A stretch of 50,413 bases of DNA from Pontibacterium sinense. GTDB lineage: Bacteria > Pseudomonadota > Gammaproteobacteria > Pseudomonadales > Balneatricaceae. A program made the translations under genes and the position numbers. Below are positions 1-50,413 of this stretch, in pieces. The notes under the pieces were generated by a model, which did no database searches, was not told where the DNA came from, and saw only the letters and a list, made by a program, of their open reading frames with translations. How positions within the stretch are numbered: position 1 is the stretch's first letter; the number at the start of each line of letters is the position of its first letter. The stretch is taken from the NCBI RefSeq assembly GCF_015209595.1, contig NZ_JADEYS010000030.1:1-50413 (forward strand). The letters are read 5' to 3'.

Positions 1-54
1 CTCAACAAACAACCAATTCCGATTAAATAACAATCAAACCAAAGCACCAGACAC

Positions 55-76
55 AAAAAAGGCGCCTGACGGCGCC
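55..76 (-). terminator. Rho-independent terminator of the tat operon
   Basis: On the minus strand, GGCGCC-GTCA-GGCGCC is followed directly by TTTTTT. This perfect GC hairpin lies 27 bases after the tatC stop and closes the ubiB-his-tat gene run. Confidence 0.85.
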
Positions 77-102
77 CCTTTTATATGAATTAAGAAAGTA
101 CC

Positions 103-924
103 TTAATCACGATTATTCGTTTCTTCTTCACTCATGGCATCTTCAAACTCATCATCAAGCTCGTCATCGTCTTCGTCTTTATTCTTTTTGACGAAGATAC
201 GCCCCATGATGATCCCCACCTCAAACAGCAACCACATAGGTACAGCCAACAGGCTCTGGGAGATCACATCTGGAGGAGTTAGCAACATCCCAAGAACAAA
301 GCACCCTACCAGCACATAAGCTCGCTTTTGTGCCAGACCATCAGCAGTGGCCGCGCCGGTCCAAATGAGCAGCAACGTTGCTATAGGTATTTCAAAAACG
401 ATACCAAACGCAAAGAACAGTTTGAGTACAAAGTTCAGATAACTACTGATGTCAGTCGCAATCTCGACATTAACGGGTACAACACTGGTAAAGAAACCAA
501 ACATCAATGGAAATACAACGTAATACGCAAAAGCCATACCTGCATAGAACAGGAAAATACTGGAAACCAGTAGCGGCACTGCTAATCGTTTTTCATTTTG
601 ATACAAGCCCGGTGCTATAAACCCCCAAACCTGATGCAAAATGACGGGCATCGCCAGAAAGATAGATGCAACCAGGGTCAGTTTGAAAGGAGCAAAGAAG
701 GGAGATGCAACATCCGTTGCAATCATACTAGTGCCTTCCGGCAGCAAAGATGTCAGCGGATCAGACAGATAGGTGTAAAGGTCGTTGGCAAAATAGAATA
801 ACGACAGAAAGATCAGCAATACAATCAGCAAGACCCTCATTAGGCGCTGACGCATCTCTAACAGATGGGAAATAAGAGGTTGTTCCTGATCCTGACCCGG
901 CAGGTTATTACTATGCTCGCTCAT
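103..924 (-). CDS. tatC: Sec-independent protein translocase TatC
   Basis: TatC is the polytopic inner-membrane receptor of the twin-arginine pathway. It binds RR signal peptides with TatB and recruits TatA to move folded proteins across the membrane. The 273-aa protein opens with the family pattern PLISHLLEMRQRLMR and shows about six hydrophobic segments between residues 30 and 245. The C-terminus is a cytoplasmic acidic tail of about 25 residues rich in D/E, longer than in E. coli. The start overlaps the tatB stop (TAATG), so the two are translationally coupled. One likely client in this window is the RR-signal TRAP binding protein at 41493-42572. Confidence 0.97.
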   Translation of the reverse strand: MSEHSNNLPGQDQEQPLISHLLEMRQRLMRVLLIVLLIFLSLFYFANDLYTYLSDPLTSLLPEGTSMIATDVASPFFAPFKLTLVASIFLAMPVILHQVWGFIAPGLYQNEKRLAVPLLVSSIFLFYAGMAFAYYVVFPLMFGFFTSVVPVNVEIATDISSYLNFVLKLFFAFGIVFEIPIATLLLIWTGAATADGLAQKRAYVLVGCFVLGMLLTPPDVISQSLLAVPMWLLFEVGIIMGRIFVKKNKDEDDDELDDEFEDAMSEEETNNRD

Positions 925-1346
925 TACTTCTCAGTCTTATTTGCGGCATCTGGAGCCGTTTGTTCGCTTCCCGTCGACACCGGTGGAGCGATACTGTTTT
1001 CAGGCTGAGATGCACTCTCACCTGAGACAGGTTGCTTAGCCTTGAGTTCTTCTGGCGAAGAGACGCTGTTACCAAAAGGCGAGTCATCACTGCTGCCCTC
1101 AGTAAAAGGTGTACGCATTTCTGCCAGCTCTTTATCCAGCTCTTCTTTTTGGATGGCTACTGTGCGCTTCATTTCATCAATACGCAGTTCTTCAGAGATT
1201 TCACTCTGAATACCGCTGAGCGTACGCCGGATGCGGCCAACCCATAAGCCCGCAGTACGGGCCGCAGTTGGCAGCTTCTCTGGCCCAAGGACCACTAGCG
1301 CTACAACAGCAACAATAAGCAGTTCAGCAAAGCCGATATCAAACAT
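924..1346 (-). CDS. tatB: Sec-independent protein translocase TatB
   Basis: TatB forms the substrate-receptor complex with TatC. The 140-aa protein starts MFDIGFAELLIVAVVALVVLGPEKLP, with a short N-terminal transmembrane helix, the hinge Gly-Pro and an amphipathic helix (about residues 22-75). A low-complexity Pro/Ser/Glu tail follows, as is usual for TatB. The start MFDIGF distinguishes it from TatA (MGIGGISIW). It lies between tatA (16-base gap) and tatC (one-base overlap). Confidence 0.96.
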   Translation of the reverse strand: MFDIGFAELLIVAVVALVVLGPEKLPTAARTAGLWVGRIRRTLSGIQSEISEELRIDEMKRTVAIQKEELDKELAEMRTPFTEGSSDDSPFGNSVSSPEELKAKQPVSGESASQPENSIAPPVSTGSEQTAPDAANKTEK

Positions 1347-1362
1347 CTACTATGCCGCCGGC

Positions 1363-1614
1363 TTACTTGTCAGACTTAGTTTCTTCTTTCTTCGCAGTAG
1401 CTGAATCAGCTTCATTGAAGTCAGCGTCTTCTTTATTCAGCTTCTTAGTCGTTTCTTCTTTTTTCTCTTCATCTTCGGTTACAGCTTTCTTGAAACCTTT
1501 AATCGCGCTGCCCAGGTCTCCACCCATGCCACGCAGTTTCTTAGTACCAAACAGAAGAACAATGATCAGTGCAACAATCAACAGCTGCCAAATACTGATA
1601 CCACCAATGCCCAT
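1363..1614 (-). CDS. tatA: Sec-independent protein translocase TatA
   Basis: TatA oligomerises to form the transport path of the Tat system. With the start at 1614 it is 83 aa: [22 protein letters not shown], then the [14 protein letters not shown] hinge and amphipathic helix, then a charged K/E/D tail. The open frame continues upstream to 1743, but the chosen ATG is preceded by GGAG and gives the canonical TatA N-terminus. The extra upstream codons belong to the decayed gene between hisE and tatA. Confidence 0.95.
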
Positions 1615-1639
1615 ACTAAAACTCTCCGCTTTTATTCTT

Positions 1640-1923
1640 ATATTGAGGGCAGACTTCCGCCACTCAACAGATGAAAATGAATAGGGTAGACCTTCTGATG
1701 TTGATCCCGCCCCTATTGAATAATGGTGCGACAGGATCATCACTGGGCGATAAGTCTGATACCGCCCACCTGCGGGTCATCTACATTTCGTACACGCCTT
1801 CGCAATATCGTGAAACGCCACTTGGTGTGGTCCATTCCGAAACATCACAAAGTACTTATCCTGATACACAATCTTTGCAGGTACATTACCTACGATGATC
1901 TGACAGATAATGCATCCTGCCAT
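1640..1923 (-). pseudogene. Decayed HIT-family (HinT-like) protein gene between hisE and tatA
   Basis: This gap of about 310 bases is not empty. An ATG at 1923 opens a 48-codon frame (stop at 1777) whose first 20 residues, MAGCIICQIIVGNVPAKIVY, match the N-terminus of HIT nucleotide hydrolases (CIFCKI..GEIPA..VY.D). A different frame near 1640-1706 encodes [19 protein letters not shown], which resembles the C-terminal histidine-triad block (V-[FY]-H-[IL]-H-x-H-LL-x-GG) with the first triad His replaced by Pro. The two pieces are out of frame, have stops between them, and the middle is unrecognisable. Many beta- and gammaproteobacteria carry an intact HIT gene between hisE and tatA. I therefore read this as a remnant of about 284 bases. 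The homology is recognised by eye. Confidence 0.6.
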
Positions 1924-1926
1924 GCC

Positions 1927-2259
1927 TTATTTATTGGTACGCGCCGCTTTTTCTTCAAGGCCTGACATATCAAATCGACGTGCTAATTCGTCGAGAATCG
2001 TCTGCGGCTTCTCTCCCAAATGGGACAGCATGACTAAACTATGGAACCAGAGATCAGCAGTCTCATAAATAACATCACTGTTATCACCACTTTTCTCTGC
2101 ATCTTTGGCAGCAATGATAGCTTCGACCGACTCTTCACCCACTTTTTCCAAGATCTTGTTCAGACCTTTGGCGTGCAGGCTCGCTACGTAGGATTTCTCA
2201 GAAGCTGCATTTTTCCGCTCTTCCAGAATTTCTCCCAATTGGGTCAATACGTCACTCAT
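1927..2259 (-). CDS. hisE: Phosphoribosyl-ATP pyrophosphatase HisE
   Basis: HisE catalyses the second step of histidine synthesis, hydrolysing phosphoribosyl-ATP to phosphoribosyl-AMP and pyrophosphate. The 110-aa helical MazG-like protein shows the family signature [12 protein letters not shown] at about residues 40-51, with Glu side chains for metal binding, and [14 protein letters not shown] further on. It starts 10 bases after the hisI stop. HisI and HisE are separate here, as in Pseudomonas, rather than fused as in E. coli. Confidence 0.97.
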
Positions 2260-2269
2260 CGAATACAGC

Positions 2270-2659
2270 CTATTTGTTGTAAATACTTGCTGGGTCTTTC
2301 AGCACCGGTTCTACCGGCACCCATTCTTCATCTTTCAGTACGCTGTAAAAGCAGCTCTCTCGCCCAGTATGGCAGGATATACCGCCCAGCTGTTTAACAT
2401 GCATCAATATGACATCGGCATCACAATCCAACCGAATTTCATGTAACTGCTGCACATGCCCTGACTCTTCACCCTTGCGCCAGAGTTTGTTACGCGAACG
2501 TGACCAATAGATGGCTCGCTGTTCTTTGACGGTCAGAGACAGAGCCTCTTCATTCATCCATGCGACCATCAAGATACGACCTGTTTCATGGTCCTGCGCA
2601 ATCGCTGGGACCAAACCATCACTGTTCCATTTTACCTGTTCAAGCCAAGGTGCAGACAT
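2270..2659 (-). CDS. hisI: Phosphoribosyl-AMP cyclohydrolase HisI
   Basis: HisI catalyses the third step of histidine synthesis, opening the adenine ring of phosphoribosyl-AMP. The 129-aa protein contains [35 protein letters not shown] and [11 protein letters not shown], which together carry the metal-binding Asp and Cys residues of the family. It lies between ubiB (108-base gap) and hisE. The rest of the histidine pathway is not in this window. Confidence 0.97.
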
Positions 2660-2767
2660 GTGTTTACTTCTTTAGCAAATTCTAATTCAAAGCGGCAAGC
2701 ATACCTGAACAAACTGCCTTCCACCATATATACAACAGGCGTATAACCGAGGCGTAGTGCCAGATTT

Positions 2768-4399
2768 TTAGCGTCGTACTACCAGATACAAACCAACACC
2801 CGCAGCGATCCAGGAGGCGGTAGAAACTGATGCTAACCAATCCATCGCCTGGTCATTACCCGAGATGAGCGCCAATAATATCAACGCCCCACCCAAATAA
2901 CGCGTAGGCCGATGTCTGCGTTCAAGTTCATCACGCGCGGCGGCATATGCCCGCAGATCACGCGCACGATTATCATCCAATCGGCGCACCTGATTCAGTG
3001 CATCAAACACAAGTTGCGGCATGTGAGGCATTTTTTCCAACCAGTCCGGCGCCTGCTGCTTGATGCTACGGTAGACTGCCTTAGGCCCCATCCGTTCCTT
3101 CATCCAGCCTTCAAGGAAAGGTTTAGCGGTCTTCCACAAGTCCAGTTCTGGATAAAGCTGGCGACCCAGTCCCTCAATATTCAGCAGCGTCTTTTGCAAC
3201 AAGACAAGCTGGGGCTGCACTTCCATATTAAAGCGTCGCGCAGTTTGGAAAAGTCCCAATAACACCTGACCAAAGGAGATCTCTTTCAGCGGCTTTTCAA
3301 AAATGGGTTCACACACACTACGAATGGCAGTTTCAAAGGCATCTACGTTGGTATCTGAAGGCACCCAACCTGAATCCACGTGTAATTGTGCGACCTGACG
3401 ATAGTCGCGCTGGAAGAACGCCAGGAAGTTTCGTGCCAGATAGCTCTGATCTTCCGGGGTAAGCGAACCCACAATACCAAAATCAACGGCGATATATTGA
3501 GGTGACTGAGGATTATCACGAGACACAAAGATATTGCCCGGGTGCATATCCGCATGAAAGAAGCTGTCACGAAACACCTGAGTAAAGAATATCTCTACTC
3601 CACGTTCCGCCAGTTTTTTCATATCCGTATTCTGGGCTTCAAGCTGCGCTATATCCGCGACAGGGATACCATGGATACGTTCCATCACCAGTACGTTGGA
3701 ACGCGTATAGTCCCAATAAATCTCTGGAATATAGAGCACATCAGAACCGTCGAAGTTACGATGTAACTGCGAGCCATTTGCCGCCTCTTTACGCAAATCC
3801 AGCTCATCAAAGATCGTTTGCTCGTACTCTGCAACAACTTCAACCGGGCGTAAGCGGCGACCATCCGCCCAGATCGCCTGTGCGATCTGAGCCAGACTAT
3901 AAAGCAAGGCGACATCTTTCTGGATAGTCCGCTCAATACCCGGACGGATCACTTTGACCACAACATCACGACCATCACCCAATGTCGCTTTATGAACCTG
4001 AGCAACGGATGCGGATGCCAGAGGCTGCTGTTCAAATTGAGCAAACAGTTCACTGACCGGCTGCCCTAGTGACTGTTCAATAATATGCTGTGCTTCAGCA
4101 CCACCAAAAGGAGGCACTTGGTCTTGTAGCTTTTTAAGCTCTTCCGCCACATCATCGGGTAACAAATCACGCCGGGTAGAGAGCATCTGGCCAAACTTGA
4201 TGAATACCGGCCCCAATGCCTCCAATGCTAGACGCAGGCGTTCGCCACGAGGCAGGTCTGCCGCGACCGTATAGCGCCACGGTAACAGTTTTAGCAGTAC
4301 ACGCAGATAAAATGGAAGATTCATCCCGTCGAAGAACGTATCCAGACGGTAGCGGGCAACAACCCGCAGGATTTTTACACTTCTGAGCAGACGTTTCAC
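2768..4399 (-). CDS. ubiB: Ubiquinone biosynthesis atypical kinase/ATPase UbiB
   Basis: UbiB is an ABC1/ADCK-family protein-kinase-like ATPase needed for coenzyme Q synthesis. It is thought to help hydrophobic intermediates reach the Ubi enzyme complex. The 543-aa protein has the diagnostic KxGQ motif in [16 protein letters not shown] (about residues 66-81), the Ala-rich nucleotide loop [11 protein letters not shown], the HADMHPGN catalytic-loop variant and AVDFG. Two C-terminal hydrophobic stretches (about 500-540) anchor it in the membrane. It heads the ubiB-hisI-hisE-tatABC gene run. ubiE and ubiJ, its usual upstream partners, are not next to it; a diguanylate cyclase gene is there instead. 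Confidence 0.96.
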
Positions 4400-4479
4400 A
4401 AACAGGTGATCCTGTAATCAGCTAATTCGGCGCGACAATGCTACACCATCCCAATAGAAATTCATTGCCTAAAATCAGG

Positions 4480-6057
4480 TCAGCCAATCACCGCCTGATT
4501 GCGTCCATTCGCCTTGGCTTTATAGAGCATTTCATCTGCACGGCTAAATAAAGACTCTTCGTTATCGCCTTCCTTTGATTCGCTTACACCAAACGACATC
4601 GTGACAGTGACGGGCTTACCATGGAAGTTAAAAGGGCTTTTTGCTACCGCCTGACGGATTTTATCCACGGCCTGATGGGCCTCTGTTGCTCCTGTTGATG
4701 GCATCAATATAACGAACTCTTCGCCACCGTAACGCGCTACAAAATCGGATCCTCGCAGCTTCAACTTAACCACTTTCGCAATCAGACGCAGCACTTTATC
4801 GCCCGCTAAATGCCCGTAGGTGTCATTGATCCGCTTAAAGAAATCCAAGTCCCCTACCGCTACAGAGAAGTGCGTCTGATAACGTTGCCAACGAGCTACC
4901 TCTTCGGCAATACGCTCGTCGTATGCAGCACGGTTTGGTAAACCCGTCAGAGCATCGGTGGTTGCTCGGGCTTTTTCCGCTTCCATATGGGCCCGAACTT
5001 CACGTGTTTCTTGTTCCATCTGCTCAACCTTTTCGAGCAAATTTTCATAGCGCTCCTGAAGACGGGTTTCTCGCTCGTCTTCATCACGCTTGAAGTCATC
5101 CATCGCCTGCACAACATGCTGGAGTTTTCCTGCAACCGCCATCTTCAGTTCTTTTAGATCATGGCTACTTTTAACTGTTTCGTGCAGCTGCTGAACATTA
5201 GAGCGTACCTGTATATCCAGCTTACGCTGATTCTCACCGATACTTTGCTGCTCGTGATGACTTTCTTTGATGAAACTCTCAACTTCACTCAACTGTGAAC
5301 TCAGGTCCAGCAGGTAGGTTTCAAACTCTTCATCACCCTTACCATTGCTTTTACCCACCAAGCTGATGATCTGGCGTAACATCGACGGTAGATCCGCCAA
5401 GGCAATCCCTTCATCAATTCGACGCAACAGGTCCCTGCTTTCATCCGCTTCCTGATCGGACAACGGCAACCCTGTCAGCAGCATCGTTAGTTCTGTTGCA
5501 ACCGCCTGCAACAAACGCCTTTGTTCTTCAGAGGAATCCTCTGTTTCGGATATTGTTCTGGTAGGGGTCGTATTCTCTGCAGATGGCTCCGGCTGCTCTG
5601 CTGACATCCCCGCCTGCAGTTCAACCAGATCGGTTAACAACGCAGGCAGTTCATACGCGGCTTCGGTGAGTTTTTTGCTGCGCTGCTCGCATGCATCAAG
5701 CAAATTATGAATATGCTGTTCTTCGGTGGAGTAGCGCAACTGGCGGATCCAGCGCTGCACCGCTTTCAGAATTGACTTGGACTGTTTTTCACGGGACTCA
5801 TCACGCCGACGGATCTGCTTGTCCAGACTCTTGGAGACACGCCCCAGCGTCGAACCATTCCCGCCTTGGGTTAGCCCTGCTCTGAGTTCGTTTAATTCAA
5901 GGTCCAGTTTGGCGTCCTCGCCCTCCAGACCTAAAACCATGCTACCGATAATCTGATTCAGAAGTCCTTCCTGTTTTTGAAATTGAGACTGAGTGTCCTC
6001 AATTTCCAGCGCTAGCTCCCTATACTTCTGCTTCCAGTCTTCATTCTGTGCTGACAC
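4480..6057 (-). CDS. GGDEF diguanylate cyclase, DgcH-like, with long coiled-coil N-terminus
   Basis: This enzyme should make cyclic di-GMP from two GTP. The 525-aa protein has no transmembrane segment or signal peptide. Residues 1-355 are charged and largely helical with predicted coiled coils. The C-terminal GGDEF domain (about 360-525) has TDALTGLPNRAAYDERI and the catalytic GGEEF at 444-448. RGSD sits five residues before it, which is a canonical allosteric I-site (RxxD), so product inhibition is expected. The position beside dsbA and cytochrome c4 matches P. aeruginosa PA5487 (DgcH). Orthology is inferred from this synteny and the architecture. Confidence 0.92.
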   Translation of the reverse strand: MSAQNEDWKQKYRELALEIEDTQSQFQKQEGLLNQIIGSMVLGLEGEDAKLDLELNELRAGLTQGGNGSTLGRVSKSLDKQIRRRDESREKQSKSILKAVQRWIRQLRYSTEEQHIHNLLDACEQRSKKLTEAAYELPALLTDLVELQAGMSAEQPEPSAENTTPTRTISETEDSSEEQRRLLQAVATELTMLLTGLPLSDQEADESRDLLRRIDEGIALADLPSMLRQIISLVGKSNGKGDEEFETYLLDLSSQLSEVESFIKESHHEQQSIGENQRKLDIQVRSNVQQLHETVKSSHDLKELKMAVAGKLQHVVQAMDDFKRDEDERETRLQERYENLLEKVEQMEQETREVRAHMEAEKARATTDALTGLPNRAAYDERIAEEVARWQRYQTHFSVAVGDLDFFKRINDTYGHLAGDKVLRLIAKVVKLKLRGSDFVARYGGEEFVILMPSTGATEAHQAVDKIRQAVAKSPFNFHGKPVTVTMSFGVSESKEGDNEESLFSRADEMLYKAKANGRNQAVIG

Positions 6058-6166
6058 GATCTACCCTCAGTCGAAACAACTGCACAATTTTTAACTCTTG
6101 CCTCTATGTTAGAGGAAGCCGCCCGCCAACTCTAGATATCTGAAACAACTTCAACTGTTGAAGGCA

Positions 6167-6197
6167 TAAAAAAACCGCCTATATAAGGCGGTTTTTT
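6167..6197 (-). terminator. Terminator after dsbA
   Basis: AACCGCCT-ATATA-AGGCGGTT is flanked by A- and T-runs on both sides. It lies just downstream of dsbA on the minus strand and separates it from the diguanylate cyclase gene, which must have its own promoter in 6058-6166. Confidence 0.85.
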
Positions 6198-6213
6198 CAA
6201 ACAGAAACGGGGA

Positions 6214-6855
6214 TCACTGAGCCGCTTTACGTTCTTTCGCGACCAGATAATCAACCACTTCCAGCATTTTCTGATGGCTTCCTGCCATCTGAGCCGTAAT
6301 GCGATACTTGCCGTTAACGACCATAGACGGTACGCCGGTGATACCATAACCACGCAGTTTAGAATCGCCTTGACGTAACTTCATTGTCACGGCAAAAGAA
6401 TCGAACATCTTGCTAAACTTCGCTTCATCAACACCCAGCTTGCCATAAAACTCAACCAGCTGATCCTTGTTGCCAAAACGACGACGTTCTACGTGAACCG
6501 CATTAAATGTAGGTACGTGGGTTTTCTCAACGGTCTTCAGCAGCTCAGAGCTGTAATAAGCACGCGCAAACGGCTCCCAGCTACGGCCAAACACAACAGG
6601 CAGACGAACAAAATTAACGTCTTCAGCCTTTTTCGACTCCCAGTTCTGTACCAAAGGTTCAAAACTATTACAGTGCGGACACGGGTATCCGAATGCTTCT
6701 ACTACCTCAACTCGGTTAGCATCTGCGGTTTTTACCGGAAACGGTAAGACAGCGTAATGCACACCTTCTTTAAATCCGGCCTCAGTCTCCGCCGACGCAG
6801 CCATTGGCAACATCAACGCAATTAGCATCATTCCAAGTTTTTTTAGCATGTTCAT
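6214..6855 (-). CDS. dsbA: Thiol:disulfide interchange protein DsbA
   Basis: DsbA is the periplasmic oxidase that introduces disulfides into exported proteins and is reoxidised by DsbB. The 213-aa precursor has a signal peptide ending near residue 22 (MLPMAASA/ET), the active site CPHC at 59-62 within FGYPCPHCNSFEP, and the cis-Pro loop GVPSM. Length and motifs are typical. It has its own terminators on both sides and so is probably transcribed alone. Confidence 0.96.
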   Translation of the reverse strand: MNMLKKLGMMLIALMLPMAASAETEAGFKEGVHYAVLPFPVKTADANRVEVVEAFGYPCPHCNSFEPLVQNWESKKAEDVNFVRLPVVFGRSWEPFARAYYSSELLKTVEKTHVPTFNAVHVERRRFGNKDQLVEFYGKLGVDEAKFSKMFDSFAVTMKLRQGDSKLRGYGITGVPSMVVNGKYRITAQMAGSHQKMLEVVDYLVAKERKAAQ

Positions 6856-6924
6856 TTCTCCAACTCACACTCAAGCAGCTGAGTGAGACTCCGAAAGGGA
6901 TCAAAAAGTTCGATTTCAGCTAAT

Positions 6925-6950
6925 AAAAAAGGCAGCCTAAGCTGCCTTTA
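6925..6950 (-). terminator. Terminator after cytochrome c4 gene
   Basis: GGCAGC-CTAA-GCTGCC has a T-run on the minus-strand 3' side (TTTTTTATT). It lies 23 bases beyond the cytochrome c4 stop. Confidence 0.85.
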
Positions 6951-6972
6951 TTTAATCTAGCCTGAATATTGC

Positions 6973-7575
6973 TTAGTTCAGACCCTGAATGTAAGCAGAA
7001 ACGGCTTTGATCTCTGCATCACTCAGCTTAGCAGCAATATCCTGCATCATCTTGTTTGGATCGTTAGAGCGTTCAGCGTTGCGGAACATCTTCAGCTGTT
7101 TCTCAACGTATGCTGAGTGCTGACCGCTCACTGCAGGGAATGCAGCGGAAGCGTTACCCGTACCGGTTGGGCTGTGGCAAGCTGTACACGCAGCAACACC
7201 TTTCGCCGCGATACCTGCACGGTAGATTTTCTGACCCGCTTCAACCTGATCTTTAGCAGCGTGACCGATCTGAGTCGCCTGCTTCGCAAAGAATGCCGCA
7301 AGATCCGCCAGATCCTGGTCATCCAGGTTGTCCAGCAGCCCCGTCATCTCAACAACCGGACGTGATCCGTTTTTGATGTCTTTCATCTGCTTAACCAGAT
7401 ATTTTTCATTCTGGCCGGCCAGTTTAGGAAAGTTAGCGATTGCACTGTTACCATCGGCACCATGGCACGCGCCACATACGGCCGCTTTTGCCTGCCCTGC
7501 AGCAGCATCACCTGCCGCGTGAGCTACACCAGTGATACCCAGGGTCAACAGCATGCTGATCAGTAGTTTATTCAT
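6973..7575 (-). CDS. Diheme cytochrome c4
   Basis: This is a periplasmic two-heme electron carrier, generally thought to pass electrons to terminal oxidases, especially cbb3 or caa3 types. The 200-aa precursor has a signal peptide (cleavage about residue 20, AHA/AG) and two c-type heme sites, CGACH at 34-38 and CTACH at 130-134. These lie in two homologous halves of about 90 residues, with candidate axial Met residues in VEMTGL and NKMMQDI. Placement between dsbA and engB is the same as cc4 in Pseudomonas. Confidence 0.95.
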   Translation of the reverse strand: MNKLLISMLLTLGITGVAHAAGDAAAGQAKAAVCGACHGADGNSAIANFPKLAGQNEKYLVKQMKDIKNGSRPVVEMTGLLDNLDDQDLADLAAFFAKQATQIGHAAKDQVEAGQKIYRAGIAAKGVAACTACHSPTGTGNASAAFPAVSGQHSAYVEKQLKMFRNAERSNDPNKMMQDIAAKLSDAEIKAVSAYIQGLN

Positions 7576-7783
7576 CGACGAGAACCCAGACTCTTGATTT
7601 TAATAAGTTTTTTGACGTTCACCGGCAGCGTTCAGGGCTGAAATCCGATGATCGTGAGAACCTCACTTGCCTGTGACACTAGAGCCTTTCGCTTATCACA
7701 GGTAAAATTTGGCGCAATTATAACCTAATATCCATACAAACTGGAACGGCAATCTCTGTTCCGACAAGGCGCGAACCCTACAC

Positions 7784-8437
7784 ATGTCAATAAAACGCTC
7801 ACCGATAAGCTACAACTCAGCACGTTTTAACAAAAGCGCTGCCAAACTCAGCCAGTGTCCGGAAGACATCGGTGCGGAGGTAGCCTTTGCAGGTCGCTCC
7901 AACGCAGGGAAATCCAGCGCTATCAACACTCTGACCAACAACAAAAAGCTGGCCAGAACCTCGAAAACCCCGGGCCGTACGCAGTTGATCAACTTTTTTG
8001 ATCTCAACATTGAGCACACACGGATCGTCGATTTGCCGGGATATGGCTTTGCCAAAGTGCCGCTGGAAATGAAGTTGCACTGGCAGAAGCATCTCGACAA
8101 TTACCTGCAAAAACGTGAATGCCTGCGGGGTGTCGTGCTGGTCATGGATATCCGTCATCCGATGAAAGAGTTCGACCAAATGATGACCCAATGGTGCAAA
8201 AGCACGGGTATGCCACTGCATGTTTTGCTCACCAAAGCCGACAAGCTGAAGAAAGGCCCTGCGCAAAACACGCTACTCAAGCTGAAGAAAGAGCTGACAG
8301 ACGAACTGGGCGACAATGTATCCCTACAGATATTTTCTGCATTGAAACGTCAGGGTATCGACCAGCTCAGCATGCGCATCGACAGTTGGTTGCTCGAGGG
8401 TATGGAAGACGAGTTCGACGACCAGCCGGAAGAATAA
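7784..8437 (+). CDS. engB: Ribosome biogenesis GTPase EngB/YsxC (YihA)
   Basis: EngB is an essential TRAFAC-class GTPase involved in large-subunit ribosome assembly. The 217-aa protein has G1 GRSNAGKSS (about residues 38-46), G2 around [15 protein letters not shown]3 DLPGYGFA, G4 LTKADK and G5-like FSALKRQG. The C-terminus is acidic. It is convergent with polA, an arrangement conserved from E. coli to Pseudomonas. Confidence 0.96.
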
Positions 8438-8455
8438 CGGCGCCAAACAGCGGAC

Positions 8456-8504
8456 AAAAAGAAGCCCTGGATACCTGGAAGGGGAACAAGGGGGTATCTA
8501 GGGC
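8456..8504 (-). terminator. Rho-independent terminator downstream of polA
   Basis: A 12-bp stem (GCCCTAGATACC / GGTATCCAGGGC) with a 17-base loop is followed on the minus strand by TTCTTTTTG. Confidence 0.75.
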
Positions 8505-8561
8505 CTCAACGCATGCTTGTTTTAGAGAGCCACTACCATGGCACAGTCTTGAATGTGACTC
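8456..8561 (-). ncRNA. Candidate small RNA in the polA-engB gap (Spot 42/ErsA position)
   Basis: The 188-base gap after polA ends, on the minus strand, in a strong terminator: GCCCTAGATACC pairs with GGTATCCAGGGC (8464-8475 with 8493-8504, one G-U pair), followed by TTCTTTTTG. In E. coli the Spot 42 RNA, and in Pseudomonas ErsA, lie at this place and in this orientation. A weak extracytoplasmic-sigma-like promoter (GAACCT, 16 bases, TCACA; 8594 to 8568) would give an RNA of about 105 nt. The hairpin is seen directly; the 5' end and even a separate transcript are inferred. It may simply be the polA 3' end. Confidence 0.4.
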
Positions 8562-8602
8562 ACAGTATGTGACTGCATTGGATCAGAAAGGTTCAACCTC
8601 TG

Positions 8603-8621
8603 TTTAAATTTTATTCAGAGG
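8603..8621 (-). other. Small hairpin just after the polA stop
   Basis: Minus strand CCTCTG - AT-rich loop of about 13 bases - CAGAGG lies immediately after the polA stop codon. It lacks a downstream T-run, so it is more likely an RNA 3'-end or processing structure than a terminator. Boundaries are approximate. Confidence 0.35.
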
Positions 8622-8625
8622 TATC

Positions 8626-11373
8626 CTAATGTGCCTGTTCCCAGTTATCACCCACACCGGCGTCCACCACCAACGGCACGTCCAAATTGGCCGCAGCAGC
8701 CATCTTATCTTTGACCGCCGACACAAACGCCTCCACCTGGTCTTCACGCACTTCAAACACCAACTCATCGTGCACCTGCATGATGATACGAGCGTCCATC
8801 TCGCCACCAGACAACCAAGCGTCGACACTTAACATCGCCTTCTTAATGATATCTGCCGCAGTACCCTGCATCGGTGCATTGATCGCTGTGCGCTCTGCAG
8901 CCTGACGGCGCATGGCATTCTTTGCCTTAATCTCTGGCAGGTAAAGGCGACGACCATACAGGGTTTCTACATAGCCCTGCTCTGCCGCTTTAGTGCGAAT
9001 ATCATCCATGTAGTGCTGGACACCCGGGTAGGTTTCGAAATAGTGCTCAATATACTGCTGCGCTTCATTCCGCCCGACACCCAACTGTTTACCCAGGCCA
9101 AAGGCTGACATACCGTAAATCAGGCCAAAGTTAATCGCTTTCGCGCGACGACGCTGCTCGGAGCTGACATCAGCAACCTCTGTTTTGAACACCTCTGCAG
9201 CCGTCGCACGGTGCACGTCATCGCCATGGCTAAACGCGTTAAGCAGACCCTGATCCTGTGACAGATGCGCCATGATGCGCAGCTCAATCTGAGAGTAATC
9301 CGCTGCCACAATTTTATAGCCCTGCGGGGCAACAAATGCCTGACGGATACGACGACCTTCCGCATTGCGCACGGGGATGTTCTGCAAGTTCGGATCAGAG
9401 GACGACAAACGCCCGGTCGCCGTGACGGCCTGATGATACGAGGTATGAATACGCCCGGTGGCCGGATTGATCATCTGCGGTAATTTGTCGGTGTAGGTTG
9501 ATTTCAACTTACTCAGACTACGGTGTTCCAGAATCAGCTTCGGTAACGGATAATCCAGCGCCAACTCCTGCAACACCTCTTCCGCTGTGGACGGTGCACC
9601 TTTTGGTGTTTTCTTCAGAACCGGCAGCTTTTTCTGCTCGAACAGAATCACCTGAAGTTGTTTGGGCGAGCTCAGGTTAAACGGCTCGCCGGCTTCCTCG
9701 TGAGCTTCCTTTTCCAGTTCCTGCAGTCGCTGGCTGATCTCCACACTCTGTAATCCCAGCAGATTAGCATCGACCAGTGCACCGTTCCGTTCAATATGTG
9801 ACAACACCGGAATCAGCGGACGCTCAATCTCTTCGAATACCGGCTTTACGTCCGGGGTACTCTCCAGCTTCGCGACCAGTGCCTGATGCAGACGCAGAGT
9901 AATATCGGCATCTTCCGCCGCATAAGGGGCGGCCTGCTCCAGTTCAATCTGGTTGAAAGTCAGCTGCTTTTTGCCCTTACCGGCAATATCTTCAAAGTGG
10001 ACCGTCTTAACACCCAGATATTTATCCGCCAGACTGTCCATATCATGGCGCGTAGCGGTGGAATTGTAGATATACGATTCCAGCATAGTGTCATAGGCGA
10101 CACCCCGCAGAGTGACATCGTAACGCGCCAACACATTCATATCGTATTTGATGTGCTGACCCACTTTAAGATGGCTCTCGCTTTCCAGCAGCGGTTTAAG
10201 CTTCTCTAACAAGCATTCACGACTGATCTGCTCAGGCGCGCCCATATAATCGTGTGCTACCGGCACGTACGCGGCTTTACCGGGCTCAACTGCAAACGAA
10301 ACCCCCACCAGCTCCGCTTCCATGTAGTTGAGGCTGGTCGTTTCCGTATCAAACGCAAAAAGCTCCGCCTCTGTCAGCACTTTGATCCAACGATCCAGCG
10401 CGACTTCATCGAGTACGGTTTCGTATTCAACGTTTTCCGGCGCCTTAGGTTCAGCATCGTCCATCGGCTGATCGGTAGATTCAGCGGCATCACTGCTCAG
10501 ATCACGTACCCAGCTACGAAACTCAAAGGTAGAAAAGAGTTCTTTCAGCGCAGCGGTATCAGGCGCAGGCAACACAAAGTCTTCGACCTGAGAATCCAGC
10601 TCCACATCTGTTTTGATCGTTGCCAGCAGATAGGACAGCTCCGCTTCTTCACGATGCGTTTCCAGCTTTTTCGGCATCGTTTTGGAACCACGGAAACCCA
10701 GCGCCGGAATTTTATCCAGATTCGCATACAGATCTTTGATACTGCCAATCCCCTGCAACAACGCCAGCGCGGTTTTTTCACCGACACCCGGCACGCCAGG
10801 GATGTTATCGACCTTATCGCCCATCAGCGCCAGATAGTCGATAATCAGGTGCGGAGGGATACCAAACTTCTCTTCCACACCCGCCTCATCCATCACGGTA
10901 TCGGTCATGGTGTTGATCAGGGTGACGTGCTTATCCACCAGCTGCGCCATATCTTTATCGCCAGTGGAGATCACGGTGTCGATCCCTTTGGCGCTGGCTT
11001 CAACCGCCAGGGTTCCGATGACATCGTCGGCTTCCACCCCTTCCACGGCGATCAGTGGCAGGCCCATGGCGCGGACAATATTGTGGATCGGCTCAATCTG
11101 CAGACGCAGATCATCCGGCATCGGCGGACGCTGCGCTTTGTACTCCGGATAGATATCATCACGGAAGGTTTTGCCTTTGGCGTCAAAGATCACCACTACC
11201 GGGCTCTGCGGATATTGCTTGAGCAAACTACGCAGCATGGAGGTTACCACTCGCACGGCCCCGGTTGGCACGCCATCCGACGTTCTGAGGTCGGCTTGTT
11301 GTGACGCAAAGAATGCACGGTATAAATAGGAAGAGCCGTCAACTAAAATGAGGGGGGAGTGCTGTTCGCTCAT
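8626..11373 (-). CDS. polA: DNA polymerase I
   Basis: Pol I removes RNA primers and fills gaps in replication and repair. From the Met at 11373 the protein is 915 aa, close to the usual 928. The N-terminal 5'-3' exonuclease has LILVDGSSYLYRAFFA, VFDAKGKTFR, and EGVEADDVIGTLA. The central 3'-5' proofreading domain keeps its acidic residues (LFAFDTETTSLNY, YAAEDADITLRL). The C-terminal polymerase has DYSQIELRIMAH (motif A), RRRAKAINFGLIYGMS (O helix) and MQVHDELVFEV (motif C). The frame is open to 11448 and an alternative Met lies at 11385; neither start has a strong Shine-Dalgarno, so the exact start is uncertain by a few codons. Confidence 0.97.
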   Translation of the reverse strand: MSEQHSPLILVDGSSYLYRAFFASQQADLRTSDGVPTGAVRVVTSMLRSLLKQYPQSPVVVIFDAKGKTFRDDIYPEYKAQRPPMPDDLRLQIEPIHNIVRAMGLPLIAVEGVEADDVIGTLAVEASAKGIDTVISTGDKDMAQLVDKHVTLINTMTDTVMDEAGVEEKFGIPPHLIIDYLALMGDKVDNIPGVPGVGEKTALALLQGIGSIKDLYANLDKIPALGFRGSKTMPKKLETHREEAELSYLLATIKTDVELDSQVEDFVLPAPDTAALKELFSTFEFRSWVRDLSSDAAESTDQPMDDAEPKAPENVEYETVLDEVALDRWIKVLTEAELFAFDTETTSLNYMEAELVGVSFAVEPGKAAYVPVAHDYMGAPEQISRECLLEKLKPLLESESHLKVGQHIKYDMNVLARYDVTLRGVAYDTMLESYIYNSTATRHDMDSLADKYLGVKTVHFEDIAGKGKKQLTFNQIELEQAAPYAAEDADITLRLHQALVAKLESTPDVKPVFEEIERPLIPVLSHIERNGALVDANLLGLQSVEISQRLQELEKEAHEEAGEPFNLSSPKQLQVILFEQKKLPVLKKTPKGAPSTAEEVLQELALDYPLPKLILEHRSLSKLKSTYTDKLPQMINPATGRIHTSYHQAVTATGRLSSSDPNLQNIPVRNAEGRRIRQAFVAPQGYKIVAADYSQIELRIMAHLSQDQGLLNAFSHGDDVHRATAAEVFKTEVADVSSEQRRRAKAINFGLIYGMSAFGLGKQLGVGRNEAQQYIEHYFETYPGVQHYMDDIRTKAAEQGYVETLYGRRLYLPEIKAKNAMRRQAAERTAINAPMQGTAADIIKKAMLSVDAWLSGGEMDARIIMQVHDELVFEVREDQVEAFVSAVKDKMAAAANLDVPLVVDAGVGDNWEQAH

Positions 11374-11463
11374 GGCGGTATCCATGTTGGTTGCAGTTCG
11401 GACTGGTTCAGGGCGACAATCATAGTCGATATCGATGCAGCCAACCAAAACAAAGGATATATT

Positions 11464-11739
11464 ATGAAACGATTGCTGCTGACCGCGCTGTTACTGATCG
11501 CGCCTCTGGCACAGGCGGAGTCTCTGCCTCAGTTCGATGAAAACGAACCTGAGGTCACTATCCGTCACGGTGAAGGATCAACCTTTTACGAATACCGTAT
11601 CAACGGTGAACTGCGCGAAATCAAGGTCGTACCCGAAAGCGGTAAGCCGTATTATCTGGTACCGGCCGACGGCGACGAGTTTATTCGCGCCGATCAGTCT
11701 CAACTTCTCATCCCTAAATGGATTCTGTTCCGCTGGTAA
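11464..11739 (+). CDS. Small exported DUF2782 protein
   Basis: This 91-aa protein of unknown function is related to P. aeruginosa PA5494, which has the same neighbours (polA, thrB). A signal peptide, MKRLLLTALLLIAPLAQA, is followed by an acidic, beta-rich mature part with PEVTIRHGEGSTFYEYRINGELREIKVVP and a C-terminal IPKWILFRW. AAGGA lies about 8 bases before the ATG. It is divergent from polA, and its stop lies four bases before the thrB start. Confidence 0.88.
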   Translation: MKRLLLTALLLIAPLAQAESLPQFDENEPEVTIRHGEGSTFYEYRINGELREIKVVPESGKPYYLVPADGDEFIRADQSQLLIPKWILFRW

Positions 11740-11743
11740 TCAC

Positions 11744-12724
11744 GTGGCTGTATATACTCAAGTAACTCCAGACGATCTTGATCGCCTGCTGCTCGACTTT
11801 GACCTGGGATCACAGGTCGCACTGGAAGGCATTCAGGGTGGCATCGAGAACACCAACTACTTTGTCACTCTGAAGCAGGACAAACAGGAGCAGCAATATG
11901 TGCTGACCCTGTTTGAAGAGCTGAGTGGCGAAGAACTGCCGTTTTTTGTTGAGCTGGCCCAATGGCAGGCTGAACGCGGTATTCCGCTCCCTTACGGCAT
12001 TACCGATCGAAACGGTATTGCGCAAAAGCGACTCAATGACCGTCCGGCGATTCTGCAACCGCGCTTCGCAGGCCGTCACATCGCACGCGATCAGCTGAAA
12101 CCTGAACACTGCGCTGAAGTCGGGCGAGCACTCGCTCGCTTCCATACGGCGAGCCAAGATTTTTATCTGAGCCGTCAGGCGCACCGTGGTGTTTTCTGGT
12201 GGCGCAGTGAAAGTCGCCGTATTCAGTCTCTGCTATCTGCAGAGGATGCTGCGCTGCTGCTGAATGAGGTCAAACTGTTTGATGAGCTACGCGAACAAGG
12301 CGACAAACTGCCCAGCGGCATCATCCATGGTGATCTGTTCCATGACAACGTGCTGTTCGATGGCGATAAACTCAGCGCGATTCTCGATATCTACAACGCG
12401 GCCACTGCGTTCTGGCTGTTTGACCTGGCCATTGTCGCCAACGACTGGTGCAGTTTACCTAACGGGAAGATCGATCCCGCGCGTGAACAAGCGCTACTGA
12501 AGGCCTACAACAGCGAACGACCGTTTGTAGACTTTGAGCATGAAGCCTGGCCGATCCTGACCCGCACCGCCGCTATGCGATTCTGGCTCTCCCGCCTGAT
12601 TCCAGCACTGGGGGTCGAGCAGGGGACGCGCTCCGGAGATGTCGAGACCAAAATAAAAGACCCGGATGAATTGAAGCAGATTCTGCTGGCTCGTATCGAG
12701 ACACCGGCTGCATTACCGCAATAA
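11744..12724 (+). CDS. thrB: Homoserine kinase, type II (ThrB2, APH fold)
   Basis: This enzyme phosphorylates homoserine to O-phosphohomoserine in threonine synthesis. The 326-aa protein belongs to the aminoglycoside-phosphotransferase-like family used by Pseudomonas, not the GHMP family of E. coli ThrB. It shows GGIENTNYFV (nucleotide loop), IIHGDLFHDNVLF (catalytic HGDxxxDN) and ILDIYNAATAFWLFDLAI (metal-binding Asp). I chose the GTG at 11744 because the protein then starts VAVYTQVTPDDLDRLL as in homologues. The frame runs open further upstream inside the DUF2782 gene. It is probably co-transcribed with the DUF2782 gene. Confidence 0.93.
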   Translation: MAVYTQVTPDDLDRLLLDFDLGSQVALEGIQGGIENTNYFVTLKQDKQEQQYVLTLFEELSGEELPFFVELAQWQAERGIPLPYGITDRNGIAQKRLNDRPAILQPRFAGRHIARDQLKPEHCAEVGRALARFHTASQDFYLSRQAHRGVFWWRSESRRIQSLLSAEDAALLLNEVKLFDELREQGDKLPSGIIHGDLFHDNVLFDGDKLSAILDIYNAATAFWLFDLAIVANDWCSLPNGKIDPAREQALLKAYNSERPFVDFEHEAWPILTRTAAMRFWLSRLIPALGVEQGTRSGDVETKIKDPDELKQILLARIETPAALPQ

Positions 12725-12734
12725 ACGCACAACG

Positions 12735-12750
12735 CTGTAAACATATACAG
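12735..12750 (+). promoter_or_regulatory. LexA (SOS) box before uvrD
   Basis: CTGTAAACATATACAG has the perfect CTG-N10-CAG frame and the AT-rich alternating core of gammaproteobacterial LexA boxes. It lies 76 bases before uvrD, which is SOS-induced in E. coli. A -10-like TATACT begins 10 bases downstream, so bound LexA would cover the -35 region. Confidence 0.85.
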
Positions 12751-12753
12751 TAT

Positions 12754-12776
12754 CAGGGGGTATACTCTACCCCCTG
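12754..12776 (+). repeat. Perfect inverted repeat between LexA box and uvrD
   Basis: CAGGGGGTA-TACTC-TACCCCCTG is a perfect 9-bp inverted repeat with a 5-base loop, immediately after the LexA box and overlapping the putative -10 (TATACT). It could be a thrB terminator stem (no good T-run follows), a second operator, or a 5'-leader hairpin. Confidence 0.6.
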
Positions 12777-12826
12777 TACCTTCTAATCTCTCTTTTCCCA
12801 GCCCAACTTCAGATAGCGACAGTTCT

Positions 12827-15034
12827 ATGGACGTTACCCACATTATCGACTCCCTTAACGATGCTCAGCGTCAGGCCGTCACCGCACCGGTACAAAACCT
12901 GCTCGTATTGGCAGGCGCTGGCTCGGGCAAAACCCGTGTACTGGTGCACCGTATCGCCTGGCTGATCCAGACCGAAGGGATGTCACCCTACTCCATCATG
13001 GCCGTAACCTTTACCAATAAAGCGGCGCGTGAGATGCGGGGTCGTATCGAAGAACTGCTGGGAATTAACCCTCAGGGCATGTGGGTCGGCACCTTCCATG
13101 GCCTCGCACACCGCCTGCTGCGCTCACATTGGCAGGACGCAGGGTTACCGGAAAATTTCCAGATAATGGACAGCGATGACCAGTTACGTCTGGTCAAACG
13201 GTTGTCCAAAGAGATGGGCTTCGATGAAACCCGCTGGCCGGCACGTCAGTTCCAGTGGTACATCAACGAACAGAAAGACGAAGGCCTGCGCTCCCAGCAT
13301 ATCGAACCTTCAGGTGATCAGTTCAACCAGATGATGCTAAAGATGTATCAGGCGTACGAGCAAGCCTGTGAACGCGGCGGCATGATCGATTTTGGCGAGT
13401 TGTTACTGCGTGCACTGGAACTGCTGCGTGACCGACGTCCTAACCTACTGGCACACTATCAGGAGCGTTTCCGCTACATTCTGGTCGACGAGTTCCAGGA
13501 TACCAACAGCATCCAGTACGGCTGGCTGCGCCTGCTCACCGGCAGCGATCCTAAGATGATGGCTGTTGGCGATGACGACCAGTCCATCTACGGCTGGCGT
13601 GGCGCGAAGATCGAAAACATTCAGAACCTGAATAACGACTTCCCCGGCACTGAAACCATTAAGCTGGAACAGAACTACCGTTCCACCAATACCATCCTGA
13701 GCGCAGCCAACGAAGTCATCCGCAACAACCAGGGACGACTAGGTAAAGAGCTGCGGACCGATTCCAGCGACGGCGACCCAATCTCGCTGTATGCCGCGTT
13801 CAATGAACAGGACGAAGCGCGCTTTATCGTTGATCAGATCAGTCAGTGGTCAAGCGAAGGGAATTTACGTCGCGAATCTGCCATTCTCTACCGCTCCAAT
13901 GCCCAGTCCCGGGTACTTGAGGAAGCGTTGATTCGCGCCGCAGTGCCTTATCGTATCTACGGTGGACAACGTTTCTATGATCGCCTGGAGATCAAAAACG
14001 CACTGGCTTATATGCGCCTGATCGCCAACCGCGACGATGATACGGCGATGGAACGGGTGATCAATGTACCGACACGCGGTATCGGCACCCGTACGGTAGA
14101 AGTGGTGCGTGAGCACGCCCGTATCGAACAAATCTCCATGTGGCGTGCTGCAACCGAAGTGGTCGGACTGCAAAAGTTACCCGCCCGTGCCAGCAACGCA
14201 CTGGTCGCCTTTCTCAATCTGATCAATGAGTTAACCAAAGAGACCGAGGGTGTTGAGCTGCACGAGCAGACCGAACACGTGGTCGAGCGCTCGGGACTGA
14301 TTGAACATCACCTGAAAGAGAAAGGTGAAAAAGCCCAGTCCCGTATCGAAAACCTTGGGGAGCTGACCAACGCGGCGAAACAGTTCCTCCATCAGTGGGA
14401 TGAAAGTTTTGAAGAGGCCTTCACCTCACCGCTGGCTGCCTTTTTGGATCAAGCTGCACTGGATGCCGGTGATGCACAGGCGGATGAACATCAGGACAGC
14501 GTACAACTGATGACTCTGCACTCTGCGAAAGGTCTGGAGTTCCCTCTGGTATTTTTGGCAGGGATGGAAGAAGGACTGTTCCCACACAAGATGTCTGCCG
14601 AAGAACCGGGCCGTCTCGAGGAAGAGCGCCGTCTTTGTTACGTGGGTATTACCCGCGCCATGAAGAAGTTGCACATTACTTACGCAGAGTCGCGCCGTTT
14701 GCACGGGCAGGAAACCTTTAACCGCCCTTCCCGTTTTATCCGAGAGATCCCCGATCACCTGCTGGAAGAGGTACGCCTGAATGCCTCGGTTTCGCGTCCA
14801 ATCTCAGCGCGTCCCGAAAAATCCAGCCTGTTTGGCGGTAACAGCTCGCTCTCCAGCGCTGAGATCCCAGCGACTAACCTGTCGTTGGGGCAACGGGTGA
14901 ACCATCAGAAGTTTGGCGAAGGGACCGTACTGAACTTTGAAGGCTCAGGCCCTAAAGCACGGGTACAGGTCAATTTCGACTTTGAAGGACCGAAGTGGCT
15001 GGTTGTTGGCTTCGCCAATCTCCAACCGCTCTAA
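12827..15034 (+). CDS. uvrD: DNA helicase II UvrD
   Basis: UvrD is an SF1A 3'-5' helicase acting in nucleotide excision repair and mismatch repair. The 735-aa protein (E. coli 720) has the Q motif LNDAQRQAV, Walker A GAGSGKT, motif Ia TFTNKAAREMRGR, Walker B VDEFQDTN, motif III GDDDQSIYGWRGA, motif IV QNYRST, motif V LMTLHSAKGLEFP and motif VI VGITRAMKKL. The C-terminal Tudor-like segment (GQRVNHQKFGEGTVLNFEG to the end) contacts RNA polymerase in E. coli, and its presence favours UvrD over Rep. A LexA box lies upstream. Confidence 0.97.
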   Translation: MDVTHIIDSLNDAQRQAVTAPVQNLLVLAGAGSGKTRVLVHRIAWLIQTEGMSPYSIMAVTFTNKAAREMRGRIEELLGINPQGMWVGTFHGLAHRLLRSHWQDAGLPENFQIMDSDDQLRLVKRLSKEMGFDETRWPARQFQWYINEQKDEGLRSQHIEPSGDQFNQMMLKMYQAYEQACERGGMIDFGELLLRALELLRDRRPNLLAHYQERFRYILVDEFQDTNSIQYGWLRLLTGSDPKMMAVGDDDQSIYGWRGAKIENIQNLNNDFPGTETIKLEQNYRSTNTILSAANEVIRNNQGRLGKELRTDSSDGDPISLYAAFNEQDEARFIVDQISQWSSEGNLRRESAILYRSNAQSRVLEEALIRAAVPYRIYGGQRFYDRLEIKNALAYMRLIANRDDDTAMERVINVPTRGIGTRTVEVVREHARIEQISMWRAATEVVGLQKLPARASNALVAFLNLINELTKETEGVELHEQTEHVVERSGLIEHHLKEKGEKAQSRIENLGELTNAAKQFLHQWDESFEEAFTSPLAAFLDQAALDAGDAQADEHQDSVQLMTLHSAKGLEFPLVFLAGMEEGLFPHKMSAEEPGRLEEERRLCYVGITRAMKKLHITYAESRRLHGQETFNRPSRFIREIPDHLLEEVRLNASVSRPISARPEKSSLFGGNSSLSSAEIPATNLSLGQRVNHQKFGEGTVLNFEGSGPKARVQVNFDFEGPKWLVVGFANLQPL

Positions 15035-15056
15035 GCTACATGCTTCTCAGGGCAAT

Positions 15057-15090
15057 AAAAAAGGCTGCAAACGCAGCCTTTTTTTATTTA
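15057..15090. terminator. Bidirectional terminator between uvrD and the unknown gene at 15103
   Basis: GGCTGC-AAAC-GCAGCC is flanked by six A on the left and seven T on the right. It can serve both the plus-strand uvrD and the minus-strand gene that ends at 15103. Confidence 0.9.
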
Positions 15091-15102
15091 TGAATTAGAT
15101 AA

Positions 15103-15612
15103 TTAGCAGGACAAACCAACCATCAAAGGTGGCAGGCTTTCGTGCTGCCAGCGCTGCACACAGTAACCCTCAACCACGATGACTTCACATTCATCACCCT
15201 TGTTTAAGCGCCCCTGCATATGGCTTTTCAGGATTTCAATCAGCTGCTCAGTATCGGCGGCACTGACAAAACGGTTGATGAAGTGACTAAAACCATAAGC
15301 TTCATCGTAAATACTCAGCACAACACGATTAACGGCTTGCACACTCGGCGCATGACTAAAAATATCCTGCTTACGGTCGAAATCACCCTGATGAATCCAC
15401 AGACATGGCTCCGGTTCCAGAATCTCAAGACCATGCTTAGTCGTCATCATGTATTCCCAGAGACGGAAGTTTTCCATCTCAACAAGGCGCATCCGTTGCT
15501 CCCCGTTATCGTTCTGGGTAAAACACTGAACCAACTTCTGGGACTGCTGATACTCCAGCAATGGCACTGCATCCAGCGTGTCATCAAACGCAGTTTTCTT
15601 CGTGCTACTCAA
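15103..15612 (-). CDS. Conserved-looking cytoplasmic protein of unknown function
   Basis: I do not recognise this 169-aa protein. It has no signal peptide or membrane segment. It contains acidic stretches, aromatic-rich ENFRLWEYMM and CLWIHQGDFDRKQDIF, and four cysteines (one near residue 30, one in PCLW, one in DECEV, one in GYCVQRW) plus a terminal SC. The composition resembles a small soluble alpha/beta domain. It has a bidirectional terminator at its 3' side and stands alone, divergent from the Gate-domain gene. Coding is supported by length, a start with an upstream GGAG-like site, and codon use like its neighbours. Confidence 0.75.
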   Translation of the reverse strand: MSSTKKTAFDDTLDAVPLLEYQQSQKLVQCFTQNDNGEQRMRLVEMENFRLWEYMMTTKHGLEILEPEPCLWIHQGDFDRKQDIFSHAPSVQAVNRVVLSIYDEAYGFSHFINRFVSAADTEQLIEILKSHMQGRLNKGDECEVIVVEGYCVQRWQHESLPPLMVGLSC

Positions 15613-15781
15613 AACGAAGTCTCCTATTAAAGCGACGGCCGGTCTTCCTGACCTGCACAGTTAGCTCAAAAGTCTAGGTGCAGAAATATGAAACTGCAAT
15701 CCATCTTGTGAGGAACGATGATTACGATCAACCGTTGTTTACACTATCATACTTCTGAACAAGATAAGGACCTTCTCACTT

Positions 15782-17011
15782 ATGCTGCATCGGATATGGC
15801 TGTTCTTTTTTCTGGCTGCGTTTGCCGGTGGCCTCTACCAATGGCTCTGGCTGGACGATGCCGAAGTTTTTCAACGTCTGGTGCAATCGACCTTTGATAT
15901 GTCCAAATTGTCGGTCGAGCTGGCGATTGGTCTGATCGGCACCCTCGCCTTCTGGCTGGGCATCATGAAGCTGGCCGAAGCCGCCGGTTTGATCGATAAG
16001 CTTGCCCGTGTGCTGACCCCCTTGTTTACCCGGCTGATGCCGGACCTGCCCCCCCGCCATCCAGCCATTGGTTCAATGACCATGAATTTGTCAGCCAATA
16101 TGCTGGGGTTGGATAACGCAGCGACCCCGCTGGGTTTGAAGGCGATGCAGGACCTGCAAAGCCTGAACCCGCAGAAAGACACCGCCAGCAACGCTCAAAT
16201 ACTATTTCTGGTACTCAATACCTCGTCGGTCACACTGTTTCCGATTACGGTGTTTCTGTATCGGGCTCAACAAGGGGCAGCCAATCCAACCGATGTCTTC
16301 ATTCCTATACTGATCGCTACCGCCTGCTCGACGCTCGCCGGACTCTTAGCGGTTTCATGGGTACAAAAGATCCGGCTCTGGGATCGTATTACGTTGTTAT
16401 ATCTGGGCGGTTTCGCCGCCGTATTACTGGCCTCTGTCGCGTACTTCAGCACATTGGCGGTGGATGAGTTACAACGTCAGTCATCGCTGATCGGCAATCT
16501 ACTGATCTTCAGCATCATTATTTTCTTTTTGGTCAGTGCCCATCGAAAAGGGGTCAATATCTACGAAACCTTTATCGAAGGTGCGAAGCAGGGTTTTAAT
16601 GTCGCAATCATGATCATCCCCTACCTGCTGGCCATGTTGGTGGCTATCGGAGTGCTGCGGGCCAGCGGTGCGCTGGACGGGTTCGTGTGGTTATTACGTG
16701 AAGGCGTTGCGTTGTTCGGTATGGATACGCGCTTTGCCGAGGCACTGCCTACCGCGATTATGAAACCGCTGTCAGGCTCGGGCGCACGAGCGATGATGCT
16801 GGAAACGATGCATTCGCAGGGGGTCGACTCCTTTGCCGCCCATGTGGCATCCATTATTCAGGGATCAACCGAAACCACCTTTTATGTTCTGGCGGTCTAT
16901 TTTGGCTCGGTCGGTATTCGTCATACCCGACACGCGGTGGCGTGTGGTCTGACAGCAGATTTAGCCGGCATTATTGCGGCTATCGTATGTGGGTACTGGT
17001 TCTTTGGGTAG
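15782..17011 (+). CDS. Gate-domain membrane protein (SpmA-SpmB-like fusion)
   Basis: This 409-aa integral membrane protein combines regions like Bacillus spore-maturation proteins SpmA (about residues 1-190) and SpmB (about 230-409), both of the nucleoside-recognition Gate family. Recognisable stretches are GLIGTLAFWLGIMKLAEAAGLIDKLARVL, GSMTMNLSANMLGLDNAATPLGLKAM, and PTAIMKPLSGSGARAMMLE with IIQGSTETTFYVLAVYFGSVG. About eight to ten transmembrane helices are visible. Such fusions occur in many non-sporulating proteobacteria, where the substrate is not established; transport of a small solute is an inference. Confidence 0.85.
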   Translation: MLHRIWLFFFLAAFAGGLYQWLWLDDAEVFQRLVQSTFDMSKLSVELAIGLIGTLAFWLGIMKLAEAAGLIDKLARVLTPLFTRLMPDLPPRHPAIGSMTMNLSANMLGLDNAATPLGLKAMQDLQSLNPQKDTASNAQILFLVLNTSSVTLFPITVFLYRAQQGAANPTDVFIPILIATACSTLAGLLAVSWVQKIRLWDRITLLYLGGFAAVLLASVAYFSTLAVDELQRQSSLIGNLLIFSIIIFFLVSAHRKGVNIYETFIEGAKQGFNVAIMIIPYLLAMLVAIGVLRASGALDGFVWLLREGVALFGMDTRFAEALPTAIMKPLSGSGARAMMLETMHSQGVDSFAAHVASIIQGSTETTFYVLAVYFGSVGIRHTRHAVACGLTADLAGIIAAIVCGYWFFG

Positions 17012-17027
17012 AAGCGTCTTATGAGAG

Positions 17028-17052
17028 AGCGTTATCCTAAGCGGATAACGCT
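17028..17052 (+). terminator. Hairpin after the Gate-domain gene
   Basis: AGCGTTATCC-TAAGC-GGATAACGCT is a perfect 10-bp stem 16 bases after the stop codon. Only TTGG follows rather than a T-run, so intrinsic termination would be weak. Confidence 0.5.
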
Positions 17053-17149
17053 TGGCAGGTGAGGCAACATATGAACATGTGTACCTCTATCATGAATCAA
17101 GCGTAGTCGAACAAGGCCGCGCCTCTATTGCGTAGGCACGACCGGATGG

Positions 17150-17551
17150 TTAGCCGAAATCGATCGCCCGGATATGGCCATGACCGTCAATGGCCACCTG
17201 AACGCATTCAGCTTCTGTCACCTTACGCACATCACTGCCATCCGGGCAACGTCCCCAGACTTCGACCCGAATGCGTAATGAACTGCGCCCGGATTCTAAA
17301 ACCCGGGTGTAAAAGGACAATACCGTACCCACCAACACCGGAGACATGAACTCCATACCGCCAACAGACACCGTCGCCACCCGACCACTGGTCACTTCAG
17401 CCGCTTTAATCTCCGCCGCCAGCACAATTTGGGACGATACCCAGCCACCATAGACATCACCAAACATGTTGGTGGCCTGAGGATCGGCGGGTAATGTCAG
17501 GGTAAGCTGACCTTCCGGTGACAGAATCTGATCTTCATTGTTGTTTATCAT
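17150..17551 (-). CDS. Acyl-CoA thioesterase, YciA-type hotdog fold
   Basis: This is a predicted cytoplasmic hydrolase of acyl-CoA esters. With the Met at 17551 (preceded by GGAAG) it is 133 aa, the usual size of YciA. It has LPADPQATNMFGDVYGGWVSSQIVLAAEIKA with the catalytic Asp-containing loop of the family, followed by VATVSVGGMEFMSPVLVGTVLSFYTRV. The frame extends upstream to 17611 with weaker starts. It is divergent from pstS. Confidence 0.88.
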   Translation of the reverse strand: MINNNEDQILSPEGQLTLTLPADPQATNMFGDVYGGWVSSQIVLAAEIKAAEVTSGRVATVSVGGMEFMSPVLVGTVLSFYTRVLESGRSSLRIRVEVWGRCPDGSDVRKVTEAECVQVAIDGHGHIRAIDFG

Positions 17552-17818
17552 GGCGCGACTTCCACTTGGAGTACTTTGTAACATCGTAATAGTCTGTAGT
17601 GTACCGGACATTAGACCAGCGTACCGATAACTGCTACTCGGGCCTGCTTATCGCATGACTCCTTATATAGACAGCAAGACAGGGCACTTTGCTGAATGCG
17701 GGCACCTGCCGTGCCCCAAGGTAACACCCGATTACAACTAAAGTCTACACATTATAGACCCTCGGTATCTCTGCTTTGGATCAGAACTTTTTCACACGAA
17801 AGACATTCGTGAACGCAC

Positions 17819-17852
17819 ATGTCATATGAATGTCACAAATCGATTTTATAGT
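17819..17852 (+). promoter_or_regulatory. Pho box and -10 of the pstS promoter
   Basis: Two 7-mers, ATGTCAT (17819-17825) and ATGTCAC (17830-17836), are spaced by 4 bases, matching the PhoB consensus CTGTCAT-N4-CTGTCAC. Ten bases on is TATAGT (17847-17852), a good -10. No separate -35 is needed at PhoB-activated promoters. The first base of pstS is 49 bases further. Confidence 0.88.
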
Positions 17853-17900
17853 AGCCTCCATCGCAAAATACAAACCAAATTATTCTCTCTGGAGATTCTG

Positions 17901-18872
17901 ATGAAACCGATGAAGAAGCTGTTTGCAGCTGTTGCTATCTCTGCAACCTGCATGACTGCAAACGCTGCAGATCTGCTGGACAAAAACCTGCCTACTTACC
18001 AGAAAGCGTCTGGTGTATCTGGAAACCTGTCTTCTGTAGGTTCTGATACTCTGGCGAACCTGATGACTCTGTGGGCTGAAGAGTTCAAACGTGCCTACCC
18101 GAACGTTAACATCCAGATTCAGGCGGCAGGTTCTTCTACTGCGCCTCCAGCACTGACTGAAGGTACGTCTAACCTGGGTCCTATGTCTCGTAAGATGAAG
18201 GACAAAGAAATTGCTGCGTTTGAGAAGAAATTCGGTTACAAGCCGACTCCAGTAGCCGTTGCTATCGACGCTCTGGCGGTATACGTACATAAAGATAACC
18301 CAGTGAAAGGCCTGACGATTCCTCAGGTTGACGCAATCTTCTCCTCCACACGTAAGTGTGGCAACGCCGCTGACATCACCAAATGGGGCGATGCTGGCGT
18401 AGAAGGTACTCTGACGGGTAAGAGCATCCAGATCTTCGGTCGTAACTCTGTATCCGGTACTTACGGTTACTTCAAGAAGAAAGCACTGTGTAAAGGCGAC
18501 TTCAAGAACAACGTAAACGAGCAGCCAGGTTCTGCTTCCGTTGTACAGTCCGTTTCCACGTCCCTGAACGGCATCGGTTACTCCGGTATCGGTTACAAAA
18601 CGTCTTCCGTACGTGCACTGCCGCTGGCTAAAAAGCCTGGTCAGAAGTTTGTTGCTGCAACGCCTGAGAACTCTCTGAACGGTTCTTACCCGCTGGCACG
18701 TTCCCTGTACGTATACGTGAACAAAAAGCCAGGTCAGCCTATGTCTCCACTGGAACGTGAGTTCCTGAAGATGGTGATGTCTAAAGTGGGCCAGGAAGTT
18801 GTTGTAAAAGACGGCTACATCCCACTGCCAGCTAAGCTGGTAGAAAAACAGATGTCTGCTCTGGGCCTGTAA
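17901..18872 (+). CDS. pstS: Phosphate ABC transporter substrate-binding protein PstS
   Basis: PstS is the high-affinity periplasmic phosphate receptor. From the ATG at 17901 (GGAG 8 bases upstream) the precursor is 323 aa with signal peptide [19 protein letters not shown]. Phosphate-binding loops are visible as [21 protein letters not shown] and [12 protein letters not shown]. The frame is open upstream to 17826 but that part lacks homology. Codon use is strikingly restricted to optimal codons, expected for a very abundant protein under phosphate limitation. It is followed by a strong hairpin that separates it from pstC. Confidence 0.96.
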
Positions 18873-18915
18873 TCCCACAGTTCATCTGACGAGATCTTAG
18901 GGTCTCACAATTAAA

Positions 18916-18939
18916 GGGGGGTTCCGAAAGGAGCCCCCC
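18916..18939 (+). terminator. GAAA-tetraloop hairpin between pstS and pstC
   Basis: GGGGGGTTCC-GAAA-GGAGCCCCCC folds into a 10-bp stem (one U-G pair) capped by a GNRA tetraloop, followed by GTTTG. It can act as a partial terminator or as a 3' stabiliser of the pstS message, giving more binding protein than permease. Confidence 0.75.
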
Positions 18940-18958
18940 GTTTGCGTTAGTGTGCTTC

Positions 18959-18987
18959 GTGTAACACAAGCGTAACAAACTTGTCTT
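18959..18987 (+). promoter_or_regulatory. Probable second Pho box, before pstC
   Basis: Three 7-mers with an exact 11-bp period, GTGTAAC (18959), GCGTAAC (18970) and TTGTCTT (18981), lie 48 bases before the pstC start. The phoB promoter region has GTGTAAC and TTGTCTT with the same spacing. This suggests a PhoB-controlled internal promoter for pstCAB-phoU, after the pstS hairpin. Confidence 0.6.
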
Positions 18988-19034
18988 ATTGTACGCCCGA
19001 CGCTAATTTCAGGACCTCTCAGGACCTTTGTGCC

Positions 19035-21308
19035 ATGAGCATTGATAACACATCCCTAGCCACCGAACTCGATTTCGACACGCCAGCGGCCAAACGTCTG
19101 CGCAAATTTCGCGCGCTTAAAGACAAGTCGGCTTCTGTTGGTATCGCCTTTGGCGGTATCAGTGTCATCGTCGCAATCCTACTGATCTTCTTCTACCTGC
19201 TGTATGAAGTTGCGCCTCTGTTCCACTCTGCCGAAATTAAACAATGGCAGGCGAACGGTCAGGCTGCAGCACCGTATGAAGCTCCAGGTCGCGGAAAAAC
19301 CCTCTATCTGACCATGGAAGAACAGGCCGAGATTGGTCTGCGTGTAACGGATCAGGGTGAGATCATTTTCTTCGATACCCGTACCGGAGACATTCTGCAG
19401 CAGCAGAATATCCCAGTACCTGCAGGTACGGAGATCACCAGCTTTGCTCTGGCTTCAGACGCCAGCCGTATTTTTGCGGTCGGTCTGAGCGACGGTAAAG
19501 TCCTTGCGATGAAACACAGCTACAAATCCACTTACCCGGATGGCAAACGTGTTATCACTCCATTCCTCGAATTCCCGTTCGGCGAAGAGCCTCTCTCCGT
19601 AGCCGACAGTGCCGTGACCGAGCTGGCACTGAACGGTGACGAAGAAGCATGGCGTATCATTGCCAGCACTGAACAAGGTCTGGCACTGGCAAACCTGAGT
19701 TTTGATGAAAACTTCATCACCGGTGAAGTCGAAACCACGGTCGATACCGAAGCGCTGCCTAAATTGCGCGTACCGGTCAGCAAGCTATTGCTGATGCCGG
19801 ATCGCCGCTGGTTGCTGATCGCAGGCAACGACAACAAACTGGCCGTCATGGATCTTGCCGCAGATGGTTCAGAAACCACTCAGATTCTGGATGCTTCTAC
19901 GGGGAACATCACTGGCTTTAGCTTACTGCTGGGTGGTAACTCCCTGATGGTGGCCGACGATAATGGCGGCATCAGCCAGTGGTTCCTGATTCGTGACGAT
20001 AAAAACATCTGGCGTCTGAAAAAGATTCGCTCATTTGAAGGCGGCACCACCGCAATCAATGGCATGTCGATGGAACACCGTCGTAAAGGCTTTGCCACCA
20101 TTGATACCAACGGTAGCCTGCGCCTGTATAACTCAACCGCCAACCGCAACGTGCTGACAGAGCAAGTAGTAACAGGTACAGCCTCGACTATTGCACTGTC
20201 CCCACGCTCCAATGCCTTGCTGGTTGAACAGGACAATAAACTGTCCTTCTGGCTGATCGACAACGAACATCCGGAAGTATCCTGGGATGCGTTGTGGGGT
20301 GAGGTTTGGTACGAAGGATATCAGGAACCTGATTACACTTGGCAGTCCTCGGCATCCACTAACGACTTTGAGCCCAAGTACAGCCTGATGCCACTGGCCT
20401 TTGGTACACTGAAAGCGGCGTTCTACGCCATGCTGCTGGCAACACCATTGGCGATCTGTGGTGCGATCTACACCGCATATTTCATGGTTCCGGCTCTGCG
20501 TCGTAAGGTGAAACCGTTCATCGAACTGATGGAAGCACTGCCCACCGTTATTCTGGGTTTCCTGGCGGGTCTCTGGCTCGCACCGTTTATGGAAACCAAC
20601 CTGACCGGCATCTTTGTCTGTCTGTTGATGATACCGGCCGCCATACTGATCTTCGCATTTGCCTGGGCGAGTATGCCTAAGCATATCCGCTACCTGATCC
20701 CTGAAGGCTGGGATACAGCCATGCTGATCCCGGTGATCATTCTGGCAACCTTCTTTGGCCTCTGGATCGCCGACGGTGTTGAGCAGGTGCTGTTCGCCGG
20801 TGATATGCGCGAATGGATCACAACAGAGCTGGGCATCAACTACGACCAGCGTAACGCTCTGGTTGTGGGTATCGCCATGGGCTTTGCGGTTATCCCAACC
20901 ATCTTCTCTATCACCGAGGACGCGATCTTCGCCGTACCTAAACATCTGAGTTACGGTTCTCTGGCACTGGGTGCGACCCCGTGGCAGACGCTGGTACGCG
21001 TTGTGATGCCAACTGCCAGCCCGGGTATTTTCTCTGCGGTGATGATCGGTATGGGTCGTGCGGTAGGCGAAACCATGATCGTACTGATGGCAACCGGTAA
21101 CACCCCCATCATGGACATCAACATCTTTGAAGGTATGCGTACACTGGCAGCAAACATCGCAGTGGAGATGCCGGAATCTGAAGTGGGCAGTACCCATTTC
21201 CGTATTCTGTTCCTGGCGGCCTTTGTGCTCTTCCTGTTCACCTTCATGGTGAATACGTTGGCCGAGACCATTCGTCAGCACCTTCGCAAGAAGTATGGCT
21301 CTCTGTAA
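19035..21308 (+). CDS. pstC: Phosphate ABC transporter permease PstC, large form
   Basis: PstC is one of the two membrane subunits of the phosphate importer. At 757 aa it is more than twice the E. coli protein (319 aa). After TM1 (about residues 37-60, VGIAFGGISVIVAILLIFFYLLYEV) comes a periplasmic insertion of about 390 residues with repeated beta segments resembling WD/quinoprotein propeller blades. The permease core then spans about 470-757. The EAA-loop SLALGATPWQTLVRVVMPTASPG contacts PstB. Large PstC forms are known in Pseudomonas and marine gammaproteobacteria. The start at 19035 follows AGGA and gives MSIDNTSLATELDFDTP. Confidence 0.93.
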   Translation: MSIDNTSLATELDFDTPAAKRLRKFRALKDKSASVGIAFGGISVIVAILLIFFYLLYEVAPLFHSAEIKQWQANGQAAAPYEAPGRGKTLYLTMEEQAEIGLRVTDQGEIIFFDTRTGDILQQQNIPVPAGTEITSFALASDASRIFAVGLSDGKVLAMKHSYKSTYPDGKRVITPFLEFPFGEEPLSVADSAVTELALNGDEEAWRIIASTEQGLALANLSFDENFITGEVETTVDTEALPKLRVPVSKLLLMPDRRWLLIAGNDNKLAVMDLAADGSETTQILDASTGNITGFSLLLGGNSLMVADDNGGISQWFLIRDDKNIWRLKKIRSFEGGTTAINGMSMEHRRKGFATIDTNGSLRLYNSTANRNVLTEQVVTGTASTIALSPRSNALLVEQDNKLSFWLIDNEHPEVSWDALWGEVWYEGYQEPDYTWQSSASTNDFEPKYSLMPLAFGTLKAAFYAMLLATPLAICGAIYTAYFMVPALRRKVKPFIELMEALPTVILGFLAGLWLAPFMETNLTGIFVCLLMIPAAILIFAFAWASMPKHIRYLIPEGWDTAMLIPVIILATFFGLWIADGVEQVLFAGDMREWITTELGINYDQRNALVVGIAMGFAVIPTIFSITEDAIFAVPKHLSYGSLALGATPWQTLVRVVMPTASPGIFSAVMIGMGRAVGETMIVLMATGNTPIMDINIFEGMRTLAANIAVEMPESEVGSTHFRILFLAAFVLFLFTFMVNTLAETIRQHLRKKYGSL

Positions 21309-21334
21309 GCCGGCTTGATTGAGGAATATAACCG

Positions 21335-23023
21335 ATGCGAGTTTCATTAAAAGAATGGACTAAATCCGGCGAGCCGTGGGTTTGGTTGAACGCCGGTGCC
21401 GTTGCGATCTGTCTGATCATGGTGGTTGGCCTGCTATCCCTGATTGCGGTACGTGGTTTGGGTCACTTCTGGCCTGCCAACATCCATCAGGCAGACTACA
21501 CCGAAAACGGCAACACCCTGCGTATGGCAGGTGAGCTGGTTGAGATTGAAAATGTACCTGCGGCTCAGCTGCGCGAAAGCGGCGTGAACGTGCCAGAAGG
21601 CCTCGAGTTTATGCAGCGAGACCTGATGAAGATTGGTAACCGTGATGTTGGCGGTTCTGACTTTATCTGGGTACTGGACGACTTCATGCTGAACCGCACC
21701 ACACCTGAGATGATGTTTGCGGCGGAACGTCGTGAGTGGGGTAACTTCTACGGTTACCTGCGCAGCCTGAAAGAGAACGGTCAGGTTGTTGCCAGCCACG
21801 ATGGCTACGAGAAAAACGCGGAATACATGAATGTCTGGAACAAATTCCAGGCAAGTATCGACCGCGCACTGGATCTGCACCATCAGATCGAAGAGATCGA
21901 AAAAGACGACATCGGGGCGATCAACTACGAGCTTGAGCGCCTGCGTCTGAAGGAACGTTCACTGCAGCTGAAAGAGGTGACTGATCAGTCCCGCTATGCC
22001 GAGATCGATCAGCGCCGTAAAGAGCTGGATGCAGAATACCAGAGCCTGCAGCAAGTCCTGCTGGATCTGTACACACAAATCAACCGCGATACATTCACCG
22101 CAGAAGCGGCCGGTGGTCAGGTACTTGAAATCGATGTCGCTAAAGTTGTGCGGGCCTTCCTGCCTAACAACATGAGCATCACCGATAAGGTCCTGCATTA
22201 CTTCGCCAAGATCTGGGAATTTATGTCCGCCGATCCACGTGAAGCGAATACCGAAGGCGGTATCTTCCCGGCGATCTTTGGTACCGTGATGATGGTTATC
22301 CTGATGGCCGTGATGGTAACCCCGTTTGGTGTCATCGCTGCTGTTTATCTGCGTGAATATGCGAAACAGGGTTTTGTGACCCGTCTGATTCGCATCGCGG
22401 TGAACAACCTGGCTGGTGTACCATCCATCGTATACGGTGTATTTGGTCTGGGTTTCTTCGTTTACTTCCTGGGTGGTCATATTGATGATGCATTCTTCCC
22501 GGAAGCAAAACCGGCACCGACCTTTGGTACACCGGGTCTGATGTGGGCCTCTCTGACACTGGCACTGCTGACCGTACCGGTTGTTATTGTGGCAACCGAA
22601 GAAGGCCTCTCCCGTATCCCTCGTGCGGTACGTGAAGGCTCTCTGGCACTGGGTGCGACCAAAGCGGAAACACTGTGGAAAGTGGTACTGCCAATGGCCA
22701 GCCCGGCGATGATGACCGGTGTCATCCTGGCGATTGCCCGAGCCGCAGGTGAAGTCGCACCGCTGATGCTGGTTGGTGTGGTTAAGCTGGCACCGAGCCT
22801 GCCGCTGGATACCAACTACCCGTATCTGCACCTGGATCAGAAATTTATGCATCTGGGCTTCCACATCTATGATGTGGGTTTCCAAAGCCCGAACGTAGAA
22901 GCAGCTCGCCCGCTGGTGTATGCCACTGCACTGCTGCTGGTTATCGTTATCGCCCTGCTGAACCTCTCAGCCATTGCGATTCGTAACCACTTACGTGAAA
23001 AATACAAAGCACTTGAAATGTAA
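21335..23023 (+). CDS. pstA: Phosphate ABC transporter permease PstA, large form
   Basis: PstA is the second membrane subunit of the phosphate importer. The 562-aa protein (E. coli 296) has TM1 at about residues 18-45, then a periplasmic insertion of about 270 residues. That insertion includes a charged helical, coiled-coil-like stretch (about 155-250, rich in E, K, R and L). The permease core starts near 310 (GGIFPAIFGTVMMVILMAVMVTPFGVIAAVYL). The EAA loop is EGSLALGATKAETLWKVVLPMASP. The insertion may contact the enlarged PstC domain in the periplasm, which is an inference. Confidence 0.94.
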   Translation: MRVSLKEWTKSGEPWVWLNAGAVAICLIMVVGLLSLIAVRGLGHFWPANIHQADYTENGNTLRMAGELVEIENVPAAQLRESGVNVPEGLEFMQRDLMKIGNRDVGGSDFIWVLDDFMLNRTTPEMMFAAERREWGNFYGYLRSLKENGQVVASHDGYEKNAEYMNVWNKFQASIDRALDLHHQIEEIEKDDIGAINYELERLRLKERSLQLKEVTDQSRYAEIDQRRKELDAEYQSLQQVLLDLYTQINRDTFTAEAAGGQVLEIDVAKVVRAFLPNNMSITDKVLHYFAKIWEFMSADPREANTEGGIFPAIFGTVMMVILMAVMVTPFGVIAAVYLREYAKQGFVTRLIRIAVNNLAGVPSIVYGVFGLGFFVYFLGGHIDDAFFPEAKPAPTFGTPGLMWASLTLALLTVPVVIVATEEGLSRIPRAVREGSLALGATKAETLWKVVLPMASPAMMTGVILAIARAAGEVAPLMLVGVVKLAPSLPLDTNYPYLHLDQKFMHLGFHIYDVGFQSPNVEAARPLVYATALLLVIVIALLNLSAIAIRNHLREKYKALEM

Positions 23024-23059
23024 CGCTGGATAGCGGAATTTATTCGAAAGGTTTAAGCC

Positions 23060-23893
23060 ATGACTAGTGAAGCAAAAACCCACGCCATTGATATTTCTGC
23101 CATGCAGCGTGACAACCGTGTACTGAATCTGGAAGACGAAACCTGCACTCTGGAAGTGAAGGATCTGCGTCTTTCCTACGGTGATAAAGAAGCCCTGCAC
23201 GGCATCGACATGAAAATCCCGAAGAACCGTGTAACGGCTTTCATCGGGCCATCCGGTTGCGGTAAATCAACGCTATTGCGTTGCTTCAACCGTATGAATG
23301 ATCTGGTTGATAGCTGCAACATCACCGGCCAGATCATGCTGGATGACAGCAACATCTATGACCGCAGTGTTGACGTGGCTGAACTGCGTCGCCGTGTCGG
23401 TATGGTGTTTCAGAAACCCAACCCGTTCCCGAAATCGATTTATGAAAACGTGGCTTACGGTCTGCGTATTCAGGGCATCAAGAAAAAGCGTGTGATCGAC
23501 GACACTGTCGAGTGGGCGCTGCGTTCTGCTGCTCTGTGGGATGAAGTCAAAGACCGTCTGCACGAAAGTGCACTCGGCATGTCCGGTGGTCAGCAACAGC
23601 GTCTGGTTATCGCACGCACCATTGCGGTCAAACCTGAAGTTCTGTTGCTGGATGAGCCGGCATCAGCACTGGATCCAATCTCCACGCTGAAAATTGAAGA
23701 GCTGATTCACGAGCTGAAGAATGATTTCACCATCGTGATCGTAACCCACAACATGCAGCAGGCGGCACGTGTCTCCGACTACACCGCGTTTATGTACATG
23801 GGTGACCTGATTGAGTTTGGTGTAACCGATACCCTGTTCACCAACCCAACCAAGAAACAGACCGAAGACTACATTACAGGTCGTTACGGTTAA
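23060..23893 (+). CDS. pstB: Phosphate ABC transporter ATP-binding protein PstB
   Basis: PstB is the cytoplasmic ATPase that drives phosphate uptake. The 277-aa protein has Walker [11 protein letters not shown]-loop [20 protein letters not shown], the ABC signature MSGGQQQR, Walker [13 protein letters not shown] and the switch His in VTHNMQQA. Its first 30 residues are an extension common in Pseudomonas-type PstB. An ATCCCC/GGGGAT hairpin lies in the 84-base gap before phoU. Confidence 0.97.
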
Positions 23894-23977
23894 GACCCAG
23901 CTGATTGCTGAAGCGGGGATGCGCACGTATCCCCTCTGGTCTATAACTGTGTAACTGCATGCATGGAGAACACACAC

Positions 23978-24703
23978 GTGAATTTTGAAGACAACTACTC
24001 CACCCACATATCACAGCAGTTTAACGACGAGCTGGAACAGATTCGTACCCAGCTTCTGACCATGGGCGGTATTGTAGAGCGTCAGGTTAACGACGCTGTA
24101 GAAGCACTGCTGACAGGTGATGCTGATCTGGCAGAAAAATCGCGCCGGACCGACCAGCAAACCAATGATATGGAACTGCTGATCGACGAACAGTGCACCA
24201 CCATCATTGCCCGCCGCCAGCCTGCGGCCAGCGACTTGCGTCTGATCACCGCGATCTCCAAAGCCGTATCCGATCTGGAACGCATTGGTGATGAAGCCAG
24301 TCGTATCTGTCGCCACGCGATTGATCTGGCCGACGACGGCAACGGACAGCGCGGTTATCAGGAAGTACGCCACATTGGCAATCTGGTCCGTGAAATGGTG
24401 AAAGACGTACTGACCGCCTTTGCCCGCAGCGATACTGAACTGGCATACCGCGTCGCAAAACAGGACAAAGCGGTGGATCAGGAATACCGTACGGCGATGC
24501 GTTCCCTGATCACTTACATGATGGAAGATCCGCGTGCGATCTCCAGCAGCCTGAACGTGATCTGGGTACTGCGCAGTCTGGAACGTATCGGTGATCATGC
24601 CTGCAATATGGCAGAGCATCTGGTGTATCTGGTCAGCGGCCAGGATGTCCGCCATGCCTCATTGAAAGAGATGAAAGAAGCCGCTCAGCAGGGCGAAGGA
24701 TAA
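23978..24703 (+). CDS. phoU: Phosphate signalling regulator PhoU
   Basis: PhoU links the Pst transporter to PhoR and keeps the Pho response off when phosphate is plentiful. The 241-aa helical protein has two three-helix PhoU repeats, with metal-binding-type motifs in DLERIGDEASRI and SLERIGDHACNMAEHLVYL. I chose the GTG at 23978 because GGAG lies 9 bases upstream and the N-terminus VNFEDNYSTHISQQFNDEL fits homologues. The ATG at 23963 overlaps that ribosome site. It is the last gene of the pst operon. Confidence 0.95.
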   Translation: MNFEDNYSTHISQQFNDELEQIRTQLLTMGGIVERQVNDAVEALLTGDADLAEKSRRTDQQTNDMELLIDEQCTTIIARRQPAASDLRLITAISKAVSDLERIGDEASRICRHAIDLADDGNGQRGYQEVRHIGNLVREMVKDVLTAFARSDTELAYRVAKQDKAVDQEYRTAMRSLITYMMEDPRAISSSLNVIWVLRSLERIGDHACNMAEHLVYLVSGQDVRHASLKEMKEAAQQGEG

Positions 24704-24732
24704 ACCGCTTCATACCTGCACCCGCCCCACCC

Positions 24733-24774
24733 GCGTTTACCCGACTAGCCATTCGGGTAAACGCCCGTTTTATT
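24733..24774 (+). terminator. Terminator of the pst-phoU operon
   Basis: GCGTTTACCCG and CGGGTAAACGC form a perfect 11-bp stem with a 10-base loop, followed by CCGTTTTATT. Confidence 0.92.
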
Positions 24775-24842
24775 ACTGGACTTGCCACCCATCACTTGTG
24801 GTAACTTTGCCCTAGTGCTGTGTCAACACTCTAGGAAGTATC

Positions 24843-26354
24843 ATGCTGCAATACGTGATCTACGCCGATCTGAACTGCCCTTTCTGTTATGCCATGCAGG
24901 AACAACTGCACGCTATGGACCTGCTCGAACAGGTTGATTGGCGTTTAATCGAACATGCCCCGGATATCAGCGTATTTAACGCGACTCCCGAGAGTCAGGC
25001 TGAATTGGCCAGCGAAGTATTTACCGTACGCAGCCGTGCACCGCAGGTGCAAGTCGCACTGCCGCCCCTACGAAGCGACAGCCGCTTTGCCATTCTGTGT
25101 GTTATCGCCGCCCGCGAAATCGACGAAGTTAAGGCGCTCGACCTACTGACTAACCTCTACCGCGCACTCTGGATTGAAGGCAAAGATATCAGCTCCACTG
25201 CCGTGATCTACGACTGCATTGTGGAAGCAGGTCTGCCGGGCGAACTGTCGATCGAAGAAAGCCATGAACTGTGTCTGCAAAACTGGCAGCAGCAGTGGGA
25301 ACGCGGTAGCTACAACCTGCGTATTCCGGTACTGACCACCGATAATGATGAACGCACCTTGCTCGGACTGCCCAGTCAGGAACATATCAGTGCATTCTTT
25401 GGCGGAGAACAGCCGCCGGGGCCTGTGGGCAGCTTTGATCAGTGTCATGGGCGTGACCAGCAAACCATCGCCTTTTACGGGCACGACGGCGTACAGTCGA
25501 TCTGGAACGTGATTGCATCGGTACGCGAAGACTACAACATCCTGTTACCTGCATCGATACAAGAGCTGCGCGGTATGCTCAATAAACCGGGAGAAACACC
25601 GGATTTGATTCTGCTGAACAGCATCAATCACTGGCAGCAGATGCTGGCGGATACGACGGAGATTGTGCACCAGGCGTCAGAGAACCATACACCCGTTGCC
25701 TTAGTCGGCGACATGCTATCTGATGCAGATGAGATCAAAGTGTACGAAACCGGCGCGGCCGACTATCTGGTCAAAGACCGGGCCAATGGTATTCTCAAAG
25801 CCCGTATCCGTACCTTACTGTTGCTGAAACGTAGTCATGATTTGCTGGAACGGGCCGCCCGTATTGATGGCCTGACCCAGATCTATAACCGCCGTGAATT
25901 TGAACGCAGCCTGGAAGTCGAGTGGCTGCGCGGCCAACGTTCGAAACAGCCCCTGAGCCTGATCATGCTCGATGTGGACCACTTTAAAGACTATAACGAT
26001 CATTACGGTCATCTTACCGGTGACGGCTGTCTGCAGCATGTCGCGACCGCCATTACCGAAAGTGTGAAACGTGCGCAGGATATGGTCTGTCGTTTTGGCG
26101 GTGAAGAGTTTGTCGTACTGCTGCCAGAAACTGATCAGCACGGTGCAGAAGTGTTAGCTGAGAAAATCCGCAAAACCGTGGAAGATCTGGCGATTGCTCA
26201 TGCCAAATCATCCGCCGCAGAATGCGTCACGATCAGTTTGGGGATTGCCAGCCTGAATCCGGCTGAAAACAGTAGCCCGCGGGATCTGATTCAGATTGCG
26301 GATGAGGCTCTGTACAAAGCGAAGAATAACGGCCGTAACTGCGTGGCGAGCTAA
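24843..26354 (+). CDS. DsbA-like thioredoxin domain - pseudo-receiver - GGDEF diguanylate cyclase fusion
   Basis: This 503-aa cytoplasmic protein joins three domains. Residues 1-190 resemble the FrnE/DsbA family: YVIYADLNCPFCYAMQEQ with a CPFC redox motif at 12-15, a helical insertion, then RIPVLTTDN (candidate cis-Pro) and LLGLPSQEHISAFFGG. Residues 207-325 are receiver-like, but the phospho-acceptor position in PDLILLNS is Asn259 rather than Asp; Lys311 in DYLVKD is kept. Residues 335-503 form a GGDEF domain with DGLTQIYNRREF and GGEEF at 419-423. RAQD five residues before it is an I-site. It should make c-di-GMP, perhaps under thiol redox control (inference). There is no signal peptide. 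It starts after GGAAG and stands as its own unit behind the phoU terminator. Confidence 0.88.
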   Translation: MLQYVIYADLNCPFCYAMQEQLHAMDLLEQVDWRLIEHAPDISVFNATPESQAELASEVFTVRSRAPQVQVALPPLRSDSRFAILCVIAAREIDEVKALDLLTNLYRALWIEGKDISSTAVIYDCIVEAGLPGELSIEESHELCLQNWQQQWERGSYNLRIPVLTTDNDERTLLGLPSQEHISAFFGGEQPPGPVGSFDQCHGRDQQTIAFYGHDGVQSIWNVIASVREDYNILLPASIQELRGMLNKPGETPDLILLNSINHWQQMLADTTEIVHQASENHTPVALVGDMLSDADEIKVYETGAADYLVKDRANGILKARIRTLLLLKRSHDLLERAARIDGLTQIYNRREFERSLEVEWLRGQRSKQPLSLIMLDVDHFKDYNDHYGHLTGDGCLQHVATAITESVKRAQDMVCRFGGEEFVVLLPETDQHGAEVLAEKIRKTVEDLAIAHAKSSAAECVTISLGIASLNPAENSSPRDLIQIADEALYKAKNNGRNCVAS

Positions 26355-26384
26355 CCACGCGGTCACACCTGATTTAATTCAGGG

Positions 26385-26969
26385 TTAGTCGCGAATGTAG
26401 TCCGCATACGGCGGATAGCGTTCGATTAACCCGTCCCGTCCCAGCTCCTGCATTAACGTCATATTACGCTCCGGAATCTCATCCGGGTCACCATAATTCA
26501 TTAATACCCGTGTCATCATGCCCTCGCGGATCAGATGAAAACAGGGAAACGGGGAGCGGTTGGTCCAGTTAGTGATGTCGCTCGCCGATACGCCGGCAAA
26601 CTGATAGTTGGGATGGAAACTCGCCAGTTGAAAAACCCCGCCCAACCCTGAACGATCAAGCAAGCCCTGTAAAATATCCAACATATCCAGATACTGCTCA
26701 AACTCAGGTAACGCATTCGGCGTCACTAGTAACGTGGTTGCCAGCTCATCCTCTTCACTCGCCTGAATACGGTCCAGTTCAGCGAGAAAGGCCTGAATCA
26801 CCGCCTCATCTTTGTCGCCTTCTTCAACGGCATAATGGATCGTTGCTTGTTTCACCACAGGCGCAGCAAACGGACAGAGATTAAGACCCACCACCATCGA
26901 CTCAACCCACTGACGGGTAAGTGCTTCGGCATTTTCAGGGCAATATTTGAGTGAGTGTCTGGTATTCAT
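26385..26969 (-). CDS. DUF1415 family protein
   Basis: This is a conserved proteobacterial protein of unknown biochemical role. The 194-aa protein shows the family core TRQWVESMVVGLNLCPFAAPV near the N-terminus, LLVTPNALPEFEQYLDMLDI, and FQLASFHPNYQFAGVSASDITNWTNRSPFPCFHLIRE. The invariant-looking Cys, His and Asn residues in these blocks suggest an enzyme or metal site, which is only a guess. It is convergent with the GGDEF fusion gene and divergent from ubiC. Confidence 0.9.
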   Translation of the reverse strand: MNTRHSLKYCPENAEALTRQWVESMVVGLNLCPFAAPVVKQATIHYAVEEGDKDEAVIQAFLAELDRIQASEEDELATTLLVTPNALPEFEQYLDMLDILQGLLDRSGLGGVFQLASFHPNYQFAGVSASDITNWTNRSPFPCFHLIREGMMTRVLMNYGDPDEIPERNMTLMQELGRDGLIERYPPYADYIRD

Positions 26970-27092
26970 AGCGGCGATGCTACCTGATGGCCTGCAACAG
27001 GCAAAGACCAGATTGTCAGAGAGTTGACGTACAGCAGACTTTTACGCCCTGCCGGTGATAACATACGCGCAGATTTTGAAGGAAATGTTGCT

Positions 27093-27632
27093 GTGCCTAT
27101 TGCCCGAGCTCTGACTCAACCTAACTTTGATACCCGCTGGAGTTCTCTGCGTCGCCCTAGTATGACCCAGGCGCCACAGGCATGGCGTCGCTGGCTCACC
27201 GACTCTGGATCGCTGACAAAACGCCTAGTTGAGCTGAGCAAGGGCGATTTCCGGGTTGAGGTGGTCAGTCAGGGTTGGCAGCGACCGACACGATCGGAAG
27301 CGAAGGCCTTACGGATGAACAGCCGCGAATATGCACTGGTCCGCGAAGTTCAATTGATCGGCCAGGGGCAACCGTGGGTCTATGCCCGTACCATTGTGCC
27401 TGCCACCACCCTGACCGGACGTCAGCGGCCATTAAAGTTACTGGGCAATCGTTCGCTGGGATCGATGCTGTTTACCGATCCCACAATGCGCCGCGGTCCA
27501 CTGCAGATCAGTCGCTTACGTTTGCAGGATACAAAGACCGATGTCTGGGCCCGTCGCTCACTGTTTTATCTATCCGATAAACCGTTGCTGGTCTGCGAGG
27601 TTTTTCTGCCCGCCCTGCAACAGGTAAAATAG
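27093..27632 (+). CDS. ubiC: Chorismate pyruvate-lyase UbiC
   Basis: UbiC converts chorismate to 4-hydroxybenzoate and pyruvate, the first committed step of ubiquinone synthesis. I place the start at GTG 27093, 9 bases after AAGGA, giving 179 aa (E. coli 165). The open frame reaches 27024 from a TTG but without a ribosome site. Recognisable parts are WLTDSGSLTKRLVELS, REVQLIGQGQPWVYARTIVP (active-site region) and WARRSLFYLSDKPLLVCEVFLP. ubiA follows after 27 bases. Confidence 0.92.
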   Translation: MPIARALTQPNFDTRWSSLRRPSMTQAPQAWRRWLTDSGSLTKRLVELSKGDFRVEVVSQGWQRPTRSEAKALRMNSREYALVREVQLIGQGQPWVYARTIVPATTLTGRQRPLKLLGNRSLGSMLFTDPTMRRGPLQISRLRLQDTKTDVWARRSLFYLSDKPLLVCEVFLPALQQVK

Positions 27633-27659
27633 GCTCACCAACCACAAGAAGCAGCCCTT

Positions 27660-28547
27660 ATGCAGTCACAGGCCCAACAATCCCTCAGCTTAAAAGAGAA
27701 GCTCTCCGCCTACGTTCAATTGATGCGGATGGACAAACCCATCGGTACCTATCTGGTCTTGTGGCCAGCGCTGTGGGCACTGTGGATTGCCGCTGAAGGC
27801 ATCCCTGACCTGAAGCTACTGTTTATCTTCACACTGGGTGCTTTTCTGACCCGTTCGGCGGGCTGTGCGATCAATGACTTTGCCGACCGTAAAGTCGACG
27901 GTCATGTTAAACGCACCGCTCAACGCCCCATTCCAAGTGGCCGGGTGACGCCGAAAGAAGCGGTTCTGCTGTTCAGCGGCATGATGTTGCTAGCCTTTGT
28001 ATTGGTGCTATTTACCAATTGGCAGACGGTGTTGCTCTCCTTCGGTGCTGTCGCGCTGACCGCGGTTTACCCGTTTATGAAGCGTTACACCCATCTCCCT
28101 CAGGTCGTCCTGGGTGCCGCTTTTGCCTGGGCTGTACCGATGGCCTTCAGTGCCGTCACAGGTACTGTGCCTTGGTATGCATGGTTGATCTATGCCGCCA
28201 CACTGCTCTGGACTGTGGCGTACGATACGCTCTATGCGATGGTTGATCGTGATGATGACCTGAAGATCGGTGTGAAATCGACCGCTATTCTCTTTGGGGA
28301 TGCGGATAAACTGATCGTCGCCATCCTGCAATTGATCACGCTGGCTCTGCTCATCGGGCTGGGTCTCCATCTGCAGCTATCTGTCTGGTTTTTCGCAGGA
28401 CTGACAGGGGCTGCTGCCCTCTTTATCCGACAGCAATATCAGGTTCGCCACCGCGAACGCGATCCCTGCTTCCGGGCCTTTCTCAATAATCACTACGTCG
28501 GTCTGATTATCTTTGCGGGCATTTTTGCGCACTATCTGAGTGCGTAA
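27660..28547 (+). CDS. ubiA: 4-hydroxybenzoate octaprenyltransferase UbiA
   Basis: UbiA is a membrane prenyltransferase joining the polyprenyl tail to 4-hydroxybenzoate. The 295-aa protein has about eight to nine transmembrane helices. The first Asp-rich motif is [19 protein letters not shown] (NDxxDxxxD) and the second is [17 protein letters not shown]; both bind Mg-prenyl diphosphate. It is co-transcribed with ubiC. phoB lies downstream with its own promoter. Confidence 0.96.
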
Positions 28548-28606
28548 AACCACTGATCAGGCTAGATTTTTACTTTATATGCCTCTACGCGATGGAAATA
28601 CTGCCA

Positions 28607-28635
28607 ACGTCATATTAGTGTAACAATATTGTCTT
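28607..28635 (+). promoter_or_regulatory. Probable Pho box before phoB
   Basis: Three 7-mers at 11-bp period, ACGTCAT (28607), GTGTAAC (28618) and TTGTCTT (28629), lie 44 bases before phoB. The last two units are the same 7-mers as in the pstC upstream region. Autoregulation of phoBR by PhoB is known in E. coli and fits this. Confidence 0.7.
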
Positions 28636-28678
28636 GTAATGATGCGGTCTTTAAATAACCCTGAATGAGGCAGACGTC

Positions 28679-29374
28679 ATGTCTTCTACGAAAAAGGTGC
28701 TGATCGTTGACGACGAAGCGCCAATTCGCGAAATGATCGCAGTCGCACTGGAAATGGCCGGTTACGAATGTCTTGAAGCGGAAAACGCTAATCAGGCACA
28801 CGCACTGATCGTAGATAACAAACCGGATATGGTCCTTCTGGACTGGATGATGCCCGGTACCAGTGGTGTCGACTTTGCCCGCCGCTTACGTAAAGATGAG
28901 ATGACCGCCGATATGCCGATCATCATGCTGACGGCAAAAGGTGAGGAAGAGAATAAAATCAAAGGCCTGGAATCCGGAGCGGATGATTTTATTACGAAAC
29001 CCTTCTCCCCCCGTGAGCTGGTTGCACGCCTGAAAGCCGTATTGCGCCGCACGACACCTAAAGGTGTAGAAGAGCCGGTTTCTGTGGATGGCTTGACGCT
29101 GGACCCAGTCTCGCACCGTGTCAGCGCAGAGGGGAATCCCATTGACCTGGGCCCAACCGAGTTCCGTCTACTGCAGTTCTTTATGACACACCAAGACCGC
29201 GCTTATTCACGCAGCCAATTGCTGGACATGGTCTGGGGTGGCAATGTCTACGTTGAAGAGCGTACCGTCGATGTACACATCCGTCGCCTGCGTAAAGCAC
29301 TGGGTGAGCGTCATGATTACCTGGTACAGACTGTTCGTGGTACCGGCTACCGCTTCTCGATCAACGTGGCCTGA
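28679..29374 (+). CDS. phoB: Phosphate regulon response regulator PhoB
   Basis: PhoB is the OmpR-type transcription factor that activates Pho-regulon promoters when phosphorylated. The 231-aa protein has an N-terminal receiver domain with VDDEAP, the phospho-acceptor Asp in VLLDWMMPG, the Thr in MLTAKG and the Lys in ITKPFSPRE. The C-terminal winged helix includes [16 protein letters not shown] and VRGTGYRF. A Pho box lies upstream. phoR starts 8 bases after its stop. Confidence 0.97.
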
Positions 29375-29382
29375 GGTTCAGC

Positions 29383-30714
29383 ATGCAGCGTAACCACCAC
29401 TCAATGCTCAGTAATCTATTCCTGTTCTCAGGTTTGGGGTTGCTTGTGGGGTTCGTATTCGGTTATCCCGCTGAGTTTCTTGCCGCCGGGCTCTTCATCT
29501 GGGCGCTGTTGCAGGTCAAACAATTTGGTCGCCTGACCGAATGGTTACATCGCGATAAATCCAGCGAAGAACCTCCCGAGTACTCTGGGCACTGGGGAGA
29601 TCTGTTTGATGAATTATCCCGTCAGCAAAAACGCTCCGCCGCACGCGAAGTGTTCCTGCGCAGTGTCATCAATCGCTTTCAACAATCCTCCGCTGCACTG
29701 AATGATGGGATTGTGATCATCAATGCGCAGGATAATCTGGAGTGGTGGAACCGTTCCGCGGAACGGTTACTCGGCTTCAAGGCCGCCGCAGATCGTGGTA
29801 AACCGGTCATGAACCTGCTGCGTGATCCTCGTTTTATCCGCTACTACAAGCGCGATAGTTATGAGGACCCGCTGCAATTGCCATCGCCAATCAACCACGA
29901 TCGGGAATTGCAGTACCAGATCACCCGGTTCGGCGCGGGAGATCGCCTGCTCGTTGCCCGCGACATCACGCAGATGTTGCGCCTTGAACAAACCCGTCAG
30001 GACTTCGTCGCCAACGCCTCCCATGAGCTGCGTACGCCATTGACGGTCATTCTGGGGTATCTGGAGACCTTTCTGGATCACGACCTGCCACGACCGCTGC
30101 AACGCGGCATGAACCAGATGCAACAACAGGCCCGTCGGATGCAGAACCTGGTGTCCGACCTGCTGCTGTTGTCTCGGCTAGAAGCCAGCCGACAGGTTTC
30201 GGATGAACATCCGGTAAAGGTTCAGAGCCTGATCCAAAATATTTATGAAGCGGCTACCGAGTTGTCTCGTGACAAAGGCCATACCTTTGATCTGGAACTT
30301 GATCAGCAGCATGACCTGCTAGGTCAGGAAATTGAACTCCACAGCGCATTTTCCAATCTGGTCTACAACGCGGCACGTTATACGCCACAGGACGGTCATA
30401 TTGAGATCAGATGGTGGGTTGATAAGGATGGCGGGCATTTCTCCGTCACCGATAATGGTATCGGTATCGACGCCATGCATATCGCCCGACTGACGGAACG
30501 TTTCTATCGCGTGGATGAAAGCCGCTCTTCCGAAAGTGGTGGCACGGGTCTTGGGCTGGCCATCGTCAAACATGTGTTATCACGGCACGGCGGTAACCTG
30601 ACCATTCGCAGTAAGAAAGGTGAAGGCAGTACGTTTACCTGCCACTTCCCGCTGGAATATCTGATGCTGGTCTCTGTCAGCGACAATGATGACGATTTGG
30701 AGGATGTGGGTTAA
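29383..30714 (+). CDS. phoR: Phosphate regulon sensor kinase PhoR
   Basis: PhoR phosphorylates PhoB when phosphate is limiting; input comes from PstSCAB through PhoU. The 443-aa protein has two N-terminal transmembrane helices (about residues 7-45) with almost no periplasmic loop, as in E. coli. A PAS domain follows (about 95-195, DGIVIINAQDNLEWWN), then HisKA with the phosphorylated His in FVANASHELRTPLTVI. The ATPase domain has the N box LVYNAARYTPQ, DNGIGI and GGTGLGLAIV. It is co-transcribed with phoB. Confidence 0.97.
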   Translation: MQRNHHSMLSNLFLFSGLGLLVGFVFGYPAEFLAAGLFIWALLQVKQFGRLTEWLHRDKSSEEPPEYSGHWGDLFDELSRQQKRSAAREVFLRSVINRFQQSSAALNDGIVIINAQDNLEWWNRSAERLLGFKAAADRGKPVMNLLRDPRFIRYYKRDSYEDPLQLPSPINHDRELQYQITRFGAGDRLLVARDITQMLRLEQTRQDFVANASHELRTPLTVILGYLETFLDHDLPRPLQRGMNQMQQQARRMQNLVSDLLLLSRLEASRQVSDEHPVKVQSLIQNIYEAATELSRDKGHTFDLELDQQHDLLGQEIELHSAFSNLVYNAARYTPQDGHIEIRWWVDKDGGHFSVTDNGIGIDAMHIARLTERFYRVDESRSSESGGTGLGLAIVKHVLSRHGGNLTIRSKKGEGSTFTCHFPLEYLMLVSVSDNDDDLEDVG

Positions 30715-30732
30715 ACCCTCGGACCGGATACT

Positions 30733-30770
30733 AAAAAGGCGTCTTCCAGTTATGGAACGACGCCTTTTTT
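30733..30770. terminator. Bidirectional terminator between phoR and cysZ
   Basis: GGCGTC...GACGCC, extended by TTCC/GGAA inside (one bulged C), is flanked by AAAAA and TTTTTT. It serves the convergent phoR and cysZ genes. Confidence 0.9.
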
Positions 30771-30790
30771 ATGACCAGCCGTATCAGGGT

Positions 30791-31567
30791 TTAGTTATCA
30801 AGCTTCGGCTGCTCGGGGGACGTTTCATTTCCATAATGTCCCTCTACGTGCTCTTCTACCCAGTAGCAGGTCGCGCCAATGACGGCCGCGGGCATCAGGA
30901 TCAGGTTAACGATCGGAATCATCATCCCTAGCTGTACCAAGCCACCAAAACCTACCGATGTCATACGCTTAGCCTTCAGCAGCAATTTCATCTGCTTAAA
31001 GCTGACTTTGTTGTTATCCATCGGATAATCGCAATACTGAATCGCCATCATCCAGGCCCCAAAGAGAAACCACAATACAGGCGCGATAATGTTCAGCACC
31101 GGTATAAAAGACAGCACCAGCAACGCGAGAAAACGCGGCAGGTAATACGCCAGTTTAGAGAGTTCACGGCCTACAGCGCGTGGAATCAGTGCCAATACAG
31201 CCTGCCAGCCTTCATCCGTGACAACTTCCCCTCTCAGGCTTTTTTCCACTTTCTCAGAGAGGAAACCGTTAAAAGGCGCTGCAATTAGATTCGCCACCAG
31301 CGTGAAGCTGTAATAAACCACCAGCAATACCAGCAGTGCAAACAGCGGCCACAACAACCAGCTCAGGAACGATGCCCACTCTGGCAAAAACCCCAGCCAG
31401 TAATCAACCCAGATATCAAACTGCGACATCAGAAGCCAGATCGCACCCACAAACAGCAGGATATTGACCATTAATGGCACCAGGACAAAGGGACGGATCG
31501 CCGGATCCGGCAGCATCTTTAGTCCCTGAATCAGATATCCGGCACCTCGAACGGGATTACCTTTCAT
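30791..31567 (-). CDS. cysZ: Sulfate transporter CysZ
   Basis: CysZ is an inner-membrane sulfate permease feeding cysteine synthesis. The 258-aa protein starts MKGNPVRGAGYLIQGLKML and has four main hydrophobic regions. Signature stretches are FTLVANLIAAPFNGFLSEKVE and WMMAIQYCDYPMDNNKVSF. It follows a small membrane-protein gene by 6 bases. No other sulfur gene is in the window, so the function rests on family assignment. Confidence 0.92.
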   Translation of the reverse strand: MKGNPVRGAGYLIQGLKMLPDPAIRPFVLVPLMVNILLFVGAIWLLMSQFDIWVDYWLGFLPEWASFLSWLLWPLFALLVLLVVYYSFTLVANLIAAPFNGFLSEKVEKSLRGEVVTDEGWQAVLALIPRAVGRELSKLAYYLPRFLALLVLSFIPVLNIIAPVLWFLFGAWMMAIQYCDYPMDNNKVSFKQMKLLLKAKRMTSVGFGGLVQLGMMIPIVNLILMPAAVIGATCYWVEEHVEGHYGNETSPEQPKLDN

Positions 31568-31573
31568 GTATTT

Positions 31574-31801
31574 TTAACCCATAAAAAATGCAATTAGACG
31601 CATCGCTACTGCTACGATCATCATGCTCAGCCCGGCGCGGTTCACCTTAAACTCCACTTCATTAAAGTTAGCCGTTGGCTGCCAGAACATGACAACCGAC
31701 TTAAAATCTTTGGTCCGTCCTGCATAAAGCCCCAGCGAAACCAGAAAAACAACCAGCCCGCCCCAGAACAGAAATTCTTCAATCATAGCCAGATACATCA
31801 T
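31574..31801 (-). CDS. Small two-helix membrane protein of unknown function
   Basis: From the ATG at 31801 (AAGG a few bases upstream) the protein is 75 aa. It has two hydrophobic helices (about residues 7-28, IEEFLFWGGLVVFLVSLGLYAG, and 54-74, LSMMIVAVAMRLIAFFMG) joined by a polar loop. I do not recognise a family. The frame is open to 31870, but the upstream codons are AT-rich and lack a ribosome site. It lies 6 bases before cysZ and is probably co-transcribed with it. Confidence 0.7.
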   Translation of the reverse strand: MMYLAMIEEFLFWGGLVVFLVSLGLYAGRTKDFKSVVMFWQPTANFNEVEFKVNRAGLSMMIVAVAMRLIAFFMG

Positions 31802-31931
31802 ACTCGCCTTACTTTCTGCTAAATTTCTAAAGGCATTAAGCCTAACAAAAATTAAACAAAACGGCTGCAATCCCTAGGTCCAAAGACAACCTGTTTGCAC
31901 GTCAAGTCAGCATCCTTCAGTGGAGAGCCCC

Positions 31932-32870
31932 ATGAAAGCGATACAGATCCGTGAGTTTGGCGACACAAACAACCTGAGGCTGGAGGACGTTCCTATCCCC
32001 TCACTGCACGCAGGTGAAGCCCTGATCAGAAATCAGGCCTGTGGGGTTAACCCGATCGACTGGAAAACCTGCAGCGGTGGCGGTGCTGCCCCCTTTATCG
32101 GCAACTTGCCGTTTATTCCAGGCTGGGAATTCGCGGGTGTGGTCGAACAGGTTGCCGAGGATGTTACGCACCTCAAAGCTGGCGATCCGGTATTCGGCAT
32201 GATCCGTTTTCCTGATCGCGCCGAATGTTATGCCGAGTACATCGCGGCTCCCGCAGCAGAAATCTGCAAACGTCCTCCGAGTCTCGATAGTGTCACAGCA
32301 GGCGGTCTGGCAACGGCGAGCCTGACTGCCTGGCAGGCACTCTTTGACAAAGGAGGCCTCCAGGCCGGACAGCGCGTACTGATCTTAGGGGCCGCCGGTG
32401 GTGTCGGTCATCTGGCCGTCCAACTCGCCAAATGGGCCGGGGCCGACGTGTATGGTACCGCCTCGGGGCGAAATCACAGCTTTCTGCGCAGCTTAGGTGC
32501 CGGCAAATTGTTCGATTATCAGAGCACAAACCTGACGGACGCCGTCAACAACATCGATCTGATCATTGATGCCGTGGGCGGTGAAACGGGTATCGAAGCG
32601 CTTGCCTGTTTGAAGCCCGGCGGCACGATGGTGACCTTACCGTCCGTCACTAAAGATGCTGTCATCGCTGCGGGCGAAGCACTCAACTTAAGCGTACTGC
32701 CCATCCGTGCCGAAGCCAACGCACAGCAGTTAGCGGAAATCGCCAACCTGTATGATCAGGGTGACTTGCGTATTTGTCTGGCGAAAAGCTATCCATTGGA
32801 TCAGGCTGCCGAAGCGTTTCGGCTCAGTGCCGAAGGCCATGTTCGGGGTAAGTTGGTACTTACACTATAA
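31932..32870 (+). CDS. NADP-dependent oxidoreductase, zinc-independent MDR/quinone-reductase type
   Basis: This is a medium-chain dehydrogenase/reductase, probably reducing a quinone or enone with NADPH. The 312-aa protein has the GroES-like N-terminal domain (MKAIQIREFGDTNNLRLEDVPIP, NPIDWKTCSG, PGWEFAGVV) and a Rossmann domain with LILGAAGGVGHLAVQLAKWAGADV. The structural-zinc cysteines of true alcohol dehydrogenases are absent. The start at 31932 has GGAGAG upstream; a GTG at 31920 is in frame but overlaps that site. It is divergent from the small membrane-protein gene. The substrate cannot be read from sequence. Confidence 0.9.
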   Translation: MKAIQIREFGDTNNLRLEDVPIPSLHAGEALIRNQACGVNPIDWKTCSGGGAAPFIGNLPFIPGWEFAGVVEQVAEDVTHLKAGDPVFGMIRFPDRAECYAEYIAAPAAEICKRPPSLDSVTAGGLATASLTAWQALFDKGGLQAGQRVLILGAAGGVGHLAVQLAKWAGADVYGTASGRNHSFLRSLGAGKLFDYQSTNLTDAVNNIDLIIDAVGGETGIEALACLKPGGTMVTLPSVTKDAVIAAGEALNLSVLPIRAEANAQQLAEIANLYDQGDLRICLAKSYPLDQAAEAFRLSAEGHVRGKLVLTL

Positions 32871-32935
32871 ATCCATGTTCAGCTGCGGATCACGGTTGTT
32901 AGCTCGTCACCACATAAAAGGCCGCTTATGCGGCC

Positions 32936-32958
32936 TTTGTATACACAGCGCTCACCCG
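32936..32958. terminator. Bidirectional terminator
   Basis: GGCCGC-TTAT-GCGGCC is flanked by AAAA and TTT. It lies between the convergent oxidoreductase and Cache-HAMP genes. Confidence 0.85.
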
Positions 32959-32963
32959 GAAAT

Positions 32964-34154
32964 TTAGCCTAGCTTCATCAAAATTTTCACCGATTCACGC
33001 AGGCGTTCAAACGCTTCCGCCAGACGCTGCACTTCGTCATTCGAGTGAATAGTAATGGCGGTATCAACCTCACCTTTACTGAGACGATCCGCCGCCTGAG
33101 TCAGGTAGATCAGCGGGTTGGTCAATGAACTGGAAAGCATTTTTGCGATCACGAAGGCCATCACCACCGCGAGTACAACGAACACTGCCAGTGCAATGAC
33201 AAAGCTGTCCAGCAGCTTCAAGACAACCGACTTCGGCGCAATGGCAACCAGCCGACCCATTTGGTGCTGATTACTTTCGTCTGCAAACAAAGGTGAAGTA
33301 GCGACCAGATCATCTGACAGGTCTATCTGTACAATCCCGTCAGCCGCCAGTACTTCACGGGACAGCATAGGCCGCTCCGTTGACATCGACTTGCCGTGAT
33401 TCAAGTCGCGTGCACTGCCCCACTCCAGGCCTGTATCGCTGTTAGCCAGGTAATAACCGTGATCATCCACCAGCGTAAACTGAATACCGTTGTCAGTAGA
33501 AGCCGCTTTGATCTGATTCAGGAAAGCGGATGCATCCACGTTCAGAATCAACACACCCACCAAACGATTACCCACGGCAAACACCGGCGTTGCAAAGCGG
33601 ATCGTCGGCCGTACCGGGTCTTCCAGTTCCCCGTCTTCACGGTTCAGATCAATCGGCGAGATGTAGACTTGCCCAAACTCCAGCTTCGCGGCTTCGCGGA
33701 AATACAGACTGTTGCTTTTGTCACGCAGCTGCTCCGGCTGTAAGACACGACTGAAACCTTCGTCTTCGTTGTGTTCAATACGAATCAGCTCATTGCCATC
33801 TGCACCGACAAAACGCAGCTGATTATAGATACGGCGGTTTTTTGCCAAACTCAGGAAATCACGAGACAAGCTACGACCGTTTACATCCAGAATTTTCTGA
33901 TCCTTGATAACCAAGGCACGACCGTACTGGAACATCGATGCAGAATCACGCAGATAACTCAGGTCACCCGGTACATGTTTCAGCACCCCAAATGCGGACC
34001 CTGACAACAGCTGTACCTGACGTTCCAGGCTGCTAACACTCGCGCTTTTCAGGGCATCGGTGGTGGAGTAGTAAACGTAACCCGCGAGAATCAGTACGGG
34101 TAGCAAAGCTACCAGAATCAGGGCTCGCTCAACTTTGGACTTGATCGTTTTCAC
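32964..34154 (-). CDS. Cache-HAMP membrane sensor lacking an output domain
   Basis: This 396-aa protein has TM1 at about residues 12-32, then a periplasmic region of about 280 residues that looks like a double-Cache ligand-binding domain (EGFSRVLQPEQLRDKSNSLYFREA, GQVYISPIDLN, IRFATPVFAVGNRLVGVLILNVD). TM2 is at about 318-342, followed by a HAMP domain (about 343-396, SSLTNPLIYLTQAADRLSKGEVD...HSNDEVQRLAEAFERLRESVK). It stops right after HAMP, with no kinase, methyl-accepting or cyclase domain. It lies 14 bases after the roadblock-like gene of the downstream GTPase cassette, so it probably signals to or from that GTPase module (inference). Confidence 0.88.
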   Translation of the reverse strand: MKTIKSKVERALILVALLPVLILAGYVYYSTTDALKSASVSSLERQVQLLSGSAFGVLKHVPGDLSYLRDSASMFQYGRALVIKDQKILDVNGRSLSRDFLSLAKNRRIYNQLRFVGADGNELIRIEHNEDEGFSRVLQPEQLRDKSNSLYFREAAKLEFGQVYISPIDLNREDGELEDPVRPTIRFATPVFAVGNRLVGVLILNVDASAFLNQIKAASTDNGIQFTLVDDHGYYLANSDTGLEWGSARDLNHGKSMSTERPMLSREVLAADGIVQIDLSDDLVATSPLFADESNQHQMGRLVAIAPKSVVLKLLDSFVIALAVFVVLAVVMAFVIAKMLSSSLTNPLIYLTQAADRLSKGEVDTAITIHSNDEVQRLAEAFERLRESVKILMKLG

Positions 34155-34168
34155 CGCGTTTCTCCGTT

Positions 34169-34834
34169 CTATCCTTTGGGCAGTGATGTAGTGGCACGAC
34201 GGATGAACTCCGCCCGTTTGTCTTCGTTGTCGATAAATTCAGCCAGCCGCCCACACAGATCGGTTAACGGTTCACCGGCGGCTTGCCAGCTGTTTTGAGC
34301 GCGGCCAAATACAACCCGTGCCGCCGGACCTATCTGCTCAGCCAGCAGCAACTTGAGTTTCTCCATGTGCACGTTCAGCACGTCTGCCGGTAACGCCTCG
34401 GCAACGGCGATCGGCGCGCTATCCGCTTGCACTTCCGGCTGTTCTTCGGCAGATGCCAACTCAACAGGCATCGGTGACGGAACAGATAGGGGGACACTGT
34501 CACTCAACGCATCTAATAATTTGGCGGTTGCAGAACGTACAGCGGTTTTAATCAGTGCCAAGTTGATATTTTTATCCGCCAGTAATGCCAGTACCGCGCC
34601 ATTTTCCAGCCAGTACCCAATCATCAGGTTCTCTTCCAGCTCAATATGCAGTTCACGATGATCCCGCTGCATGCCTTCAACCCCCATAAAGATCTGGGTC
34701 ATGACCTTGGCCATACCAGTCAGGTTGTCATTGAGAATCGAAGGAAAGGTTGAGGCTTTAACCGCCTCCTGATGGATAACACACCCGTGTTGCACACCGC
34801 CCAGCATTTCCAGATCTTTCAGAATGGATTGCAT
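34169..34834 (-). CDS. Roadblock/LC7-like regulator, copy 1
   Basis: From the Met at 34834 the protein is 221 aa. Residues 1-115 resemble a roadblock/LC7 domain: MQSILKDLEMLGGVQHGCVIH, a hydrophobic core around NLTGMAKVMTQIFMGVEG, LHIELEENLMIGYWLENGAVLALLADKNINLALIKTAVRSA. A Pro/Ala/Glu linker (about 118-145) leads to a helical C-terminal region with IGPAARVVFGRAQNSW. The start lies 4 bases after the stop of the GTPase-roadblock gene, so they are coupled. Its paralogue is at 36096-36767. By analogy with MglB it may regulate or bridge the GTPase; this is inference. Confidence 0.8.
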   Translation of the reverse strand: MQSILKDLEMLGGVQHGCVIHQEAVKASTFPSILNDNLTGMAKVMTQIFMGVEGMQRDHRELHIELEENLMIGYWLENGAVLALLADKNINLALIKTAVRSATAKLLDALSDSVPLSVPSPMPVELASAEEQPEVQADSAPIAVAEALPADVLNVHMEKLKLLLAEQIGPAARVVFGRAQNSWQAAGEPLTDLCGRLAEFIDNEDKRAEFIRRATTSLPKG

Positions 34835-34838
34835 GCCC

Positions 34839-35807
34839 TTAACCCCACTGCAACAGATCATCAAGTTGCTGACGCAAAATCCGCACGGAGGCACGGTTGG
34901 AGGATACAACCCCCAGCACCTGCTCTTCCTCTACGTACACTGAAACGTTGTCATTGCGCTCACTCTTCAGCACAACGCTGCGTACGCGTCCAAGATCAGA
35001 GACCTGCTCGAACACCGGCACAATCCCTGCCATAAAACCAATAAAATCATCCAGCTCCGTGTCATCCAGCGATGAGGTCACAATATCGCCCATATCGGTT
35101 GCCAAGGCAGCGCCCTGAACACCCTTGATGTTTAATACGTCATCCACAATGGAATCTTTCATGACAATGTTCTCTCCAAGGTAATCACTGACGGGAGACT
35201 CAGGTGCGGGGGAATCGGCGACACTGCGCTCCGGCGCTTGCTCAGCATCATCCAACAGCTGCTGCCAATCAGCCTGTGCCTCTTCACCGACGAAGTCCTG
35301 CAGTAGCTTGACCAGATCAACCTTGCTGCGGGCATCGATAAAACGGACCTCTGCCTGCAACCCTAACTCCTCAATCCAGCCTTCGTATTCGGCCAGTTTA
35401 GGTTCAGAACGCAGATCCGAGCGGGTCACGCCAACAATCAGTTTCTTACGCGCAATCAGGTTGGAAAACTCCTGCACGTAGTATTTCAGGTCCCTGTAAG
35501 GCGAGGCTCGGGTGTTGTCGATCAACAACACCAGTCCCGCACAATCTGCCGCCAGATCATTGGCCAGCAGATCCCACATAAAACGAAACCGCATCTGACC
35601 GGGGGTACCGTAGAGGTGAACTTTCTGTGAATCGCTTAATGCCAGAGAGCCATAGTCCATCGCCACGGTCGTGGTCGCTTTACGCGCTGCAGTAACATCG
35701 GACACGGCAGCATCAGTATTCAGACTCGGTTTATCACTGAGGACATTAATCGCCGTGGTTTTACCCGCACCCACTGGTCCTGCAAAGATAAGCTTAAGTT
35801 CTGACAT
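34839..35807 (-). CDS. Small Ras-like GTPase fused to a roadblock-like domain, copy 1
   Basis: This 322-aa protein has an N-terminal small GTPase (about residues 1-180): P-loop GPVGAGKTT at 10-18, switch I region ATTTVAMDYG, G3 as HLYGTPGQMRFRFMW (Gly at the usual Asp of DxxG), G4 VTRSD and G5-like IDARSK. This matches the predicted GTPases of COG2229, related to MglA and the CvnD proteins of Streptomyces conservons. After an acidic Pro linker (about 180-210), residues 215-322 look like a roadblock/LC7 domain (VDDVLNIKGVQGAALATDMGDIVTS...RSVVLKSERNDNVSVYV...VRILRQQLDDLLQWG). GTPase and likely regulator are thus in one chain. It is a paralogue of 36770-37741 and the first gene of a three-gene unit. 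Confidence 0.85.
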   Translation of the reverse strand: MSELKLIFAGPVGAGKTTAINVLSDKPSLNTDAAVSDVTAARKATTTVAMDYGSLALSDSQKVHLYGTPGQMRFRFMWDLLANDLAADCAGLVLLIDNTRASPYRDLKYYVQEFSNLIARKKLIVGVTRSDLRSEPKLAEYEGWIEELGLQAEVRFIDARSKVDLVKLLQDFVGEEAQADWQQLLDDAEQAPERSVADSPAPESPVSDYLGENIVMKDSIVDDVLNIKGVQGAALATDMGDIVTSSLDDTELDDFIGFMAGIVPVFEQVSDLGRVRSVVLKSERNDNVSVYVEEEQVLGVVSSNRASVRILRQQLDDLLQWG

Positions 35808-35895
35808 AAGACTGAGTGATCCCGTTAGCGGTCCGTAACTGGCGCTTTCCTCTGCGCCGGTCGTGAATTCAAGACCGCAATAGAAACACTGATGT

Positions 35896-35913
35896 GTGAC
35901 GTTAGTGTGACGA
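35896..35913 (-). promoter_or_regulatory. Pho-box-like repeat upstream of GTPase cassette copy 1
   Basis: On the minus strand TCGTCAC-ACTA-ACGTCAC repeats GTCAC with 11-bp period, as in PhoB boxes. A weak -10 (TCTATT) lies 11 bases beyond. It is about 90 bases before the GTPase start. The match is weaker than at pstS. Confidence 0.4.
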
Positions 35914-35987
35914 ACGAAGAACGATCAGCTGTCCACTGGACACCGCAATACAGCTGAAACACGGGAAATATGCAAAAAAGACAGATA

Positions 35988-36019
35988 TAGAAAAGCCCGG
36001 CATAGGCATACACACCGGG
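35988..36019 (-). terminator. Terminator between the two GTPase cassettes
   Basis: Minus strand CCCGG - 14-base loop - CCGGG is followed by CTTTTCTAT. It separates copy 2 (upstream) from copy 1 (downstream), suggesting two transcription units. Confidence 0.6.
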
Positions 36020-36052
36020 AGGATATTCAGGAGGGAAAACGAATTAGAGGAC

Positions 36053-36090
36053 CTGCGAACGAGTCAGAAACGACTCTGGCCCATTCGCAG
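36053..36090 (-). other. Two-tier stem-loop right after the copy 2 roadblock gene
   Basis: CTGCGAA (36053-36059) pairs with TTCGCAG (36084-36090), and inside it GAGTC (36061-36065) pairs with GACTC (36072-36076). No T-run follows. It may stabilise the mRNA 3' end or be an RNA-processing structure. Confidence 0.5.
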
Positions 36091-36095
36091 CGTTC

Positions 36096-36767
36096 TTAGC
36101 TTCGATGTACCAGCTCGCGGGTCAGAACGACCGCTTCTTTCAGAAAAGTGTCCCGTGACGCACCGGCTTCCAGTTCGACCGCCAGCAACTTGAGTAATGC
36201 GGGCAGCTTATATTTGTTCATACCGTATTGGCGCTTCCACTCGTTGAGGATGCGGTAGAAACTGATCGCACCGGTCGATCCCAATGTATCCACCATCTTG
36301 TCACAGAGCTTATTCATCAGCTCGCTCAGTGCCGCAGCGTCTTCCTGATGTTGCGCCGAACCCGCCTGAATAAAGCCGGTTTCACCCACCGGGAAAACCG
36401 GTTGAAGATCCGATGACGGAAGCTCGGCCGCTTTGCTCAGGGCACCCAAAATACGCTTTTTAACCGATCGTACAGAGGTAGCCATCAATGCCATATTGAC
36501 TCCTTTACGGGTCAACATCAGCAGAGTGCAGTCCTCTGACAGGCGATAGGCCAGCAATAGATGGCGATCCAGTTCCAGATGGAGTTCGGCATAACTGTGG
36601 CCACATTCGTTAATGCCATTGAACAGCTGACTGACCACCTGTTGGCTGCGTACCAGATCCTGCTGCAAGTCCGCCGGACAGGTCGATGCGATCAGGTTAC
36701 CCTGGCAACTAACACCGCTATGTTGCGCACCGCTGTATGCTTCCAGGTCGTGTAAGATACTTAGCAC
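36096..36767 (-). CDS. Roadblock/LC7-like regulator, copy 2
   Basis: This is a paralogue of the 34169-34834 product. I take GTG at 36767 (223 aa, VLSILHDLEAYSGAQHSGVS), because GGGGGT lies 5 bases upstream and the N-terminus then aligns with copy 1. A GTG at 36779 is also open. The N-terminal roadblock-like part contains LHLELDRHLLLAYRLSEDCTLLMLTRKGVNMALMATSVRSVKK. The C-terminal part is helical, with LGSTGAISFYRILNEWKRQYG comparable to the IGPAARVVF region of copy 1. The start lies only two bases after the GTPase stop, so translation is coupled. Confidence 0.8.
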   Translation of the reverse strand: MLSILHDLEAYSGAQHSGVSCQGNLIASTCPADLQQDLVRSQQVVSQLFNGINECGHSYAELHLELDRHLLLAYRLSEDCTLLMLTRKGVNMALMATSVRSVKKRILGALSKAAELPSSDLQPVFPVGETGFIQAGSAQHQEDAAALSELMNKLCDKMVDTLGSTGAISFYRILNEWKRQYGMNKYKLPALLKLLAVELEAGASRDTFLKEAVVLTRELVHRS

Positions 36768-36769
36768 GT

Positions 36770-37741
36770 CTACCCCCACTGCAGCAGATCGTTCACCTGC
36801 TGTCGAATCATGCGGGTTGATGTTTTTCGGCTCGATACCACACCTAAGGCCATCCCTTCCCAGACAAACACCGACAGGTTGTTTTCACTGCGATCACGAA
36901 AGACCACATTGTTCACCTGTCCCAAGGCAGAGTTTTCACCCTGATCCTGCACGATACCGGAGGCCAGTGCGATAAAGTTTTCCAACTGGCTGCCTTCCAG
37001 CGACGATGTAATCAGATCACCGTTAATATCGGTCGCCGCGAGGCCTTCAACACCTTCGATCTTGAGCAACCCATTTACGACGCTCTCTTTGATAACGACC
37101 TGTTCGCCATGATAGTCATCGATCTCAAGGCCCGTATCATCACTGGAAAACTGCAGCCCCTTCTGCTCGGCTTCAGCCATGCGTTTGAGGGTCGACCATT
37201 CATTGTAGTCACTCTGACCTTCCAGAATCAGTTCAACCAGCCCCAATAGATCAGACTTCCGCCGCCCATCGATGAAACACACCGATGCTTCTTTGCCTAG
37301 TTCTTTGAGCAGGTCGTAATACTCATCCTGTGACGGACGTGCGCGCAGATCAGAACGTGTCACCGCAACCACTAAGCGCTTGTCAGAAATTACATTCGCA
37401 AATTCACGGGCGTAGTATTTGAGGTCACGCATGGGGTAGTTGCGGGTATTGTCGATCATCATCACAACACCGGCACAATCTTTGGCAATCTCTTCCGAAA
37501 GCAGCTCCCACATAAAGCGGAAACGTGCCTGTCCCGGCGTTCCGTAAAGGTGAACACGTGATGCTTCGCTCAGCGTAAGACGACCATAGTCCATCGCAAC
37601 GGTGGTAGTCTGCTTACGACGTCCGGTCACATCAGATACCTGAGCCTCTGTGTCCAGGCAATCGATGTCACTGATCGAACGAATTGCAGTTGTTTTGCCC
37701 GAACCTACTGGCCCGATAAAGAGAACTTTATGATTTTCCAT
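36770..37741 (-). CDS. Small Ras-like GTPase fused to a roadblock-like domain, copy 2
   Basis: From the Met at 37741 the protein is 323 aa. It has P-loop GPVGSGKTT at 10-18, switch I QTTTVAMDYG, HLYGTPGQARFRFMW, G4 VTRSD and G5-like IDGRRK. A C-terminal roadblock-like domain follows (VNGLLKIEGVEGLAATDINGDLITSS...VNNVVFRDRSENNLSVFVWEG...MIRQQVNDLLQWG). Large parts align residue for residue with copy 1 across both domains, so the whole two-gene cassette was duplicated. The frame is open upstream to 37780, but MENHKVLFIG matches the copy 1 N-terminus. Confidence 0.85.
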   Translation of the reverse strand: MENHKVLFIGPVGSGKTTAIRSISDIDCLDTEAQVSDVTGRRKQTTTVAMDYGRLTLSEASRVHLYGTPGQARFRFMWELLSEEIAKDCAGVVMMIDNTRNYPMRDLKYYAREFANVISDKRLVVAVTRSDLRARPSQDEYYDLLKELGKEASVCFIDGRRKSDLLGLVELILEGQSDYNEWSTLKRMAEAEQKGLQFSSDDTGLEIDDYHGEQVVIKESVVNGLLKIEGVEGLAATDINGDLITSSLEGSQLENFIALASGIVQDQGENSALGQVNNVVFRDRSENNLSVFVWEGMALGVVSSRKTSTRMIRQQVNDLLQWG

Positions 37742-37940
37742 GCAGAATCTACTTCGTAAGCGCTCAGAATCACCAAACACGTGATGCGCTGAAGAATCAG
37801 CTATCGAAATGGTGTGTCACGCAACGCGCACCACAACAGAGCAAGGGTGCCATATTCCTCAAAATATGTCAGCTGCCCGTAAAGGTCTGAGTGTATCCTA
37901 ATACGGGCAACCGTATGATGAGTAAGGTCAGGTTTCGTGA

Positions 37941-38369
37941 CTATTGGCTGCAGAACAGCTGTTGCTGACGCATCAACAAGCGGCAATTATCTCCACGAAT
38001 GTTGTTTTCACGGCAGTAACCTTTTGCCCAGTCCTTATCGTCTTCGGTCGGCTTGTCACGAAACTCCGGAACACCTTCGCAAAATCCATCGCTCGGCGAT
38101 GCCTGTACCAGACACGCTTTAAGAAACTTGCCAGCAGAAACTGTGCACTGATAACCCAGGCAGCCATCAAAATCCTGTAGCGCCTGATCCAGACACTGCT
38201 GCTGATTGGCCGCTTTACCCAACGCCGTACCGGCATCTATTCTTTCTTGAAACACCTGATTCTGCTCAGCATTGAAGTCTTCCAGCCAACCGCTGTTTGC
38301 CATCCATAAAAGCAGCAATGCACCTGCGATGACTACCGCCAGCGCGGCAATTCCCAGTTTCTTTTTCAT
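37941..38369 (-). CDS. Small Cys-rich membrane-anchored periplasmic protein
   Basis: I do not recognise this 142-aa protein. An N-terminal hydrophobic segment (residues 5-26, LGIAALAVVIAGALLLLWMANS) works as a signal anchor. The rest is polar and contains eight cysteines (in QQCLD, DGCLG, YQCTV, KACLV, GFCEG, GYCRE, DNCRL and LFCSQ), an even number that suggests four disulfides in the periplasm. It lies 200 bases before GTPase copy 2, on the same strand. Confidence 0.72.
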   Translation of the reverse strand: MKKKLGIAALAVVIAGALLLLWMANSGWLEDFNAEQNQVFQERIDAGTALGKAANQQQCLDQALQDFDGCLGYQCTVSAGKFLKACLVQASPSDGFCEGVPEFRDKPTEDDKDWAKGYCRENNIRGDNCRLLMRQQQLFCSQ

Positions 38370-38436
38370 TTCGTGAATCTCTCAGATCAATCCTTGGTGC
38401 ACACATTCATGGCCCCTCGCTGAGGGTTGCCGTGAC

Positions 38437-38700
38437 TCAACGTGCGCGGGTATAGAGTCCTGCCAAACAGAGGAATAGCCCCAACACAGACAGCAACATA
38501 CCACCGTTTACCAACAGCGGGTTGCGCTCCATAAACGGGCTGTAAGCATGGGTCAGGGACTGGTCACACACACCGTTAAAATAGTCGTAGGAGCCACCAG
38601 CACTCAGACAGGCATTCACCGCCGACAACTCAATGAAATAGGAACCCATCATGACCACGAGTGGCAATATGAGAAGCAACAGACCAATACGTAAAATCAT
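38437..38700 (-). CDS. Small two-helix membrane protein
   Basis: This 87-aa protein of unknown family has hydrophobic helices at about residues 3-25 (LRIGLLLLILPLVVMMGSYFIEL) and 64-84. Between them lies a periplasmic-looking loop with two Cys (NACLSAGGSYDYFNGVCDQ) that could form a disulfide. Its ATG overlaps the stop of the DUF416 gene by four bases (ATGA), so it is co-translated with it. Confidence 0.75.
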   Translation of the reverse strand: MILRIGLLLLILPLVVMMGSYFIELSAVNACLSAGGSYDYFNGVCDQSLTHAYSPFMERNPLLVNGGMLLSVLGLFLCLAGLYTRAR

Positions 38701-39299
38701 TCGCTGTCAGTGATCCCGATATTGCTGACACCTTCGTTGTGCGCCAGCGCACGCAGTTCAGTGATTAATTCTTTGTTGGCCTTTTTCGCCGCAGTAATTC
38801 GGGCCAGCACTTCCTCCTGAAACGCCTCTTCCTGCTCCATCATTTCATGCGTGTTGATCAGGCGAACAACCTCCTCGTCGGAAAGCTGATCATCCGCTTC
38901 ACTCACTTCGATAAATGTCGCCACGCATTCACGGGATAAGTTCGCAATATTGGCTGCTTCTTCAGCGTCTGCGACGAGCACAACGTTGAGGGTTGAGTAC
39001 AACGCAACTACCGCGTCATTCGCCGGAAACGCACCATACATCGAGAACTCTTCCAGATCAGGAATATTGGCCTCAACCTTATCAAGCTGAACTTCGAAGT
39101 TCATCTTGGCACCGGTGTTTGCCAGCTTATCCCAGACACCATTCAGGATCTGGCGCAACTGCTGTGCGTTGCCAAACTCCACCAGACGCGAAAAAAGCGC
39201 AAAGTTCGGAAACATGCGTTCACTCAGGGCTGCACTAAAGGCAACCAGCTGCCAGTCTTGCAGCTCAAACAGCTGCGGGTTAATAGACTGATCGGACAT
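38697..39299 (-). CDS. DUF416 family protein (YjaG-like)
   Basis: This 200-aa soluble protein closely resembles E. coli YjaG in length and pattern: LQDWQLVAFSAALSERMFPNFALFSRLVEFG, LNGVWDKL, MNFEVQLDKVEANIPDLEEFSMYGAFPANDAVVALYS, ending ITELRALAHNEGVSNIGI. The function of the family is unknown. It is divergent from the TRAP dctQ gene. Confidence 0.92.
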   Translation of the reverse strand: MSDQSINPQLFELQDWQLVAFSAALSERMFPNFALFSRLVEFGNAQQLRQILNGVWDKLANTGAKMNFEVQLDKVEANIPDLEEFSMYGAFPANDAVVALYSTLNVVLVADAEEAANIANLSRECVATFIEVSEADDQLSDEEVVRLINTHEMMEQEEAFQEEVLARITAAKKANKELITELRALAHNEGVSNIGITDSE

Positions 39300-39467
39300 A
39301 GTCTCTGTTCTCCACCGGTACGGACATATATATGCGCCTATTGTACGGTTTTTAAATCAAATATCCGAATAAGATCAACGTACGCGATACTACGGATGCT
39401 ATTAGCATGAGCAATATTGTTATACTTTGGCGTTAATAATAAAAAGCTTCATAGGGTATGCGACCGT

Positions 39468-40022
39468 ATGACCTCTTCAAATACACCTCTTAGCACACTC
39501 GTGCGACTGATCGATGGGATCAGTGAGTGGTCTGGCCGGGCTATCTCCTGGCTGACTCTGACTATGGTGCTGGCCACGTTTACCATCGTGGTGATGCGTT
39601 ACCTGTTCAACACGGGCAATGTCGCCTTGCAGGAATCTGTGATCTACATGCACAGCTTCGTCTTTCTGCTAGGGGCCGCCTATACGCTAAAACATGATGG
39701 CCACGTACGCGTGGATATTTTTTATCGCCCGATGGGTGAAAAAGGTAAAGCCATCATCAACCTCTTCGGCACAGTGTGCCTGTTACTACCGGTGACCGGT
39801 TTTATTTTCTATATCTCCTGGGAGTATGTAGCCACGTCATGGGAGCTGACCGAAGGCTCTCAGGAAGCCGGGGGTATCCCTTTTCGATACATCCTTAAAA
39901 CCAGTCTGTTATTAATGCCTGCAATGATGATGCTGCAAGGTATCGGTGAAATCCTGCGCAGCATATTAGTGCTGACCGGTCAGGGGCACTTGCTAGAGGA
40001 AGAAGAGGGTCACGCACTATGA
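39468..40022 (+). CDS. TRAP transporter small permease, DctQ family
   Basis: This is the small membrane subunit of a tripartite ATP-independent periplasmic transporter. The chosen ATG at 39468 gives 184 aa, MTSSNTPLSTLVRLIDGISEW, with four transmembrane helices (about residues 26-46, 60-80, 99-121, 142-165) and the family pattern MRYLFNTGNVALQESVIYMHSFVFLLGAAYTLKHDGHVRVDIFY. A TTG-started extension to 39417 is unlikely. It overlaps the large permease gene by four bases (ATGA). Confidence 0.92.
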   Translation: MTSSNTPLSTLVRLIDGISEWSGRAISWLTLTMVLATFTIVVMRYLFNTGNVALQESVIYMHSFVFLLGAAYTLKHDGHVRVDIFYRPMGEKGKAIINLFGTVCLLLPVTGFIFYISWEYVATSWELTEGSQEAGGIPFRYILKTSLLLMPAMMMLQGIGEILRSILVLTGQGHLLEEEEGHAL

Positions 40023-41398
40023 TGGAATTTCTACCTCTGCTGCTGTTTGTTGGCGCTATTTTTGTACTGTTGCTGGGCTATTCCGTGGCCTTCGCACTGG
40101 CGGGCACCGGTCTGCTGTTTGCAGCCATCGGGGCTTACACCGGACATTTTGATTCAGTTTTCCTTGAAGCAATCCCGAACCGCCTGTTTGGCATCATGAA
40201 CAACGAGGTGCTGATCGCAGTACCACTGTTTGTGTTTATGGGTGTCATGCTGGAGAAATCCCGGATCGCCGAAGAGCTGCTGGATACCATGGCCTTGCTG
40301 TTTGGCCCCATGCGCGGTGGACTGGGCATCTCAGTCACTCTGGTTGGTATGCTACTGGCAGCCAGTACCGGTATCGTGGGGGCGACCGTTGTGACGATGG
40401 GCCTGCTATCACTGCCGACCATGCTGCGCCGTGGTTATGACCCCTCCATTGCGGCAGGTACTATCTGTGCTTCCGGTACGCTGGGTCAGATCATCCCGCC
40501 ATCCATCGTACTGGTACTGCTGGGTGACGTAATCTCTTCCGCGTATCAGCAATCCCAGCTTGATCGGGGCATTTTTTCACCGGATACCGTCACGGTCGGC
40601 GACTTGTTCCTTGGCGCACTGATTCCCGGCCTGATGTTGGTGGGTGCGTATATTCTTTATATTGTATTTAAAGCAATCACGAAACCTGAGCTAGTACCGG
40701 CGATTCCTGCCGAAGAGCGTGACGCCGTTAACAATCTTGGTAGCCGGGTACTGAAAGCATTGGTGCCGCCCGTCCTGCTAGTTGGCCTTGTATTGGGTTC
40801 CATCCTTGGTGGACTGGCAACCCCTACCGAAGCAGCATCTGTCGGCGCTGTCGGAGCGATTGTGCTGTCGATGGCACGTAAAAGCTTCAGTTTGAATGTA
40901 CTGCGTGAGGTGATGCGCTCCACCACTCAGGTCAGCTCGATGGTCTTTGTCATCCTGATTGGCGCATCGATCTTCTCACTGGTCTTCCGCGGTTATGGCG
41001 GTGATGACATGGTGCGGGACTTCCTCACCGAACTGCCAGGCGGCGTAGTCGGTGCGATGTTGCTGGTCATGCTGGTGATTTTCTTGCTCGGCTTCTTCCT
41101 CGACTTCATTGAGATCACCTTCGTGGTGATACCGATTGTCGCGCCGATTCTGCTGAATATGGGACTGGATCCTGTATGGCTGGGTGTGATGTTTGCGTTG
41201 AACCTGCAGACCTCATTCCTGACGCCACCGTTTGGTTTCGCCCTGTTCTATCTGCGCGGGGTAGCACCGGATAGTATCTCCACCATGCAGATCTACCGGG
41301 GTGTTATACCGTTCATCGCCATTCAGTTGATTGCCTTGGCGCTACTGGCCTACTGGCCAAGTCTGGCAACCTGGTTGCCGGATCTGGTGTACGGGTAA
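40019..41398 (+). CDS. TRAP transporter large permease, DctM family
   Basis: This is the large membrane subunit, the transport channel driven by a sodium or proton gradient. The 459-aa protein has about 12 hydrophobic segments. Family landmarks are FALAGTGLLFAAIG, AVPLFVFMGVMLEKS, GSTG-like LLAASTGIVGATVVTMGLLSLPTMLRRGYDPSIAAGTICASGTLGQIIPPSIVLV, and the C-terminal LNLQTSFLTPPFGFALFYLRGVAP. It is co-transcribed with dctQ. Confidence 0.95.
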   Translation: MMEFLPLLLFVGAIFVLLLGYSVAFALAGTGLLFAAIGAYTGHFDSVFLEAIPNRLFGIMNNEVLIAVPLFVFMGVMLEKSRIAEELLDTMALLFGPMRGGLGISVTLVGMLLAASTGIVGATVVTMGLLSLPTMLRRGYDPSIAAGTICASGTLGQIIPPSIVLVLLGDVISSAYQQSQLDRGIFSPDTVTVGDLFLGALIPGLMLVGAYILYIVFKAITKPELVPAIPAEERDAVNNLGSRVLKALVPPVLLVGLVLGSILGGLATPTEAASVGAVGAIVLSMARKSFSLNVLREVMRSTTQVSSMVFVILIGASIFSLVFRGYGGDDMVRDFLTELPGGVVGAMLLVMLVIFLLGFFLDFIEITFVVIPIVAPILLNMGLDPVWLGVMFALNLQTSFLTPPFGFALFYLRGVAPDSISTMQIYRGVIPFIAIQLIALALLAYWPSLATWLPDLVYG

Positions 41399-41407
41399 AC
41401 TATTTAA

Positions 41408-41437
41408 AGCTGCAGCACGCGACTCGTGACTGCAGCT
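41408..41437 (+). other. Stem-loop after dctM
   Basis: AGCTGCAG pairs with CTGCAGCT and continues as CACG/CGTG inside with one bulged A, giving 12 paired bases. It lies just upstream of the terminator and may help protect the dctQM message. Confidence 0.5.
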
Positions 41438-41447
41438 AAAACAGGCA

Positions 41448-41478
41448 TAAAAAAAGCAGGCTTAGGGCCTGCTTTTTT
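41448..41478. terminator. Bidirectional terminator between dctM and the TRAP binding-protein gene
   Basis: AAAAAAAGCAGGC-TTAGG-GCCTGCTTTTTT serves the convergent dctQM (plus) and binding-protein (minus) transcripts. Confidence 0.92.
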
Positions 41479-41492
41479 GTGTACCGTTTATC

Positions 41493-42572
41493 TTATTTCA
41501 AGGAGCGAGCGTTCATATAAGCCTGCTCGGACACCGCATGCCATGCAGTCGCCTGATCGCGGAACTTCACGAAAGAGTCATACACTTTTTGTGCCATTGG
41601 ATCTTTCGCAGCTTCTTCTGCAACCACTTCGTCAGACAAGGTTTTCAGTTTCTTCAGTACATCATCCGGGAACTTGCGCAGCTGTACGCCATGCTCTGTC
41701 ACCAGCTGTTCCAGCGCACGGTTGTTCTTCGCAGTGAAGTCAGCCAGCATATCCTGGTTAGCCACGCGGATAGCATTACGTACCGCAACCTGCAGGTCTT
41801 TCGGCAACGCTTCGAACGCGTCCTTGTTGATGAAGCTTTCCAGCGTAGTACCTGGCTCATGCCATCCTGGGTAGTAGTAATACTTAGCAGCTTTATACAG
41901 ACCGAACGCTAAGTCATTGTATGGACCTACCCACTCGGACGCATCAATCGCACCTGACTGCAGCGCAGGGAAGATCTCACCACCCGGCAGCAATACCGGA
42001 GTACCGCCCGCACGTTTCAGGACTTCGCCACCCAGACCAGGCATACGCATCTTCAGGCCTTTAACGTCATCCAGGCTGTTGATCTCTTTGTTAAACCAAC
42101 CACCCATCTGCACACCCGTGCTACCTGCAGCACCTGGCACCAGACCAAACTTCGCGTACAGCTCTTCCCACAGCTCCATACCGCCACCGTGGTACAACCA
42201 GCTGTTCATCTCCTGAGCCGTCAGGCCAAAAGGTACCGCAGCAAAGAACTGCGCCGCGATGCTCTTACCTTTCCAGTAGTACGCAGCGCCGTGGCCCATT
42301 TCTGCCGTACCACGTGAAACAGCATCAAAGATTTCCAGTGCACCCACCAGTTCTTTTGCACCGTACACTTTTACCTGAACACGGCCGTTGGTCATTTCAC
42401 CAATCAGCTTAGCCAGATAGTTTGCGCCAGTACCCAGTCCCGGGAAGTTCTTCGGCCACGTAGTGACCATTTTCCATTTGTACTCTGGTGCTGCATGGGC
42501 AGCGCCGGATGCCATTGCGCCGGCTGCCAATGTGGCCGCACCTGCGCCTTGCAAAAATTGACGACGTTTCAC
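41493..42572 (-). CDS. TRAP transporter substrate-binding protein with Tat signal (TakP/DctP-like)
   Basis: This periplasmic binding protein presumably serves the adjacent DctQM. From GTG 42572 (GGAGT 7 bases upstream) it is 359 aa. The signal KRRQFLQGAGAATLAAGAMASGAAHA has a twin-arginine-type RRQFL core, so it should be exported folded through Tat. The mature part (EYKWKMVTTWPKNFPGLGTGANYLAKLI, GALEIFDAVSRGTAEMGHGAAYYWKG, GGWFNKEINSLDDVKGLKMRMPGLGGEVLKRAGG, ASEWVGPYNDLAFGL) resembles the dimeric alpha-keto-acid or lactate binding TakP group. The ligand is inferred from that likeness. It is unusual in facing dctQM on the opposite strand. Confidence 0.92.
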   Translation of the reverse strand: MKRRQFLQGAGAATLAAGAMASGAAHAAPEYKWKMVTTWPKNFPGLGTGANYLAKLIGEMTNGRVQVKVYGAKELVGALEIFDAVSRGTAEMGHGAAYYWKGKSIAAQFFAAVPFGLTAQEMNSWLYHGGGMELWEELYAKFGLVPGAAGSTGVQMGGWFNKEINSLDDVKGLKMRMPGLGGEVLKRAGGTPVLLPGGEIFPALQSGAIDASEWVGPYNDLAFGLYKAAKYYYYPGWHEPGTTLESFINKDAFEALPKDLQVAVRNAIRVANQDMLADFTAKNNRALEQLVTEHGVQLRKFPDDVLKKLKTLSDEVVAEEAAKDPMAQKVYDSFVKFRDQATAWHAVSEQAYMNARSLK

Positions 42573-42612
42573 AAGCCTACTCCCTTGAATTATTTTTTTT
42601 GCAGTGGGATTG

Positions 42613-42641
42613 AAAATAGCACTCAGGGCGCCGACTCGCAA
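42613..42641 (-). promoter_or_regulatory. Sigma-70-type promoter for the TRAP binding-protein gene
   Basis: Minus strand TTGCGA, 17 bases, TATTTT. It gives a predicted start about 35 bases before the GTG. Confidence 0.55.
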
Positions 42642-42809
42642 TTGACATGAAACAGCGAACTACACCTGATCTTCATCTGGTACCACCGAAAAAACTTGAG
42701 CTGTGATACATATTTAGCAGTTGGGGCTATGAAAGCGTGATCTAAAAGGCTCCCTATCGTAGATAAGCTTGATATACTTTTGGCGATTGTTAGCCCGTGG
42801 GGAATAACC

Positions 42810-43709
42810 TTGAACTCCTTTAACCTGTTGAAGTCCATTGCCGATGCCCGGCCAAAGCTGCGAAAGTCTGAACAGAAGGTTGCAGACTTTGTACTGGCGC
42901 ATCCCAATGACGTCATCCACATGCGTATTGTTGATCTGGCCTCGGAAGCCAATGTCAGCGAACCGACCGTGGTGCGCTTTTGTCGTGCGTTAAACTATGA
43001 CGGTTTTCAGGACTTCAAACTGACGCTGGCACAGGGCGTTGCTTCAAATCCTAACTTTGAACAATTTTCTCTGAACCGCAAAGATACAGTCACCGAGTTC
43101 AAGACCAAGATCTTCGACTCTATGATCGGCAACTTGATGAATATCCGCGAACAGCTCGATCCGCAGATTCTTGAAGATGCCATTCAAGTGCTGGCTAAGG
43201 CCACCCGCGTCGAATTTTACGGCTTTGGTGCATCAGCACCGGTATGTACGGATGCGCAGCACAAGTTTCACCGTCTGCAGATCACCGCAACGTCTTATTC
43301 TGATCCACATATGCAGACCATCTCTGCTGTGACGCTCAAAGAAGGGGACGTTGTTGTCGCGATCTCCCAGACGGGGCGCACCAAAGACCTGCTGCATACC
43401 GTGAAGCTGGTACAAGAGACTGGTGCTACAGTGATATCTTTATGTCCGGGTGGTACCCCTCTGGCCGAACTGGCAACCATTGCCATTCCCATTGATGTGG
43501 AAGAAGACAAAGATCTAAGTACCCTGATGTCATCCCGCGTGATTCATCTGGTTGTTATCGACGTCCTCGCAGTGGGTGTGGCGATGAAGCTCGGACCGGG
43601 TTTGCTCGATCACCTTAAAACGATTAAGCGTAGCCTGCGGTCATTGCGCCAGAATGACAAACGTCCTCCGATTCGTCGTCAGGGACAATCCACTCTGGAT
43701 CACGAATAA
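42810..43709 (+). CDS. HexR-type transcriptional regulator (RpiR family, HTH + SIS)
   Basis: This sugar-phosphate-responsive regulator has an N-terminal winged-helix HTH of the RpiR type (SEQKVADFVLAHPNDVIHMRIVDLASEANVSEPTVVRFCRALNYDGFQDFKLTLAQ). Its C-terminal SIS domain has RVEFYGFGASAPVCTDAQHKF, DPHMQ and VVVAISQTGRTKDLLHTVKLV. This resembles HexR, the Entner-Doudoroff regulator that senses KDPG. The TTG at 42810 (GGGGA 8 bases upstream; 299 aa) aligns with the usual N-terminus. The C-terminal 30 residues are basic and longer than in HexR. No zwf, edd or eda gene is nearby, so the target set may differ. The TRAP genes alongside are candidates. Confidence 0.88.
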   Translation: MNSFNLLKSIADARPKLRKSEQKVADFVLAHPNDVIHMRIVDLASEANVSEPTVVRFCRALNYDGFQDFKLTLAQGVASNPNFEQFSLNRKDTVTEFKTKIFDSMIGNLMNIREQLDPQILEDAIQVLAKATRVEFYGFGASAPVCTDAQHKFHRLQITATSYSDPHMQTISAVTLKEGDVVVAISQTGRTKDLLHTVKLVQETGATVISLCPGGTPLAELATIAIPIDVEEDKDLSTLMSSRVIHLVVIDVLAVGVAMKLGPGLLDHLKTIKRSLRSLRQNDKRPPIRRQGQSTLDHE

Positions 43710-44043
43710 CCCTCCACTGATCAGCATCAGTGGTCTGTTCAGGCCACTGATCTTTAGCTTTTAGACTAAGGTCTACCTCTCCCTTCTCAGCTTTAATTTT
43801 TCTGCAATGCAGAGCCGTTAGCATCCGTTCTGACTCTCAGATTGTTTGATATTTGCTCACATCTGCGATAAAAGAAAAACCAAGGGATGAATGCAGAGGC
43901 TGATTTCCCCATACGTAACCAGCGTATTTATTGCGGAAAACCAGCTTTGCACACCCTTCAACAGACTATCTCAGAGAGATCTTTGACTGTCCGGGTGGAT
44001 GGCAGATCGATCTCCTGACTGTGATGATCTAGGAGCTTGAATT
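43710..44043 (+). promoter_or_regulatory. 334-base gap with a promoter and long leader before the PA3496-family gene
   Basis: I see no protein here. A promoter-like TTGATA (43846-43851), 17 bases, TAAAAG (43869-43874) would start RNA near 43881, leaving a leader of about 160 bases. The leader contains several GGA motifs (AAGGGATG, GCGGAAAA, GGTGGATGG, TAGGAGC), the last being the ribosome site. Such spaced GGA motifs are what CsrA/RsmA proteins bind. Just after hexR there is a CCACTGAT...ATCAGTGG inverted repeat without a T-run. Confidence 0.4.
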
Positions 44044-44244
44044 ATGCTGGTTAGAAAAGAGCAGGACCTCAACACTATTCAGACAGAAGTGTTCGACTTG
44101 CTGGTCGGATACCAAGAAGAAGAGCAGCTAAGTAAAAAGAAAGTTGCTTCCCGCCGCTCCTTAAGAGCCCGCCGCGCGATAGAAAAACACTTCGAAGAAA
44201 AAAAACTGCACGATGATATCGACGAACTCTGGTTCAACGAATAA
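44044..44244 (+). CDS. PA3496-family small basic/acidic protein
   Basis: This 66-aa protein has the conserved end SRRSLRARRAIEKHFEEKKLHDDIDELWF, similar to the PA3496 family (RRRIEDYLEEKRL...) often annotated as putative regulatory proteins. It has no membrane segment. AGGAG lies 9 bases before the ATG. It has its own promoter-like sequence, long leader and terminator, so it forms a separate unit after hexR. The function is unknown. Confidence 0.82.
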   Translation: MLVRKEQDLNTIQTEVFDLLVGYQEEEQLSKKKVASRRSLRARRAIEKHFEEKKLHDDIDELWFNE

Positions 44245-44250
44245 TCAAAC

Positions 44251-44286
44251 AAAAAAGCCAGCTGAGATTAACCTCGCTGGCTTTTT
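44251..44286. terminator. Bidirectional terminator after the PA3496-family gene
   Basis: GCCAGC-GAG...CTC-GCTGGC (one bulged T) is flanked by AAAAAA and TTTTT. It lies between the plus-strand small gene and the minus-strand GltS-like gene. Confidence 0.88.
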
Positions 44287-44312
44287 GATGCTTCGCTTAT
44301 AGCAGTGGAGCC

Positions 44313-45803
44313 TCAGTACTCAGGGTAAAGAATATCCAGCGGAACTGAACGGCTACCTTCGACCACGATCGCGGCGTGCTTGCGCCGCAGCTGACGGGGT
44401 TCGGAAACACCACACGAGTGTGCAATCATCTCAACCTCATGTACCAGATGATCATGATAGTTGCGTACACGCTCTGCCTTATCTTCTGGAACAAGACCAC
44501 GCTGAAGATCAGGATCGTGTGTAGTAATTCCGGTCGGACAGGTGTTCTTATTGCATTGCAGTGCCTGAATACAGCCCAACGCAAACATATAACCGCGCGC
44601 CGACACCACAAAATCAGCCCCCATGCAGATCGCGCCAGCCACATCCGTTGGATTAATCAGCTTACCCGATGCAACCACCCGGATACGATCACGCAGATCG
44701 TGCTCTACTAATTTATTCACCAGAATAGGTAAGCTCTCTCGCAGCGGCAGGCCAACACTGTCCATTAACGGCATCGGTGCTGCGCCCGTCCCCCCATCAG
44801 AGCTATCAAGCGTAATAAAATCTGGTGCGGCTTCTATACCACGGCTTTTTATTTTCAGGCAAAACTCATCCAACCAGCTCGCGTCACCCAGCACCAGTTT
44901 AAATCCGCAAGGTTTTCCACTCACATCGCGTACACGTTCAACCATATCCAGCAGATCATCGATACATGCAATGTCGGGGTGTCGGTTCGGACTGATGGAA
45001 GCTTCACCTAATGGGATACCACGAATATCCGCAATTTCTTTGCTCACCTTCTCCGCTGGAAGAATACCGCCTTTACCCGGCTTCGCACCCTGACTCAGTT
45101 TGATTTCGAACATCTTCACCTGAGGCAGCGCTGCTTTCTCTTTCAGCTTCTCGTCGTCCAGCCCACCCTCATCATTGCGTACGCCATACTTCGCGGTACC
45201 GATCTGATAAACAACGTCACAGCCGCCTTCGATATGAAATGGCGATAAACCACCCTCACCGGTATTCATCCAGCATCCAGCCTGTCTCGCACCATTCGCC
45301 AGTGCCAATACTGCTGGCCGGGACAACGCGCCATAGCTCATACCTGACACATTAAAGAACGATGGTGCATCGTAGGGCTGACGGCAAAACTGGCCAATCC
45401 GCAGCGGTTTCGTCGCGCTGGCATCTTCCTTCAAGGTCGGAAACGGGCAACTGAGAAAAAGATAGGTACCTGGAACACGCAGATCACGCGAGGAACCAAA
45501 CGCTACCATGTTATCGACGTTTTTCGCCGCACGATAAACCCAGGAACGCTGTGCTCGGTTAAATGGCATCTCCTCACGATCCATCGCAAAGAAATATTGG
45601 CGAAAGAACTCGCCGACATGCTCAAACAGATAACGGAATCGTCCGACCAGAGGATAATTACGACGAATCGCTTGCTTCGTCTGATGTTTATCAACCTGAT
45701 AAATCACCAGAGCAGCAACAATGCCTCCGACAACCAGCAGCAGCAACATAGCACCGGAAAAAGCGATAAAGTTGATAGCGAAATTAGTAACTGTGTCGTT
45801 CAT
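44313..45803 (-). CDS. Membrane-anchored FMN/Fe-S glutamate-synthase-family protein
   Basis: The 496-aa protein resembles the FMN-binding synthase domain of GltB but stands alone. An N-terminal transmembrane helix (about residues 13-35) precedes the catalytic part. Landmarks are FFNVSGMSYGALSRPAVLALANGARQAGCWMNTGEGGLSPFH, KMFEIKLSQGAKPGKGGILP, FITLDSSDGGTGAAPMPLMD and ASGKLINPTDVAGAICMGAD. CIQALQCNKNTCPTGI carries Cys spaced C-x5-C-x4-C, as in the 3Fe-4S cluster of glutamate synthase. No glutaminase domain or small subunit is present, so it may use ammonia or another substrate; its true reaction is unknown. Confidence 0.9.
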   Translation of the reverse strand: MNDTVTNFAINFIAFSGAMLLLLVVGGIVAALVIYQVDKHQTKQAIRRNYPLVGRFRYLFEHVGEFFRQYFFAMDREEMPFNRAQRSWVYRAAKNVDNMVAFGSSRDLRVPGTYLFLSCPFPTLKEDASATKPLRIGQFCRQPYDAPSFFNVSGMSYGALSRPAVLALANGARQAGCWMNTGEGGLSPFHIEGGCDVVYQIGTAKYGVRNDEGGLDDEKLKEKAALPQVKMFEIKLSQGAKPGKGGILPAEKVSKEIADIRGIPLGEASISPNRHPDIACIDDLLDMVERVRDVSGKPCGFKLVLGDASWLDEFCLKIKSRGIEAAPDFITLDSSDGGTGAAPMPLMDSVGLPLRESLPILVNKLVEHDLRDRIRVVASGKLINPTDVAGAICMGADFVVSARGYMFALGCIQALQCNKNTCPTGITTHDPDLQRGLVPEDKAERVRNYHDHLVHEVEMIAHSCGVSEPRQLRRKHAAIVVEGSRSVPLDILYPEY

Positions 45804-45972
45804 AACACCTCCACAACAGACATCCGTGATCCAGTTCGCGGCATATCCCAGTGATTATTAGAGTTATTTTTGGCAGTGTAACTGATTGATCATTAACGGC
45901 GCATCCGCTTTTTGAGGACGCTTAGTATCCATCAGCGGAACAATACTGACATGACTTAATGATTTATCCCTG

Positions 45973-45999
45973 AAAAAAATAGCGGCCTAAGCCGCTATT
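45973..45999 (-). terminator. Terminator after glmS
   Basis: AAATAGCGGC-CTAA-GCCGCTATTT, followed on the minus strand by a T-run, lies 36 bases beyond the glmS stop. Confidence 0.85.
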
Positions 46000-46034
46000 T
46001 CTGAATAAACATAAAGTCCAAAGGACTACGCGGG

Positions 46035-47861
46035 TTATTCGACAGTGACCGATTTAGCCAGGTTACGCGGCTGATCCACGTCCGTACCTTTCAATACGGC
46101 CACATAGTAGGAAAGCAGCTGTAACGGGATGGTGTAGACAATGGCTTCGAGAATAGCAGGAACCTCGGGCACCTGAAGTACCTGAACGCCCTCTTCCTGT
46201 TTCAGTTCATTGCTGTCACCGGCAAACACAAACAGTTCGCCGCCACGCGCCTGTACTTCCTGCAGATTCGCTTTGAGTTTATCCAGCATGCCATTCTTGG
46301 GTGCCACCGTCACAACCGGCATATCCTTATCAACCAGTGCCAGAGGGCCGTGTTTCAGCTCACCAGCAGGATAAGACTCCGCATGGATGTAAGAGATCTC
46401 TTTCAACTTCAGAGCCCCCTCCATCGCGACGGGATACAACGGACCACGTCCCAGGAACAAGCTGTGCTGTTTTTCAGCAAACGCCGCAGACATCGTTTCA
46501 ATATCCGCTGCCATCGCCAGAGATTCTTCCAGCAGTTCCGGTAAGGTTTGCAGAGCCGATACAATCTCGATCTCTTTTTCTTCAGTCAGACCATGACGAC
46601 GACCTAACGCCAGAGTGGTCAGCATCAGAGCAACCAACTGGGTAGTAAACGCTTTGGTTGAAGCAACTCCAATCTCAGGACCGGCATTGGTCATCAGACA
46701 GATATCAGACTCACGCACCAGTGAACTGCCCGGTACATTACATACCGTCAGGCTGGCCAGTACTTTGTCTTTAACCTCACGCAGCGCGGCCAATGTATCA
46801 GCCGTTTCACCGGACTGGGAGATACTCAGGAATAAAGTACCTTCCGGCAAGACTACAGTTCTGTAACGGAATTCACTCGCCACTTCGACCAAGCACGGAA
46901 TACCAACCAGTTCTTCGATCCAGTACTTCGCCACCAAACCGGCATGGTAACTGGTACCACACGCGATAATTTGTACTTGTTTAACCTGATCGAAAATCTC
47001 GGATGCACCTGCACCAAAGGCCTGCTCTAACAAACGGCCATTTGCCAGACGTCCTTCCATTGTCGCTTTTACAACGGTTGGCTGCTCGTAGATCTCCTTC
47101 AGCATATAATGCTTGAATTCGCCTTTATCCGCGGCAGACACACTGTGTTCGTATTGTTGAACGTCTCTCTCTACCGGCTGTGCATTCGCATCCCAGATAG
47201 CGATATCGTCTGTTGTCAGGCACGCAAAATCGCCTTCGTCCAAAAAGATAAAGCGGTCAGTAACCGACAACAATGCTAACTGATCAGATGCAATAAAGTT
47301 CTCACCAATACCAACACCGATCACCAGCGGGCTACCCTGGCGCGCGGCAATCAGACGATCAGGATGGTTCTTTTCTACCACACCCAGCGCAAATGCACCT
47401 TCCAGACGCGCAACACTGTTACGAACTGCATCCAGTAATTCTTCGCCATTGTTCAGCCGATCATTAATCAGGTGGGCGATGACCTCAGTATCCGTATCAG
47501 AACTAAACGCGAACCCTTTTTCGATCAACTCACGCTTAAGGACTTCGAAGTTCTCGATGATACCGTTGTGTACAACAGCCACACGCTCTGTCGACATGTG
47601 TGGATGGGCGTTTTTCTCAAGCGGCTTTCCGTGCGTCGCCCAACGCGTATGGGCGATACCCAAGCTACCCGGCAAAGGCTGTTCAGCCAAAGCATCTGCC
47701 AAGGACTGAACTTTACCGGTACGACGCCGACGGTCGATCGCTTCACCGTTCCAGACCGCCATACCAGCAGAATCATAGCCGCGATATTCCAGACGGCGCA
47801 GACCTTCGAGTAATATTTCAGAAATTGGACGCGCTGCTACAGCGCCAACAATGCCACACAT
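46035..47861 (-). CDS. glmS: Glutamine-fructose-6-phosphate aminotransferase GlmS
   Basis: GlmS makes glucosamine-6-phosphate, the entry to UDP-GlcNAc, peptidoglycan and LPS. The 608-aa protein starts MCGIVGAVA with the catalytic Cys after the initiator Met. The glutaminase domain has RWATHGKPLEKNAHPH. The two SIS domains contain ACGTSYHAGLVAKYW, LSISQSGETADTLAAL and ESYPAGELKHGPLALVD. The end DQPRNLAKSVTVE is the canonical C-terminus. It is 12 bases from glmU, so the operon is glmU-glmS as in E. coli. Confidence 0.98.
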   Translation of the reverse strand: MCGIVGAVAARPISEILLEGLRRLEYRGYDSAGMAVWNGEAIDRRRRTGKVQSLADALAEQPLPGSLGIAHTRWATHGKPLEKNAHPHMSTERVAVVHNGIIENFEVLKRELIEKGFAFSSDTDTEVIAHLINDRLNNGEELLDAVRNSVARLEGAFALGVVEKNHPDRLIAARQGSPLVIGVGIGENFIASDQLALLSVTDRFIFLDEGDFACLTTDDIAIWDANAQPVERDVQQYEHSVSAADKGEFKHYMLKEIYEQPTVVKATMEGRLANGRLLEQAFGAGASEIFDQVKQVQIIACGTSYHAGLVAKYWIEELVGIPCLVEVASEFRYRTVVLPEGTLFLSISQSGETADTLAALREVKDKVLASLTVCNVPGSSLVRESDICLMTNAGPEIGVASTKAFTTQLVALMLTTLALGRRHGLTEEKEIEIVSALQTLPELLEESLAMAADIETMSAAFAEKQHSLFLGRGPLYPVAMEGALKLKEISYIHAESYPAGELKHGPLALVDKDMPVVTVAPKNGMLDKLKANLQEVQARGGELFVFAGDSNELKQEEGVQVLQVPEVPAILEAIVYTIPLQLLSYYVAVLKGTDVDQPRNLAKSVTVE

Positions 47862-47873
47862 AGATGCCTCTCC

Positions 47874-49238
47874 TTAGCTCTTTTTAACCGGACGCTGCCA
47901 GTTGCTCAGGTTGATTTGTTTGCCACGAGCTACTGCCAGCTGGTCGTCGTCTACCGCTTTAGTAATGGTTGAACCAGCGCCTACTGTCGCACCCGCACCG
48001 ACACTAACTGGCGCGACCAGAGAGCTGTTAGAACCAATAAAAGCACCATCACCGATTTCGGTCAGTGATTTGTTCACGCCATCATAGTTACAGGTAATCG
48101 TACCCGCACCTACGTTTACGTTTTTACCGAGCTTAGCATCGCCAACATAGGTCAGATGGTTCACTTTAGAGCCTTCGCCGATCAGCGTTTTTTTGGTCTC
48201 TACGAAGTTACCAACCTTGGCTTTGTTCGCCAATTCAGTACCCGGACGCAAGCGGGCGTAAGGACCTACGTCACAGTTCTCAGCAACAACAGCATCCTCA
48301 AGATGGGAGTTCGCTTTGATCACCGTACCATCACCGATGCGGCTGTTACGAATAACACAATTAGACTCGATACGAACGTTATTACCGATATATACGTCGC
48401 CGTCCAGTACAACGTTCACATCAATCCAGATATCGTTGCCTTGTGTGACCGTGCCTCTTACATCAACGCGAGCAGGATCGGCCAATGTTGCACCATTGAG
48501 CATCAATCTCTCAGCATTACGCAATTGGTGCCAGCGTTCCAGTTCAGCCAGCTGTACACGGTTGTTTACACCCTGCACTTCCTGTTCTGTATTTGGCTGG
48601 ATCGCCTTAATCGCCAAGCCCTGATTGGCAGCCATAGCGATAATATCCGTCAGATAATACTCACCCTGAACATTCTCAGATGACAATTGAGGCAGCCAGT
48701 CATTCAATTTACTCGCCGATACCGCAAGAATCCCCGTGTTCACTTCGCGAATTTCACGCTGAGCATCACTAGCATCTTTATGTTCAACAATGGCGATAAC
48801 ATTATCCGAGTCATCACGAACAATACGGCCGTAACCGGTAGGGTCCTGAAGGTCCACAGTTAACAGGCCAAAATCTCCAGATTCTGCAATTCCGACCAAC
48901 TCCTGCATCGTAGCAGCGCTTGTCAGTGGCACATCACCGTACAGAACCAGCACCGTGCTATCAGCTGATACATTAGGCATCGCCTGTGCGACTGCATGGC
49001 CAGTACCCAGTTGCTGCTCCTGAAGCGCAAACTGAACCGGTTGAGTAGCAAGCGTTTCGCGTACCTTTTCGGCACCGTGGCCAATGACAGCATGGATCGC
49101 AGCGTCTTCCAGACTGCTGGCATTATCGATCACATGCTGCACCATCGCTTTACCACCCACTGAATGTAAAACTTTGGGTAAAGCAGACTTCATACGGCTG
49201 CCCTGGCCGGCAGCTAGAATAACGACATCAACTGACAT
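47874..49238 (-). CDS. glmU: Bifunctional GlcNAc-1-P uridyltransferase / GlcN-1-P acetyltransferase GlmU
   Basis: GlmU carries out the last two steps to UDP-GlcNAc. From the Met at 49238 it is 454 aa (E. coli 456). The uridyltransferase domain has VVILAAGQGSRMKSALPKVLH and VLYGDVPL. The left-handed beta-helix acetyltransferase domain begins near residue 250 (VDVRGTVTQGNDIWIDVNVVLDGDVYIGNNV) and includes RLRPGTELANKAKVGNFVETKK and NCNYDGVNK-like TITCNYDGVNK. The frame is open upstream to 49271, but that part is not conserved. Confidence 0.97.
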   Translation of the reverse strand: MSVDVVILAAGQGSRMKSALPKVLHSVGGKAMVQHVIDNASSLEDAAIHAVIGHGAEKVRETLATQPVQFALQEQQLGTGHAVAQAMPNVSADSTVLVLYGDVPLTSAATMQELVGIAESGDFGLLTVDLQDPTGYGRIVRDDSDNVIAIVEHKDASDAQREIREVNTGILAVSASKLNDWLPQLSSENVQGEYYLTDIIAMAANQGLAIKAIQPNTEQEVQGVNNRVQLAELERWHQLRNAERLMLNGATLADPARVDVRGTVTQGNDIWIDVNVVLDGDVYIGNNVRIESNCVIRNSRIGDGTVIKANSHLEDAVVAENCDVGPYARLRPGTELANKAKVGNFVETKKTLIGEGSKVNHLTYVGDAKLGKNVNVGAGTITCNYDGVNKSLTEIGDGAFIGSNSSLVAPVSVGAGATVGAGSTITKAVDDDQLAVARGKQINLSNWQRPVKKS

Positions 49239-49339
49239 GAGTAAGAAATGTTCCTTGGTCCGCAGACCCAATTAGAAATAAGTACTTGTATCTAAGATTG
49301 ATTGCACTTTAAATTAATCCACACTGATTGCAATACAGG

Positions 49340-49360
49340 TTGTCATACAAAAATTGACAA
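49340..49360 (+). promoter_or_regulatory. Inverted repeat abutting the TrmB-type gene start
   Basis: TTGTCA (49340-49345) and TGACAA (49355-49360) are perfect inverted 6-mers with 9 bases between, ending one base before the ATG. This is a candidate autoregulatory operator. Confidence 0.45.
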
Positions 49361-49361
49361 A

Positions 49362-50102
49362 ATGAATGATAAAATTTTTGAACAGTTAGGCCTCTCTCAC
49401 CGAGAAGTTATTCTTTATCGTACCCTACTCACATTGGGTCCCAGCTCAATTCGTAATATCGCTGAGCAGGCCGGTATTAACCGTGGTACAGCCTACGAAT
49501 GTCTAAAGGAGATGCAACTCAAAGGCGTTGTCACCTATCTCCCAAAAGGTAAACGGCGTTATTTTGCACCACGAGATCCCGACGTCCTATTACAAATGGC
49601 AGAGGAAAAAAGACAATCGTTAGACAGTGCGATTGAGCAACTCAAAAGCAGAGTTATTCCTGACCTGAATCACCTTCGACCTGATTTCAGCGCGGCGAAC
49701 GTACAGTTTTATGAAGGGGATGCGGGCATTGAGCTGGTACTCAAGGATATATTGAATACGGTCTCCAGCCAGCAACAAAGAGAGTACTGCGTGTTCTCTT
49801 CCAAACCTATCCGCCCCCACCTCTACAGACCCTTTCCCAACTTCACAAACCAACGTATACAGAAAGGGATTGGGGTACGTGTTATTGCGATCGGTGACGG
49901 GGGTGAAGACGCCGAGTTATCTGAACGTAAGTGGATTCGTACCGAAGGTCCCGTTGACGCCGCATATATCGCTGTTTACCCACCAAAATGTGCCATCATC
50001 TCACTGGCCTCAGAGAACTACCCTACCGCAGTGGTAATCGATTCTGCAGAGGTTGCAGCCGCACAGAAGATCGTATTCGACACCTTGTGGGGCCTGTTGT
50101 AA
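49362..50102 (+). CDS. TrmB-type winged-helix transcriptional regulator
   Basis: This 246-aa regulator starts MNDKIFEQLGLSHREVILYRTLLTLGPSSIRNIAEQAGINRGTAYECLKEMQLKGVV, a TrmB-like winged helix, followed by a basic hinge (YLPKGKRRYFAPRDP). A ligand-domain-like C-terminus has VQFYEGDAGIELVLKDIL and PTAVVIDSAEVAAAQKIVFDTLWGLL. No clear Shine-Dalgarno precedes the ATG; the leader is A-rich. A longer frame from a TTG at 49302 is less likely. It is divergent from glmU, so glmU could be a target. The effector is unknown. Confidence 0.85.
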   Translation: MNDKIFEQLGLSHREVILYRTLLTLGPSSIRNIAEQAGINRGTAYECLKEMQLKGVVTYLPKGKRRYFAPRDPDVLLQMAEEKRQSLDSAIEQLKSRVIPDLNHLRPDFSAANVQFYEGDAGIELVLKDILNTVSSQQQREYCVFSSKPIRPHLYRPFPNFTNQRIQKGIGVRVIAIGDGGEDAELSERKWIRTEGPVDAAYIAVYPPKCAIISLASENYPTAVVIDSAEVAAAQKIVFDTLWGLL

Positions 50103-50128
50103 CCGTTCAATAGGCTCACCATCAAGAC

Positions 50129-50251
50129 TGTAGGGTCGTCTTTAGGCGACCAGCGCTTTGGTGAAGCACGGATGGCTTGTTCAAGTTCGGAACTAAGGTG
50201 ATTGGCAGAAGGCAGCTGCAGCCTGCCGGGTTGCCTGAAGACAACCCTACA
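50129..50251. repeat. Inverted pair of REP-like palindromes
   Basis: TGTAGGGTCGTCTTTAGGCG plus ACC at 50129-50151 reappears in inverted orientation at 50229-50251 (20 of 23 positions match). Each arm is itself a hairpin (GGTCG...CGACC and GGTTG...CAACC, with differences that keep pairing). Between them are 77 bases without a gene. This arrangement is like REPIN/BIME elements mobilised by RAYT transposases. Confidence 0.6.
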
Positions 50252-50354
50252 ATGTCGTGATAGGTGGGAGCGTTCGGTGCCAGTCTGAAGCCGATTGATC
50301 TGGCAGGGATATCGAATGTGCTGAGGGTCGCCGTGATTGATCTCCGGCCATAAC

Positions 50355-50386
50355 GAAAAAACCCCAGCTGCATCGCAACTGGGGTT
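50355..50386 (-). terminator. Terminator of a minus-strand gene beyond the window
   Basis: AACCCCAG and CTGGGGTT pair around a loop with inner TGC/GCA, and the minus strand continues in TTTTTTCG. It should end a leftward transcript that begins beyond base 50413. Nothing else codes in 50103-50413. Confidence 0.75.
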
Positions 50387-50413
50387 CTCTCTCATACCAC
50401 AAGGGTACTAATT

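Follow-up and report, generated by a model that had tools for sequence, protein, structure and literature searches.

Rag GTPases inform eukaryotic cells (animal and yeast) about nutrients; the Rag/Ragulator system includes separate roadblock proteins, and its sensing is tied to a membrane. In these proteins (RagA/C, Gtr1/2) the G domain is followed by a C-terminal roadblock domain. Prokaryotic GTPase–roadblock fusions are reported from Asgard archaea, including one pair encoded in an operon and predicted to form a heterodimer (PMC10933270). In bacteria, Groups 2–3 of the MglA family are defined by GTPGQ in G3, Thr for Arg in G2, a G4 without Lys, and DAR in G5, according to a survey that set aside proteins longer than 240 aa (PMC4316618). 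Actinobacterial conservons (AGPS, CvnA–D) encode a membrane sensor, a roadblock protein, and a small GTPase in one operon (PMC13343842).

The locus described here lies in a 50,413-nt stretch of DNA from the marine bacterium Pontibacterium sinense (the window) and resembles each of these systems in part. Like Rag/Ragulator (PMC10933270), it has separate roadblock proteins and apparently membrane-tied sensing (of nutrients in the Rag case), whereas here there is one partner gene, whose product carries a helical domain that we call TAIL, and a dCache–HAMP receptor is encoded in the cassette. The Asgard proteins are likewise GTPase–roadblock fusions, but they are archaeal, and the HAMP receptor and the TAIL partner are features that the consulted parts of that account do not mention (PMC10933270). 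GTPGQ, the D and R of G5, a G4 without Lys, and roadblock genes beside the GTPase are shared with MglA Groups 2–3; in contrast to those single-domain proteins of 150–240 aa (PMC4316618), the GTPases here are 322–323 aa long with a fused roadblock, their partner is a second, TAIL-bearing roadblock protein, and their receptor has no kinase. The conservons share the combination of membrane sensor, roadblock, and GTPase, but CvnA resembles a histidine kinase and each protein is encoded on its own (PMC13343842), whereas the sensor of this locus goes no further than HAMP and one of the roadblocks is part of a fusion.

Cassette layout and recurrence

ORF analysis placed two cassettes at 36096–37741 (B) and 34169–35807 (A), each encoding a GTPase–roadblock fusion and a second roadblock protein. 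With the sensor gene, which comes last in the copy A cassette after a 14-nt gap, this makes five ORFs, all on the minus strand and spaced as the first-pass annotation had described:

36770..37741, minus strand: GTPase–roadblock fusion, copy B (323 aa from ATG at 37741; ORF call, GTPase Pfam matches, alignment, G motifs)
36773..37117, minus strand: C-terminal roadblock domain, copy B (aligned with the family roadblock domain; profile E 1.6e-40)
36096..36767, minus strand: partner B, made up of a roadblock domain and the helical TAIL domain (ORF, alignments, profile E 1.1e-68)
36099..36314, minus strand: TAIL domain, partner B (alignment; profile E 3.2e-22, the sequence itself being a row of that profile)
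35996..36019, minus strand: terminator-like hairpin between the cassettes (consensus scan only)
34839..35807, minus strand: GTPase–roadblock fusion, copy A (322 aa; ORF, AlphaFold2 mean pLDDT 83, Foldseek whole-chain)
34842..35186, minus strand: C-terminal roadblock domain, copy A (PF03259 16.7 bits, below cut-off; family profile E 0.002; order of elements in the model)
34169..34834, minus strand: partner A, made up of a roadblock domain and the helical TAIL domain (ORF; AlphaFold2 mean pLDDT 87; MglB matches)
34172..34384, minus strand: TAIL domain, partner A, proposed receptor reader (alignment; neighbour surveys)
32964..34154, minus strand: dCache–HAMP transmembrane receptor ending at HAMP (396 aa, GTG start; Pfam, 15-sequence alignment, PDB relatives)
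32988..33137, minus strand: C-terminal HAMP domain of the receptor (PF00672, residues 340–389, E 4.5e-11)

Partner B starts at a GTG 2 nt past the GTPase B stop (36779 is a possible longer start) and partner A at an ATG 4 nt past the GTPase A stop, spacing that would fit the translational coupling proposed earlier. Terminator-like sites were not enriched in the consensus scan (5 observed, 5.2 in shuffles).

The annotation had called the cassettes duplicated. They are paralogous, but a recent tandem duplication is ruled out by the 50% identity of the two GTPases and by their tree placement; A and B are old paralogues. The copy A GTPase groups with Neptunomonas sensor cassettes (support 99/93); the tree output warns of long branches, and we place no trust in the position of copy B next to the third GTPase of the genome.

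The cassette recurs in related genomes. We compiled 57 distinct-record cassettes (65 rows minus 8 repeats of the same record) from 23 chosen loci and the loci of the best 80 of 520 relatives, a list to which the counts drawn from it are confined. The cassettes are not independent in phylogenetic terms, and those of the window itself and a contig-split cassette of genome G286 are excluded. The surveys were samples of genomes, with at most five candidates scored per genome in two of them, and two betaproteobacterial fusions and some others come from metagenome-assembled genomes (MAGs). In 49 of the 57 the fused protein (once its roadblock remnant) is directly followed by the partner gene, an association beyond chance, and these partners comprise 26 with TAIL and 23 TAIL-less proteins. 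The remaining eight cassettes, which are of the Amphritea type, lack a partner gene at the locus, and a profile search of two genomes with such cassettes found none anywhere in the genome. An intact receptor adjoins 14 of the 57 cassettes and none adjoins 43, among them L087, a MAG locus with TAIL and a frameshift further on. The three-gene set also occurs in Neptunomonas, Thiotrichaceae, and other gammaproteobacteria, and the receptor reaches lineages as distant as Thiotrichaceae, others, and one betaproteobacterial MAG. The proposal of a conserved receptor–roadblock–GTPase cassette, with the Cache–HAMP gene kept beside it elsewhere, is thus borne out, and we found no description of the architecture in the open-access literature. 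Rhodanese and LysM genes, considered as candidate effectors, lie behind the receptor in several Thiotrichaceae loci, which may be plain synteny.

The first-pass annotation had suggested that the two GTPases may form a cascade or a heterodimer, and copy number bears on whether the roadblock domains of A and B hold them together as an obligate heterodimer, by analogy with RagA–RagC. Tandem pairs of adjacent paralogues, which arose separately in this genus and Neptuniibacter according to the tree, would fit pairing weakly; the Rag/Gtr domain order and the predicted heterodimer of the Asgard operon pair (PMC10933270) also speak for it. However, each Amphritea or Marinobacterium genome with a match has a single copy, Neptunomonas G177 has three copies far apart, and cassette A persists without its G domain in genome G295; we regard obligate pairing as quite improbable.

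Domains, motifs, and fold of the fused GTPase

The first-pass annotation had read the C-terminal region as a roadblock/LC7 domain. The PF03259 cut-off of 23 bits was missed (16.7 bits for copy A, copy B not listed), but profile similarity and fold comparison support the reading: positions 220–306 of the A3 profile match the roadblock proteins 9e5c (E 0.0018) and 3l7h (E 0.002) in a PDB profile search, and the AlphaFold2 models show roadblock folds for both copy A proteins, the fused domain and the partner, whose fold matches MglB best in structure comparison. The MglB proteins coupled to MglA Groups 2–3 carry a conserved Asp–Gly pair; by eye, the fused domain has an invariant Gly without a conserved Asp directly before it, and no Asp–Gly pair stands out in the partners.

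The best whole-chain Foldseek matches of fusion A are RagA/RagC and Gtr1p–Gtr2p, with alignments of ~340–350 columns to 6s6a, 3r7w, and the Asgard protein LokiRagO (8yl2; TM 0.36–0.43, rmsd about 20 Å). With a TM of 0.43 and an rmsd of about 20 Å for the Rag match, the domain arrangement may differ from that of Rags; the switch I region and linker of the model have pLDDT below 50, and the matches listed by VIA-align cover the G domain only. Despite these matches the protein is Rag-like in architecture and no Rag, because it carries the motifs that mark bacterial MglA Groups 2–3: G3 reads GTPGQ, unlike in Rags, in 39 of 40 aligned rows (GAPGQ in one), Thr replaces Arg in G2, G4 lacks Lys, and G5 is DAR, with D and R invariant across the aligned rows and DGR in copy B. 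The Rag model PF04670 (Gtr1_RagA) stays below its cut-off of 22 bits (14.4 bits on copy B, copy A not listed). The arrangement was probably assembled separately from the eukaryotic Rag switches. The claimed fusion with a further roadblock protein is real, but with Rag and Asgard Rag-like proteins of the same domain order it is not new in kind.

Among the best 80 of 520 relatives, the nearest single-domain ones are 47–54% identical in the G domain and lie beside a roadblock gene, identified as a gene cluster of 39 loci with PF03259 confirmed in the one locus scanned. With hhalign, an origin of the fused roadblock from this gene was unsupported (E 0.19), as was similarity of the partner to it (E 0.06); the fused roadblock and the partner aligned over 100 columns at E 0.005 but with a probability of 7%.

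TAIL domains and HAMP-terminated receptors

As proposed, the sensor ends at HAMP. Pfam found dCache and HAMP, with no output domain and no kinase domain, in the window protein, and all 15 aligned sensors end 2–6 residues after the last invariant HAMP-end residue; PDB relatives are 2p7j/3lid and the AF1503 HAMP.

We had presumed that TAIL would fall into a named Pfam family, but scans of nine tails and of the G703 protein found no significant hit within the tail (best E for a tail 0.083), and the best score among 22 partners was E 0.018, for an unrelated family. TAIL also occurs outside the roadblock family, mostly in proteins that look kinase- or cyclase-like by eye. Pfam scans of a few returned Pkinase in L205 and Guanylate_cyc just below cut-off in L202 (20.4 against 21.9 bits). 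DUF4388 scored 17.2 bits (cut-off 25) in two of six proteins called DUF4388-like by eye (G703, L218) and was not matched in the other four (L210, L221, L223, L233).

TAIL is associated with HAMP-terminated proteins. Within the 57 cassettes, 14 of 26 TAIL partners but none of 23 TAIL-less partners have the sensor next to them; it does not directly adjoin the other 12 TAIL partners, nor partner B. At 25 of 28 non-roadblock TAIL loci a neighbour ends in HAMP. Because the training set of the HAMP model consisted of the cassette receptors and five receptors located next to DUF4388-like proteins, five of the 26 positive loci (L199, L210, L218, L221, L223) fit it by construction, which does not apply to the other 21. 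Pfam confirmed HAMP in all 20 positive neighbours scanned (all but L199, L213, L214, L215, L220, and L226), and the background result was reproduced with a model built solely on 20 kinase/cyclase-type neighbours. The other-side neighbours of L210 and L218, also scanned, have no HAMP, and the fetched stretch ends within several of the neighbours. At L226, a start assigned too far upstream probably explains the 519-nt overlap of the ORFs. Loci without a HAMP-terminated neighbour are L202 and L224, both real TAIL proteins, wider flanks included; L228, by eye a false match in a RecN-like protein; and L200, the window's partner B, whose flank stops short of the sensor.

Because of the adjacency counts and the HAMP-ending neighbours, the partner's TAIL domain probably links sensor and GTPase. 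That TAIL is a general reader, in trans, of output-less HAMP receptors, with kinase, cyclase-like, DUF4388-like, and roadblock carriers and the window cassette as the Rag-like GTPase version, is a tentative reading to which we give slightly less than even chances.

These counts also bear on a simpler account, an MglA/MglB-like switch in which the second roadblock is a plain GAP, TAIL is a dimerisation helix only, and some lineages have merely added a dispensable receptor. The MglA Group 2–3 motifs, the MglB-like fold of the partner, and the 43 cassettes with no intact receptor adjoining agree with it. We nevertheless find it unlikely, given the HAMP-terminated neighbours of TAIL outside the roadblock family and the presence of the receptor in distant lineages, which makes loss simpler than repeated gain.

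The first-pass annotation had suggested that the GTPase module could be the sensor's only effector. This does not hold, because two genomes (G295, G286) have lost the cassette G domain yet keep the roadblock, the TAIL partner, and the sensor; HAMP-terminated receptors also adjoin other TAIL proteins. Such losses would be expected if the roadblock pair and receptor were a core scaffold with an optional G domain, the real effector binding the roadblock platform. We consider that very unlikely: the G domain is absent from just one of the 57 cassettes and from that of G286, copies A and B both retain the nucleotide motifs, G295 still has a complete GTPase B, which could work in trans, and the roadblock-only proteins may be decaying, since both depart from the C-terminal LQW that is conserved elsewhere.

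A proposed receptor-coupled switch

We consider it reasonably probable that the locus encodes a receptor-coupled small-GTPase switch with Rag-like architecture. The dCache–HAMP protein would act as a receptor that lacks an output domain: its HAMP helices would shift in response to an external signal, and the partner's TAIL domain would read this shift in trans. We infer that the partner's roadblock would then pair with the GTPase-fused roadblock, roughly as LAMTOR- or MglB-type roadblocks do, changing the nucleotide state of the GTPase, whose GTP form would act on a putative effector; control would thus run from receptor to GTPase. Cassette B, which has no receptor of its own, may share receptor A or another HAMP-terminated receptor.

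If our interpretation of TAIL is true, bacteria would have a widespread class of split receptors, each a HAMP-terminated membrane protein with a TAIL carrier, and would have built their own receptor-controlled counterpart of Rag–Ragulator from MglA-type parts. TAIL, a domain without a significant Pfam match here and present in kinase- and cyclase-like proteins too, is a candidate answer to what receptors that stop at HAMP talk to, and the cassette offers a small, testable bacterial system with the Rag domain order and a receptor encoded beside it.

Two GTPase-roadblock cassettes and their relatives

The window, contig C24 of the 4.64 Mb Pontibacterium sinense genome, carries two cassettes, each encoding a GTPase fused to a roadblock domain and a second roadblock protein (hereafter, partner); only cassette A has an adjoining receptor of its own, a dCache-HAMP membrane protein without an output domain.

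Genes of the two cassettes in the window
36770-37741, minus strand, GTPase B (cassette B)
36096-36767, minus strand, partner B (cassette B)
34839-35807, minus strand, GTPase A (cassette A)
34169-34834, minus strand, partner A (cassette A)
32964-34154, minus strand, sensor (cassette A); PF21623 and HAMP by Pfam, ending there

The flanking genes look ordinary; the product of one is DUF416 by Pfam, and others, judging from their sequence, encode a putative histidine kinase and putative components of a TRAP transporter. Neptunomonas has one cassette at the equivalent site, with the same flanking genes on either side. In our tree, copy A groups with the Neptunomonas receptor cassettes (support 99/93) and copy B falls separately, while a Neptuniibacter tandem pair splits between two clades, one of them common to Marinobacterium. 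These placements indicate that tandem pairing arose at least twice and that A and B are old paralogues.

After removal of 8 duplicates from 65 rows, 57 distinct cassettes from relatives remained, 49 of which had a partner directly behind the fused or remnant protein. A helical C-terminal domain (hereafter, TAIL) was present in 26 of these partners and absent from 23; a receptor came next after 14 of the 26 TAIL partners versus none of the 23 TAIL-less ones, counts that derive from relatives and are not independent. Most TAIL-less partners belong to a single clade in the tree, presumably Nitrincolaceae. The other eight cassettes (Amphritea type) had no partner at the locus, and genome-wide profile searches of two such genomes found none anywhere. 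At four Amphritea-type loci (L077, L079-L081), the fused GTPase lacks both a partner and a receptor and lies beside DsbB-like and pyridoxamine-oxidase-like genes.

Receptors from 15 sources could be aligned end to end, and all terminate 2-6 residues past the last invariant residue. Sensor matches at E <=1e-20 in 116 genomes of the family included 8 in frames of the sensor's size, the remainder lying in longer frames. In the PDB, the Cache part of the window sensor is related to 2p7j and 3lid, and its HAMP domain to HAMPs of the AF1503 type.

Type, distribution and absence of the G domain

Across 40 aligned rows of the G domain, G3 reads GTPGQ in 39 and GAPGQ in one, every row keeps two Thr in G2 as well as the D and R in G5 (DGR in copy B), and Lys is absent from G4 in the listed forms. 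These G2-G5 features mark MglA Groups 2 and 3 in a survey that set aside proteins >240 aa, leaving the fused forms unclassified there (PMC4316618). Judged by sequence, the fused GTPase is MglA-type and not a Rag, although its domain order resembles that of Rag GTPases.

Copy A was matched in 42 of 116 genomes of the family and in 20 of 194 of the order, where matches spanning both domains came from family members only. The phylum sample, with at most five candidates scored per genome, gave matches in 58 of 398 genomes, full-length only in this genome; one, in genome G656, reaches position 291 by crossing a stop codon. From 520 relatives in a scan of species genomes, only the best were retained; these 79 loci comprised 31 fusions, 46 single-domain GTPases and two assigned to neither. 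Fusions occur in Neptunomonas, Neptuniibacter, Marinobacterium, Amphritea, Leucothrix, Cocleimonas and Thiomargarita, in other Thiotrichaceae, and in one Thioalkalivibrio MAG, MAGs of other gammaproteobacteria and two betaproteobacterial MAGs. A fusion cassette on a MAG contig labelled Aquificaceae (L090) clusters with Cocleimonas in the tree; this bin is possibly mislabelled or mixed.

Single-domain relatives sit in a different operon, which in the single case scanned (L148) includes one gene each for PF03259, PAS and phosphonate-binding-like proteins. This genome carries a comparable cluster on contig C52 (L033), composed of PF03259 roadblock, PAS and phosphonate-binding-like genes and lacking a GTPase gene, and a single-domain GTPase of the family lies apart from it on C12 (L032).

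The GTPase is not indispensable to the cassette. In G295, a genome of the same genus, cassette A consists of a 122-aa roadblock-only protein (L064 5311-5679), TAIL partner and receptor, and GTPase B is intact. A second genome, G286, encodes a 114-aa roadblock-only protein (L171 4707-5051) followed by a TAIL partner reaching the contig end, with a receptor at the end of a different contig; its genome-wide profile search returned no G domain except P-loop matches at E 0.05 or worse. In both genomes the GTPase may act in trans or be missing. Decay of the roadblock-only proteins, remnants of the fused GTPase, is possible, since the conserved C-terminal LQW is altered in both.

TAIL proteins beside HAMP-terminated receptors

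In a class sample of 369 genomes, with five candidates scored per genome, receptor-profile matches running through HAMP in a frame <430 aa were found in three: this genome, G972 (the genome of locus L084) and G703. Profile searches of G703 gave no roadblock or partner match; its receptor (HAMP and PF21623 by Pfam) is followed 6 nt later by a 204-aa protein that matches DUF4388 below threshold and carries a TAIL at its C-terminus (23.8 bits, where the highest-scoring of 5,000 shuffles reached 10.7). A TAIL profile built with the G703 sequence included matched 30 of the 369 genomes. Inspection by eye sorts the TAIL proteins into roadblock partners and proteins resembling kinases, cyclases or DUF4388. 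Of the 30 best loci, 26 have a HAMP-terminated neighbour on the same strand (25 of 28 once the two roadblock loci are set aside), with Pfam HAMP above cut-off in all 20 neighbours scanned. In a background of 104 loci (1,187 kb), the sole HAMP-terminal ORFs were those of the 15 cassette receptors, both by the first HAMP model and by one trained solely on kinase/cyclase-type neighbours.

A Tll0287-like sensor domain was found in 12 of 15 scanned kinase/cyclase-type neighbours, two of the 12 below cut-off. Loci L203-L227, from many gammaproteobacteria, place kinase- or cyclase-like proteins with one or two TAILs beside HAMP-terminated, often Tll0287-like, receptors. A Tll0287-type HAMP protein has been studied as an NO sensor, its partner unnamed in the available part of that preprint (PMC12889525). 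On contig C50 of this genome, a TAIL protein directly adjoins a 355-aa dCache-HAMP protein ending at HAMP (L233 4271-5884), a second split-receptor pair of this genome. In a betaproteobacterial MAG (L087 6995-8874), the TAIL partner continues in frame into the receptor, within which lies a frameshift. TAIL would dock on, or read, the HAMP end of the receptor.

In our searches of the open-access literature, some with queries too broad to count for much, we found neither this gene set nor receptor-associated GTPase-roadblock fusions of bacteria nor TAIL-HAMP pairs described; GTPase-roadblock fusions are known from Asgard (PMC10933270). The system is real and conserved, and apparently undescribed so far. 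Its anatomy, with an MglA-type GTPase in Rag-like domain order, is firm; as for mechanism, we infer that the GTPase is coupled via a roadblock-TAIL adaptor to an output-less receptor.
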